A stretch of 64,000 nucleotides of DNA from Rhizophagus irregularis (taxonomy: Eukaryota > Glomeromycota > Glomeromycetes > Glomerales > Glomeraceae), in contig NC_089430.1 of the NCBI RefSeq assembly GCF_026210795.1, positions 4,588,001-4,652,000 on the forward strand. The letters run 5' to 3'. Within the stretch, counting starts at the first letter, position 1; each line of letters opens with the position of its first letter. This document shows positions 1 through 64,000 of this stretch, piece by piece. The notes below the pieces were generated by a model. The model was given only the letters and a program-made list of their open reading frames with translations. It was not told the origin of the DNA and made no database searches. The translations under genes were made by a program, and so were the position numbers.

Positions 1-1973
1 AATGTAAATATACGTGTAACGCACTACATTATCAACGAAATTTCAAAAATTGGACTAGCGGTAATAATGTTATTGATAAATTTATTCAAGATATTCAAAT
101 ATCAGCACATGGAAAAATAAAAGCATTTGAATGGATACCTTATAATAAATTTAATAATATTGAATATACTTTGAAAGAATTTGGAGAAGTATATAGAGCA
201 ACTTGGACTAAAAATATGTTTATAATCCTAAAAACTCTAGAAAATCCAGATGATATTGCTTCAGAATTTATGAACGAGGTAAAATTAAAAAAAAAATTAT
301 TATTTATGAAAATTTTGATTATAATTTTTTCCTAATATATTTATATTTTATATTTTGTATAGGCTACGATAAATCATAAATTTTATGGAATAACTCAAGA
401 TCCAAAAAAGAAAAAATATATGTTCGTTTTAGATGATATATGCGAAAAATGTAATTATGTTTGTGAATCAATACATTTTCAACAAAATTTTAAAAATTGG
501 ACAAGTGGTAATAATGATATCGATAAACTTATTCAAAGTTCTCAGTTATCAGCACATTCAACCTATGAAATAAGGAGTTCATTAGAATGGATACCTTATA
601 ATAAATTTTTTAATATTGAATATATTGCAAAAGGAGGGTTTGATAGGGTATATAAAGCAAATCGGATTGACAGACATAAAAAAGATAAAAATATAATTGT
701 GGCTTTGAAATTTTTAGATAACTCAAAAAATGTTACATTAAAGTTTATGAATGAGGTAATAATTAGTTCAATTTCTAAGGTTTGAAATATATTAAATATA
801 TTATAATTTTATTTTAGTATTAACGCAATTTATTTTATATATAGATTACATTACATTATAAAGAAGGTGCAAATAACGGTTTTATTGTTGGATTTTATAG
901 AATAACTCAAGAACCAAAAACGAAAAATTATGTAATGGTTTTGGAATATGCAAAGAATGGAAGTTTACGAAATTATTTAGATATAAATTATCATAAATTA
1001 AGTTGGAAGGATAAGATTTATCATATACTTAATATTGCATGTGGAGTTTTACATATTCATGAAAATGAATTAATTCATCGAGATTTACATATTGGTAATA
1101 TATTAATGACAGACTTTGATAAAATAACTGATATGGGATTATGTAAACCTGCAGATTACGATGCATCAAAAAATACAAAAAATAGTACATATGGTGTTTT
1201 ACCTTATATTGCTCCTGAAATTTTAAGAGGACAAAATTATACTAAAGCCTCTGATATTTATAGTTTTGGTATAATTATGTATGAAATGATTTCTGGTTTA
1301 CCTCCATACCGTGATGTAAGCCATGATGAAAATTTAGCAATAAAAATTTGCCAAGGGCTTAGACCGAAATTTAATATCAAAGTACCTCAATTAATTTTGC
1401 ATTTAATTAAAAGATGTCTAGATGCAAATCCGTTAAATCGACCTACAGCAAATGAAATTCAATCAATTATAGAAATATGGCGATATAAACCAAGTGATGA
1501 ACAAACGACAGAATTACAAAGACAAATTAAAGAAGCAGAAGAAATAAATAATAATTCATTAACGTGTAATGAGCCTACAACCCATTTAAGATTATCATAT
1601 GAAACACATTCAGAAGCTATTTACACTAGTAGATTACTTAATTTTAATAATCTTCCCGAACCAAAAAATTCTGACGATTATTATGAACATTACGATAATA
1701 TAACAAGCACGGAATATTCAGGTATTGTTAACTTTTTTTATTATAAAGACGAGTTATGAGAAAATAATTTAAAATTTAATTTTTTTAAACAGAATCCTTA
1801 CAAATCGATGTTTCTCAATCGAATATTATTGAAGACGGTAAATTTTTTAACTTGTATCTGTAATAATTGTTTTTTTATTTATGTTTAACATTTTTATTTC
1901 TATTTCTTATAATATTATAGACCAAAATATCAATTCTAATGACGAGGCACAGAATTTAGAACAAAAATCATAA
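1..1973 (+). CDS. Chimeric TKL-type protein kinase, one and a half kinase domains (5' end outside window)
   Basis: Predicted exons are <1-278 (frame from 3), 363-755, 845-1721, 1793-1837 and 1921-1973, giving 547 residues in the window. All introns are GT-AG, 71-89 bp. The first kinase unit has the FKNWTSGN linker, a decayed glycine loop (LKEFGEVY) and a retained lysine (IILK), but stops at the hinge (GITQDPKKKKYMFVLDD). It then runs in frame into a second N-terminus (DDICEKCNY, Cys-x2-Cys), a second FKNWTSGN and a full kinase domain. That domain has loop GGFDRVY, lysine VALK, catalytic HRDLHIGN, DMG in place of DFG, APE, and [12 protein letters not shown]. The tail carries the family peptide [20 protein letters not shown]. 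This is probably a cytosolic Ser/Thr signalling kinase, with activity from the second domain only. The fusion looks like unequal recombination between tandem paralogues. Alternatively these are two genes, with a start at 420. Confidence 0.75.
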
Positions 1974-4327
1974 TTAATTAATATTTTATATTTAGTAGCG
2001 GTTTTTACGTCTTATTTTTTTTTTATACTGCATATCTCAGAATTACATTGCAATTTTCTTAGCTTAAATAATATTTAATATGTTGCGTTTATTTTATTAT
2101 TATTGATTCAATAAAATTAATCCCTAAGTAAAAAATATATGACATGAAAAAATGCCAATTTTTTTTTCTCGGAGCGAAGTTAACGTGTCATGTGACTGAT
2201 ATGAATTAATTTTAATTCCGGCCAACATTATGATTAAAAATGTAGATCATTTTTAAGCTCTTGGTTGAATAATTTTCATAATTCCATCGAATTGTTTATT
2301 ATCGACTTTTACACTTACAAAGATGAAATTAGCCAGAGTTTAATAATATTTAAATTTAAAGGAAGAATGGAATTATTTAGTTTATTCCGTCATCACTCGT
2401 CAGATTTGCAAAAATGTTCGTGACACTACATGTCCGGTAATATTACTGGTAAATTTAAATTTAGTCATACATGAAATAATGGCTTCTAGACTTATTTGTC
2501 AACCTTTTCTTATAAAACAAATTTATTTATGTATTACAAGATAATGTGTTATTATTTAAATTCGTCATATGAGAAATTATGTCACCACAAAATATAAGTC
2601 AAACTATACTTATGCATTATAAGTGTACTGTACGCTTGTATACTATCATAAATTTTGAAATCTTAGACGAACCATTATCGTAAAAATAAGTTAAAATTAT
2701 CATTAAAATACTAAGATATACGGTATATATTGACATTTGACATTATTAAATTAAAATGATATGCGCCTTTTTTTACCCGGATATGTTGGTCCCACGACCA
2801 AATCCTATATTATCTCGCCGATTGGGACCAAGTTTGGAAATATCCTTCAAAGACGTAGAATTGAACGAGCGAACGAATTGGTCAAGATAATTCTAACGTG
2901 TACTGAACCAAGATAAAAACAAAAGTTTTTTAATTTTATAAATTCGCAAAAATATCAATGACCTAAATTTAATATTTTTACCGAGTTTTAAATTTTTATT
3001 TTTATTTTTTTAATTTTTTAAAATTCCTCGAAAAAATTTCGTTGGAACATAAATTCGAATTTACTAACGACAAATTGATTCCTTCGAAAATGGTGTACTT
3101 TAACTTTTTTTATTATCAATCTTGTCATTAAAAACTGTAAAAATGCGCCAGGGAAACTATGATTGTCAATAGTGAGATTATGACCGAATGTATAACTATA
3201 ATATAAGCATTGTAATTTCATTTGGCTAATTTTTTTAATCGGATATCTGATATGATTGATTAAGTAAAAAATTCACTCAGTACAACAATTTAGAAAATGT
3301 TACATGGTATGTATATAATGCTGATATAAATGTTACACAAATGCCATTGTTTTTTTCATACGACACAACATTAAAGATATTATGGTTTCACGACGGAACA
3401 TTTATGCTTAGAATAAAATTTTAAAATTAAAAAAATTTATTGTTGCGATATAAATTTCGATCAAATTGGATTACTTTTTTAAGTTACGCCATCGGATTTT
3501 TCTTTTTTGTATGTCCTTTGAAAATTCGATCTTTCATAATATTTATAATATTGTATTACAATTATTAGATTTTTAAATGTTTCATCTTTATTTTTTAAAT
3601 CATAGTTTTTACTCACACGATTTTTTTTTAAGTTCATAGAAATAAAATTTAATTATTTCTCTGTCATACGATTTTTTTTTTAATAAAATGCATTTTTTTT
3701 AAGCTTGTGTAACAAAATTGAATGCAATCATTTTCGAAACAATGATTTTAATTAAAAGAAAGAACGAAAGAATGCAACATACGTGAGAATCTTGCATTTT
3801 ATTTATTTTTTTTTTAATTTATGACAGATTAGAGTATTTTTTTTTATTTAATCAATAATCAAATTTTAATTCGTGAAAAAAATAATAATAATGAATAATC
3901 AACACCATGTGATACAGTACGTGTGACACCTAAATTGCAGTAAATATGCAAACAATTTATTATCGGTAATTGTATAAAAATAAACCAGTAACAACCTGGA
4001 TAACGACTCGGATAAATTATATGATAGAAAAGTAATATTGTATAACGTAGTTAAGTTTTGAACTTTCTTATTTCAGTAATAATTTTATTTAATCCAATTA
4101 AATTATACACTTAAACTTTGGTTAAAATACTTTTCGCGCTGCCAGCTTTCGGGACGATCTCGGAAATTTCTATTACACAATTTCTTTTTTTAATTTCGCA
4201 CAAACTTTATTTTTACCTTTTTAAATCATCCAGTTAAACCCAAATAATTTTACGGTTTTCGAAGATCATATTTATTTTTTTCTAACTATTTACCAATTTC
4301 TACACCATCCTAAAAGAAAAAGTCTCA
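1974..4327. other. Intergenic region, no gene recognised
   Basis: About 2.35 kb of AT-rich DNA between two tandem kinase genes, with long T and A runs. A more GC-rich patch at about 2770-2900 contains a loose inverted GGTCCCACGACC / TTGGGACC repeat. A 67-codon minus-strand frame at 3018-3221 has no recognisable domain, and I treat it as chance. Confidence 0.6.
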
Positions 4328-5894
4328 ATGGGTTCTAATAATGATGATATATGTAAAGAATGTGGTTATAATTCTCTTTTTTGTAATGTAAACCATTTTA
4401 AACACAATTTCAAAAAATGGTCTAGTGGTAATAGTAATATAGATAAATTAATCCAAGGTACTCAACTATCAGCACATTATGATGTATCAATAGCATTAGA
4501 ATGGATACCTTATAAGAGACTTACTGATATTAAATATATTTCGGAAGGAGGGTTTGGAAAAATATATAGAGCAAAATGGAAGGATGGAAATATACAATAT
4601 TGGGATACTAAAAATAAAAATTGGGAAAGATGTAGTCAAAATATGATCGTGGCCCTGAAAAGTTTGAATAATTCAAAAAAAGTTACATCAGAATTTACAA
4701 ACGAGGTAAATGAGGTATAATATAATTAAAAATAATTTTAAAAATTTTTGAAAAATTTCATTTTTTTTTTTTAACGTTTTATTAATACTTTATATACGGT
4801 ATACTTAGGTTATTTTGCATTATAAAATTAAAAAATGTAATGGATTTGTTATAGAATTTTATGGAATAACCCAAGATCCAAAAACAAAAAATTATATGAT
4901 GGTTATGGAATATGCAGAGAATGGAAGTTTAAGAAATTATTTGGATAAAAGTTATCATGAATTAAAATGGGAAAATAAGATTCATTATTTATGTAGTACC
5001 GCATTTGGACTTGCCAGTATTCATGAAAATGAAGTAGTTCATCGAAATTTACATTCTGGCAACGTATTAAAGAATAATGTTCAAACTTGTATAACTGACG
5101 TAGGATTATGTAAACCTGCGGATTATAATGAATCGGAAAATACAAAAAATGGTATATATGGAGTTTTACCTTATATTGCCCCTGAAATTTTAAGAGGACA
5201 AATTTATACAAAAGCCGCAGACGTTTATAGTTTTGGAATAATTATGTATGAAATAATTTCTGGGTTACCCCCGTACTACGATGTAAGACATGACGAAAAT
5301 TTAGCAATAAAAATTTGTCAAGGGCTCAGACCAAGGTTTAATATGAAAATACCACCATTAATTGTGGATTTAATTAAAAAATGCTTGGATGCAAATCCAT
5401 TAAATCGACCGGACGCATTTGAAGTTAGAAAAACTATATACCCATGGTGGCATGATTTTGAAGATCAAATAGAATTAAAAAAACAAATTAAAGAAGCAGA
5501 AGTGAGTATGAAAACCAGTTCTGCATTATCCTATGAAAAACATCCTGGAGCTATTTATACAAGTAGATTACTTAGTTTTGATAATCTTCCTGAACCAAAG
5601 AATTCTGATAATTATTATGAACAAAATGATAATATAATAAGCATAGAATGTTCAGGTATTTAAAGATTTTGTTTATTTTTAAAAAAACTTTCGAAATAAA
5701 TTAAAAAGAAAAATTAATAAATTTTTATTTTATTAATTAGAATTTTTCCAAATTGATATTTCTCAATTAAAAATTAGTGATAAAGGTATATTTTAATTTT
5801 ATTAATAATCAACCAATGTTTATTTTTAAAATTGTTCAATTCTAATTTTTTTTTTTTTTTTTTAATAGATCAAATTAGTGAATCCGAAGGTTAA
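4328..5894 (+). CDS. TKL-type kinase with HRN catalytic loop, likely pseudokinase
   Basis: Predicted exons are 4328-4705, 4809-5655, 5741-5785 and 5869-5894 (431 aa), with the exon phases of the neighbouring kinase. The N-terminus has Cys-x2-Cys (DICKECGY), then FKKWSSGN, glycine loop EGGFGKIYRAKW and lysine VALKSL. The catalytic loop reads HRNLHSGN at codons 5040-5063, so the Asp of HRD, normally the catalytic base, is Asn. The Mg-binding motif is DVG rather than DFG. APE and the C-lobe are intact, and the tail has the IYTSRLL and LPEPKNSD peptides. The ATG at 4328 is chosen because it begins the conserved N-terminus. This copy probably lacks normal phosphotransfer and may act as a scaffold or regulator. 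A tandem GAGGTA at the first donor gives two possible splice sites 9 nt apart. Confidence 0.85.
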
Positions 5895-7224
5895 GACAAG
5901 AATTTTTTCTATTTAACATTTAGCCGTTATACAAAACGAGCCTTGGAATTTTTTAATTATTATTATTAATAATTTTTTTCTTACTTGTCATTAATATTCA
6001 AATTTTTTGTTGACATTAGCTTTATTTGAAGTTGAAATTGACATCGTTTATATGTCATTTTTTATAAATTAGCTAATGAATGAGAAAGAACTATGTTACA
6101 CAATTTTAAATTGTAACTTTTATTTTTTTTAAATTAATTAATTGATTTTTTTTTTATTAATTTTTTTTTTTTAAATTATAGTATAGAACCTAGAAAAATT
6201 TTACTCCCTTTACGTTTTAGACGTTTTAGACATAACGGAAATATCCGTAAAATTTAAAAATTTTATTCTAAAAAATTTGATAAATTCCAGACAGTATATT
6301 CATATACTCAGTATTGCTTAAATTTATCTTTCATTTTTGTGAATAAATAATTTTATTTTCTTTTTTTCTAAAAGAAAAAAACAAACTTCAAATAGACATA
6401 ATCATACGATTTTTGTGCTAGCGAGCTTAGATTATAATAAAAAATTTATAACGCCTATATGCAGTATAATTAACTGATTTATTTTAAGTAAAAATCAAAA
6501 AAAATTTTTTGCAAAAAAAAAAAAAAAAAAATACAGACTCGATATCCATATAAATAATAATACTTTAATATATGGTTGAGTCTTCGACGGTCTTTGGTCC
6601 AGGATTTGAGTCCAGGATTTGAGGATCGACTCGGACCGGGACCGATTATTTAAAATTTTTCATCTAATATTAATCAAGTTTTTACATTGAAATGTCAAAA
6701 TTTTCATATTTTAGTATTTTATAACATCAATATTATTTTGATTATTTTGATTCCTTGTTGATTTCTTTAAAAAAAAGTTAAAAACTACGAGAAATATTTC
6801 GTATTTTAGCAACTATTTATGTTATATGATCGGCATGACTTTTTTTTTTATTTCAACGTATTTTATAAAATTTTGTTAAAAATGGACCAGCATTTATTTC
6901 TTGTTATTGTTAGAAAGCAAATCACATGACTAACAATAAAAATATATCAAAAATTTTAGGACTTCCTCTATTAGGCGATATGACTTTCAAATAAAACCTC
7001 AATGAAACGAAGGTAATAAATAATAATAAATTAACGCTAAAATTTTTGCCAAATATACGCTGTTGTATCATATATAAAATAAATTTAAAAAATTTAAGGA
7101 TGGTCTTTTTGGGACCGGATCAGGCCGGACTGATCCATTAGAAGACTTCTACTCAATGATCATATAATCATTTGTATAAAAATGATTTTTTCTGTTTTTT
7201 TTTTAAACAAGATTTTAGCAATTA

Positions 7225-7377
7225 GCCTATAAAAAGTTTATCCGTTATTTCTGTAAAAACTCGAACCTTTTACGGATCCATTCGCAGAAAAATGAAAATA
7301 ATTTGACAAATTCCGTGATATATCCCTTTTACGGAAAAAAATGGAATATAAAAAACGGATCGACTTTTTTTACAGGG
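7225..7377. mobile_element. Short non-autonomous inverted-repeat element, CCCTRTAAAAAA family, copy 1
   Basis: It starts at CCTATAAAAAG and ends at TTTTTTACAGGG, inverted versions of the same terminus. The body (TCCGTTATTTCTG ... ACGGATCC ... AACGGATCGAC) matches a second copy at 35485-35667. The 153-bp length and lack of coding capacity fit a MITE-like element. I could not define a target-site duplication, so the superfamily is open. Confidence 0.65.
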
Positions 7378-7878
7378 TAGGCTTAGAAAAATAATCCAAC
7401 GACTTGAAATATTGTTATATCCGAAGAAGAAAAAGTACAAATTAAATGTGGTTTTGTTGTGAAATCACAGGTCACTCGTCTTGCTAATAATTTTTCCGAA
7501 GTACTGTGTGATCGATCTACTTTACGATGGCTTCGATTTTACTAGCCAGTACAAGTTTTACACGAACCCACCATGATACTCTTATAGTCGAAGAGACTTT
7601 AGAACGCTAATTTAAAGATAAGTTAAATCTTTGTGTACAACATGTCTTATTATATTCGGGTCAAACATTCACTACTCTAAACGAAAGACGGATTTATGGA
7701 GTAAATGGAAGATTTCTCAACGACAGTATTTAAGCTTGTTTTAAAAGGGAAAAACACATAATAAATGGATAGTAATACTTAAAAAATATTTTGTCCAGTA
7801 AGGCAAAACGTTAAGACAGATAGGAAATCTCATCCATGCCACATTGCTGGTTAAACTAATTAGGATTTATTTATCCCC

Positions 7879-8189
7879 TCATCACGGCGGATTTATGAAA
7901 TACCCTAAATTTGTCCGTCATGTCAAATTAAATAAATATTTGACAGTCTTTTAGTCACCAAATTTCCCAAATTTATTAGTGAACAGTCAAAAATGAGCCC
8001 TAAAAAATTTTTTTGTACCCCAAATCTTGCGTCTAACCAATTTTTCCGTTACCTAACCAATTTTTCCAGTGTTAAAGGTGCGTCATATTTGACATTTTTT
8101 AGGAAAAAAGCTTAATGTTTCTATAAGTCAATTTTAATTCCCGAGGGAGCAGCAGGGTTTTTGCCAAATTTCATAAATCCGCCGCAATG
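7879..8189. mobile_element. MITE-like element with GGCGGATTTATGAAAT termini, copy 1
   Basis: 311 bp flanked by inverted GGCGGATTTATGAAAT (left, from 7885) and ATTTCATAAATCCGCC (right). A second copy lies at 54292-54578, with near-identical interior including CTTGCGTCTAACCAATTTTT and AGCAGGGTTTTTGCC. There is no coding frame. The two copies differ by small indels, so they are separate old insertions rather than a recent duplication. Confidence 0.75.
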
Positions 8190-8266
8190 TATTTCCTTTA
8201 TACCTCCTAAATAAATCAGGCTAGTTCGGCATGAATCTCTTTATGGAAAGCCAGGACAAATAAAAT

Positions 8267-8533
8267 TGCGTTTATTTTTACGTTTATTAAATGCTTGTTT
8301 AGCGCTTAAAGTGTGGTTTTAAATGCTTAAATTTTATTTTTAAGCATTTATTATTTAGATTTCCACATTAAATCTTGTGTTACGAAAGAGAATTTTTATA
8401 GAAATAAATAAATTTGTGAAAAAAAAATTTATAAGCGTTTAATTGAAATCCCATATTTGTAAAAAAAGAATTATAAACGTTTAAATGTAAAAGTAAACGC
8501 TTAAACCATACTTTAAGCGTAAAAATATGCGCA
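8267..8533. repeat. Imperfect long inverted repeat, probable MITE-like element
   Basis: The left arm (TGCGTTTATTTTTACG, then CGCTTAAAGTGTGGTTT) is repeated inverted at the right (AAACCATACTTTAAGCG, then CGTAAAAATATGCGCA). The arms can fold into a long stem. No coding potential or second copy was seen here. Confidence 0.5.
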
Positions 8534-9899
8534 CGTCACTCATTAAGTCAATGAAAGGTTGTAGCTTGTGGTGTAACTCGATATTATATAAAATTTCTAT
8601 GTGAGCATCTGCAATGACGCTATTGACGTAACCTTGTTACGGCAGTTCTCTGTTTGGGAAAATTTATTTTTTTTATTACATCAAATTTGTCAACTGGTGA
8701 AAAAAATTGTCAACTTTAAAATCATAACGGCAATTGATGCATATGTGAAACGTACTATATATGGTAAAATATCGTATAGCCATTGATAGGATCATGCAGA
8801 TATATTTTTATTAGGAATAGCAATAAAAAAATATGGTGCAGATGAAATTTTTATAGGAAAAGTTTAATAAAGCTTAAAAAGTGGATTAAAAATAGCATAA
8901 AAATGAAATTTATAGGAAACTAAATAAACCCGTCAGAACGATAGCACTTTTGGGCTTCGGTTGCAGGATCGAATGATTGGATGAAAATGGACCACGTTGT
9001 GACCATTTTCACCAACCAATGAAGGGCTCTGTAACCGACATAGCTGCTCCCCATCCAATAATAAATATATCAATTTATTTATTCTAAACTACTGATAATC
9101 CGAAAATCTGACAGCCGTTAAACTTTAGTTAATTTTTGTCAAGTGTCCACTATAATTTGAATTTTGCTGTAATGTTCGCTGTTTCGTACAAATTGATACA
9201 AATTACAAAAGTTGCTTATAATAAAATTTTTTTTTTACCTTTTTAATGTTTATTATATCGGTATAACATTTCCTTTTTAAGAATAATTAAAAATTATATT
9301 AATTGCTTCGTTACGATTGTGCTTCCTTGATTTTGAATGCAATCTTTAGTTACTGGTTTTAGCTTATTGTATGGCATGATCCGAATAATCCGATAAATTT
9401 AAAATTCATTTTACGAGATTCTAAGTTTAGGATTGATAATTACTTTATCGCTATAATGAGGAATTTTTTTTTCATTTAACAATTACCTGTCGTGCGTCGC
9501 CACAAATAATGTGAAACAAAATTTTGTAGATCACTAACTAATATAAAAATTAGCCACAAAAGTATGTTACATAATCAGCCACATCTCGTGATCCGGTTAA
9601 TATTCGGATCTTGCATTTAATTTATCCGCCATTTAATTTATCCGTAAATTTACAAAAAATCGGCACTCGGCTGCTTTAAATTAAGCGAAAACTCGGTTAG
9701 ATCCGGCAATTCACTTCTAAATGATTTTTCTCGTTTTTATTGTGATACAAACTATTTTAATATACTTTTGGGAACGGAGAAATTTTTTTTCTTGAACCGT
9801 GCAGTAAAAAAAATTAATATAAATACAACCATAATTTTTCAAGTCCTGGCTGTATCAAACTACAAGAAAAAGAAAAATAACAATAAGAAATTATTAAAT

Positions 9900-11593
9900 A
9901 TGATTTCTCAACTATTAAAATTATTCAATAATTTTGATTACCTTTCATTGATAGGTATCATATTAACAATCTACGTGGCACGGTATTATTACAAATATTT
10001 TACTCGTGTCAATCCCTTACCTGGTCCTTTCCCATTCCCACTCGTTGGAAATTTACCTCAAGTAATTTGGCATAGTGGAAATCTCAAAAAATTTTTCGAA
10101 TATAATCACAAGAATTATGGTGACATATTCGAAGTCCAATTGGAATCACGACTTATAATTCTAAATAAATCAGAATATATTGAAAAGATTTTATCAGCTT
10201 CAACAAAAAATCCATATATTAAAAGAATTGCTGATTCTAATACTCAAGGACCTCAAGAATTAGGTATTTTCGGAAAAGGAATAATTCTAAATCAAGATTA
10301 TCAATCATGGAGATATAATCGTCATTTTTTTACACAAGCTATCTTGTCACCAAAATTTGCTCAAGAAGCTACTCATTGGACAAACGAACTTTTCAATGAA
10401 TTGGAAGGTTATTGGGATAAATTATATCTTAAAAAAGAAACAACCAATGAGAATAAAAAACAATTGGATTTCTCTACATGGTTCAATCAATTTACAAATG
10501 ATATGATTTTCAAAATATTAACTGGTGAAAGATCTTATACAATGGCGGGATATTTTAATACTCTTAGTGACAATGAAAAAGCAGAACGTCCAGAAGCAAT
10601 AATTGATGAGACTGTAAAATTAGTTGATGCAATTCGTAAACAAGTTTTAGGTTTATTATTTTTTCAATTTGTCTCTCCTTTCTTACGACATTACGTTCCA
10701 TTTTTTAAGGGTAAATCAGATGAGTTACTTCAAAACGCGAAATTTTTGATTCAACGAATGGAAAGCATTATTAAGAAACGTAGACAAGAAATTGAAAATA
10801 CGCCATTAGATAAACCTTTGTCAAATGATATGTTGACATCAGTCATTATTGCGAATACAACTCGTGATGTTAATGGTAACGAAACTATGAGACCTATGAC
10901 TGATACTGAAATTCGTGGCATTATGCTTGATGGAATAAGTGCTGGAACTGATACAGTAAGTACTATTTATTATAATTATTAAATATTTATATAAATTAAT
11001 ATTTTATTTTTTTTTGTTACTTTCGATAGACTGCGAATCTGATTTCATTCATTGTCTATTATCTTGCGCATAATCCAGATGTTAAAAAGAAGATGTTAGA
11101 TGAAATTGATGGCATTTTCCAAGGGGATAAAACACGTCCAATTACTGAAAATGATTTCAATAACTTAAAATATTGTAAAGCAATTGTAAATGAAGTGGCT
11201 CGCATTTATCCGGTTGTAAATTCGTTTGCAAGATGTCTTGAAAGACCCGAAGAAATAGCAGGCTATCAATGGCCAGCCGATACAATGATTCGTATCAATA
11301 TTGATGCTATCCATAGTAATGGAGATTATTGGGAAGAATATGATAAATTTAACCCTGATAGATGGATGGCTGAAGGTTTTGAGCCAAAGAAACATTCATT
11401 TGTCATGTTTGGTGGAGGGTTAAGAGTCTGTCCAGGAAGAAAGTTGGCAATAGTTGAATTAGTTTGTTTGATGGCTTTATTATATAGAAAATATGAAATT
11501 AATTTGGTTGATATGGAATCTTCCTTAAAAACTAAATCTACGCTTATAACTGCTTGTACTGAATTATTAGTTGAAATTAAGCTAAGAGATTAA
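9900..11593 (+). CDS. Cytochrome P450 monooxygenase
   Basis: Two exons, 9900-10955 and 11030-11593 (539 aa), with a 74-bp intron that interrupts the I-helix signature AGTDT|T between residues 352 and 353. The N-terminal hydrophobic anchor (about residues 14-30) is followed by the proline-rich hinge NPLPGPFPFPLVGNLP, so it is probably ER-bound. ExxR is at about 407-410 (EVAR), FNPDRWM is at 459-465, and the haem-binding loop FGGGLRVCPG has its cysteine ligand at about 486. All P450 landmarks are present and in order. The ATG at 9900 is preferred over the in-frame ATG at 9768, because the 44 upstream residues are basic and Asn/Lys-rich and would bury the membrane anchor. The substrate is unknown; fungal P450s of this layout act on sterols, fatty acids or xenobiotics. 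Confidence 0.92.
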
Positions 11594-12788
11594 TATTTTA
11601 ATATCCCAATATTTTTGATAACTTTTTTTCTTCCGCTTTTTCTTCTTTCTTATTTTTGATTTTAAGGTATTTAGACTTTCATTCACCGTTAATTTATGTG
11701 ATCTTAATTTTAAAATTATGTATTGTTGCGTATTTCGACAATAAATTTCAACATTTGTCAATTGTGTCAAGTTTTTTTTAATTTTTTGATTTTAAATTTT
11801 CTCCAGGAAATTAGTTAAAAAAGGTATTAATTAAGCCAGTATAGTATATGTGCTGTATGATATTCAATCTATAACAGTAGTAGTACGCAAATTCTATTTA
11901 GTAAATTAAAACAAAAAATAAATATATAATTTTCTAATTTTGAGTAATTTAATATTTTCATAATTTTACTTCTGCTGGAGCTTTATAATTTATTATTTGT
12001 CTTTCAGCTAATTGCATTTTTTTGTACTTTAATTTTTTGCAAAATGGTATGATGCCTTTCAATCTCAAATAAATTATGTTCTTATTCATTATTATCGTCA
12101 ACTTTAATTTTTTTTTTTGCTCTTAAATTATCATCATTTTTTATTACTGAATAAAGCTTTTCTTCATAATTATTAAGAATAAATAAATACAATGAGAGAA
12201 TAAGATCACCTGTAAAATAACATAACTATGAATTTATGAATTTGCAGATTTATGATTCATCATACGGATCAACCTTTCTTATATATATACACTAGATTCG
12301 AAATTAATTCTACTGTTTATTAGTAAAATTTCGTTTAAAATATTTATAATTATTATTTACTAGATAGACTCCTAATTTTTTATCACTTTTTGCAGATTTT
12401 TTTTTTAATGCCATTATTTTCGTTATCAAAGGATTTACGCAGATACAAATTGACTGTGCCGATTAATTTGTCACATGACATTTAACGAAAAATAACATAA
12501 TTATGGAGGTCATAAATGATCGGCAAGATTTTGGCCTAAAATAAGTTTCAGGGCCGGAATTATGATAATGCCGGCCAGTATCAAAAAAGACAATAAAATT
12601 TAGGCCGGAACTATCTAAAAAGGCAAGATTTTCATGAAAATTTTGGGTTTTTTTTAAGCGACCTTTTTATGTATTTTTCGGGGTCCTCAAGAACCCATGA
12701 CCTTTATGTTTGTAACACGATCAGCGCAATTATAAATAACGAACTTCCCTATGAAGTTTTACTTATTGTTGTATTTAAAAAAAAAACA
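11594..12788. other. Intergenic region between P450 and F-box genes
   Basis: AT-rich sequence with no gene. A transposon relic lies at its 3' end and supplies the apparent upstream extension of the next open frame. Confidence 0.6.
12535..12688. mobile_element. Relic of the GGACCCAGAAATATA element family
   Basis: It contains CAGGGCCGGAATTATGATAATG, shared with the copies at 21941, 29706 and 62144, and ends in a degenerate terminus (TTTTCGGGGTCCT) matching the right end of the 62-kb copy. The left terminus is lost. Confidence 0.5.
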
Positions 12789-14234
12789 ATGTTTCAACTT
12801 CCCGCTGATTGCTTGAACGAGATTTTTGAACACTTTGAGAATGACAAATTTACTTTACATTCATGCATGTTAGTTAATCGTTATTGGTGTGGTGTTTCTG
12901 TGAGAATTTTTTGGAGAAATGGCCAGAATTATAATACTTCGAATTTAAATACTTTAATTGCTTGCCTTCCAATCACATCAAAAGAAATTTTATATAATAA
13001 TGAAATTATTATTTCAACCTCAACTTTAAAAACTCCCATTTTTAATTATGCATCATTTTGCAAAGTTTTATCAGTTAATCGAGTTTATTATAAAATTGAA
13101 AAGCTTCTTGAAAATCAACAATATATTTCACCACAAATTCTTAAATATTATACACTTATAGTAGCGCAGGAAATATTTCAAATGTTCATGAATGAAATCT
13201 CTTCCTTAAGAAGTTTCTCTTTTTATTCATATCCAGACATGACTTTTAACATATATTTTATTGGAGCAAAAGATTGTTTAAGAAATCTCACAGAATTATG
13301 TTGTAGTTCAGATATTTCCCCCGAAATATTTTATCAACTATCTCAAATATGTTATAATATACAATCTCTTACTATAGGATTTGAAAGAACTATTGCACAT
13401 GGAATAGCAGATTTAATTTCTGTTCAGAGAAATTTGAAAAGCTTTGATATGATTCTATGTCATGGTATGAGAATTAATGAACAGACAAATATAATTTTTT
13501 CAACATTATTGAGAAAATTTCCTAATACTTTAATTAAATTGAATGTTTATGTAAGAAATAATTGTTTTTCATTACTATTTATTGCCAATTTATTAAATTT
13601 ACAAGAGCTTAAATTATCATTTGATTGTGGTGAATATTTTGTTGATTTTGAAAAGTTACAATATGCTAATTTTCCACATTTACAAGTTTTAACAATTCCA
13701 GATGCATATCCAAGAGATGGATTACTAGTAAAATTCTTAGAAAACAATGGGAAAAATTTAAAAGAAATTTATATACGTGAGACGAAAGGTTGTGATGATA
13801 TTTCATTAAATATAGCTATTGCTAAGTTCTGTCCAAATCTTAAAAAATTTTCTGTTGGAATTAAGAAATTGGTATCATTAAAAATAATTTTACTTTGTTG
13901 CAAAAATTTAGAAAGTATTAAAATTTGGTGTGGACGGGGATTCTTGAGTATGAAAGAAGCATTGGAAGCATTTGTGAAATATTCACAAAATGCTAACGAA
14001 TTGATATTATTTCATGAATTTGCAGAACGATTTAGATTGTCTCCAGAAGAATTAGAGTCTGCTTTTATGAAATGGACAGATCGTGAACCGCAAAAATCAT
14101 TTTCATTAGTAGTTATTAAATATGACGGAATTAGTTTAGATTCTGATGAAAACATTGAAATAATTAATAAATATATTAAATTAGGCGTTATTAAGAAATT
14201 TAAAGCTACGAATCTTGTAGAATATTATAATTAG
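12789..14234 (+). CDS. F-box protein with leucine-rich-repeat-like body
   Basis: Intronless, 481 aa from the ATG at 12789 (MFQLPADCLNEIFEHF). The first 45 residues match an F-box: LPADCLNEIFEHFEND, then LHSCMLVNRYWCGVSVRIFWRN. The rest is a run of irregular leucine-rich segments (LRNLTELCCSS, NIQSLTIGF, LKSFDMILCH, LQELKLSF, LQVLTIPD) ending near VEYYN. F-box proteins recruit substrates to SCF ubiquitin ligases through Skp1, and the LRR-like part would bind the target. This matches the large single-exon F-box families of this fungal group. The open frame extends up to 12669, but those 40 codons overlap a transposon relic, so the inner start is used. Confidence 0.88.
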   Translation: MFQLPADCLNEIFEHFENDKFTLHSCMLVNRYWCGVSVRIFWRNGQNYNTSNLNTLIACLPITSKEILYNNEIIISTSTLKTPIFNYASFCKVLSVNRVYYKIEKLLENQQYISPQILKYYTLIVAQEIFQMFMNEISSLRSFSFYSYPDMTFNIYFIGAKDCLRNLTELCCSSDISPEIFYQLSQICYNIQSLTIGFERTIAHGIADLISVQRNLKSFDMILCHGMRINEQTNIIFSTLLRKFPNTLIKLNVYVRNNCFSLLFIANLLNLQELKLSFDCGEYFVDFEKLQYANFPHLQVLTIPDAYPRDGLLVKFLENNGKNLKEIYIRETKGCDDISLNIAIAKFCPNLKKFSVGIKKLVSLKIILLCCKNLESIKIWCGRGFLSMKEALEAFVKYSQNANELILFHEFAERFRLSPEELESAFMKWTDREPQKSFSLVVIKYDGISLDSDENIEIINKYIKLGVIKKFKATNLVEYYN

Positions 14235-15324
14235 ACTACAGTATGTATTCATATCCTTATTAACAAAATTAAAATTTTTTATATACTTTAATAAATGTAT
14301 GACCCATAAAATTATCCCACATTTCATTAGTTAAATTTTATATTAAAATACTGTACATGGTTTTTGTTAACATAAACTTTTCTAAAATACTAGTCCTTTG
14401 TATCAATCAAATATGTGAAAGCCAAGAAATAACTCAAAGAAATATAAATAAAATAAAGTGCCCAATTTAATTGAATTATATCAAAGATCGATGTATGCTT
14501 GTATTATATTCGCTATTATAAAATTTTCGTTAAATTAAGCATAATAAAATTTGATATAATATTCTAAGAAATTTTTTTTGTTAATTAATTGAACCTTATT
14601 TTTTTTTGATTAAAAATAAAAAAAGACTTTCGATTACATAACTCACTGCTAAGTAGGTGTTCTTATTATTTTAATGGTTTACGACAATTATAAATATCTA
14701 CGCATGTGTGTATCCTAAGAATTTTAAAAATGATGGAAAAGAAAGAAAAGAAAATTTGCGTTTTGAAACTCTTTAATTGTACGCAGCTCACATACCTAAT
14801 CTCACGTTTTATACAAGGCGTTCATTATAAGGTTACGGTACATTTCGCCGAAGCCATTTCGCCGAAAATGATAGATGATATCGATTATCACTTTAATAAA
14901 AATATTAATCGCGCAATGAAATAAAAAGATTTTTTTTTATTTATTTATTAAATTATCTCCTTGTAAATAGATGTAATAGTTACATTTTTACATTTGCTTT
15001 CTAATTATAGCAAATGTATTGATTTTGTTTTATTTTTACGCGAAGTTCTTTGATTATATAAATGTAATAGGATTGATTAAAAGTGTAGCTAATAAAATAT
15101 AAACTACGATAATAAAATTATTTCATTTATATAATAATATTTTGGTAAATATAATTGATTGCGTAAATAATGAATATCGTCAAAAAATTATTTTTGTTAT
15201 TGATATTATCGCAGATTTTTAGTTAAAAAGATACATGAAAGACTATTAGATAATACAAAAGACTATCGTTAATAGTTAAAAAAATTAAGCTGTGAAAGTT
15301 TATATTTTTTTATTTTAGTACATA

Positions 15325-15462
15325 ATGTCTAATTATGGTAAAGATAGGATGGCTGAAGAAATTAGTACAACCTTGAATGATGCTGAAGACGAAATTGATG
15401 ATTATGAAGAGAAAGTGGTGGTACAACCATCTACTGATGATAATGCTGACCTCAAGAATTAG
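15325..15462 (+). pseudogene. Small acidic coding remnant (unidentified)
   Basis: A 45-codon frame (MSNYGKDRMAEEISTTLND...) rich in Asp/Glu follows an acceptor-like TTTTAG. Shifting frame by one base at its end continues into about 30 codons of plausible sequence (LEILNILDLDLMFDNFIHKL) up to about 15550. This suggests a frameshifted exon of a decayed gene. The family is not recognised. Confidence 0.3.
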
Positions 15463-17636
15463 AAATTTTGAATATACTTGATTTGGATTTAATGTTTGAT
15501 AATTTTATTCACAAGTTGAATAGGGAAGGTGATTTGACCCGGAATTGTTAGTTCAGAATTTTATTAACAACTATTAATCGTTGTTTATATGCAAGTAAAT
15601 AGTATTTGATAAAATAATTGACAATATAATAAAGATGTAAACTTAAAAACATTAAATAAAATATAATAATATTTTTAGTAAAAAATGTAAAATAGGTTTC
15701 GGTAAGTTTCGGTTATATAAGTTTCGGGTCGGGATTAGAGATTCGGAAAAATAAATGGATACCGAAAATGTAATATTTATGCTAAAATTTATGAATTTAA
15801 TAGAAATATGACAATTAAATAGTATTATTTAGTCTATATAAATTAATTATAATTATAAAAAATAGTTTTTTTAACAAATGATATTATAGGTGATAAATAA
15901 TTTATATAAGAAAATTTCAGATCATATTCCAACAATCCAACCTTACAAAACGGAATTAAACTTGATTGATTTTGTAAGTGTACATGACGCATAACCTTTC
16001 CCTGCGTGCTCGTTATAAAAAAATGTCACGAAGTAGCCTTTGGCTGGTGCGTGACGAATATGGAATTATTGAAAAATGAAGTACGGAGGAGTGTGACACC
16101 GATTATAAAAAGTCACACTGCTGCAGCAATAACTGAAAGCAAAAAACGTACGTATTTGGCGCAATTTATGCTTATTTTTATTATGTCCTTAAATTTTTAT
16201 TTCATTAAAAATATTAATAATTTTAATTAATGATATGTATAACTAATTATATTGCAAGTTCACATTTTCCTTATTCAAAAATAAAATGTTAAGAATTTAG
16301 AGTATTCTCAATAGTGAATATAATACAAGTATTATACTTAAATTTTTTTATTGAATTTTTCGTTTTAATTTATTATATTTTAATATAGATGATAATTAAT
16401 TTTGGAATCAACTCCGTATCACTTAATTTCTAGTCAAACTTTTTTTTATAGAAATGCATGTAATTGTGTTGTGTAGGCGTATGATTAAGCTTAGAAAATT
16501 ATAAATTGTATAGCAGTATAAAAAATTATAATTTTTCAGTTGGATGGCATATAATATAATAATGAGATCGTGTATTGTAATTATTTAAAATCTGCCATCG
16601 TCGAATGTAGACGCTTTATAGGAGGATTTTTTTAAATACCTAACAAAACTGAAATGCATTAACCTTTAAAATTTTTTTTGTTAAAGGAAATGTCTTACCA
16701 CTTTTATTTATCCTTTTCGTAATAAAAATGATTAAAAATACAGTCATCAAGAATTTAAGAGAATAGTAGTAAATTCATTATTTTTTTTGATTTGATCAGA
16801 ACCCAAACAATATTTATAATATTTAGATAAAGAACTTCGGTACATCACATTTTGTATTTAACGCGCTTCTTACGAGTCACGTTACATAGTTTACAAGGAG
16901 ATTCCCTGACCTATAATTTGCTGTTATACTGTAATTATGCAAACATACTTTTAAGTAAAAATTATAATTAACCAGCTTATATCTTAACTAAAGTTTAGAT
17001 TCTTACTTGGAATTTAGGTAAATCACATTTTAATAACAGTAATATTTTAAATGAACACAATTACCATATTTAAATTATTAAAATATGAATGAGATATATA
17101 GGAGTGAGCGAACAACTTTTTTTTTTGTTAGTAATGCGCATTTATAAAATTGATGTAGTTACGAACTACCTAGTACTAACTATATTTTAATTACTAGCTA
17201 TAACTAAATAATCTACTAGATGATAAAAAATACCTAATCTGAGAGAAGAAAGGATTACCTCAAGCAAAGTAGACGCAGAGATTAGGCTTCTCTGTTTCAC
17301 CATCCCTATAAAAAATAATTGTTCATTAAACATTCAAAAAATAGTAATTATTTGTTGTTCATTAATAGACTAAAAATCATTCATTATTTGTACATAATTA
17401 TACACATGATATATACATGATATGCAAAAAAAAGGAGCCCAAATTGAATGTTATCCAAACATATTTTGCTTAAATTTTGTTTATAAACTGAAAGAAATTT
17501 GTTTATTTATAAGTTTAATTAATGTACATAATTACTTAAATTTGCTTATAAAATATACTGTACATAAAGTATACATTAAACAGCAAATTATTTTAATAAC
17601 TAAGTATCGCTAATCATTAACAATTTCTTCAAGGTT

Positions 17637-17738
17637 CTATTTCTTTTTGTGAGTTGCTTTACGAATAATTAATGGTTTCTTAACTTTAATGGATCTTTCA
17701 GCTTCTACCACCGCTGTAGACTTTCTTTTATGGGATAT
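17637..17738 (-). pseudogene. Possible terminal exon of a Lys/Arg-rich protein (remnant)
   Basis: On the minus strand a CAG acceptor precedes ISHKRKSTAVVEAERSIK and then a stop at 17637. Just upstream (17745-17815) a similar basic frame (TARKRKSATVKPKKSNKS) occurs. Together they look like exons of a basic, perhaps nuclear, protein, but the upstream part dissolves into low complexity and no start is visible. Confidence 0.25.
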
Positions 17739-19377
17739 CTGCGAGGAATTGATTGATTATTGATTTATTAGATTTTTTTGGTTTCACTGTTGCAGATTTT
17801 CTTTTACGAGCTGTATCAACTCAACTCAATATCTATTCAATATCAATTCAATATCATTATCAATATATAAAAATGCTCCCCATACTTTGCGCATAAGAGC
17901 TAATCAAATTAGTGAATTTCTCCCTCCTTTCCGGAATAGCCAATTAGCATAGCAACCAATCACAAGAAATATCACTATTAAAATGAAGATCACCTTATAT
18001 CGTTAACTATATAGTACGATCTGTATATAGTGTCAATACAGCCCATTTACCTGCAACCAATTTGTAATACTGTATGGCCTGTATATATAAGATTTTACGC
18101 TATAATACTGTGCTATAACTATCCAAAAATTTACTTTCAGTGAGCGATATATAAGCTATTTGACTAAAGATGATTGAAATTATTAAGGCGAGAAGAGGAT
18201 GAGACTTCACGGTACATATAAATGATACAGTGTATACCAAGATTTGGTCACGATATGGTTTTACATCGTCACGATAAGATTAAGTTGATCATATGCTACA
18301 TATCAAGGAGATCATCACCGGGTCATACAAAAATTGTAGAAATCATAAAATCATAGCTAAGTTATATTAAATGTATATTTAAGTTATAGTCAAATTGTAT
18401 TAAATGTATATATAACTTACACGAGTCGAAGAAGTAGTATATATAGAAGGGAGAACGAAGGGGATTCTTAGTTTTAGTTTTTAGTCTCTATTGGAATATT
18501 TCAGATCTCCGGCGGAGAGCAACAATATTTTTCGTTTATTTTATGATTTATTTCTTTATTCATTGTTTATTAGAATTTATTATATACATTTGTTGTTATA
18601 TATTGTTAATGTTTATTTTAAATAAAGTATACACCTTAAATTTGCATATATATTCGTTCTTCACTTTGTTTTACGTTCCAAATAATAAATTATTTTGTTA
18701 CTATCACGAAAATGCGAAAAAAAGTGGTGGTAATAAAATCTCATTTTCCAGTAAACTTGATTTAGCTGAAAAATAAAATTAAAATTAAATAATAAGAAAT
18801 TAAAGATCGAGATATCTTTTTTTTTTGTATAAAGTACCAAATATTCTAAAGTTTTGGAGTCACGTAATTTTCTATTTCGCCAATAATTAATTAAATCATG
18901 CCAATCCATCAAATTTGCCGCACAATTACTGTTAAGTACATATATACAATACGAATATGATATTTAAAAATTTTAGTCAAAGAATATTAAAATAATATAA
19001 ACAACTAAAGTTTTAGACAATAAAATAGTATACGATATGATGATGTATTTATTTTATAGTTTAAATTTATTTTTATTTGATCAAATAAAGTCATGTCGCT
19101 ACATTATATAATAAAAATAAAAAATTTATAAAGAAATTTACTGAAATAATATAATAATAAAATACTGAAATCAAAAAGAATTTATATAAGAAAATAGAAT
19201 AATATATAATTAAAAAGAAATACTAAAATTTTTTGAACAATATACTAGTTTAAAATTGAAATAATTTATTCATCACGCGTGCGATATCATCGCTACCCTC
19301 TATTTTGGCTGGCATTACGTAATTTTGCCCAGAGCGATGCATCGCTATGGGTGATAAATAAATTTACTCCTTAAAAT

Positions 19378-21259
19378 TTACTCATCATCGTCTTGATTGA
19401 GATCTATTGTTTTTTTAAAAAAAAATAATAATAATTAAAATATTAAATTAAATTAATAATTTCATATATTTAAAAAACAGATTGCTTACCTAATTCATTT
19501 AATTCACAATCCAAACATTCAGAAACTATTAATAAAATGAAAATAAATATTATTGTATAATAATCACAATAATCTTTAATAATGCAAATATATACTTACT
19601 TGGATTTGCTGATGACGATGAAATAATTTCTATTAAAAATAATAAAATAGTCAATAAATTATATTTTTATATTAATTTCTTAAACGTATATTTATTTACC
19701 TTGATATGAAGATGAATAATCGGTTGAATTAACTGGTTCTGGAAGATTTTCAAAATTTAAAAGTCTGCTAGTATAGATTGCTTGTGGGTGTGTTTGAAGA
19801 TTTTTAGATTTATTTTCATTTGTTCTGTTTTTTAATTTATTCTCTTTAATTTTTTCATATTCTTTTATTTGATAACTAATTTCACTATTTTCATCCTCCG
19901 TTTCTGTTACATATTTAATCAATATTTGGCGTAATTCTTTAGCAGTTGGTCTATTTTCTGCTTTAGCATCCAAACATTTAATAATCAAATCTACAATTAA
20001 TTTTGGTGTATCTTCAGAAATTTTTGGTCTAAATCCTTTACATATTTTAACAACCAAAAAATGATCATGAGGAATATCATTATAAGGAATTTTTTCTGAC
20101 ATAAGTTCATTCATTATTATTCCAAATGAGTAAATATCTGCTGCTTTTGTATATTGATATCCACGTAAAACTTCGGGTGCCATATAAGGTATTACTCCAT
20201 AAATTCCTTTTCGCTCATTATCATTTACTGGTTGACACATTCCTAAATCACTAATTGATAGTACATCTTCTTCATTATCATGTAATATATTGCCTGAATG
20301 AAAATCTTTATGAATATTTCCAGCATCATGAATACCTGAAAGTCCATCTATAATAAAAAATAAATATTTTATTTTGGTTTCAAGTGTTAAATCTTCCACT
20401 AAAGTACTTCTCAAATTTCCTCCCTCAAAATATTGTAAAACCATCATATAATTTTTAGTATTTGGATCTTGAGTTATTCCAAAACACATAACAGTATTAC
20501 CAGCATAAATATGACATGAAATATAATATTTAATCTAAAATCATAAATTTTGTTAATAAATTATGTATTAAAATACAAATATTAGTAAGCGATATTTATT
20601 TTAATTACCTCATTTAAAAAATCATTACTTATATTATTAGATGAATTATTTAAACTTTTCAATGCAACTTTTATTGAAGTTCGGATCCATTCTTGATTTT
20701 CAATATCCCAATGCCCAATTTTTCCTTCGGGCCAGTAAGCCGAATAAATATTACTAAAACCACCTCTAGTAAGATAGGTAACATTTTCAAAATTTTCAAA
20801 AGGTATCCATTCAAGACATTTTGCGCAAAAAAAAGCATTAAGTTGTGATTGTTGTATTAATTCATCAATATTTTTATTTCCACTAGTCCAATTTTTAAAA
20901 TTTTCCTTAAATCTTTTAGCGTTACAAGGTTGACACCAAAGATATCCTGTACCTGGTTCATTACATTCTCCACATACTCCGTATAATTCTTTTCTTTTTT
21001 CTAAATCCATAATATTTACTTTTTTAAAAACGGAAATAGTTTCATCTGATTCAGTAGTTGAATCAGTTGAAAAAATTGTAGCGTGGAGCTATCAAAATAA
21101 ATGGAATGTTAATAAATATCTATATTGTTTATTATATTATAATATTTTTACCTGATAATCATCATCATAATCTTTTTTCCATAAATTTTTAGCATCAGTT
21201 TTAGAATTATTTTTTATTGTAATCTCAGTTGTATCTAAATTTTGGTTTGAAATATCCAT
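19378..21259 (-). CDS. TKL-type protein kinase with extra acidic N-terminal exon
   Basis: Six predicted exons on the minus strand: 21259-21152, 21088-20609, 20534-19700, 19629-19600, 19525-19490 and 19403-19378 (504 aa, ending DLNQDDDE). The first exon (MDISNQNLDTTEITIKNN...) splices in frame, with clean GT-AG, into the part that includes the internal ATG at 21010, so I extend the start to 21259. The N-terminal metal-binding-like region has Cys-x2-Cys pairs (CGEC, WCQPC). It is followed by FKNWTSGN, glycine loop RGGFSNIY, lysine VALKSL, catalytic HKDFHSGN (Arg of HRD is Lys, Asp kept), DLG, APE, and C-lobe [10 protein letters not shown]. The tail has IYTSRLLNFENLPEPVNS. It is probably active and cytosolic. 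It is the most diverged of the five larger kinase genes here and the only one facing left among them. Confidence 0.85.
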
Positions 21260-21940
21260 TTTATTAATATTCCTAAGTAAAAATATAACACTTATAATTT
21301 AGCGAATATACTCAATTGTAAATTTTTAATAATATTAATAATGAAAAAAAAAAATTGGGCGTCACGGTTAAATCTCATTTGTCATTAATTGCAAATCTTC
21401 CCTAATTGATATTACATAGTGAACCTAACTTAATTTTGTGTCAATGTTATGATCTCATGACTAAAGGTAAAGTTTCAGAAAAAAATTTTTTTTTCTCTGG
21501 TTTATTTCACATGTAAATGGTAAAATTTTCATAGAACTTTTATCCAAAATTAACTTTTTTACTTTTTGATAAAAAGAATATTTAATACTGTGATTTGATA
21601 CCGTTTTATTTTTTGTGTTTGGTAAAAAAAATTAATTATAGTGGTTTCAAAATTATGCCGATCATGTGTCGATCATTTTTTTTTGACATTTGGATTGGAC
21701 ACATTTTATAGGTGTATAAAGTTTTTATATGAAAACCTGTTGTTATACCTTAAAAAAAAGTTGTTATTTAAACTTTTAAAGGTTCACAATAAAATCATAC
21801 TGAAGAAAGCTGCTCTATAACAGAAAAGTAGTTTTATGAAATCAAACAACAATGATAGGATGTTATTGTACAGAATGTACAGTACATTGTATAATTATGA
21901 GTTATATATGTATATGTATATGAAATTGTCCAATAATTAG

Positions 21941-22164
21941 TACAGGACCCAGAAATATATATATAAGGGTCAGGCTTGAGTTTGCGTATTTTGAACTAAA
22001 AAATCATGAAAATCTTTCCTTTTTTAGATAATTTTGATAATGCCAGTCAGACTTTTATTTCCTATTATAGTAACCGACTGGCATTATCATAATTTCGGCC
22101 CTGAAAAAATGCGTACAGCTCATAGTTTTTCATCACCTGACCCCTATATTTCTGGGTCCTTGTA
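21941..22164. mobile_element. GGACCCAGAAATATA inverted-repeat element, copy 1
   Basis: About 224 bp. The left end (TACAGGACCCAGAAATATA, then AGGGTCAGG) is repeated inverted at the right (CCTGACCCCTATATTTCTGG). The interior has GATAATGCCAGTCA and its inverted match TGGCATTATCATAATT. It is homologous, in inverted orientation, to 29706-29919. No transposase frame is present. Confidence 0.75.
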
Positions 22165-22992
22165 CAATCTTTATATTAAATATTATTATTCTTTCTATAT
22201 AAATACTGTATTGTTTCAATTTAATTCCGACAATTTTTTTTTATATACCTTTAAAAATTTTATATTTGAAACTGGTTATTTAGTTATTTTTTTTTGATCT
22301 ACTAGCAAAAATTCCTTATTCAATAAAACATATCGAAGAAAGTAATAACAATGTCATAATATACAGGAAAGTGTTTTCCAGCTTCAATAAATAATACCTT
22401 GTTTGCAATATTCATGCTACCTTATAAATGAACTGGAATATTTTAACCCCGAATTTCTATTTTCGGTGCTAATATATTGAACTAGAACTTATTAAAACGA
22501 TTTTATATAAAATTTTGTTGATATCTGAAAATGCGTTGAATACATTTTGTCACTTTCTCAATGATATTCAATAAATAAATAAATAAATAAAATTGAAAAT
22601 ATTAAATATTAATCAAAATTTCAACTAGCTATTAGACAAAGAAAGGTTAATCAAAACTTTTCAAGCACATAATGATTGTTAAGTAAAAACCATAATATTC
22701 TTTGATAATTTAAATGGGTTGGCTCACTTGGCTGAATAGAAAAAGTGAAGCGAAAGGAAGTTCAAAGACAATAATTTTTTTTAAGGAATACAAATTATGT
22801 GACTGACTGACAATAATTTAAATGCATATTCACTATTTCATCAATAATTATTTCTTAGCAAACTTTTCTCTTGTTTGCTATTTGCAAACTAACCTCATTG
22901 CCTTCAATAATACAAGTGGCGACAACAGGAAAATAAAGTTACTGTTTTTGCATTTGTGTGAACTTAGTATTTCTTTCTCTGCACTGTGGCAT

Positions 22993-23256
22993 CCCTATAA
23001 AAAAAGAATGTCCGGAAATTGTAGCTGAAAACGTCCGGAAATGTTTATTTGTCTGGAATATGTCCGGAATATTGCAATATTCCGGATGTTGGAAAATTTC
23101 CATTTTCCGGAAAATGTCCAGAAAATGTCTAGGAGGGTTCAGACCCAGCGTCCAGAAAGTGTCCGGAATATTGCAATTTTCTGGACGTTTTCAGGACACA
23201 CGGACATTTTCCGGATGTTTTTAGCTACAATTTCTGGACATTTTTTTTTTACAGGG
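22993..23256. mobile_element. CCCTRTAAAAAA element with about 38-bp terminal inverted repeats
   Basis: 264 bp. The left end reads CCCTATAAAAAAAGAATGTC followed by CGGAAATTGTAGCTGAAAA. The right end is its near-perfect inverse, ending TTTTTTACAGGG. The interior is built from repeated TCCGGAAA and ATTGCAATATTCCGGA palindromes. The termini resemble the elements at 7225 and 35485, but the body is different. Confidence 0.75.
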
Positions 23257-24580
23257 TATTGTCGCTGTTCTGTTTGATAAAAAACATATATTTACTTTAT
23301 TTGACCATTAAAACGTTTTCTATGGGATTATAGAAATTATTATTTATACTTCGGCTTGTAATCTAATAAAAAAATTTGGACACTCTTTCAATATCCCCTC
23401 ATAATTTTTTTTTACATAATCCTAAATCAACATTGAGTTAATCTTTTCTTTCTATTTTCTCTTAACTCAATTCTCGCTGTTGATGTCGTTGTTGCTACTA
23501 TGGTCCATTAGAGCCTATAGGTCCCGCAAAATTTCAAAAATTACCAAATCCTCCTGGATATTAGAACTAATTCATGGAAAGTTCTTTGAATACAAGGATT
23601 TGAAAATAAAAGTGGAAAGAACGAACCTTTGTTGTTAGATAAAGAATTTATTTGATCGACATTTGCAACAATTCAATATTATCATGAGAGTCTAGTAATA
23701 TGATACAAATATTATTTTAAACGTAATCAAAAAAAAAAATATGAATTAAATCATATACATTCCATCGATTTTATCGAGCTTCAATAAGCCTAAATTTCAT
23801 CTCAAAGAAAAATTATTTTATATAAATTAACGTAAAAGAACGAAAAGGATGATGTGGAATGTTGATGACTGATAATGAAGTGTGATTAATAATTAATTTT
23901 TTTTTTAAAAAAAAAAATGTACATTCTAAAGATAGTTTCATTCAATACAGAACTTTTCATGAGGTTTTAATTTTTAACAGTGCAAATACTTAAGAAGAAC
24001 ATGGCGTAGAATAGAAATGATAGGATAAGTTATATTATCCGTTATATTATTTGTCTTTTTTTTCCGTTCCGTTTCGGCAAATATTTCGTCTCTTCAAAAG
24101 AATAAGTTGGGCAACATGTTTACGTACATCCATGATATTTGAATATATATATACTTCATCAGTCGAACGTTCAATATCAAAGTATCTCTTTGTAACAATT
24201 TAATCGTTTTTGAACATTATACGCAAATGTTCCTTAATAAATTATAAATGTGTGATTAATTCATAAAATTTATATAAATAAGTTGATTGAATTTCAAAAA
24301 TTTATACACAATTCTATAAATAGATTTCATTTTCATGAAAACTTACACAATATGAGCTACTTTAGAGTTTAGACTATACCATTTTAATTTTAGAACAAAA
24401 TTATTTCTTTGTTGATATTTCCGACGCAGTAGTACAACATTTGTCGTGTTACACGAATACTGAACATAAAATGAAGCTTTTCCACATCTAAATAATTTTC
24501 TTTCCGATATTTTGACTTATTCCGTTATCTTGTTATTATAAAGTCTATTATTATTGTTTTTTTGAATAATTTATCAAACC

Positions 24581-26133
24581 ATGAGTTGGAACGGATATTG
24601 TGAGAAATGTGAAGTAAATACGAGAAGCTATTGGTGTAAGGCATGTAATGCAAAACGGTTTCAACAAAATTTTAAAAATTGGACTAGCGGTAATAATGAT
24701 ATTGACAAATTTATTCAAGATACTCAATTATCAGCAACTCATTGGTCGGAAGTATTAGAGTGGATACCTTACAATAAATTTTATGATATTGAATATATTG
24801 CAAAAGGCGGTTTTGGAAAAGTTTATAGAGCAAAATGGATTGATGGACAAATTGAAAGATGGGATAATGAAAATCAAAATTGGAGACGATTTGATTCAAA
24901 TATGTTTGTAGCACTGAAAAGTTTAAATAATTCAGAAAATGTTACACTAGAATTTATCAATGAGGTATAAATTTTTATTATTTAATGAAATTTTTTGATG
25001 TGATCTTTTAAAAAAAATGTATATTTAGATTAAATTACACAGTAAAATTGGCGCTTATACGATGAATGTCATTATAGCTTATGGAATAACTCAAGATCCA
25101 GAAACAAAAAATTATATGATGGTCTTGGAATATGCAGAAAATGGAAGTTTACGAAATTACTTAAATAAAAATTACAGTGAATTAGATTGGGAGAATAAGC
25201 TTAAAAATTTATTAAATATTGCATCTGGACTTGAGAAAATTCACGAAAACGAATTGACTCATAGAGATTTACATATTGGCAATGTATTAATGAATCATTC
25301 ACAGACTATTATAACCGATATGGGGTTATGTAAACCTGCAGATTATAAAGAATCAGAAAGTGCAAAAAATAAAATATATGGTGTTTTACCTTATATTTCC
25401 CCTGAAATTTTAAGAGGACAAAATTATACTAAAGCTTCTGATATTTATAGTTTTGGTATAATTATGTATGAAGTAATTTCTGGATTACCTCCTTATCATG
25501 ATGTAAGTCATGATGAAAATTTAGCAATAAAAATTTGTCAAGGACTTAGACCAAGGTTTAATATTAAAGTACCTCAATTAATTATACATTTAATTAAAAG
25601 ATGCTTAGATGCAAATCCATTAAATCGACCAACAGCAAATGAAATTGAAGAAATTTTAAATCAATGGTATCGTGAATTTAGCAATCTAATAGAATTACAA
25701 AAACAAATTAAAGAAGCAGAAGAAATCAACCATAGTTTATCGACTAGCAGCATACCTTTAACTAATTTAGGATTAACATATGAAACACATTCTGAAGCTG
25801 TTTATACAAGTAGATTACTTAATTTTAATAATCTTCCCGAACCAAAAAATTCTGATGATTATTATGATGAACGAAATGATAATATAATTAGTGAAAATTT
25901 TTCAGGTAAATAATAATTTGCGAATAACTAAATTAATTATAAAAATACTAACGTATTTTATTTCATCATATAGAATCTCTACAAATTAATATTTCACAAT
26001 TGAAAATTAGTGATGCAGGTATGTACTGTATAATGATAATTTTAACTCTTTTTTTATTTTATTATATATAATAAATAAATATTTTTTTCGTATTGCAGAA
26101 GAAACAAAAAATGTTGAAGAAATGATAGAATAA
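24581..26133 (+). CDS. TKL-type protein kinase, intact
   Basis: Exons 24581-24964, 25029-25905, 25974-26018 and 26099-26133 (446 aa). This is the cleanest member of the family in the window. Cys pairs CEKC and CKAC in the first 30 residues precede FKNWTSGNNDIDKF. Then follow glycine loop AKGGFGKVYRAKW, lysine VALKSLNN, HRDLHIGN, DMG, SPE (APE in the other copies) and [13 protein letters not shown]. The C-terminal tail has IYTSRLL-type sequence ([20 protein letters not shown]) and two short terminal exons. All catalytic residues are present except the DFG Phe, which is Met throughout this set. The role is intracellular phosphorylation signalling; the substrate is unknown. Several damaged relatives lie nearby. 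Confidence 0.92.
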
Positions 26134-26765
26134 GAAATTGTAGTAAATTAGTAGGATAGTAGCTTATTTATGGTAGTAATCTTTTATTATAGATACTTAA
26201 CATATCTTATCATATATTTTGTATATCTCATGATTATAATGTTACGTTTATTTATTTTATATATTACAAATTAAATATGAATTCTTGTATTTTTGTTTTT
26301 TTGATTTGTATGAAATTTTATATTGGATTTATAATATTAAAAAATTTAGTGTACTAAATGTACTTGACATATTTAACGTTCGGAAAATAAAAAAAATGAG
26401 ATTTTATAAAGCCGTAATAAATAATAATCCTTTTAAATTAGTTTAATGAAGCTGGCGATCAAATAAATACTTGTTATCTCATTGTGTATGACGTATACAC
26501 CGGATTCTATACTTTTTATACTTTTTTTATACCGGTGGAGTAAATTACAAAAAAATCCATCGGTATATACATAATACCTTCTTTCTTTAATCTACTAGAT
26601 ACTAACATACTGTATTTATAATATTAGGACGAAACAATACAATAATTAAAATAAAGTAGTTACAGTATAAGTTTATTATGCGCTGAAATCTAATGTAAAA
26701 AAAAAAATATGTTAGTAAAAATTTAAAAATTTTCATTTAAAATAATAATAAATAAATTTTTTTAC

Positions 26766-27128
26766 CTCATTGATAAATTCAAATGTGACATTTTCTGAAT
26801 TATTTAAACTTTTTCAGAGCTACAACCATGTTTTCATTATATCGTACCCACTTTTGATTATTACTATCCCATTTATCTATACGTCCATCAATCCACCTTT
26901 TGCAATAAATTTAATATCATAAAATTTATCATAAGATATCCATTCTAATGCATTAAATGTGAAAGTATGTGCAGATAATTGAGTATCTTTAATAAACTTA
27001 TCAATATGATCATTATTACCACTAGTCCAATTTTTGAAAATATATTGCATTACACATACTGTACATCCATAGTTATCACATCTCTTATATTTATTGTTAT
27101 TACTTGATGGCTTAATTAGCTTTTTTTA
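26766..27128 (-). pseudogene. Kinase N-lobe pseudogene (first exon only)
   Basis: The minus strand reads like the first exon of the neighbouring kinases: FKNWTSGNNDH, DKFIKDTQLSAH, LEWISYDKFYDIKFIAKGG, IDGRIDKWD, VAL and a final NE before a GT donor. It carries a deletion of about 26 bp that removes the FGKVYRAKW part of the glycine loop, plus an extra A in the run after VALK. Both break the frame. No second exon follows on the minus strand below 26766. It faces the intact kinase at 24581, as an inverted truncated copy. Confidence 0.8.
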
Positions 27129-28114
27129 CCATCAAGATTTTTTCTTTACCTACAAAATATATTAAAATTAATAAAATTATTAAATATAAAAAAGCGAAAT
27201 AAAAAAAAAAAATTTTTTTTGTAACCATCCGAGATTGGCATGACAAAATCACTTACTTTGTTACACCGAAAATAACTTTATGTTACATCCGGTAAAGGCA
27301 AAAATCAGTCAAGACCCATATGATTCTCGACAATGTTCTAACTTTAATTTTGTAATCTGGTCTACAGAAAAAATTGGATTAACGATAATAAGTTAATTAA
27401 ATTTACTATTTTTTCATTTATTTTCAATTATGAAATATCAATTAACAAGGATCCTATTTATAAAAAAATATGGTATATATTTTAATATTGGCCGGTTATG
27501 TAGAACGTCATTCAGTCACTTGACAAATAACCACGTGGCATAATACATTGTCATAGAAATCAACTTATTTTCTAAATTAGAAATTTTGCCTTGCGTAGTT
27601 AAATTTGGCCGTCGTTTCATACCATATTTTTACTTGTGTGACTTAGAATACTTGCCTAGCTTTTTTTGAAATTTATAACTAATTTTTTTAAAATTAAAAT
27701 AGAAAGTAAAAATGATTCAAAGAAAATTTAGTTAAAATTTTTTGTATTCACTATTTTTTGACCTAATGGGATTTATTACATACAAAACCTTAATTACTGA
27801 ATTGATTTTTTCAATATAAATATAGAACTTATTGTTTAGAATAAGAGTTACATACTGTACATACTATTCAGGAAAATAATAACAAAATCTATATATATAT
27901 AAAAAAATTTACGTTTATACATTTGTAAAAATTTAGGAAGAGATAATCCATTTTTTTCCCTCCACTTTTACAATTTTCACTGCTCATCCTTCACACATTT
28001 CGTAAAAGTCATTTAATTTTTCCTAACCTCCCACGAATCTGTGTATTATCAATTGTTTGATTTTAAATAAAAAATTAAAAATATTTGATGACAATAAGAA
28101 ATTGGTTATTTACC
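27129..28114. other. Intergenic region, 3' flank of the helical-hairpin gene
   Basis: No gene. The part at about 27905-28015 resembles 46960-47070, which lies at the same place downstream of the paralogue, so it is probably the transcribed 3' end beyond a 3'-UTR intron. Confidence 0.45.
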
Positions 28115-29380
28115 TTAATTTTCAGTTAGGAGGGACAGAGTAACAGGAGCGATAGGGTCGGTTCCCATGGAGTCTTCGGGAGTTGTTTTAGCTTTTTTAG
28201 TGGTTTCGTGAGGTGCAGAAAAAGAGTCAGAACGATCATTACTCAAAGAGCCACTAGAAGCCGCGAGACGTTGGGCAGTAGCTGAAGCGGAGTTTTTTGG
28301 TGGCTGACTTAATCTATCTTTACTCAACACATCATTCATTAGTCTAGTATAATTTTTGCAATCCTCTGCCACATCTTTCCATCTTTTTTCAATTTGATTA
28401 GCAACTTTATATCTTTTAATACGTGCATTTTCATTATTAAATCTCGCAAGGTTATCAATAAGATATTTAATACTTTCAATTTGTTCAGACCAAAAATCTT
28501 CTATTCTACCAATTTCTATTACAATTGAATATAAACCATCACCAACTTGATTTATTTTCTCAACCAAATTATTTCGTTCATGTTTCATGGCCACATCATT
28601 ACAAAAAATACCAGCTGATCCAGTTAAATAAACTATTATAGCAAGTAATACACGACTAGCTAATGCAGAAGCCCCGAAAAAAAACAATGTCCCAAATGTT
28701 GTATAAATAGGATGATCCTTAAGTAAATTTAATGTCTTAACCAACAACTTTCTAATTGAGGATTGTTGTACCGAATCAATTTTATGAGGAAATTCATTAA
28801 TATCATTAATATATTTTAGTAAAAAATTATGAATTTTTGTTAATTTCTCTTTCATTCCAATAGTTTCATCATCAAGAATTCTATTTAGCTCAGTTTCATC
28901 AATTTCTTTTGAATCTTCTCCTATAGTTTTATTTAATTTTTCTCTGACTTCAGTTTCGTCAGTTTCTTTTCTTATAGTTTCTCTAGATATTATATTTTTT
29001 AATTCTTTAGTTGATTCATAATTCTTTTCAGATTCTTCCAAAAGGTCCGTCAATAAATATAAATTTTCTTCATTAGTATATTGATCAGGATTTCTAAAAC
29101 ATTCAACGAAAAATAAAATATCAACTGAAAAGGTCAATAAATCATCACTAGATTTAACTGAAGCTTTAATAAATTCACGAAAAACTTCACGTTGTTCTCC
29201 AATTGCTTGATTAACAATAGTCATAATTTCACTATTATTAATCATTATATCTTCTGAACATTTTTTAAAATTTTCTTCGATAGTTTGTCCAAGATTTCTA
29301 ATATAGTTTGGTTCTATATCATTCTTTTCGAATACATCGGATTCAGTAGATAATGATGAAGTTCCGTCAATATTCGTCAT
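28115..29380 (-). CDS. Helical protein with central hydrophobic hairpin, copy 1 (function unknown)
   Basis: Intronless frame of 421 aa (MTNIDGTSSL...). I do not recognise a named domain. Residues 25-215 are polar and predicted largely helical. Residues 228-260 form one long hydrophobic stretch with glycine breaks (FGTLFFFGASALAS, then LLAIIVYLTGSAGIF), long enough for a membrane hairpin. Residues 265-352 are again helical, with the FWSEQ and EKRWKDVAEDC motifs. The last 60 residues are Ser/Ala/Thr/Pro-rich, GC-richer, and absent from the paralogue at 47150. The helix-hairpin-helix order is reminiscent of alpha-helical pore-forming proteins, but that is inference only. An acidic ETDETE / EIDETE segment at 139-165 is internally repeated. 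The stop codon sits one base before a GT donor (TAAG|GTAAAT), implying a 3'-UTR intron. Confidence 0.85.
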   Translation of the reverse strand: MTNIDGTSSLSTESDVFEKNDIEPNYIRNLGQTIEENFKKCSEDIMINNSEIMTIVNQAIGEQREVFREFIKASVKSSDDLLTFSVDILFFVECFRNPDQYTNEENLYLLTDLLEESEKNYESTKELKNIISRETIRKETDETEVREKLNKTIGEDSKEIDETELNRILDDETIGMKEKLTKIHNFLLKYINDINEFPHKIDSVQQSSIRKLLVKTLNLLKDHPIYTTFGTLFFFGASALASRVLLAIIVYLTGSAGIFCNDVAMKHERNNLVEKINQVGDGLYSIVIEIGRIEDFWSEQIESIKYLIDNLARFNNENARIKRYKVANQIEKRWKDVAEDCKNYTRLMNDVLSKDRLSQPPKNSASATAQRLAASSGSLSNDRSDSFSAPHETTKKAKTTPEDSMGTDPIAPVTLSLLTEN

Positions 29381-29705
29381 TTTGGTTTTTTTTTTCCGAG
29401 AAAATTTTGAAAAAAAAAAAATACAAAATGAAATATATATTCGTCAGGACAATTGTTACAAAATTGATTTAGATCGTAAATAGTATGTACCGGTCGTACC
29501 AACAAAACCAGTTTTATTATATACGCCAACTTAATGATATGCAAGGCGTACAGAATACACAATAGACAGAAAATTTTGCATTGTTTTATTTAACTGATTT
29601 TGGTCGATAATGGATTAAAGTATTAAAATTCAAGTGATTTTTTTTTAATACATAGAATAATTAATATTATTTTTTCTTGAGAAAAAGAAATTGCACATTC
29701 GTATG

Positions 29706-29919
29706 ACAGGACCCAGAAATATATATATAGGGGTCAGGTGATGAAAAAATTTTTTTACTATGAGCATTTTTTCAGGGCCAGAATTATGATAATGTAAGTC
29801 GCTTACTATAATAGGAAATAAAACTTTGACTGGCATTATCAAAAATTTAATAAAAAAGGAAAGATTTTCATGATTTTTTTAGTTCAAAATAAACCTGACC
29901 CTATTTCTGGGTCCTTGTA
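29706..29919. mobile_element. GGACCCAGAAATATA inverted-repeat element, copy 2 (inverted)
   Basis: About 214 bp with the same ends as 21941-22164 and the matching interior in reverse order (TGACTGGCATTATC toward the right end). The 65-codon minus-strand frame here resembles the plus-strand frame at 22034 only because the elements are homologous. Confidence 0.75.
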
Positions 29920-31800
29920 CGACTTTTTTTTTTACATTAAGAAACCGCTAAACTTTTTTATTATTAAAATTCAATATTCATTTTCAGTCAAATGAAGTTA
30001 ATAAATCGCCAAAATTGTTCGATCAACACTGACAACGTAATGTAATAATGGCACGTAATAATTCGTGCTCCAAATTTCAACAAATTTATTAAAAAAGGAA
30101 AATTGGTTTTAAAAAAAAAATTATTATTTTTTAACTATTTTTTGAATTTTTACCAATTACTAAAAATTTTTCATAGTTAGAAATTTTTTATTATTTATTT
30201 GATACATATGAAATCTCAACTCCTTTATCACAAATGAAAGTTCCATGGTTAAAGTTAATACTCAACAAACTGAAGATAATGCATTATCTCAACTCTTTAT
30301 TATACATGAATGTTCAATAGCTCAAAATAATATTTACATATCGAAATAATGCATTATCTTTATTCAAATGTAATATCTAGATTATATTCCAGCTTAAAAA
30401 ATCACAATCATTCTTTTAATTACTCCCGTAAGATGGCAAGATATGTATTCAGTTTTTATTTCTTTCATGAAATAGCTTTATTACATTATCAATCTTCAAA
30501 ATTTTTGATTAATAATATTTAGTTTTTCATTGTTAGAATTTCTGGATTGGAAAATATATATTAATAATTTATTCATTTATCTTTTAATTACTTGAGATAT
30601 TTCATAATATTCTAATTTACTGGAATTCAATAATATTATCCACTATTATAATAATTCCAATTATTAGAATAAAGACAATATAAATTACCCATATTAGGAT
30701 CTTACAATAAACAGCATGTCATGTATAATTAACATAACCTAATTTTGTAGTAGAGATATTTTTACCATCTATAAAATTAAATAAAAAAAATGTATGTAGT
30801 ATATTTATTTCCAACCACAATTTATATAGTACTCCAATCAAGTAAATTAAATCCTCCAATTAATTGTGATGAACCTTGAATTTTTGCTATTCAAATAGTA
30901 GCTCTCTTGCTTATTATCACAATTCATAACTTCTATGAAATGATTATTAAATTCATCCTTACTTGAATGATATAATAACATAAAATTATAAGGAAATTAT
31001 ATTATGAAGAATCTTTTTTACCAATCCATGAAGAAAAAAGAGGATTAAAGTTTGAAGATATGCCAAAAGATTATGAATTAAATCTTGTGGTAACCTATAG
31101 GATCAATATTATAAAATCTAATTAAAGGAATAAATAAATCTATGTAATAATTTTACAATTTTTTAATATCTTTTTAATCCTAGTTTATTAGGATCATTAT
31201 TAATATTTCATATCAAGCAAAACATCAGTTTTTAAGTCGCTACAATATCTTTCATTTCAAGTTGAAATTTTCTTAACCATGATTTCAGGCATAAAATGAA
31301 AATTATCTAGTTCCCTTTACTATTACTTAGTAAGGACACGTTATAAACGCGTAACTTATCAATATTAAATATTTTACGTTAAATAATGTTGTAACGCGAT
31401 TTTTACTGCGCCTTTTATAAATTTATGGTGGGAGTATAAAAAATGTACTCATTATATTGATCATATTGATCATATGATCATGCATAAAATTTATTATTTT
31501 CTAGACCAATTTAACTTATTAAAATTAAAATTCCGAAATTTCAATGTAAGATGATCATGATTAAATTGAAACCATAATAGGCGCAAAATATTTCGGAGTA
31601 TTAACAATAGATAATAGGTTGTGGCTTTTAATTATGTATTACTTAATCATGATGAGTCATGTTTACATCCACAAGATTTTTATTTATATGGAAAGCTTGT
31701 GCAACAAAAAATAATATTTATACAGTCCTTTTTCTTTTTTATCTCTTTTTTCATGAATAAATAATATTTTTTCTAATATTATTTCAATATTTTTTTAGTA

Positions 31801-31890
31801 TCGTTTTCCCTATCCCTCCTTTCCTTTCGTTTTCCCCTTTCCCCTTTTCTCCTTCATTTTCCCCTTTTCCTTTCGTTTTCCCCTTTCTCT
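31801..31890. repeat. Polypyrimidine low-complexity tract
   Basis: About 90 bp of C/T with a loose repeat CCTTTCGTTTTCCCCTTT, nearly free of purines on this strand. Confidence 0.7.
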
Positions 31891-32504
31891 AATCAGACAA
31901 AAAGATCTGCGCTAATGACTTTGGAGTGGTTTCTTGTCTTCTCCACATTTTCCTTCTCAAGAGTTGAAATTTTTGGCTCATTATACTTCGATATTTAAGG
32001 AATTTTAGAAGTATGAAAAGAATAGAAAGGTGAGAACTGTTAGACTAGACTAGCCTACTTAAGTGAAGTCAACCAATGGACCTGGTCATTAAAATAGAAC
32101 AAGTGGATGCAATGATAAGGGAGTTACGGCAACTCTATTGAGCTGGGATTTCAATCAATAAAAATGTGTATCTAACGCGTTTTTATATATAATAAAATGT
32201 CATACAACTTGTTATATTATTTATGATATGTTATATTACATATGAAATGTCATGACTCATGAGTAACTGAATCTTTTTTTTTTCGTCAGGTCTATAAATC
32301 TATAATGGATACTGTCTCACGTCTATTTTAATGATGTCTGAGAGAAGTTCGTGGTGCGAAGCAATAACCTATTGCTGTGTCTTTGTCAGATCACTTGATG
32401 AATCATGAGACTAGGTGCAGTATACATCTTCTTTGTGTTACTAGCCTTAACACTAGACAACAGACGAAAGCTCTCTGAATGGAGAATTACCCAGTTTTCT
32501 AGAT

Positions 32505-34470
32505 GAGTGCAAAGTGGTTCAGGAGACTTTAAAAGAGGTGTGTTTTTTTATTTTGCAGAGTGAGTGTTTGCTTGTGTTGGTGAACGGTGGTGGTGGGTAA
32601 CTAAGAATTACCTGCTTTTTGTTTTAATTTTTTTTATTTTATTTTATTTTATTTTTTTTATTTTTTTATTTTTTTTAATTACTTATTCACTAAATAACCA
32701 ACTCAAGCAACATCTTAACTTTGTTATTGGTAAAGTCTGCTAATTCTAGAGAAGGAATTAGCTATGTCTTCTTTACCATTAAATAAAAATTTGCACATTA
32801 TTAATAATTTCTTCTTTCTAATAATAGGTAAATGTAGAGATATACAATCACTGACTTCAATTTTTTATTCTAAATGAGTGCAAAATGATTCAGGAGACTT
32901 TAAAAGAGGTGTGTTTTTTTATTTTGCAGAGTGAGTGTTTGCTTGTGTTGGTGAACGGTGGTGGTGGGTAACTAAGAATTACCTGCTTTTTGTTTTAATT
33001 TTTTTTATTTTATTTTATTTTATTTTTTTTATTTTTTTATTTTTTTTTTAATTACTTATTCACTAAATAACCAACTCAAGCAACATCTTAACTTTGTTAT
33101 TGGTAAAGTCTGCTAATTCTAGAGAAGGAATTAGCTATGTCTTCTTTACCATTAAATAAAAATTTGCACATTATTAATAATTTCTTCTTTCTAATAATAG
33201 GTAAATGTAGAGATATACAATCACTGACTTCAATTTTTTATTCTAAATGAGTGCAAAATGATTCAGGAGACTTTAAAGAGGTGTGTTTTTTTATTTTGCA
33301 GAGTGAGTGTTTGCTTGTGTTGGTGAACAGTGGTGGTGGGTAACTGAAAATTACCTGCTTTTTGTTTAATTTTTTTTATTTTATTTTATTTTATTTTTAT
33401 TTTTGTTTTTATTTTTATTTTTTTAATTACTTATTCACTAAATAACCAACTAAAGCAACATCTTAACTTTGTTATTGGTAAAGTCTGCTAATTCTAGAGA
33501 AGGAATTAGCTATGTCTTCTTTACCATTAAATAAAAATTTGCACATTATTAATAATTTCTTCTTTCTCATAATAGGTAAATGCAGAGATTTACAATCACT
33601 GACTTCAATTTTGTATTCTATGAGTGCAAAGTGGTTCAGAAGACTTTAAAAGAGGTGTGTTTTTTTTATTTGCAGAGTGAGTGTTTGCTTGGGTTGGTGA
33701 ATGGTGGTGGTGGGTAACTGAGAATTACCTGCTTTTTGTTTAATTTATTTTATTTTATTTTATTTTTTATTTTTTTTTAATTACTTATTCACTTAATAAC
33801 CAACTCAAGCAATATCTTAACTTTGTTATTGGTAAAGTCTGCTAATTCTAGAGAAGGAATTAGCTATGTCTTCTTTACTATTAAATAAAAATTTACACAT
33901 TATTAATAATTTCTTCTTTCTCATAATAGGTAAATTTTGTAGAGACTTACAATCACTGACTTCAATTTTGTATTCTAAATGAGTGCAAAGTGCTTCAGGA
34001 GACTTTAAAAGAGGTGTGTTTTTTTTATTTTGCAGAGTGAGTGTTTGCTTGGGTTGGTGAATGGTGATGGTGGGTAACTGAGAATTACCTGCTTTTTGTT
34101 TAATTTTTTTATTTTATTTTATTTTTTAGTATTTTTTATTTTTTATTTTTTATTTTTTAATTACTTATTCACTTAATAACCAACTCAAGCAATATCTTAA
34201 CTTTGTTATTGGTTAAGTCTGCTAATTCTAGAGAAGGAATTAGCTATGTCTTCTTTACCATTAAATAAAAATTTGCACATTATTAATAATTTCTTCTTTC
34301 TCATAATAGGTATGCAGAGATTTACAATCACTGACTTCAATTTTGTATTCTAGATGAGTGCAAAGTGGTTCAGGACGGAGACTTTAAAAGAGGTGTGTTT
34401 TTTTTATTTTGCAGAGTGAGTGTTTGCTTGGGCTGGTGAACAGTGGAGAATTACCTGCTTTTTGTTTTAA
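32505..34470. repeat. Tandem array of about 370-bp units (five plus a partial sixth)
   Basis: Units begin with GAGTGCAAA at 32505, 32876, 33249, 33622, 33981 and 34356, so spacing is 359-375 bp. Each full unit holds the following in order: GAGACTTTAAAAGAGGTGTG (or a close variant), a T run ending TTTGCAG, GTGAGTGTTTGCTTG, GGTGGTGGGTAACT, a TTTTA-rich tract of variable length, and the hairpin GCTAATTC-TAGAGAAG-GAATTAGC. The last unit stops after about 115 bp. Length differences come mainly from the TTTTA tract. There is no long open frame, so it is not a coding repeat. Confidence 0.9.
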
Positions 34471-35107
34471 TTAAAAAATATATTGTTTTTATTTATGACC
34501 TAGATGGGTGACATAATCTAAAATGCAAACCAAAATGGCCTTATCTATATTAACCAGATTGGCTATTCTAAAAAATAAATTTTCACTGAAATTTTTCCTA
34601 TTTTGAGCGTTTTAAACTATGGTAAAAATAACATGATTCACTTTTAAAAGAAATTGTAGGGCAATGCGCAGGAAATACAAAATAGGAAAAACAAGTTTTT
34701 TATACTACGTTAAGATGAGAGTTTAATCAATGCAAGGTGCATGAATTCGATATGAGAAAATATTTTTTGATTTTTTTAGAATATTAATTAATGTAAGAAG
34801 TTTTTTTATTAAGTTAAAGTTTTCTAAAGTAATATGATGAGAGTGAATTTTCTTATTATTTTTCTTATAAAAAAAATTTTTTCATTTTAAATCAGTTTTA
34901 TTTCGATAATTTTGATAATAAAATAAAGGAGATTGCAATTTAACATGGGAAACAAACCTATTTTGGATTTTTTTTTAGAAGCATGATTTATTTATTATTT
35001 TTATTTGTTATTTGCGTAACATGCGTTAAAAAATTTTTTTATTATTTTTTTTTTATGATTTATTAAAAATATATAAAAGCCATCGATTCACAAGAGGGTG
35101 AGCATTA

Positions 35108-35168
35108 TACTCTTAGATTTAGGATTCATTATTCATATTCTAAATCCAATAATCTAAATCTAAGAGTA
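35108..35168. repeat. Perfect 15-bp inverted repeat (hairpin)
   Basis: TACTCTTAGATTTAG at 35108-35122 and CTAAATCTAAGAGTA at 35154-35168 are exact inverted copies with a 31-bp loop. The loop itself repeats the ATTCTAAATCC theme. Confidence 0.75.
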
Positions 35169-35484
35169 TACATTGCAATGTTTTGATGATCGTTTACCTG
35201 GAAGTTTATGGTCACTTTATTTTAAAAAGCATAAAAAAAAATTGCAATACAATTTTTGTACAATAGGAAAAAGTTAGATAAAATAAATTAATGATGATCA
35301 TAATGATCATATGAAGTGGTCGTGTAGTGAAACATGTAAAATTAAAAGAACAATAAACAATTATTAATTTTTTAACCTTCGATATTAAGTATTTTATTAT
35401 ATTAATAAATATATTTTAATTATTTGAAATACTTCATATACAATATCTTCTATTATATAAGAGGGTGACATAATTTCCTGATGA

Positions 35485-35667
35485 CCCTATAAAAAATTTT
35501 GTCCGTTATTTCTGCAAACTTCGTAAAAATGAGATTTTCACGGATCCATTAACGGAAAATGAAAATAATTCAAAAAATTCCGTGATATAAGGTTATTAAT
35601 TCCGGACATATAAGTATTTTACGGAAAAAAGATGGAATATAAAAACGGATCGACTTTTTTTACAGGG
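35485..35667. mobile_element. CCCTRTAAAAAA family element, copy 2
   Basis: 183 bp from CCCTATAAAAAATTTTGTCC to CGACTTTTTTTACAGGG. It is homologous to 7225-7377 and keeps an extra internal block (GGTTATTAATTCCGG) missing there. The insertion flanks give no clear target duplication. Confidence 0.7.
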
Positions 35668-36647
35668 GGAGGAGGAATCAAGTCTAGGATGCATTTTTAG
35701 TAATAATAAAATATAATTAGATGATGATGACAGGGTGAGGGGAGAGGTTCTAAAACTTCAACCCCTAAATGATATCGTTTCTGGCCCTCCCCTAATTTGT
35801 TTTTCTTCTACTTTAACCACAAAATTAAAAAGGTATTGAAGAAATTTAATTTTTAATTAATACTCTAAATAATATCGATAAGAAATTCGGATTATCCTAA
35901 CAATTTAATATGGTACTTGCAAATCTTGCAAATAAATACCTCAGGTGGGATAGACAAAATGAATCACAATTATTACGATATTTTATAATTCATTAATAAA
36001 ATTGTCTGTCATAATTCTTTTTTTAATTACTAAATAAGATCAGGTCTGATAATTAATAAATCATATATTTAACACATACCTAACTGCACTACCTAAAAAA
36101 AAATATCAAATACTCAAATTTTGTAAATTATCTACATACGGTACATAAAAATGCTCGTTATAATTAATGATATTTAGAAACGAATTACGGATGTAATTTT
36201 CAGTCAAACCTACTGTACATACTGATGTACATGCATAACAATAGATTTAGAGTATAATTTGCCCGCCCTACAAAGCAAAATATTTTAGCTAAAAAGAAAT
36301 AAAAAAAGAAATAACGCAATTCTGCAGATCATTCGGGAGTTATGATGGCTAGTGATCTCATGTGAAATTTTATTTTAACAGAACATGATCTCCATCAAAA
36401 TGAATCCAATTTTTAAGAATACGTAAATTTGAATGAAAATGTAATAAATATAAATAATAAGATTTATACTAGATAGAAGTTTATTGATTTTAAATATATA
36501 AAATTGGTTGAAAAAATTCTTACCTGGGGTAAAGGCGTAAAGCTCCTTATTAAACTAATATTTGGTAACATATGTCACCTAACCGAATTTGTAGTTTTTA
36601 TAATAAAAAAAAATCGTACAAATCATTTACGATTTATTATTAAGAGT

Positions 36648-36655
36648 TATAAATA
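36648..36655 (+). promoter_or_regulatory. TATA-like box of the first DUF2235 gene
   Basis: TATAAATA, 77 bp before the ATG, within a stretch (TTTACGATTTATTATT ... GAGTTATAAATAATCGT) conserved upstream of both DUF2235 copies. Confidence 0.45.
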
Positions 36656-36732
36656 ATCGTCGTAATCATTTCCCCCAATTTGAAACCTTTTCTTTTTTTT
36701 AAAAAAAAATTAAACCTTAAGAATTTTTTAAA

Positions 36733-37956
36733 ATGGGTAAAAATATCGTCGTATTGTGTGACGGCACTTGGAATAGTAAAAATTCAAGAACTAACGTTTA
36801 TGCGTTATACAGAGAATTAATACTTGGGCAACAACATGTCAGGTACATAAATGGAGTCGGAATTGGAGAATCGGCCTTGGGTTTTATAATCGATGGTGCT
36901 GTAGCTCTAAGCCTTGATACTAAAATAAAAGAGGGTTATAAATATATAGTTGAACACTATAAACCTGGTGACGATATATGGCTTTTTGGTTTTAGTCGTG
37001 GTGCCTATACTGTGAGATGTATTGCTGGAATGATAAGAAATTGTGGAATAATAAAAGTAGATCGAGATATCACATCCGAGCAAGTTGACGAACGTGTTGA
37101 TCGTGCTTATCATAACTACCGTAATAGAGATAAGATTTACCACCCGGAAGGAACTGGATCTGACGAATTCAAAAAAAAATTCAGTTATCCTGACTCTGAA
37201 AAACCAGTCATTAAATTTCTTGGACTTTGGGAAACTGTTGGTGCTCATGGTTTACCTGTATATGTAGTTGGCGAAGGTTTCAAATATTTAGAATTTTACG
37301 ATCAAGTCGTACCCAATATAGTTAATTTTGCGTGTCAAGCTTTGGCTATTCACGAAAGAACTTCTTTTTTTGAACCTTGTCATATATATCCAAATAGTTC
37401 CGGTACCGTAACTGTCAAAGAGACTTGGTTTCCTGGTATACATAGTGAAATATGTGGTGGAACTTATTTATCATTTGGAGGTAACGAAAGAATATCAAAA
37501 GCAACTATGCTATGGATGATAGAACATATTGTACAAATTGGAGGTTTGTTAATGCGAGATGATCTTGAGGGTTATCGTACTCGATTCTCTCCATATTACG
37601 GACCTTCTTGGAACCTTAAAAATTTAATATTCGATAATGGCAACGCTCTTATCCCAATGCTGCTTAAAGACAGGACTATTCCTTTAGAATTAGATCCTAT
37701 TAGTAAAAAGTTTTTAAGAAAAGATTTACTTTATAGAGATAGTGACTGGTTACTTCTATTTGGTACTAGGACCAATCTGCATACTCATTATGGTTCGAAT
37801 ACGTATGAAGAGTTGCGTAAAATTATGGAAACGAAGAGAATCATGCTATATAACAATATAATATACGACAAGGTTGCAAACGAAAAGAGCGAAAATATAT
37901 TTGAGTGGCTCGTTTATAATATAACATCACTTAGGATTATGAGTTATTTTTATTAG
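36733..37956 (+). CDS. DUF2235-type alpha/beta hydrolase, copy 1
   Basis: Intronless, 407 aa. It starts with the family signature (IVVLCDGTWN), then the nucleophile elbow GFSRG with serine at residue 88, and the WFPGIH segment with a histidine at about 237. DUF2235 proteins are serine hydrolases; the best known relatives are phospholipase-like effectors of bacterial type VI secretion, and fungi have many uncharacterised copies. Two normally strict positions differ from copy 2: WETVGAHG (Glu167, where copy 2 has WDTVGALG) and GIHSEICGG (Cys241, Gly in copy 2). This copy may have reduced activity. No signal peptide is seen, so it is probably cytosolic or membrane-associated. It is about 80% identical to copy 2 by eye. 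Confidence 0.88.
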   Translation: MGKNIVVLCDGTWNSKNSRTNVYALYRELILGQQHVRYINGVGIGESALGFIIDGAVALSLDTKIKEGYKYIVEHYKPGDDIWLFGFSRGAYTVRCIAGMIRNCGIIKVDRDITSEQVDERVDRAYHNYRNRDKIYHPEGTGSDEFKKKFSYPDSEKPVIKFLGLWETVGAHGLPVYVVGEGFKYLEFYDQVVPNIVNFACQALAIHERTSFFEPCHIYPNSSGTVTVKETWFPGIHSEICGGTYLSFGGNERISKATMLWMIEHIVQIGGLLMRDDLEGYRTRFSPYYGPSWNLKNLIFDNGNALIPMLLKDRTIPLELDPISKKFLRKDLLYRDSDWLLLFGTRTNLHTHYGSNTYEELRKIMETKRIMLYNNIIYDKVANEKSENIFEWLVYNITSLRIMSYFY

Positions 37957-38639
37957 TTTAGTAATTATAGAAAAAAATAATTTAGAATTAAAGCTTGGAA
38001 CCGGTTAATGTTAACCAGTAAAGACATCTATTAACCGGTTAATTTATTCGGTAAAAATACAGACGAGATTATGGTCATTTACAAGTATAATATTATAGTA
38101 TTATGGTAAAATTGTTAACAAAAAAAGGCTATTTATATAATTTATGTTTTACACTTTAAATGTTAAAAAATATATATTAACTAAAAACTGGTGCTTGATT
38201 CTTGCTGGAATTAAAGATTTAAAATTTGCGTAATGTATTTAACTCCGGTCAAATTTTAATGCCGGCCAGAATTAAGTTTTAACCGCCCGGACAAGATTTT
38301 TGAACATTCCAAGCTTTATATAGAATTTATTTTATTTATTTATTTATTTTTTTTGAAATAAATTTCTTATTTTACTTACAGTATATGATATGTTTGACTA
38401 TAAAATTTAACGTGCAGTTTAAGATAACTAGCCCTTATTATTTATGGTACAGTGATTTATACTCTAGTCATTTTACACTATTTCGTTCGTTATTATGGTT
38501 AAAATACAGTTATTCATATTACAAAATATATAAATCTTTGTGTACCAAATCGTTTTTCCTGATGGTTCATGTTTTGTTTTAAACTCTTGAAATGAAGTCA
38601 ACAATGTAATTTCTCTTTGGTGTATCTTAATGTTGCAGG

Positions 38640-38920
38640 TAACAGATCTTCGTGCTTTGGTTAAAAAAGTGGCGTTTCCGGATAAGTTATTAATTTTCGA
38701 TAGGATGTTAGAAGGGAAAGTCAGGTACTATATTTTGTGTATTGATATATTTGAGTATTCAAAAGGAAGTTGATCTTAGTTGTACGTAAGTCGTTGATAG
38801 AAGGAAAAAGCTATTGCGAATCACATTATGGAACATATTTCTAATTTTCTCGTGAAATTAACAAAGCATGATCAAGTTATGTTCAAGAATTTGATCGAGA
38901 AACGTACACTAAAATTTTGA
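38640..38920 (+). pseudogene. Exon-like remnants of an unidentified gene
   Basis: An acceptor (GTTGCAG) precedes VTDLRALVKKVAFPDK and LLIFDRMLEGK, with donor-like GT sites at 38718-38724. After another acceptor-like TAG, 38800-38920 reads EKAIANHIMEHISNFLVKLT and on to a stop. The composition is protein-like and better than the surroundings. The splice phases do not fit cleanly, and no further exons are visible. Not recognised. Confidence 0.3.
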
Positions 38921-39257
38921 CATTATTATTAAATCTTTATTTTATTTATGTCTTTTTTATTAGGGAAATAGTAAATTTAAACTGAATGATTAATTTCGAT
39001 TGGAACTATTTTAACGGTTAAAAATAACGGTCAATATATATTAGAGACTTTAATATTTTAGTGTTTACTATATGTTCACATACTGTACGTCACGAAATTG
39101 CGTGTTTAACTGTTAACACTGCGTTCGCTTTGCGTGTGAATATTACGAAAAAATTTGGGAAACGTTATGCCATTTTGAAAAAACAATAATAAACATGAAT
39201 TTAGCAACACTTAACAACACTTACTAATATAGATGATGTGGCGTCAATGCCGTTTTG

Positions 39258-39276
39258 CGTCAGCTGACAGCTGACG
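39258..39276. repeat. Perfect palindrome CGTCAGCTG-A-CAGCTGACG
   Basis: 9-bp arms with a single-base centre, in a local GC-rich island (39235-39380) that also contains GGCCTGGCC and CAGGCATTATAATATTGGGC. Confidence 0.7.
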
Positions 39277-39421
39277 TTACATCAGATGACGGCTGGCCTA
39301 GTAATGCTGGCCTGGCCAACCCAGGCATTATAATATTGGGCAATATTGGGCTAATTATGTAGGCCGACGTTATCTGAACAATATAGATATAGGAAAAAGT
39401 TAATTTCCTTAAATAGTTATA

Positions 39422-39718
39422 AGGCCACACAAATCAATTTTTCGATTCACGTAACATTGAAATTTAAAATCGACCCGGGACTCGGGTTTATTGTTTATTA
39501 GTAGAAAAAGTTTATATATAAAATTGTGACATTTGATTGGTTGACTTTTAAAAGGGAGGAATTTATTTTCGCTCTAGAAGTTCTCAGCCGCGTGATAAAC
39601 TTACCCGCCAATAAAATTACGTCCTGATCACGTGATAATTTTTTTAATATATAAACTTTTTTTTATTGAAATTTGCCGGCCGGGTGAAGTGAACCGAAAA
39701 TTCGAATTTGTGTGGCCT
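39422..39718. mobile_element. MITE-like element with AGGCCACACAAAT termini
   Basis: 297 bp. The left end AGGCCACACAAATC, then AATTTTTCGATTCAC, is inverted at the right (GAACCGAAAATTCGAATTTG, then TGTGGCCT), giving a terminal repeat of about 29 bp. The interior is non-coding, with CACGTGATAA. It is the only copy seen in this window. Confidence 0.7.
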
Positions 39719-40730
39719 AATATATAATATAGTACAACCATACACCTGAATATACACATTTGTAAAAAAAAATTAACGACTTTTTTATAGCGACCCTAAT
39801 AAGCGTTTTTCTAAATATGGTCGCACGTGTTAATTTTTTAGCTTCAGTTCTTTTACAACTTTGATACCATGAAAAAAAAAAATTTATAAACGGAAGAATT
39901 ATAAATTGTTACCATAAATTATTTTCGTAGTAATATATTCACTTGACTTTTTATGAACAATAAAATAATATATTTAATTTATTATTATTATTATTATTTT
40001 AATATTACAGCGTATATGAATTGATTCTTTACTTTCTCCAATAACGCTCAATTGAGAAAATTAAATTAAAATGAAACATCTTATAAACAACTATTAAATA
40101 AAAATTAGAGTAATTCAAAAACGGGATATTCAATAAATTGGATCCCGATCTAAACTTTAAAATTCTGCAGAGTGCAGATCATTCGAGAATCGGGAGTTAC
40201 CAAAAATTGGCATGTGAAGCTTTTTATTGTTAAACGGAACTGAACATGATCTCCGTGATTGTTTATCCAATCATATAAACAGTTGATGTAGTTACTGTTT
40301 TGGCTGAAACATGTTTTTAAGAATAGAAAATTTGATATAAATCATTACTATTGTTATAAATATGGAATAATTGTGTAAATAATAAGATTTATACTAGTTA
40401 AAAGTTTAGGTTACGCGAACCAAAAAATCCAAGTTTGTCAAACCATATCATATATATTGTAATACTTTATCAATTGGAATGCGTTACAATATGTATTACA
40501 ATCATTTAATGAAACACAGTGTTTTCTAATTCCATTCATTTCTTGTTTTTAAAAATCCATGTGATCAGTATTCATCTATGAAAGCTTTTATGATTATTAA
40601 TAAATTTATTCAAAGTCGATTTTCCTTTTTAATTGCTGTCTCAACTGTGCCTATTAAATCCTGATTTAACAGGATTTGTAATGTACGACGAAATATAACT
40701 GAATTTTTTTTTTGAATGACAAGCCTTAAA

Positions 40731-40900
40731 AGCTTTTGAAAGTATTTCTTTACAATTACAATACACAAGATGTCTTCTGCGTGAGCTTTTGAAAGTACTT
40801 CTTTACAATTACAATACACAATATGTCTTCTGCGTATTATGAAAAGCTTTTGAAAGTATTTCTTTACAACAATTACAATACATAATATGTCTACTACGTA
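40731..40900. repeat. Three tandem copies of a 53-61 bp unit
   Basis: AGCTTTTGAAAGTA followed by TTCTTTACAATTACAATACA and ATGTCTTCTGCGT recurs at 40731, 40784 and 40845. The third unit has a small CAA insertion. A minus-strand frame through it is repeat-derived. Confidence 0.8.
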
Positions 40901-41440
40901 AATATTTTTTATTATGTTTCGAGAATTTTATTATTTTATTACCAAAATAGCGAAATGAGGCTTATGATAATCACTTTACAGAATACACAGAATTTGGTTT
41001 GTTTATGTCGTACTAATGCTCACGATTCTCCTAAAACGTATTTTATTATATTTATAAGTAAATTACATTAATAAAATTCCTGACTGTACCAAATCGATAC
41101 AGTTTCTACCCTGTTATTTTTGCTTTTATGTCAAAAAATCATTCAAAATACATATTTGTACTTCTTCGTGTGAAAAAAAGGGGAACAATTAAAAAAGAAG
41201 GAAATTTAAAATAATTAAAAAGAATTTTTCAGTAATATTTGTGCGGTATTTTGGAAAGTTATATAGTACGATTGAGAATTTATGTATAGTATGGTTAAAA
41301 TGATCTACGTATGTATGATTTTTATGATTTTAAAGTAGTATGTACGATTCACGTTTATACATACATACTTAGATTACTATATATAAAAAAAATCTTTTAT
41401 TATTATACTGAAATTTAAACCTGATTCTGATATTCAATTG

Positions 41441-41710
41441 GAACAGTGGCATAATGAACTTTTTGTACATGTATGTGCCTTTCTTGAAAATATTGCAATT
41501 GAGTCTTCTTCTTCATTGCTTATATCAGTATCTTTATTACTTTCAATAGTATTACTATCACTTTCAACTTGATATTCCTTTAAGAAATGCAAAAGAAAAT
41601 TAATTTATTAAAAAACTTAGCCTTACATATTTTACTTATAGGATCTTACTCAATATAATCAATATCAAGTTCTTTGATATCTGAAGGTCTACTTTCTCAC
41701 TCATTTTTAT
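41441..41710 (-). pseudogene. Acidic exon-like remnants of an unidentified gene
   Basis: The minus strand at 41441-41585 follows an acceptor (TTCTTAAAG) and reads EYQVESDSNTIESNKDTD, then NEEEDSIAIFSRKAH, before a stop. Just upstream, 41655-41705 reads RPSDIKELDIDYIE. The two pieces look like neighbouring exons of an acidic protein, but the phases do not join. No domain is recognised. Confidence 0.28.
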
Positions 41711-42357
41711 TTATTTTGGATAAAAATATTTTTTCGCCAATAGAGAAAAAATTTTTTTCGTTAATTATAAGCCACAATCATAGAGACGTCGTGCTATATC
41801 TGATATTATTGTTTATTGCACGTGTTTCATTGTATCATATCACAAAATATTTTAGTATGATATTTATAATTTATTGTATCACATAGTATAATATTCATGT
41901 TAGTATGGTAATTTGTCTTATCATACATACTAAATTTATAAATCATACTATGATACTGATTTACTATATACCCATATTTGTGAAATAAGAACAATAAAAA
42001 AAAAACCATATTAGAAGAGGGAATTTTTTTTTAAAGCATTTTTAAACAAATAAAATAAAATATATTATATTAATTGATTTTAAATGGAAATTTTGTTAGA
42101 TTATTCCGATGATTGCAACAATTATTAGCACTATTTTTAAATTTATTATTATGGAAATGGAACTCCTAAACTTAATTTCACCAAAAATGGAATATTATAA
42201 CCTTTCAAACAATAAACAAAAATAGAAATTCAAGTATTTCTTTGTGGATTTTTACGCCACAGCACGAAACTGATTTTTATCAATGGCCGAATTGGTAGCT
42301 TTTATTTCTCAAAATAAATATACAATTCATTTACGATTTATTATTATGCAAAAGAGT

Positions 42358-42365
42358 TATAAATA
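42358..42365 (+). promoter_or_regulatory. TATA-like box of the second DUF2235 gene
   Basis: TATAAATA in the same conserved block as at 36648, 91 bp before the ATG. Confidence 0.45.
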
Positions 42366-42455
42366 ATCGTAATAATTTCTTTCCTCAAATTTACAAAACA
42401 TTGAAATCTTATTCTTTTTTTTAAAAAAAAATTAAACCTCAAGAATTTTGCAAAA

Positions 42456-43703
42456 ATGGGTAAAAATATCGTCGTATTGTGTGACGGCACTTGGAATGGT
42501 GCAAACTCCGGAACTAACATTTATAAGTTATATAAAGAATTAATACTTGAGCAACAACATGTCAAGTACATAAACGGTGTTGGAATTGGAAAATCGGCCT
42601 TGGGTTTTATAATCGATGGTGCTGTAGCTCTAAGCCTTGATACTAAAATAAAAGAGGGTTATAAATATATAGTTGAACACTATAATCCTGGTGACGATAT
42701 ATGGCTTTTCGGCTTTAGCCGTGGTGCTTATACCGTGAGATGTATTGTTGGAATGATAAGAAATTGTGGGATACTAAAAGTGGATCAAAACAACACATCT
42801 GAGCAAGTTGACGAACGTGTTGATCATGCTTATCTTATCTATCGTAATAGAGACAGGAATTACCACCCGGAAGGAACTGGATCTGACGAATTCAAAAAAA
42901 AATTAAGTCATCCTGACTCTAAAAAGCCAGTTATTAAGTTTCTTGGACTTTGGGACACTGTTGGTGCTCTTGGCCTACCCATATATGATATTGACGAAGG
43001 TTTCAAATATTTAGAATTTTACGATCAAGTCGTGCCCAATGTAGTTAATTGTGCGTGTCAAGCTTTGGCTATTCACGAAAGAAATGCTTTTTTCGAGCCT
43101 TGCCATATATATCCAAATAGTTCCCGTACCGTAACTGTCAAAGAGACTTGGTTTCCTGGTATACATAATGAAATAGGCGGTGGAACTTTTTTATCATTTG
43201 GAGGAAATGAAAGAATATCAAAAGCAACTATGCTTTGGATGATAGAACATGTTGTACAAATTGGAGGTTTGTTAATGCGAGATGATCTTGAGGGTTATCG
43301 TACTCGATTAGATTACGGACCTTCTTGGAACCTCATAAATTTAATATTTGACAATTATAATGCTCTATTCCCAACGCCCATGCTTAAAGACAGAGTTATT
43401 CGTCTAAAATTAGATCCTAGTGAAAAATTTTTAAGAAAAGATCTACTTTATAGAGATGGTGACTGGTTACTTCCATTTGGTACCAGGTCCCATCTGCGTA
43501 CTCATTATGGTTCGAAAACGTACGAAGTGTTGCGTAATTCTATGGAAATAAAGGAAATCATGCTATACAACAATATAATATACGACAAGGACGTAAATGA
43601 AAAGAGCAAAAATATATTTGAATGGCTCATTTATAATATTTTACTTAGGATTATGACTTATTTCATTTGTTTAGTACTTATTATGAAAAAAAATAATTTG
43701 TAA
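42456..43703 (+). CDS. DUF2235-type alpha/beta hydrolase, copy 2
   Basis: Intronless, 415 aa, same strand as copy 1 and 5.7 kb downstream. It has VVLCDGTWN, the GFSRG nucleophile elbow (Ser88), the canonical WDTVGALG (Asp167) and WFPGIHNEIGGG, so all family motifs look intact. The C-terminus differs from copy 1: after NIFEWLIYN it runs into a hydrophobic stretch (ILLRIMTYFICLVLIM) ending KKNNL, which could be a tail anchor. Together with intact motifs this makes it the more likely functional enzyme of the pair. The expected role is ester or phospholipid hydrolysis; the substrate is unknown. Confidence 0.9.
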   Translation: MGKNIVVLCDGTWNGANSGTNIYKLYKELILEQQHVKYINGVGIGKSALGFIIDGAVALSLDTKIKEGYKYIVEHYNPGDDIWLFGFSRGAYTVRCIVGMIRNCGILKVDQNNTSEQVDERVDHAYLIYRNRDRNYHPEGTGSDEFKKKLSHPDSKKPVIKFLGLWDTVGALGLPIYDIDEGFKYLEFYDQVVPNVVNCACQALAIHERNAFFEPCHIYPNSSRTVTVKETWFPGIHNEIGGGTFLSFGGNERISKATMLWMIEHVVQIGGLLMRDDLEGYRTRLDYGPSWNLINLIFDNYNALFPTPMLKDRVIRLKLDPSEKFLRKDLLYRDGDWLLPFGTRSHLRTHYGSKTYEVLRNSMEIKEIMLYNNIIYDKDVNEKSKNIFEWLIYNILLRIMTYFICLVLIMKKNNL

Positions 43704-44288
43704 AATATAGAATTAGATTAAGACATCTATTAACCGGTTAATTTATTCGGTAAAAGCGCAGATCACTGGTTTATATTAACATTATGAAAAATTGTTAGCA
43801 AAATACTTCAAGTATTAATAACTATAAACTGGTACTTAATTCTTGCTGGAATTAAGATTTAAATTTTGCAACTCCGGCGGTCAAATGTTAATGCCGGCGG
43901 CCGGCCAGAATTAAGTTTTAACTGATTAATTAACCGGTCGAGGTTTTTGAACTTTTATTTTTATTTTTTTTTTGAAATAAATTTCTTTTTTACCTACAAT
44001 AAATGATATGTTTTTATTATAAAAATTTAACGTGCAGTTTAAGATAACTAATAACGAACGAAATATTCGAGATATTAGTGTAACAATGACTAAAGAATAA
44101 ATAGAGCTAACCCACTCACCCACTGTTGCTAGACCATAAATAATAGTTATGTTAGGGCTAAACTAATTTTGACAGGAATTAATATTTCGCACTTCTTGAT
44201 GAAATTACTTTGATATTGATTAAAATACGGATTATTATTACCTAGTTAGTTATTCATAATAATAAATAGGTTTTTAAAATATATTACA

Positions 44289-44640
44289 TCATTCTAACCC
44301 ATAAATTTCGGGTAAGCGACGCGCTTTTTCAATCATTAGAAAAAGAAAGAACAGCACGAATTTATAGAATATAAATATAAATTCATTAGTGTACTCTTCG
44401 CTTAAATTTAAATGACATTTGTGTAATGAATTCACTTTAGGTACAAATACAACTTGTTTATCCTGTTTATGAATTGTTGTCAAATGAAGGTCTCGTTTCT
44501 ATAATAACTAATTGAATGAATTTCTTTCTGAAGATTCACAATACTAAATTAAAAAAAAAATGTTAGTAATGGAACTTGTAAATTAGGTCGATATATTTCA
44601 TTTTGCAATTTAGCTTTAGCAGCAAATTCTCGAATAGCTG
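44289..44640 (-). pseudogene. Exon-like remnants of an unidentified gene
   Basis: Minus strand. After an acceptor CAG, about 44560-44640 reads AIREFAAKAKLQNEIYRP, then NLQVPLLT. After a second TAG acceptor, 44289-44505 reads KRDLHLTTIHKQDKQVVFVP, then HKCHLNLSEEYTNEFIF, to a stop. Both have protein-like composition. No start or domain could be assigned. Confidence 0.3.
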
Positions 44641-44937
44641 AAATTGGCACGATATAATAAAAGTCTAAATGATTTTACTGGTTGAACGATAAAATAAAAT
44701 ACTAAATGATTTAATGTTTTATATATTTTTTGAATTAGAGATATATTTTTTTTTTTAAACAAAAAAGCACTCGTCTACTTTCATAGTCCCAAATACTGTG
44801 GGAAGGAATTAATCAAAGAAAATTGTATCCCGCACGATTATTCTGATGTAGGTTACTTGATTTTTATAATCATCCCTATTATGAACAATATAATAATGTA
44901 ATTAGAATTTGAATATTATTGATTAAATAATTCATTA

Positions 44938-45790
44938 TTCTGGTAATTAAATAATTCATTATTTATTGAATAATTATTAAAAAGCTAACAATTCCATTTG
45001 ATAGAATCATTACAAAATTGATACTTTTAGTGAAATTTAATGGGAGACAAAATCAAATATAATTTTCAAGCAGGCACAAAAAATAGTTGATAGTGATAAC
45101 AAATAAGAAGCGTCAATTAATATACAAAAGATTTAATGAGCATTGTAAATAATACTTTTGAGGCATGCGAAACTTGTTATATGGTTGTACATATCTGGAT
45201 CCAGAGAAGTGCAAGGACATAAACTCTAATCTAGTAAAGTGAGTGATTTGACTGGCACTTTCTACTCATAATTTACTGTCGTCACCCTTTATACAGAGCA
45301 TGAAAAATTCGCGGAAGAAAGTGGAAACCTTTGCTGCGGGTAATAAATTGTCAACTGCTATAACAAAATGACACATTTACAAAATGAAAATTTCGTCGAC
45401 TCGCATGAATCTGATGCCACTTTGTTTATAGACCGAAGTATAAAAATCCAGATCGTGCTCTTTCAAAATACGTGCCTATACTATGAAGCAAATATTTATT
45501 CAAGATTATATACTATTTATTCGGAATATTAAAAATATTTGTATGATACATAATTTAAAGTAAACTATTCTTTAATTTAATCTTATTGATCGTAAAGTTA
45601 AACTTTACGATAACGAAATTGAGGTTATTGTTGCCAAAATTACTAAATATGGTATTTTTTAAATATATACAGAAGAAAAAATGGAGAAATAAATGCTTCA
45701 TTTGTAATGATAACATAGTTCCTTGTGAATATTTTTATTTTAACTTCGTCGTATCACGTAATAGTTACGTCTACTTACTATCAGATAATT
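44938..45790. repeat. Segmental duplication, copy A (partner 50366-51870)
   Basis: It starts at CTGGTAATTAAATA, exactly where exon 2 of the kinase at 49019 ends, and continues through TTCCATTTGATAGAATCATT, TACATATCTGGATCCAGA, CTGATGCCAC and CACGTAATAGTTAC. All of these occur in the same order downstream of that kinase. Copy B carries an extra block of about 0.6 kb (50550-51230). Confidence 0.75.
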
Positions 45791-46229
45791 ATTAATAGCC
45801 ATAAATTTAATATTGGATAATGATCGGGATAATGAATTTCGGAAATATTAAAATTTTGGAAGCTGAATTTTCGAGAAGCCCTTAAGAACTTGATTTTTCC
45901 AGTTGAGATTTTCCAGGGTGACTAACCATAGGTGTTATTTCACGATTATTTCCCAGTTGAGTTCCAACCATTTCAGATAAAGATTATGTCTTTCTCTTTC
46001 TTCAGTTATATTTTTAAAAGCTATCTATTAACTGTCAAAATTCGAATAATTTTTTGTAATTATAATATTATAAAAGAGATATATTTTTAAAATTATTTAT
46101 CGATTTGCAAGAATTCTATTTAATAAAATTTTTAAAATTTTTGGTCCGGGAAAGATCTGCTTTAATTTGTTATGTTATGATAATTCTGTTTGATCCTTAA
46201 ACACAATCTACTATTGTTGTAATTTTTTC

Positions 46230-46470
46230 TCACCTGCTGATCGATTCGCGTCTAAACATTTTTTATTCAAATCCACAGGCCTTGGTCTAAAAATATTTAT
46301 TTTTTAAACTATCATCATGGCTCACATCATGATATGGAGGTAATAGATGTCAGCGTCTTTAGTATAATTTGTCCTCTTAAATTCTCAGGAGCAATATGTG
46401 GTAAAACACTGTATGTACCATTTTCCGTATTTCCCGTTACATTGTAATCTGCAGGTTTATATCGGAACTT
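46230..46470 (-). pseudogene. Kinase C-lobe pseudogene
   Basis: The minus strand reads PADYNVTGNTENGTYSVLPH, IAPENLRGQ, then frameshifted pieces (SHDVSHDDSL, RPRPVDLNKKCLDANR) matching the activation segment and C-lobe of the neighbouring kinases. The [10 protein letters not shown] block is deleted and stops interrupt every frame. No catalytic loop is recognisable upstream. It is an old, inactive copy. Confidence 0.75.
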
Positions 46471-47149
46471 TTGTGTTTGAGAATACGATTGTAATTTATT
46501 ATCATATGGAGGAATTTTGAAATTAACTTTCCAATAATTATTAAATTCAATACAGTTGGAAATTTTTCTACCGTTTCATTCGTTAAATATCATATTTTAC
46601 CAAAATCGAGTGTAAATTAGCATCCATTAATAATTACTTTCCCTTAAAATACAGTATGAGAAAAGAACAACATTATTTTCTACGAATAATCCATCTTTAA
46701 TTGCTAAAAGAGATATAATTTCAACTAGTTCATTATTTGTTCGGCTTTTTATGAATTTTATTTAAAACTATTATTTCTTTATAGTCGAAAGCAAAAGTAA
46801 AAATAATTTAGTTAAAAATCAGTGTTTTTTTTTGACATAATAATTAATGATTTAACGATTTACGATAATCTTCTAATCTCACTAGCGGATAACCATTAAA
46901 ATTTATTGTTTAAAAAAAAAGTTACATACTGTACAGTACATACATAAAAAAATAAAATAAAAAAAACAAAAAATATTACATTTGTACATTTTTGTAAAAA
47001 TTTAGAGAGGTCCGTCCTCCACTTTTATAATTTTCACTTATTCATTCTTCACGCCCATTTCGTAAAAGTCCTTATCTGATCGTTATCATAATTAAATAAA
47101 AATTAATTAGTTTAATTATTTGATGGTAATAAGAAAATGAATATTTACC

Positions 47150-48238
47150 TTAATTTTCAATTAATCTATCTCTATTCAATACATCTTTCATTAATCTAGA
47201 ATAATTTTTGCAATCTTCTTCTACATCTTTCCATCTTCTTTCAATTTGATTAGCAATTTGATATCTTTTAACACGCGCATTTTCATTATTAAATCTTGCA
47301 AGATTATTAATAAGATATTTAATTCTTTCAGTTTGTTCAGACCAAAAAACTTCTACTTTACCAATTTCTACAACAATAGAATTTAAACCATCACAAACTT
47401 GATTTATTTTCTCAACCAAATTATCTCGTTCACGTTTCATGGTCACATCATTACAAAGAATACCAGCAGATCCAGTTGCATAAACTGATGCAGCAAGTAA
47501 TAAACAATCAGCGAATACAGAACCCCCGAGAAAAGCTAATGTTCCAAGTGTTCCATAAATAGGGTGATCCTTAAAAATTTGTAATATATTACTCAAATTT
47601 GCTCTAACTGAGGACTTTTGTACAGAATCAATTTTATGAGGAGATCTATTAATATCATCAATATATTCTTTTAAAAAGTTATGAATTTTTGTTAATTTCT
47701 CTTTCATTCCAATAGTTCCATCATCAAGAATTATATTTAATTTTTCTTTAAACTCAGTTTCATTAATTTCTTCTTTACCAGTTCCTTTAGATATTATATT
47801 TTTTAATTCTTTAGTTGTTTTATAATTTCTTTCTGATTTTTCTAAAAGGTCTCTTAATAAATCTAAATTTTCTTCATTAGAAAATTGATCAGTATTTTTA
47901 AAACATTCAACGAAAAATAAAATATCAATTGAAAATGCTGATAAATTATTGCTAGATTTTATTGAAGCTTCAATAAATTCACGAAAAACTTCACGTTGTT
48001 CTCCTATTGCTTGATTAATAACAGTCATTATTTCACTATTATCAATTATAATATCTTCTGAACATTTTTTAAAATTTGTGACGATAGTTTGACCAAGATT
48101 ATTAATAAAATTTGGTGCTACATCATTTTCGAATAAATTAATGTTAATAGATTCAGAAGATTCAGATAATAATGAAGTTGATGAAGTTCTACGATTATTT
48201 ATAGTAGATTCAGACATATTTCCGTCAATATTTGTCAT
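47150..48238 (-). CDS. Helical protein with central hydrophobic hairpin, copy 2 (function unknown)
   Basis: Intronless, 362 aa, clearly paralogous to 28115-29380 along the whole length (shared FKKCSEDI, GEQREVFREFI, GMKEKLTKIHNFL, HPIY, GSAGI, CNDV and RFNNENAR). The hydrophobic segment (about residues 235-270) and the flanking helices are kept. It ends at RDRLIEN, without the 60-residue Ser/Ala/Pro-rich tail of copy 1, and has one rather than two acidic ETE repeats. The N-terminus is longer, with a Ser-rich stretch (STINNRRTSSTSLLSESSES). The stop again lies one base before a TAAG|GTAAAT donor. A kinase gene begins 780 bp away on the opposite strand. Function is unknown; a membrane-inserting or pore-like role is only a structural guess. 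Confidence 0.85.
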   Translation of the reverse strand: MTNIDGNMSESTINNRRTSSTSLLSESSESININLFENDVAPNFINNLGQTIVTNFKKCSEDIIIDNSEIMTVINQAIGEQREVFREFIEASIKSSNNLSAFSIDILFFVECFKNTDQFSNEENLDLLRDLLEKSERNYKTTKELKNIISKGTGKEEINETEFKEKLNIILDDGTIGMKEKLTKIHNFLKEYIDDINRSPHKIDSVQKSSVRANLSNILQIFKDHPIYGTLGTLAFLGGSVFADCLLLAASVYATGSAGILCNDVTMKRERDNLVEKINQVCDGLNSIVVEIGKVEVFWSEQTERIKYLINNLARFNNENARVKRYQIANQIERRWKDVEEDCKNYSRLMKDVLNRDRLIEN

Positions 48239-49018
48239 ATAAGTTTTTTTTTTTAAGAGAGAAAGTTTTGAAAAAAAGAAAAAATGTTTACAAAATGAAA
48301 TTATATTCGGTTATTAAAAATAAGGACGATCGCTAAATAATTGGTTAGATCATAACTATTCATGTAGTACGTACATACAACCTTAATAAAAAACTTGATA
48401 GTAAGGCGCAATCACCTAATGCGCCAAATGATTTCTAAAAATATGCAACGATACAAAAGTAGACAAGATCATGGAAAGAAAATCTATAAACATTTCTAAA
48501 TTGTTCATTTTAACAACGTAATTTTGGTCGATATGAAAAACAAAAATTATTTAAAAAGTATAAATTAAAAAATGGATATTTTTTATATTAAAATTCTAAA
48601 CATAATCAAGTTTGTATAGAATTTATATATTAATTTTAGTAATATTCCTAACTAAAAGCACATTTCAAAGAAAAAAAAAAAGGTAAAGAAAATTGTAACT
48701 ATAATATTATTATTATTAACCATAAATTGTATAGTATGAAACAAAAGTTTAATGGCTTTTAATTTTAGTGAATCCAATGATTACTTAGATTTGCGTAATA
48801 ATATTTTATTTTATATCGTGAAACTTAAAATATTAATAGTTAAATTTGATTTATTTAGGTAACAAGTCAATATACTATTAATAAAAAATTGCTATTATTA
48901 TTTTGAACGATCAACACGCACTGCCTCAATGTGCTGCGTTACACGCAGATCGTATAGTATAAAAAAAGTAACCAGAAGTTTTTTCTTTCCTAAAAAACTT
49001 ACATCACATCTTTTGACA
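48239..49018. other. Divergent intergenic region (helical-hairpin gene and kinase)
   Basis: 780 bp of AT-rich DNA shared as upstream region by two divergent genes. About 70 bp next to the helical gene (48240-48310) resembles the upstream region of its paralogue. No clear TATA element was assigned. Confidence 0.4.
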
Positions 49019-50528
49019 ATGAATAAATCAAAATTTAATAAAGTGTGGATATGTCGAAAATGTAAACAAATAAATACTGGAATTAAATGGTGTCATACAT
49101 GTAATTCAAATCATTTTAAAAACAATTTCAAAAATTGGACAAGCGGTAATGATGATATTGATAAATTTTTACAAAATATTCAATTATCAGCGGACAATAA
49201 TTTTAAGGTATTAGAGTGGATACCTTATGAGAGATTTTATAATATTGAATATATTGCAAGAGGAGGTTTTGGAACAGTGTATAAAGCAATTTGGATTGAT
49301 GGATATATACGTGAACGGGATAATAAAAATCAAAATTGGAAAAGATCTGGTCAATATACGTTTGTAGCTCTGAAAAGTTTAAATTATTCAGAAAGTGTTA
49401 TACCAAAAATTTTAAATGAGGTAAGATATAGTCATACATTTACGATAATCATTTAAGTAATATTTTTATTTAACCATTTTTTTTTTTAGATTATATTACA
49501 TTATAAAACGAACGAATGTGGATCAAATATTGTTCAATTTTTTGGGATAACTCAAGAACCAAGAACGAAAAATTATATGATGGTTTTAGAATATGCGATT
49601 AATGGGAATTTACGAAATTATTTAGATAAGAATTATAATAATTTACGTTGGAAGAATAAGATTTTTGATTTATGTAATATCGTAGTTGGTCTTAGTCAAA
49701 TTCATGATCAGGATTTAATTCATCGAGATTTACATATTGGAAATATATTAAAATTATCATTAAAAACTTCAATATGTGATATGGGATTATGTTCACCTGA
49801 ATCTAAAGAGTTAGAAAGTACAAAAAATGGTTATATGGCGTTTTACCTTATATTGCTCCCGAAATTTTAAGAAGACAAAATTATTCTAAAGCTTCTGATA
49901 TTTATAGTTTTGGTATAATTATGTATGAAATCATTTCAGGGTTACCTCCATATCATAATGTAGCTCACAATGAACTTTTAGCAATAAAAATTTGTCATGG
50001 ACTTAGACCAAGATTTAATACTAAAGTACCTCAATCAATTGTTCACTTAATTAAGAGATGCTTAGATGCGAATCCATCAAATCGACCAACAGCGAATGAG
50101 ATTAGAAAAATATTAAATCAATTAATTAATAACATTAGACATCAAGATGATCCAGATTTCAATTTATATATTAAAGAAGAAGAACAAGAAATTGAAAATA
50201 ATTTTTTTCCTAATATAATATCTTCAAATACCGGTTCAATATTATCATATAAAACACATTCCGAAGCTATTTATACAAGTAGATTACTTGATTTTAATAA
50301 TCTTCCTGAACCAAAAAATTCTGATGACTATTACGAACGATATGATGATATAATTAGCACTGAATATTCTGGTAATTAAATATTTTTTATCATTTTAAGT
50401 AAATATATTGAAAATTTTATGGATAACAAAAATTTGATTTATTCCATTTGATAGAATCATTACAAATTGATGTTTTTAGTGAAAATGAATGGGAGACATT
50501 CATCACATCAAAATTCAATCTTATATAG
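49019..50528 (+). pseudogene. TKL-type kinase with 1-nt deletion in the activation segment
   Basis: Exons 49019-49420, 49490-50371 and 50455-50528. The start is MNKSKFNKVWICRKCK, preferred over the in-frame ATG at 48929 because it begins the conserved N-terminus. Cys pairs CRKC and CHTC, FKNWTSGNDDIDKF, loop ARGGFGTVYKAIW, VALKSL, HRDLHIGN and DMG are all intact. At about 49829-49838 the paralogues have ...GGTATATATGG and this copy has one base fewer, so the frame closes after LLPKF at 49870. From there the +1 frame reads perfectly on through APE-type sequence, [11 protein letters not shown] and [20 protein letters not shown]. Total exon length is one short of a multiple of three. The last exon lacks the usual second donor and reads to a stop at 50526-50528. 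It is a recent pseudogene, or an assembly or sequencing error in a live gene. Confidence 0.85.
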
Positions 50529-52127
50529 TAATTTTCAAGCATGTCAAAGAGAAAGTAAAACAACATGGACAATATCACGTAAAACTTCTCTTCATTTTAT
50601 ATTCTGAACGATCAATAGTAAATTCAAAATGATCGAAAAAGCGTTAGGTGATGAGAAATGGGAATATTTTATTTTAATTTCATTTGATTTACAAGATTAG
50701 TCTTGATTAATATTTCAGATATATTTATTTTATTTTATTTATTTTTTTTTTTCAATTATTATATCCACTTACAATAATTTAGAAATAGCAATAATTTCAT
50801 CTATCATACAATTTCGTTCTTTTTTATGATTTTACAATTTTTTTTACATCTTCAATAATAATTCTTGGTGCAAAACGAGTGATACTTTTTGCTAACGCTT
50901 TTAATTATTATTTATTTCACGTGTAATGAAAGTCGTGCCTGAGAATAAATTAGTATATTTTTTATCAAGAATATTTTACTAAAGCGGTAGCATAGATGTC
51001 GCATGATGTTATTCATTATGTGATGATTTTGATTTAGCGTTCCCTTTACTTTATTGAATTACAAATTCAGCTTGTTGTACCTTAATTATACAGCATCACG
51101 TAATATATTTACGTAGATTTTCAAAAAAAAAAAATAATAAGTTTACATTTTACATGATTTACCGTCCCACAACATCTCTCAATTTAATAAAAATTCGCTA
51201 ACCCTTACATTGATATGTATTGCATGGGTTGCACAATATTTTACTATACGAAAATTTCAATGAACGCCACAGATATTTTTAAGGCATGCAAACAAATTAT
51301 GCTTGTTTGCCTGTTTGATGTAAATCATACATATCTGGATCCAGAAAAGTGCAAGGTTATAAACTTTGATTGACAAGTTATATCATAGCTCGAATTTACT
51401 TCACAAAATCGCAGAAGAAAGGAAACCTTGCTACAGATAATGAACTGTTAACTGTTATAACACAATGACACGAAAAAGGGACTAATTGCTATGCATGAAA
51501 AATTTTTTTTGGCGAGCTTGCTCCTCATTTACAAAATGAAATTAACAACCCACGGGAATACTGATGCCACCTTGTTTTATAGACTGAAGTATGAAGACCC
51601 AATATATCGTATACTTCTTCAAAACACGTTCCCAATTATAACAGAAATACTACGAAACAAGTATTTATTTAAGATTAATATGATATACATAGAATAATAA
51701 AAAAAAAAATTTTTTCGTCAATTCTTTTACAGCAAATTCATCCTTAAATCGAACTTTACGATAGATTAGCGCTTATTAATATAGAAGAAAAGATATACAA
51801 TCGATTATAATGACAATATAATTGGATATTTACATATCGCGTAATAGTTACAGTAAATTTCATCTACTATCAATACTATAAAATATATTTAATATCATAT
51901 ATGGTATCTTACTTTATACCATATAGTATTTTTCACTTTTGTAAAAATTGTAATTTATAAAAAAGTAAATTAAAAATTTATTCAGGCTGGAATTGCGTGA
52001 TTTCTATGGATCTTTTCATGTACGTCACGTGATTTAGATTATGAAAAATTTTGACTAATTTCATTTAACATTGATGGGATCTATCTCTAGTAACATTAAA
52101 CTTTTACCAAAAAACTGACCAATTTTT
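50529..52127. other. Intergenic region, segmental duplication copy B
   Basis: No gene. Most of it (to about 51870) is the partner of 44938-45790. The 68-codon frame at 51491-51697 lies in the duplicated part, and its counterpart in copy A is not open. Confidence 0.6.
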
Positions 52128-53024
52128 CTAAAAATTGTTCATAGGGGGATTATAATTTTCAGCATCCTGCAATAGAAGTGAAAAATCATCATTTAGCCAT
52201 GCCCAAGAGGTGGTACCTTCTTTAGGATAAGGTGCAGGTAACCAACCATGCGAGATACCCGCTATATTGCCTCCATTAGTATTTGGATCATAATTTCTTA
52301 TCCAAGGACCCCCACTTGAGCCAGAACCAACATCTATAGATATACCCCTATGCCACTGGTAATTTGGAAGATTATTTGGAAACTCAAATGAATTTCCTTG
52401 CCACTCACAAAGGTGTTGTCCATCTCTGGGGCAGTCCATTTCACCAGAATTATATGGATAACCAAATACAGTTGTTTGATATTCTCCAGGAGGTACATTA
52501 AAGTCACAATCGAATGCTCCAGTATCATCTTGTAATTTTCTTCCATCTTGATAATAAAACTTTATAAAGCCATAGTCATACAGTGTTTCATCCTTCGTAA
52601 AATCTGACCATATACTAAATGTATGAGCCCTAACTGCTCCAAGACTACCTGGATTTCCATTGTTGTACCCAGGAAAGAAATAGAAATCAGTATTCCAATT
52701 CTCATCGATAATATCCCAAATACAATGTGCAGCGGTAATTGCTATATTTCCGTTATTAGTTCTAATTACAGTGGCGGTACAATAATCAGTTGATCCATCT
52801 GGTTTTACAAATCTTAAGAGTCCAATAGCACTGAAATTATTATCGTCAGCAAAAGTTCCTGTTGTATTACTCATTCTTTCTTCTGGAGGAATATCAACAA
52901 ATTTACTCATAGATACCATTTTTGATTTTCTACCCATAGGTTTAGGAAATGCATAACTTGAATTCGTTATGATTAGTATCAATACAACAAATATACATAG
53001 TATATGTTTCTTGTTCATTTTCAT
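52128..53024 (-). CDS. Secreted trypsin-like serine protease (chymotrypsin fold)
   Basis: Intronless, 298 aa. Residues 1-25 are a typical secretion signal (basic start, ILCIFVVLILII core, cleavage likely after SSYA). A short propeptide-like stretch follows. The triad is visible: His100 in TAAHC, Asp150 in LYDYGFIKF, and Ser237 in GSGSSGGPW. The spacing and the V8/glutamyl-endopeptidase-like motifs (CTATVI, FGYPYNSGEMDCPRDG) suggest the S1B-like group rather than digestive trypsins. Cys82/Cys101 and others could form disulphides, and NTT at 53 is a glycosylation sequon. It presumably acts in the extracellular space or host interface. No intron and no paralogue in this window. Horizontal origin is possible but untested. 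Confidence 0.9.
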   Translation of the reverse strand: MKMNKKHILCIFVVLILIITNSSYAFPKPMGRKSKMVSMSKFVDIPPEERMSNTTGTFADDNNFSAIGLLRFVKPDGSTDYCTATVIRTNNGNIAITAAHCIWDIIDENWNTDFYFFPGYNNGNPGSLGAVRAHTFSIWSDFTKDETLYDYGFIKFYYQDGRKLQDDTGAFDCDFNVPPGEYQTTVFGYPYNSGEMDCPRDGQHLCEWQGNSFEFPNNLPNYQWHRGISIDVGSGSSGGPWIRNYDPNTNGGNIAGISHGWLPAPYPKEGTTSWAWLNDDFSLLLQDAENYNPPMNNF

Positions 53025-54291
53025 TAAGGTAACGTATTTTTAAAATTGATTGGAATAATTGAATACACAGATATATGGCAGGAAAAGTTAGTCAATTTAT
53101 ATGTTTTAAAAAAAGACGTTTGATGCTACTACTTTCATTCTCTCATTCTGCTGTATATCATCATATGGCCTATATTAAAATTTAATTAACATGGCCCGAC
53201 GAGAAAATAAAGAAAGATTAATCCGAATTCCCGAACTTTCGGACTTTCACTAAAAGGAGAAAAAAAAAGAAAATTGAAAACAATCCAAATGTCAAATGTC
53301 AAACATTTCCATAATCGAACACACAGAACACACATTCATAGTTTCATGTGATTATCGACATCATTCAGCTAGTATGATAAGTATGATATCGATAGGTGAG
53401 CTCTTTTAAATATGCTAATAGGAATAGATCGTAAGGATGTACATTAGTAGATCCATGCGATTAATGAAACCTATAGAGCGCAGTGACTAGGAGCATGACA
53501 GAGAGCTTCAAGGTCCAGTATCACGTGCTTTTAGCCCGGTATATAATAATATAGTATAAGTACAAAATCAATTTTTGTTATATATCAAATTTTGTGCATG
53601 CTAATACTTTTTTTATGATGATGAGAATAACTTTAAATATTGACCAGCAACTATCCGCTATTTTTTCAAACATTCAATATGTTGGACATACATACACATA
53701 TACCTTCTGCCTACCTTAAATAGAACTGATACTAACAATAGTCAGGAATTAGGAAAACTTTTTCTTTTTTTTTAAAAAAAAAAATTTCTCACGAAGAACC
53801 AATTAATATGTATTATATATTAAATACTATTTCTTTAAAGGATACGTAATGACTACGCTTGGAGAACATAATGCCCGCTGAATTATCAAAATAAGAAAGA
53901 ATCTACAAACATTTTACACAGTGTCACAGCCGGTATATTTATTCATTATTATTTTAACTCCATAAAATCGACATTCTACAATCCCGACACCAAGATCCTG
54001 ACAAACCCAAATCCCGTTGAAATAAAATCCCGATAGTCACAAATTCTGACAGTTAAAAATCTTGACAGTCAAAATCCCAAAGTTTTTTTTTTTTTAAAAA
54101 AAAATTATATAAAATTTTCATAATTTTAACACAGTAACGGGCTAATTTATTCAATATAATTAAATATAATCTGTAAATTTTATTAATACCAATGTAAATT
54201 GTTTGCAAATTTTATTAATATTAATGCAAATTAACTAACGTTACTATATTATTAATAGTTAAAAGGATTATGTACAGTATATTATTAGGTT

Positions 54292-54578
54292 CATCATGGC
54301 GGATTTATGAAATTGTCCGTAATGTCAAATTAAATAAATTAGTCACCAAATTTCTATTTAAGTCCCAAATTTATTAGTGAACAGTCAAAGATGAGCTCTA
54401 AAAAATTTTTTTGTACCCCAAATCTTGCGTCTAACCAATTTTTCCGTTACCTAAACAATTTTTCCAGTGTTAAAGGTACGTCATTATTTGACATTTTTTC
54501 TTAATGTTTCTGTAAGTCAATTTTAATTCCTGAGGGCGCAGCAGGGTTTTTGCCAAATTTCATAAATCCACCGCAATG
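54292..54578. mobile_element. MITE-like element with GGCGGATTTATGAAAT termini, copy 2
   Basis: 287 bp, same orientation and interior as 7879-8189. The left end is GGCGGATTTATGAAAT and the right end is ATTTCATAAATCCACC, with one mismatch. Confidence 0.75.
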
Positions 54579-54770
54579 TACTAAACTATTCCTTATCTTC
54601 TAAAATTAGAAATAATTGCATTAAAAAAATTAAGTAATCCTAAATTCATATCGAATCTCAGACAAGATTTTGGCTGTCAAGATTTTAGATCAGGATTCTG
54701 TGACTGTCAGGATTTTGATTCAATCCTTTGCTTCTCTAGTTGCTCTAGTTGTGTGACTAGCAGCCAGCTG

Positions 54771-54799
54771 TAGTGTTTCCTATCCAGATCGAAACACTA
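54771..54799. repeat. Short hairpin TAGTGTTTC ... GAAACACTA
   Basis: Exact 9-bp arms around an 11-bp loop, with further imperfect pairing outside (AGCCAGC / GCCAGCC). Confidence 0.6.
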
Positions 54800-55818
54800 G
54801 CCAGCCGTCACGCTGGCAATTTCCGAAATGATAAAGTTCAATGAAGTAATTCGCACGCCTAGATATTAGTATGATCATCAATCAAATGATGAAATAGTAT
54901 GTGATTATAATTTCTGCATTAAAACCTAAACCTAATTGTATTATAGTATAAAAACTAATTACGTAATTTTTCTAATAAGAAGTTTTTGTCAGGATTTTGT
55001 GGTAAACTCACTATATAACATTAAAAACTTATTAGTTAACTATCCATAATTTTCTAGAAATACTTCATAAATTTTAAGAGAAAAAAGAAGAAAGGAAAAG
55101 AAATTTATTGCATAAAAGTGTCTACACGCATCAGTCGCAATCACGTTAAATGATAATTTTTTTTTAATGATGGGCCTCATGAAATCAAACTATAAATTAT
55201 TAAATTTCACTCAATTACTAAAAAAAAAAATGCTGCCTCATTTTTCAAAGATTTATAATTATTTCATTTTCACAAGTTTTATTGTCGCATTTTGCATTTT
55301 CACAATTATTTGACTAAGCCGAGCCGAGCCAACGAATTAATAGATTTTAAATATAGAATTTACGAAGTGATCAGCTGATTATCATATCATTTTTGCTCGT
55401 GCGAAATACACGTAATAAAAATAATTAATTTTTAAGAATAATTTTTACTTTATTCAGTTTATTGTTTAAAATCTCTTCTTGAGTTCAATAAATTTAGAAC
55501 AATTCCTGATGTCTATATGAATTGAACCACTCCAACAATAGAATCCGAATCCGATTTAACCACAAGAAAATACGCGAAACTATGAAAAAAATTAGATTAT
55601 TTTTCATTTTTATTCCGTTGTTTATAATTTGGGTAATATAAAACGTGATTTATTGGTTAATGATAGCGAATAAATGAATAAATTTATAAAATATTGTGAG
55701 ATATTATTACAAAAAATAAATAATTATCGACATGAATTCGAAGAAAAACTCTACGCCATTACAATGTTAATTTTGGTCAAAATTACGTTATCTTCCACTG
55801 AATTAAATAAGTCCAATT

Positions 55819-58800
55819 CTATTGAATCTTGAGTTTATTTAATAAATCTTGTTTCATTTCCGGAAAATCATTTTTACTCCAATTATCCTTAATAATTAAT
55901 TCTTCAATTTCTTCTTGAACTTCATTAAAATTAGCATTAAAATATCTGAAAAAATTAATTAATTATAAATCAGAAAAAAAATCAAAAAAAAAAAGTTTAA
56001 ATAAATAATTTAATAAATAGACATACAATACTTCAGGAAACCATTTTCGCCAACGTCTCTGACACGGTAATAGGTAAAATAATTCAATATCAGCTACAAC
56101 CTACAAGAAATTGAAAATTTTAGTATTTTCAAGTGCAAGAATTTTATATTAATTAATAACGGTATTATACCTCCGCCATCATTTTCCAATATGAAGCTTG
56201 AACATCATCGTCTTTCTTCACCTCACTAAATAGCGTAATAAAAACATTCAACATAAATATAATCATTATGACTATAAAGGAACCCATCAATATTACTAGT
56301 GACGGATTTTTTTCATATGGCCAATTGGAAAATGAACTCGTGTCGCCTAATAATTGGATAAATTAACTATCGTTGAATACTTTTTTTAGTGAAAAAATAA
56401 ATATAAGTATACCTGTGAGTAATAAACTCGTTGCAAAAAATGAAGTAGAGAAGTCTGTAAACGTGTTTGTGTTCTCATCAGGTTTTTGTAAAATAAATAA
56501 ATTATTATTTAAAACGTTAGTAGTTTCAGTAGTTTCATTTTCATATACTTGATAAGTAGGGATCAAATTCCAAGGATTATTAGGGTCATCGTTAACTATA
56601 CGTTTGTCTAAAGAATAACTCGATTTTGGTGATAATAGAACATAAAACGCGAGTGCGTAACTAAATAAAATCATCAATATGATGCAAAAAAAGAAAAACC
56701 GTAGCTGTTCCGAAATTTTAATGAGAATTATGTAACATGGACCATAAAATCTAGTTATATTAAAAAATGATAATAACTTCAAAAATAAAAATAGGCATGA
56801 AAAAGACAGATATGGAATTATCTGATAATTTATGTCACCCGCTTTACTTGTTCGAAGCCAAAGAACAGAAGTGTAAATCGTAAACGAATACACAAATATA
56901 CCTATAATATTTTAAGCATACTGTATGTAAATAATTATATAATTTTTATAATTAGTGAAAATGACGTGAAGTAAAATTAAACATTGATTTCATACTAAAC
57001 ATCAGCTCATACTCTCTGAGAAAATTACGGGTGTCACGAAACATCTTGTAAGCAAACTTACGAAGCATAAAAAACAGATAAAAGAATCCAAATGTAATCG
57101 AAATTCGCAGAAATTGTTCTCTATGAGCTGCATATCTATACTGAGATTGATCAAAAATAGCTGTATTGGCAGCAAAACTAAAGCTCACAGCTAAAAATGC
57201 GTGTCCAGACATGATTATAATGTGATAAACATATCCATAGGTAAGCCATTTAAAATTAATTAATTCTCGTCCATTCAATGATTTATAAATATCTCTGTTC
57301 ATTGTTTCAACAAATGGACTAGGTTGAGGTAGAAGAAGATCAACCCACCATTTATAATCTTGTGGGTAATTAGCGAACTTAATATAAGGAACAATAAAGG
57401 TAATTTTTGGTATATCTATTGGAGTCAATATACTTTCTGAAGAATTACTGCGATCTTTATAGAATTTTTTATACAATTTATGCAATGGATAACCATACTT
57501 TGTCCATAAAATAGATCCAGTTAGATTAACCATTTGAGGAGGACTTGTATAATGACCTCGATATTCTATTTTGTAAGAAGGAGAATCAATAATCAGATTA
57601 GTTTCTAATGAAAATCTTTCAATATATTTTGGAAGACATTTATTCAGCAATGGCATTGCAGAAGTAATAATGCTTAAAAATATTCTGTTGTTTCTCAAAT
57701 CTTGTTTAAAATGGTTCATACAATTTTTGTAGATATCATCTATTAATTCTAAATCATGTTCTTTGATTGCGAATACTAATAATTTGGCACCATATTTTAT
57801 AAGACTCAATTTATTATTTATTAACTCTGAAACCCATTTGTTTAATTTAAAGCTATCATGATTTGGTAAAGGTAAAGTAATTTCTGAGAATACTTTTTCA
57901 AAATCCTGTGACAAAATCATATTCAAATTCATATAATAAAAATATGTTAAAGAAACATTATTATTAAAATAATAAATAAAAAGACCGATTGATGTTAATA
58001 TAATAATTTCATCGCCATTAATTAATTTGATTCCAAGTAAACATCCTTTTCCAAAATTATGCTTTTCAATTTTTGTGCAAGTTAAGCTCCATTTGCTACT
58101 ATCATTAAGTTTTTTAAAAACTTGCAATACAATTTTAGCGTCATTAATTCTTATTTTCCACTTAATATTATTATGAATTAACTCATCATCATATTTACTT
58201 GTATAACCATTTAAGGATACAACTTTCTTGACTTCTCGGAATAATGCGCGTAATGTATCTTTATATGGATTAAATAAAAGAATTTTCAAATGTTTGAATG
58301 CATCCTTGATTTTTTCAGTATCATCACGTCCATCAGAATTTAAATATATATTCCAGCATTCAATAATATTTTTATCATTTTCATCACTTAATTTATCATA
58401 ATCTTCTAACGATAATTTTTCTTCGATTTTAATCTTCAGGAAATTTTTATTTAGAATTCCATATGCGTATTTTATACATGTTGCCGAAATATTTCGGCTA
58501 TTTCGCCCACATGACAAACTCTTCAAAGCAAAATCATCTGATTTCATAGATCTGGCTGAAATTAGGCTTCAAATAGGTTAATCCGGGTCTGAAGAACCTA
58601 TGAAAGAACTTTTGAGGAATTTCGACCAACTTACATAATTTCGGCAGGGCTCTGGAATTTCGGACAACCTATATTTAATATATGGCCAAAACTTTAAAGT
58701 CCGATTCGAAATTATTACAGATTATGCCGAAATTTTCTGAAGTCTGCTAAAAGTTGCTGCAGATCTGGCCCAAATTATCTGAGGTTTAAAAAATTTTATT

Positions 58801-60081
58801 GATATATCTACAAGTAGCTATATTTTGGTGCCGAAATGCGGCCGAAATTGAAAAAAAGTTTCGGCAACATGTATAGCGTATTTGTTTGTAATTTGAATGT
58901 TATTTGGAAGAATTTCGGATTGATATTCATTTGATAAATGATTTAAATGGTTTATGTATACTTTCCAATAATATTTCATGATGGAATTCCAAATTTTACT
59001 ATTATGGTCGAGTAAAGTAAATAGTAAAGGATATAACGTCAAATCAATATGCTTCAATATATTATATAATGAAATTTCTAATAAAAAAAAGAAATAAATT
59101 GAGTATCAATAACAATAAATTCATTAAATTAATATAAAAATATATACCATCATTTATATCCAAAGTAGCAATAGGAATTTCTAATTCAATTGAATAAATA
59201 ACAATTTTATTCTTTTTATTAGCATTTTTATCGTTGGATTCGTCATCCCTGATATTTTCATATTTGATTCCTAGACAAATAAAATTTTCATTGCTTGAAA
59301 TTTTGATATCTTCTTCTTCAAACTATTGACAAATAGTAAATTAGTTACAATATTTCTCAAAATAACTTTAATGAGTACTCTTAATGCATTTATTACCTTG
59401 TAATCCTCATCATCGGCAAAGATTCTTGCACTTTTTTCAGTAACTATATTCCATTCATAGATGCAATTACTTGAAAGCAAATAAAGTTTATTACATTTTG
59501 ATATGCTAATTAATTCAAAATCTTGGGGTATCTCGTAAATTTGTTTACACATCCATTTGCCATTTTTAATCTGTGTGGAATAAATCCGAAGAATTTTTTG
59601 ATTCAACACTTCATTACATATAATAAATTCGCCTTTTACATTAAAGGTACAATGATTCTGATAAATATTTTCATCGTAATATAGTTTAATCTCGTGTGTG
59701 TTATTATTCATATCGACTATTTCTGATAAAATAATAAAAATATTTTAAATAATCAGAATCAAATAAACGTCGGTGCTATCCAACAAATTATTGTTATCAC
59801 TTACTAGGTTTATTATTACAAATATAAACGAGCTTTTTATCATCGGAAACGCATATTTTGTCCAGATTTTTGATCTCACTAACTGTAATATGTTTTTCCT
59901 TGTCTGTGCCAAATATATTCCAACCGAAAATTGATTTATCTTTCTGATTATAAATAACAAGGTATTCTTCATTTGGTGATACTTCTATTTTTGTAATAGG
60001 TTTGCTTTTATTGATATCAAGATCAGCTCTCTCGATATTATTATCGTTGATTTCTCTGATTTCAATGGGGAAGTCGTTCAT
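55819..60081 (-). pseudogene. Beta-propeller/six-TM ion-channel-like gene, split by a transposon
   Basis: Eight exons on the minus strand: 60081-59805, 59722-59397, 59322-59148, 59077-56996 (containing the transposon), 56901-56413, 56346-56171, 56100-56027 and 55945-55819. Phases fit at every junction. Exons 1-3 look WD40/propeller-like (KSKPITKIEVSPNEEYLVIY, FGWNIFGTD, ISISKCNKLYLLSSNCIYEW). Exon 4 ends with two membrane segments. Exons 5-6 add four more, with a pore-like TSLLLTGDTSSFSNW before the last (VILMGSFIVIMIIFMLNVFI), followed by a charged coiled tail (QEEIEELI). This is a TRP/ion-transport-like layout. Exon 4 is cut by a 403-bp element; without it and one target copy the exon length fits the frame, for 1104 aa. 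As it stands the frame stops at 58818. An ATG at 58547 inside the element could start the channel half alone. Confidence 0.8.
58473..58875. mobile_element. 403-bp DNA transposon with 17-bp TIRs and 8-bp target duplication
   Basis: The ends are exact inverted copies (TATACATGTTGCCGAAA at left; TTTCGGCAACATGTATA at right). They are bordered by GCGTATTT at 58465-58472 and again at 58876-58883, a perfect 8-bp target-site duplication. Eight-base duplications are typical of hAT-like and some other cut-and-paste elements. There is no transposase frame, so it is non-autonomous. TTTCGGC/GCCGAAA motifs recur internally. It lies in exon 4 of the channel-like gene, and perfect ends and TSD imply a fairly recent insertion. 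Confidence 0.92.
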
Positions 60082-62143
60082 TTGAACTCTGAATTTCTCC
60101 TTTGTTAGAGTAAGTGAAACGGTTCTGTTGCTACTTCTTGGATCCAGAACAAATTGTTATTTATTTACAGTAAATAAAAGGCTTTACCTTCGTAAGGAGA
60201 AGCGCTATCTTATATATATATTGTTTTGTTTGTGTATGTTTATCACATCAAATATTACAAAAATATTACCTTTTAAGAAATTACTATATTAGAACTTGCA
60301 GTGTGACGATAAATTTATATTGATTGTACTATTTGGAAACACCGCAATAAAAAAATTTGTTTGTTGTATCAACGTATCATGGTACAGTATTTTCGTCCTA
60401 CAAATTTACCTCCATCATTTATTGGTTTATTTGATGACGTACCATTACGTTTGTCCTTTGTTTTTTTAAAATTTTTATTATTTCAATAAAGTGAATTCTA
60501 TTGATTAAGAAATTGTACAAAAAACTTTTAGCAAGACTGTTGGTCATACATATGATGATAATACAGTATCTCATTTTCTAGAATGTACTTTAATTATTAT
60601 AAAATTAAATTTATCTTAATTAAATTTTTTTACACATTAACTTCAAAATATTCACGTAATGTACTGCTGCTTTTAAGCCAAAACTCACAAGAGGTATTGT
60701 TCGGTTATTCTCCAGCCGAAATAACATATATTATGATTTTATGTACAATTCTAATAATTTTTTAAAATTACCGTGTTATTTAATGATTTATAATTATAAA
60801 ACCGATTTCAACTTTACTAAAAAATCCCACCTTTTACAATACTTAAATATCAAATCTATTATCTAATGTTTTGTAATACATTCGTATTTACGCTTTTTAC
60901 GTGTGATTAGTTTGATCAGTTTCTCTATCTGTTAAACTTTTTTTTTTTTAACGATTACAAATATAGAGTAGTTAAAAAAACAAAATAGAAATTTAGTACT
61001 TTTATCATAATTGCCACATGCTTTTTCTCTGTGTTAATATATCGCTGTTTTTTTTACAGGAGTTTGTAAAAATATGATATATAAATATCCCAGACTTACA
61101 AAAATTCTTTAATATTTTGAGAAAATTAACTTTACCGTATATTCTTTTGAACTTGATTATAAAATTCTTTTATTAAATATATATTAATGAATTCTCTTCT
61201 TAGGAGGATGAGGATATTCCATATAAATGATGAAACTTTTTTTTTACTTAATTAGTAATGCATTTTATTAATAAATCGATAACCTTATAACTACCGATTT
61301 ATCTAAATGATTATAACTAATCTATAAGACTAAAAAAAACTAATTGTGTAAGTCTACAAATTTTTGTTACCTATTACTAATTAATAATATTTTTTTTAAT
61401 TTTTTTTTGATTTTCTAATATTTTCTTCTGTTTTTCGTATTATAGCTATTTTCATTAAATTTAATAAATTTAATAACAAAAATTTGTTTACAAATTGTGA
61501 AATCAAAAAAAAGTATTACATTAAGAAAAATAAAATCTAATTAATTTTCTATGTAGGAACGTACGCGAAATTTAGACAAAAATTCTCCACTTGTCCATAA
61601 TTCCAATACCCTTTTCAAGAAAAAAAACCTAACCTTATTCTTCTTAATTTGTTTGCTTTATTGGACGTTTATTCGCTATCAGAGTCTTCTCTGCTGTCAC
61701 TACGCGTTTTTTTGTTTTCGCTCAATTTTCGGTTTCTGATTCCACAACTTTTTCTTTACCTTTAGATACGCTTGTTTCTTTTTTACCGCTGATCTTGTTT
61801 AAAATTTTCTACCACGTTATTATTTGAAACCGAAGGACTAGTTTATCGCACATCCTTCTTCGGGGGAAGAACAATTTGTAGATGCGTTTTGTTAGCCGTC
61901 TTTCGATTGGCCGGCTTCTTGAAGCTTCCACCTTGCTTATAATTTCATCTTGCGCTTTTATATGTAGCCCTTTACCTAAATCTTCGGTCATTGCTGAATT
62001 ATATGTGACCTTGAATAGATATTGTTCATTATCAAAATACATTAATTCGAGATCCGGCTATAAATCAGTGAAAAAAAAATGGGGCGAAATTTTGTAAATC
62101 ATTAATGAAATTTATTTAATTGGTATTTTTGTGGGTAAGGTAT

Positions 62144-62524
62144 CAGGACCCCGAGCTATATATATAGAGAGAGGTAAGGTGCAGCCAAAAAAAATTACTA
62201 TTAGCTCTACGCATTTTTTCAGGGCCGGAATTATTATAATGCCAGTCAGCGTCTAAAAAAAGGAAATAAATTCCGGCCGGCATTATCTATAAAAAGAAAG
62301 ATCTACATGATTATTTTGGTCAATTCTACACAAACTCTTACCCTACCTTTTATGGAGGTTCCTTAATGTACATTGAAGGTGTGCGATATTAACGTACAAA
62401 CTGGCCGGAATTAACGTTAACGCTATCACGTGAAAGTGCATAACTCCGCCAGTTTGTACGTTAAAATTGTACATCCCACTGTACGTTAAGGACGCCCCTT
62501 TTTATGTATATCTCGGGGTCACTG
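62144..62524. mobile_element. GGACCC-type inverted-repeat element, copy 3, with nested insertion
   Basis: It starts CAGGACCCCGAGCTATATA and ends TATATCTCGGGGTCACTG. The interior shares CAGGGCCGGAATTATTATAA and GCCAGTCA with the copies at 21941 and 29706. The extra length compared with those copies comes from the 62361-62491 block. Confidence 0.65.
62361..62491. repeat. 131-bp inverted-repeat block nested in the element
   Basis: The left arm has CCTTAATGTACA ... TTAACGTACAAACTGGCC. The right arm is its inverse, GCCAGTTTGTACGTTAA ... TGTACGTTAAGG. The arms are about 44 bp with few mismatches. The centre has GCTATCACGTGAAAGTGC. Confidence 0.7.
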
Positions 62525-63421
62525 CATCCAAATGAAAATGTTACGCAGTATTTTATGGCAGAAAAACCACAGCTTTCGAATGCATTATTAATTTCTCTTC
62601 CGATAAAAATTAAAAAATGACTTGTCTTTGTGCCTTACTATTTACGAATTTTTAACTGATCGATATCCGGATCACGAATTAAAATATATTTCACTTTGTT
62701 GATTTTAATGATTTTAGCGAATGACTGCCATACTCTCTTATGTAATCCTTTATAATCGTATAATCCTGCTTTTCATTATCTTTTTCGCTCAGATTTTTAA
62801 CCGCCTGCCAACTATATATTTTCTTTATATTACTAAATGAAATATTTGCGTCAAACATTCTAAAGAAATATAAACGTCCATTTTTCGTTATCGTTATATT
62901 AGATCCACCCTTTATGAAAACTGATTCCATATCTTTTGTTAAGCGGATTTTGGTCTGGACAGTTTTTATATTTATAGTTTCGTTTGATCGTTAAACGTTC
63001 CACATAGCCCACTTGTTTCATCGTTTCGTATTCTCCTCATCTTTCCAACGAACTAGTATTCTTGACCGAATCGTCCAACACCATGTAAACTAATCTTATA
63101 TTTTGTTTCAAGACTTAGAAATTAGTATAAAAGCTTTAGAATTACACAAAAGGATTAGATGCACAACAGATAATTTTTCTTTATTTTAAATATGAATAAA
63201 TGAAATCGTTTTGATATACATATATATATATATATCAATTTACATTATTTGGTAAAATAATACAAAAAATAGAAAAAAATATAATAAATAAATAATGTGA
63301 ATTCTAAATAAAAATTTGTGTGGTTATATCGTTGACTCTAGCCAAATTACGTTAACTTCGACCGGAATTAAAATCATACGAAGTCGCAATTACAACTTTC
63401 AATATGTCAAATAAGACAAGT

Positions 63422-64000
63422 CTAATTATGTTGGATCTTGAGTTTGTTTAACAAATCTTGCTTCATCTCCGGAAACTCATTAGTATTCCATTTGCCCTCA
63501 CTAATTAATTCTTTAATTAATTCTTGAGCTTCACCAAGTTCTACATCAAAATATCTGAAAATTTGATTCAGTAAAAAAATTAAGTAAATTTATTTAAACA
63601 TATAAATAAATGAATATACATACAATACTTCAGGAAACCATTTTTGAAAACGTCTCTGATGTGGTAACATGTAAAATAACTCAATTTCGGACATAGCCTA
63701 CAAGAAATTGTTAAATAATTTAGTAATTATAACAATTCATGAATTCCAATATTATGCTAAATAATGGTATTATACCTTCGCTTTCATTTTATACACTACG
63801 CCTAGAATGTCATCATCATTCACCTCACCGTACAATGTGATAAACACATTAATAATATATATGATCATTGCGAACATGAATAAAACCATCAATATTACAA
63901 GCTCCGGATTATCAACAAATGACCAATTGGAAAATGAACTTGTGTCACCTAATAATTAGATAAATTAACTATCGTTGAATACTTTTTTTAAATGAAAAAA
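63422..64000 (-). CDS. Second ion-channel-like gene, C-terminal exons only (cut by window end)
   Basis: Three exons on the minus strand, 63948-63776, 63697-63624 and 63554-63422, match the last three exons of the gene at 55819-60081 in order and phase; the middle one is identical in length (74 nt). They encode GDTSSFSNWSFVDNPE (the pore-side motif), a membrane segment (LVILMVLFMFAMIIYIINVF), then FYMLPHQRRFQKWFPEVL, and a tail (QELIKELI, FPEMKQDLLNKLKIQHN). The intron before 63948 still resembles that of the first copy. Upstream exons lie beyond 64000. This is a tandem paralogue in the same orientation, and this visible part is undamaged. Confidence 0.82.

Follow-up and report, generated by a model that had tools for sequence, protein, structure and literature searches.

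A long exon of a putative TRPV-like channel-family gene of Rhizophagus irregularis holds a 403-bp element, and the locus raises the question of how the element came there, how recently, and what became of the gene. The window analysed is a stretch of 64,000 nucleotides (C2:4588001-4652000), and own-genome searches were run on 146,748,485 bp in 32 contigs. The genome is described as repeat-rich, with about two-thirds of its transposons unclassified, in the accessible part of Oliveira and Corradi (2024; PMC11075540), and the fungus as long regarded as an ancient asexual in that of Dallaire et al. (2021; PMC8647823). We are highly confident that a MITE was moved in trans by a hAT transposase into an exon of this gene, which would have ended the channel reading. 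Coordinates are given in Table 1.

Table 1. Features of the insertion, the interrupted gene and its tandem paralogue (positions in the window)
Feature	Position	Strand	Remark
TSD, left copy (GCGTATTT)	58465..58472	.	same octamer single at the empty site of the tandem paralogue
Non-autonomous element (MITE), 403 bp	58473..58875	.	no listed ORF of at least 50 aa confined to the element
Left terminal inverted repeat (TIR), TATACATGTTGCCGAAA	58473..58489	+	
Right terminal inverted repeat	58859..58875	-	exact inverse of left TIR
TSD, right copy (GCGTATTT)	58876..58883	.	
Interrupted exon, part upstream of insertion	58884..59077	-	exon start by eye from TTATTAG acceptor, approximate
Interrupted exon, remainder	56955..58464	-	open to 56955
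Host gene, two more open stretches	56168..56911	-	56366-56911 and 56168-56362; weak Ion_trans in the second, below cut-off
Host gene, N-terminal open stretches	59150..60081	-	borders by eye, approximate
Tandem paralogue, last open stretch	63770..63955	-	main exon beyond the window at C2:4653160-4654026, site empty

Structure of the insertion

The outer 17 bp of the 403-bp element are perfectly inverted at the two ends, and an exact 8-bp duplication of GCGTATTT borders it, which bears out the earlier claim of a clean transposon insertion with intact ends and an exact TSD. The TIR 17-mer is found in the genome far more often than by chance: the exact sequence occurs 47 times in 146.7 Mb (reversed control pattern, 0), and with up to two mismatches it occurs 483 times (reversed control, 16). 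Being short, bounded by exact 17-bp TIRs and without a transposase, and present in 16 copies of 402-403 bp at unrelated sites with TSDs of fixed length, the element has the features of a MITE. The earlier note had called the insertion a rare case; with at least 16 near-identical insertions in the same genome this description is not supported, and the insertion is a well-resolved case within a familiar class, not a new type of system.

MITEs of the hAT superfamily are short and non-coding, carry TIRs and are mobilised in trans by a hAT transposase. The element, likewise short and non-coding, with TIRs and a putative mobilisation in trans, resembles in this mar of Drosophila and BniHAT of Brassica nigra, and differs from such MITEs in that its ends begin with TATACATG, not the usual hAT start, and in belonging to the Glomeromycotina lineage. 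In the same species, Oliveira and Corradi (2024; PMC11075540) report hAT families and class as MITEs those TIR-bearing sequences that lack transposase domains and measure between 50 bp and 1 kb; the accessible part of that text holds no description of this insertion. More generally, no description of an insertion at this site was recognised in the literature searched.

Host gene, empty site and predicted product

When the element and one TSD copy are left out, the exon becomes a single open reading through ...NNIQITNKYAYGILNKNF... (in longer form, ...ILPNNIQITNKYAYGILNKNFLKIKIEEKL...). A tandem paralogue 7.5 kb away (L073) reads ...ILSNNIQITTKYAFGILDDDFLKIKFEEKL... within a 645-aa open frame; across the site it is 82% identical to the host gene at the DNA level, holds a single octamer AAATACGC and lacks the element. 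(AAATACGC is the TSD as seen on the coding strand.) The ancestral reading, which had been proposed from the host exon itself, can thus be seen as an empty site in the DNA of this paralogue, and three further family members (L074, L075 and L076) also read through the insertion site in the alignment. The exact 35-base empty-site pattern gave no match in collections of genomic contigs and viral contigs, and none in the own genome at up to three mismatches.

The host gene belongs to a large family: searched against the own genome, a 288-aa stretch of the interrupted exon gave 112 matched stretches, some genes giving two. The match of the host gene to the Ion_trans profile is weak, scoring 17.3 bits where the cut-off is 25. 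Among four family members scanned with the same profile, L075 scored 29.9 bits, above the cut-off, in the part that corresponds to the weak match of the host gene, L076 scored 19.1 bits, below it, and L073 and L074 gave no match. For R. irregularis, 32 TRPV-like genes are given in the accessible part of Manley et al. (2023; PMC10234402). The assignment to a channel family draws on the weak host match, the match of L075 and these reported genes together.

The insertion adds 403 + 8 = 411 bases, a number divisible by 3, and so keeps the frame and yet interrupts it: with the element present the frame meets four in-frame stops, all within the element, the first a TAG at 58820, 18 residues into it, followed by three more. 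The most likely product, as predicted from the reading frame, is a truncated protein without the C-terminal channel part.

It is unlikely that the element acts as an intron and is spliced out, with the channel still being made. Eleven GT..AG pairs would keep the frame and leave no stop, one of them joining the donor GTATAC at 58961 to an acceptor at 58520, and a neighbouring intron of the host gene, read by eye, begins with GTATAT, which resembles that donor in sequence. Yet none of the 11 pairs excises exactly the 411 inserted bases; nine drop 86-162 nt of the upstream exon, two use a donor GTTGCC inside the TIR, and eight retain 25-94 nt of the element. Truncation through the in-frame stops is the reading that we keep.

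Copies in the genome, age and target choice

With the 403-bp element as a DNA query, 40 BLAST matches were obtained in the own genome. Sixteen of 19 aligned copies measure 402-403 bp and lie within 20 alignment columns of the family majority; 15 of these have exact 8-bp TSDs and one (L046) a TSD with a single mismatch, and the 16 octamers are all different. The 100-bp flanks of the 19 copies were compared without gaps, left with left and left with inverted right, and no pair was similar, so we take the 19 copies to be separate insertions. A paired-end scan of 28 loci found an end pair and an 8-bp duplication at zero or one mismatch in 21; the other seven (L047, L048, L051, L052, L054, L055 and L056) had no acceptable combination of end pair and TSD. 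Cousins of 260, 270, 275, 294, 376, 392 and 492 bp have the same kind of ends and 8-bp TSDs with zero or one mismatch. The absence of other copies with the same ends, which would have told against the earlier reading, is contradicted by the many further copies.

Between the window copy and each of the two sisters nearest to it, 2 of 403 bases differ. Among the 14 youngest copies the window copy carries no private change, which is true of seven of the 14 in all, and we take the insertion to be recent on this ground. Measured against the family, the event is recent, and probably so in absolute terms. Shared variants separate five copies (L039, L040, L042, L043 and L044) from the other young ones; more than one source copy was therefore probably active.

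An old, fixed insertion in an already dead gene, that is, in an inactive pseudogene, is an improbable account of the locus. The family of 112 matched stretches is large and possibly redundant; the host frames are nevertheless open on both sides of the insertion, the element is without private change between exact TSD copies, and older copies of the family are visibly decayed. Because these frames are open and the element has no private changes, it is a reasonable inference that the host gene was functional until recently, and a recent insertion into an intact gene remains our reading.

The octamers used as targets follow a palindromic, GTYYRRAC-like pattern. This was computed on 29 octamers (17 of the 403-bp type, eight of cousins and four of transposase elements), the left octamer being taken for copies with one mismatch and L032, L048, L050, L053, L063, L064 and L065 being omitted. 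Relative to flank composition, position 1 was G or position 8 was C in 26 of 58 cases (P 3.8e-8), and position 2 was T or position 7 was A in 32 of 58 cases (P 0.0015). The pattern resembles the preference of hobo and Hermes for GTnnnnAC targets.

Empty sites were reconstructed for 17 copies, and the longest frame across each was recorded: the window copy gave 576 aa, a copy on C14 gave 979 aa, one on C12 gave 505 aa and one on C8 gave 182 aa, while the other 13 gave at most 135 aa. The C14 copy (L044) lies inside a Helitron gene, with Helitron_like_N on one side and PIF1 on the other, and no empty site for it was found at up to three mismatches. The C12 copy lies seven codons before the end of an F-box/LRR frame. 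For the C8 copy (C8:2312359), a related site at C12:3372969-3373006 is empty and has a single GTCCAATC, the flanks of the two sites being 77-86 percent identical.

A transposase-encoding element with the same ends

Among the exact-end matches without a near mate, a 4,418-bp element was found at C13:312081-316498. One of its ends matches the TIR at 17/17 positions and the other at 15/17, and its TSD, GTTTATGC, is exact. On the minus strand it matches DUF659 (PF04937, E 1.7e-21) and Dimer_Tnp_hAT (PF05699, E 4.2e-6), both above the Pfam cut-offs. Given two GT-AG introns (GTAAAT..ACTTAG, 92 nt, and GTAAGA..TTTTAG, 72 nt), its predicted transposase is 706 aa long and free of stops. This is a provisional reading, since the frame is kept by 33 intron combinations in all, of which five have consensus-like sites.

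The C-terminal region of this protein aligns to Hermes chains with weak similarity (E 0.0029-0.0052), and the first 370 aa gave nothing meaningful against the PDB (one match, E 0.35). The two systems have in common the 8-bp TSD and a GT....AC tendency. Transposases of the hAT superfamily have catalytic D, D and E residues in an RNase H-like fold. As candidates for these, the glutamate of SCERSFS aligns with Hermes SAASERTFS, at a position that we take, by count, to be Hermes E572, and two aspartates were read by eye in DGWTN and SDNAPD.

Transposase relatives were sought in the own genome by scoring 111 of 874 first-look candidates; among those scored, a single match to the N-terminal 370 aa reaches 100 percent, and the next-best is at 71 percent. 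After C13, the six best loci lie on C21, C28, C12, C16, C7 and C6, and ends were examined at the first three of these. The elements at C21:2074734-2077763, C28:369284-372328 and C12:2911263-2914311 carry TATACTTGTRGCCGAAA at their ends and are flanked by exact 8-bp TSDs, and their proteins are 61-79% identical in amino acids to the C13 transposase, with stops in the N-terminal part (C28 and C12) or in the C-terminal part (C21). The hAT-like autonomous partner suggested earlier has thereby gained a candidate, the C13 element, together with three relatives whose ends are near-identical and which encode hAT-related proteins.

The 8-bp TSD fits a hAT element, and an element with the same ends, C13, encodes a predicted hAT transposase, to which the MITE is linked only via those shared ends. 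The TIR start departs from YARNG, with TATAC fitting positions 1-2 and not 3 and 5; YARNG is the usual hAT start, commonly cited and not strictly defining. The hAT identity of the transposon system is well supported. The pairing of this MITE with the C13 element is likely. Cousins of 260, 270 and 492 bp are 82-91 percent identical to the ends of the C13 element over 44-158 bp (85-89% over 108-158 bp for those of 270 and 492 bp), whereas the 403-bp family has only about 19-32 bp in common with it at the ends; the pairing is accordingly based on ends, TSD length and cousins.

Other superfamilies with 8-bp TSDs (P, Merlin and some MULEs) are a very unlikely source of an element that would then be merely hAT-like. 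The palindromic, GTYYRRAC-like octamer might suggest one of them, the target of the P element being also of the palindromic octamer type, and the TIR start falls outside the hAT consensus. All four transposase loci whose ends were examined, however, combine these ends and exact TSDs with relatives of one hAT protein, and GTnnnnAC targets are known for hobo and Hermes too. An origin from P, Merlin or MULE elements was dropped, the transposase of the four same-ended elements being hAT-related.

Proposed course of the insertion

We propose that the 403-bp MITE was mobilised in trans by a hAT-superfamily transposase, supplied very probably by the element of 4,418 bp at C13:312081-316498 or by one closely related to it. 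The MITE would have entered the long exon of a previously intact gene of the putative TRPV-like channel family, where the 8-bp target GCGTATTT would have been duplicated as the staggered cut was repaired. The gene would thereby have gained 411 bp with its frame kept and four in-frame stops, so that the product would end 18 residues into the element and lose its whole C-terminal channel part. Both mobilisation by a C13-type partner and loss of gene function are steps that we infer. The genome may also encode further transposases able to act on these ends.

That a repeat was misplaced into the host gene by the assembly is extremely improbable: repeats are the usual site of assembly errors and the assembly was built from Nanopore reads (accessible part of PMC10234402), but a misjoin would not make an exact TSD whose single copy stands in a paralogue, and the 16 copies behave alike.

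One family can here be seen whole, with borders exact to the base, sisters of graded age, empty sites, and a same-ended hAT element with a readable transposase gene. The insertion could serve directly as a PCR marker of polymorphism between strains, and the MITE and the C13 element form a putative two-component system that could be tested for hAT activity in yeast. If a single gene of this large channel family has been lost, it would be a small, testable case of presence/absence variation.

C-to-T changes in older copies

The mutation spectrum of the older copies offers a lead on genome defence in arbuscular mycorrhizal fungi. Four old copies of the 403-bp type (L049, L050, L051 and L053) were compared with L003 and showed 235 C:G-to-T:A changes, whereas only 11 ran the opposite way and 22 were transversions. 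In L049 and L050, C-to-T changes fall in all four dinucleotide contexts and on both strands; deamination at CG alone is insufficient, because CA, CC and CT are also hit. The C-to-T sites of these two copies overlap at 27 positions against 23.0 expected (P 0.11). A fixed sub-lineage behind the two was rejected, this overlap being at about chance level.

Private changes of the 14 young copies comprise 14 C-to-T and three others, and shared variants seven C-to-T and nine others; counted copy by copy, with inherited variants repeated, the totals are 30 C-to-T and 53 others. A second hAT family, in 20 copies of 516 bp, had 69 C-to-T changes against four others, 35 of them in CG and 34 elsewhere; these copies were hand-picked from the list of transposase relatives, and nine have stops, which biases the count to C-to-T. 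The 11 stop-free copies gave 10 C-to-T against one. The notion that the excess is limited to a few copies was set aside, since the young copies (14 against 3) and the second family (69 against 4) speak for a wider effect. Against it stand the shared-variant and copy-by-copy counts of the young copies and the balanced spectra of five relatives (L052, L054, L055, L056 and L058), though these five look like another subfamily, of which L003 is not the ancestor.

The C-to-T pattern of the older copies is a lead. A transposon-directed process that mutates copies from C to T in all contexts in R. irregularis, RIP-like or coupled to methylation, is possible but rather doubtful. The accessible part of Dallaire et al. 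(2021; PMC8647823) reports CG methylation of R. irregularis transposons, and RIP signatures as not detected in Gigaspora margarita or Mucoromycotina; no report of RIP in R. irregularis was recognised in the literature searched. If such a process operates, its pace could be read from the insertion together with the sister copies of graded age, which would act as a natural clock. The CpG ratio of the window is 1.10, that is, without depletion. As a control, third positions of the host gene and its paralogue showed 55 transitions and 42 transversions, and fourfold sites 5 to 5, a thin sample from one gene pair. In the flank pair L097/L041, 40 and 28 transitions were counted in the two directions, with nine transversions.

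Mutation spectrum of older transposon copies

C-to-T/G-to-A changes were the main difference of older transposon copies from young ones, and every sequence context was affected. In four old copies of the 403-bp type (L049, L050, L051 and L053), 235 changes were C-to-T/G-to-A and 33 were other changes, and in the second hAT family (L077-L096) the corresponding counts were 69 and 4. By contrast, third positions of the single pair of gene paralogues compared contained 55 transitions and 42 transversions.

Locations of 403-bp-type copies and of repeats in the C13 hAT element
Feature	Location	Description
L049	C1:7381026	old copy
L050	C11:2937059	old copy
L051	C15:3462740	old copy
L053	C19:3288294	old copy
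L044	C14:919583-919985	near-identical 403-bp copy, within Helitron gene
L004	C12:2776781	403-bp-type copy, exact TSD, in F-box/leucine-rich-repeat reading frame
Degenerate repeats	L059 680-1100; L066 1164-1533	stretches inside C13 element

Sister insertions and the host gene family

The insertion point of L044 was the ATP-binding loop, with the Helitron_like_N part on one side and the PIF1 helicase on the other; the reading frame holding L004 ended seven codons beyond the insertion. The putative channel-family host gene belonged to a large family, several members of which were clustered (e.g., C2:4645600-4654026 and C15:3815732-3979321). Using 288 aa of this gene, 112 matched stretches were found in the same genome, some single genes contributing two; a passage of the genome paper (PMC10234402) gives 32 TRPV-like genes.

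Repeats within the C13 hAT element

Degenerate repeats flanked the predicted transposase gene on both sides. The array past its 5′ end consisted of 3.2 copies of a 117-bp unit (Tandem Repeats Finder), while repeats on the other side were recognised by eye only.
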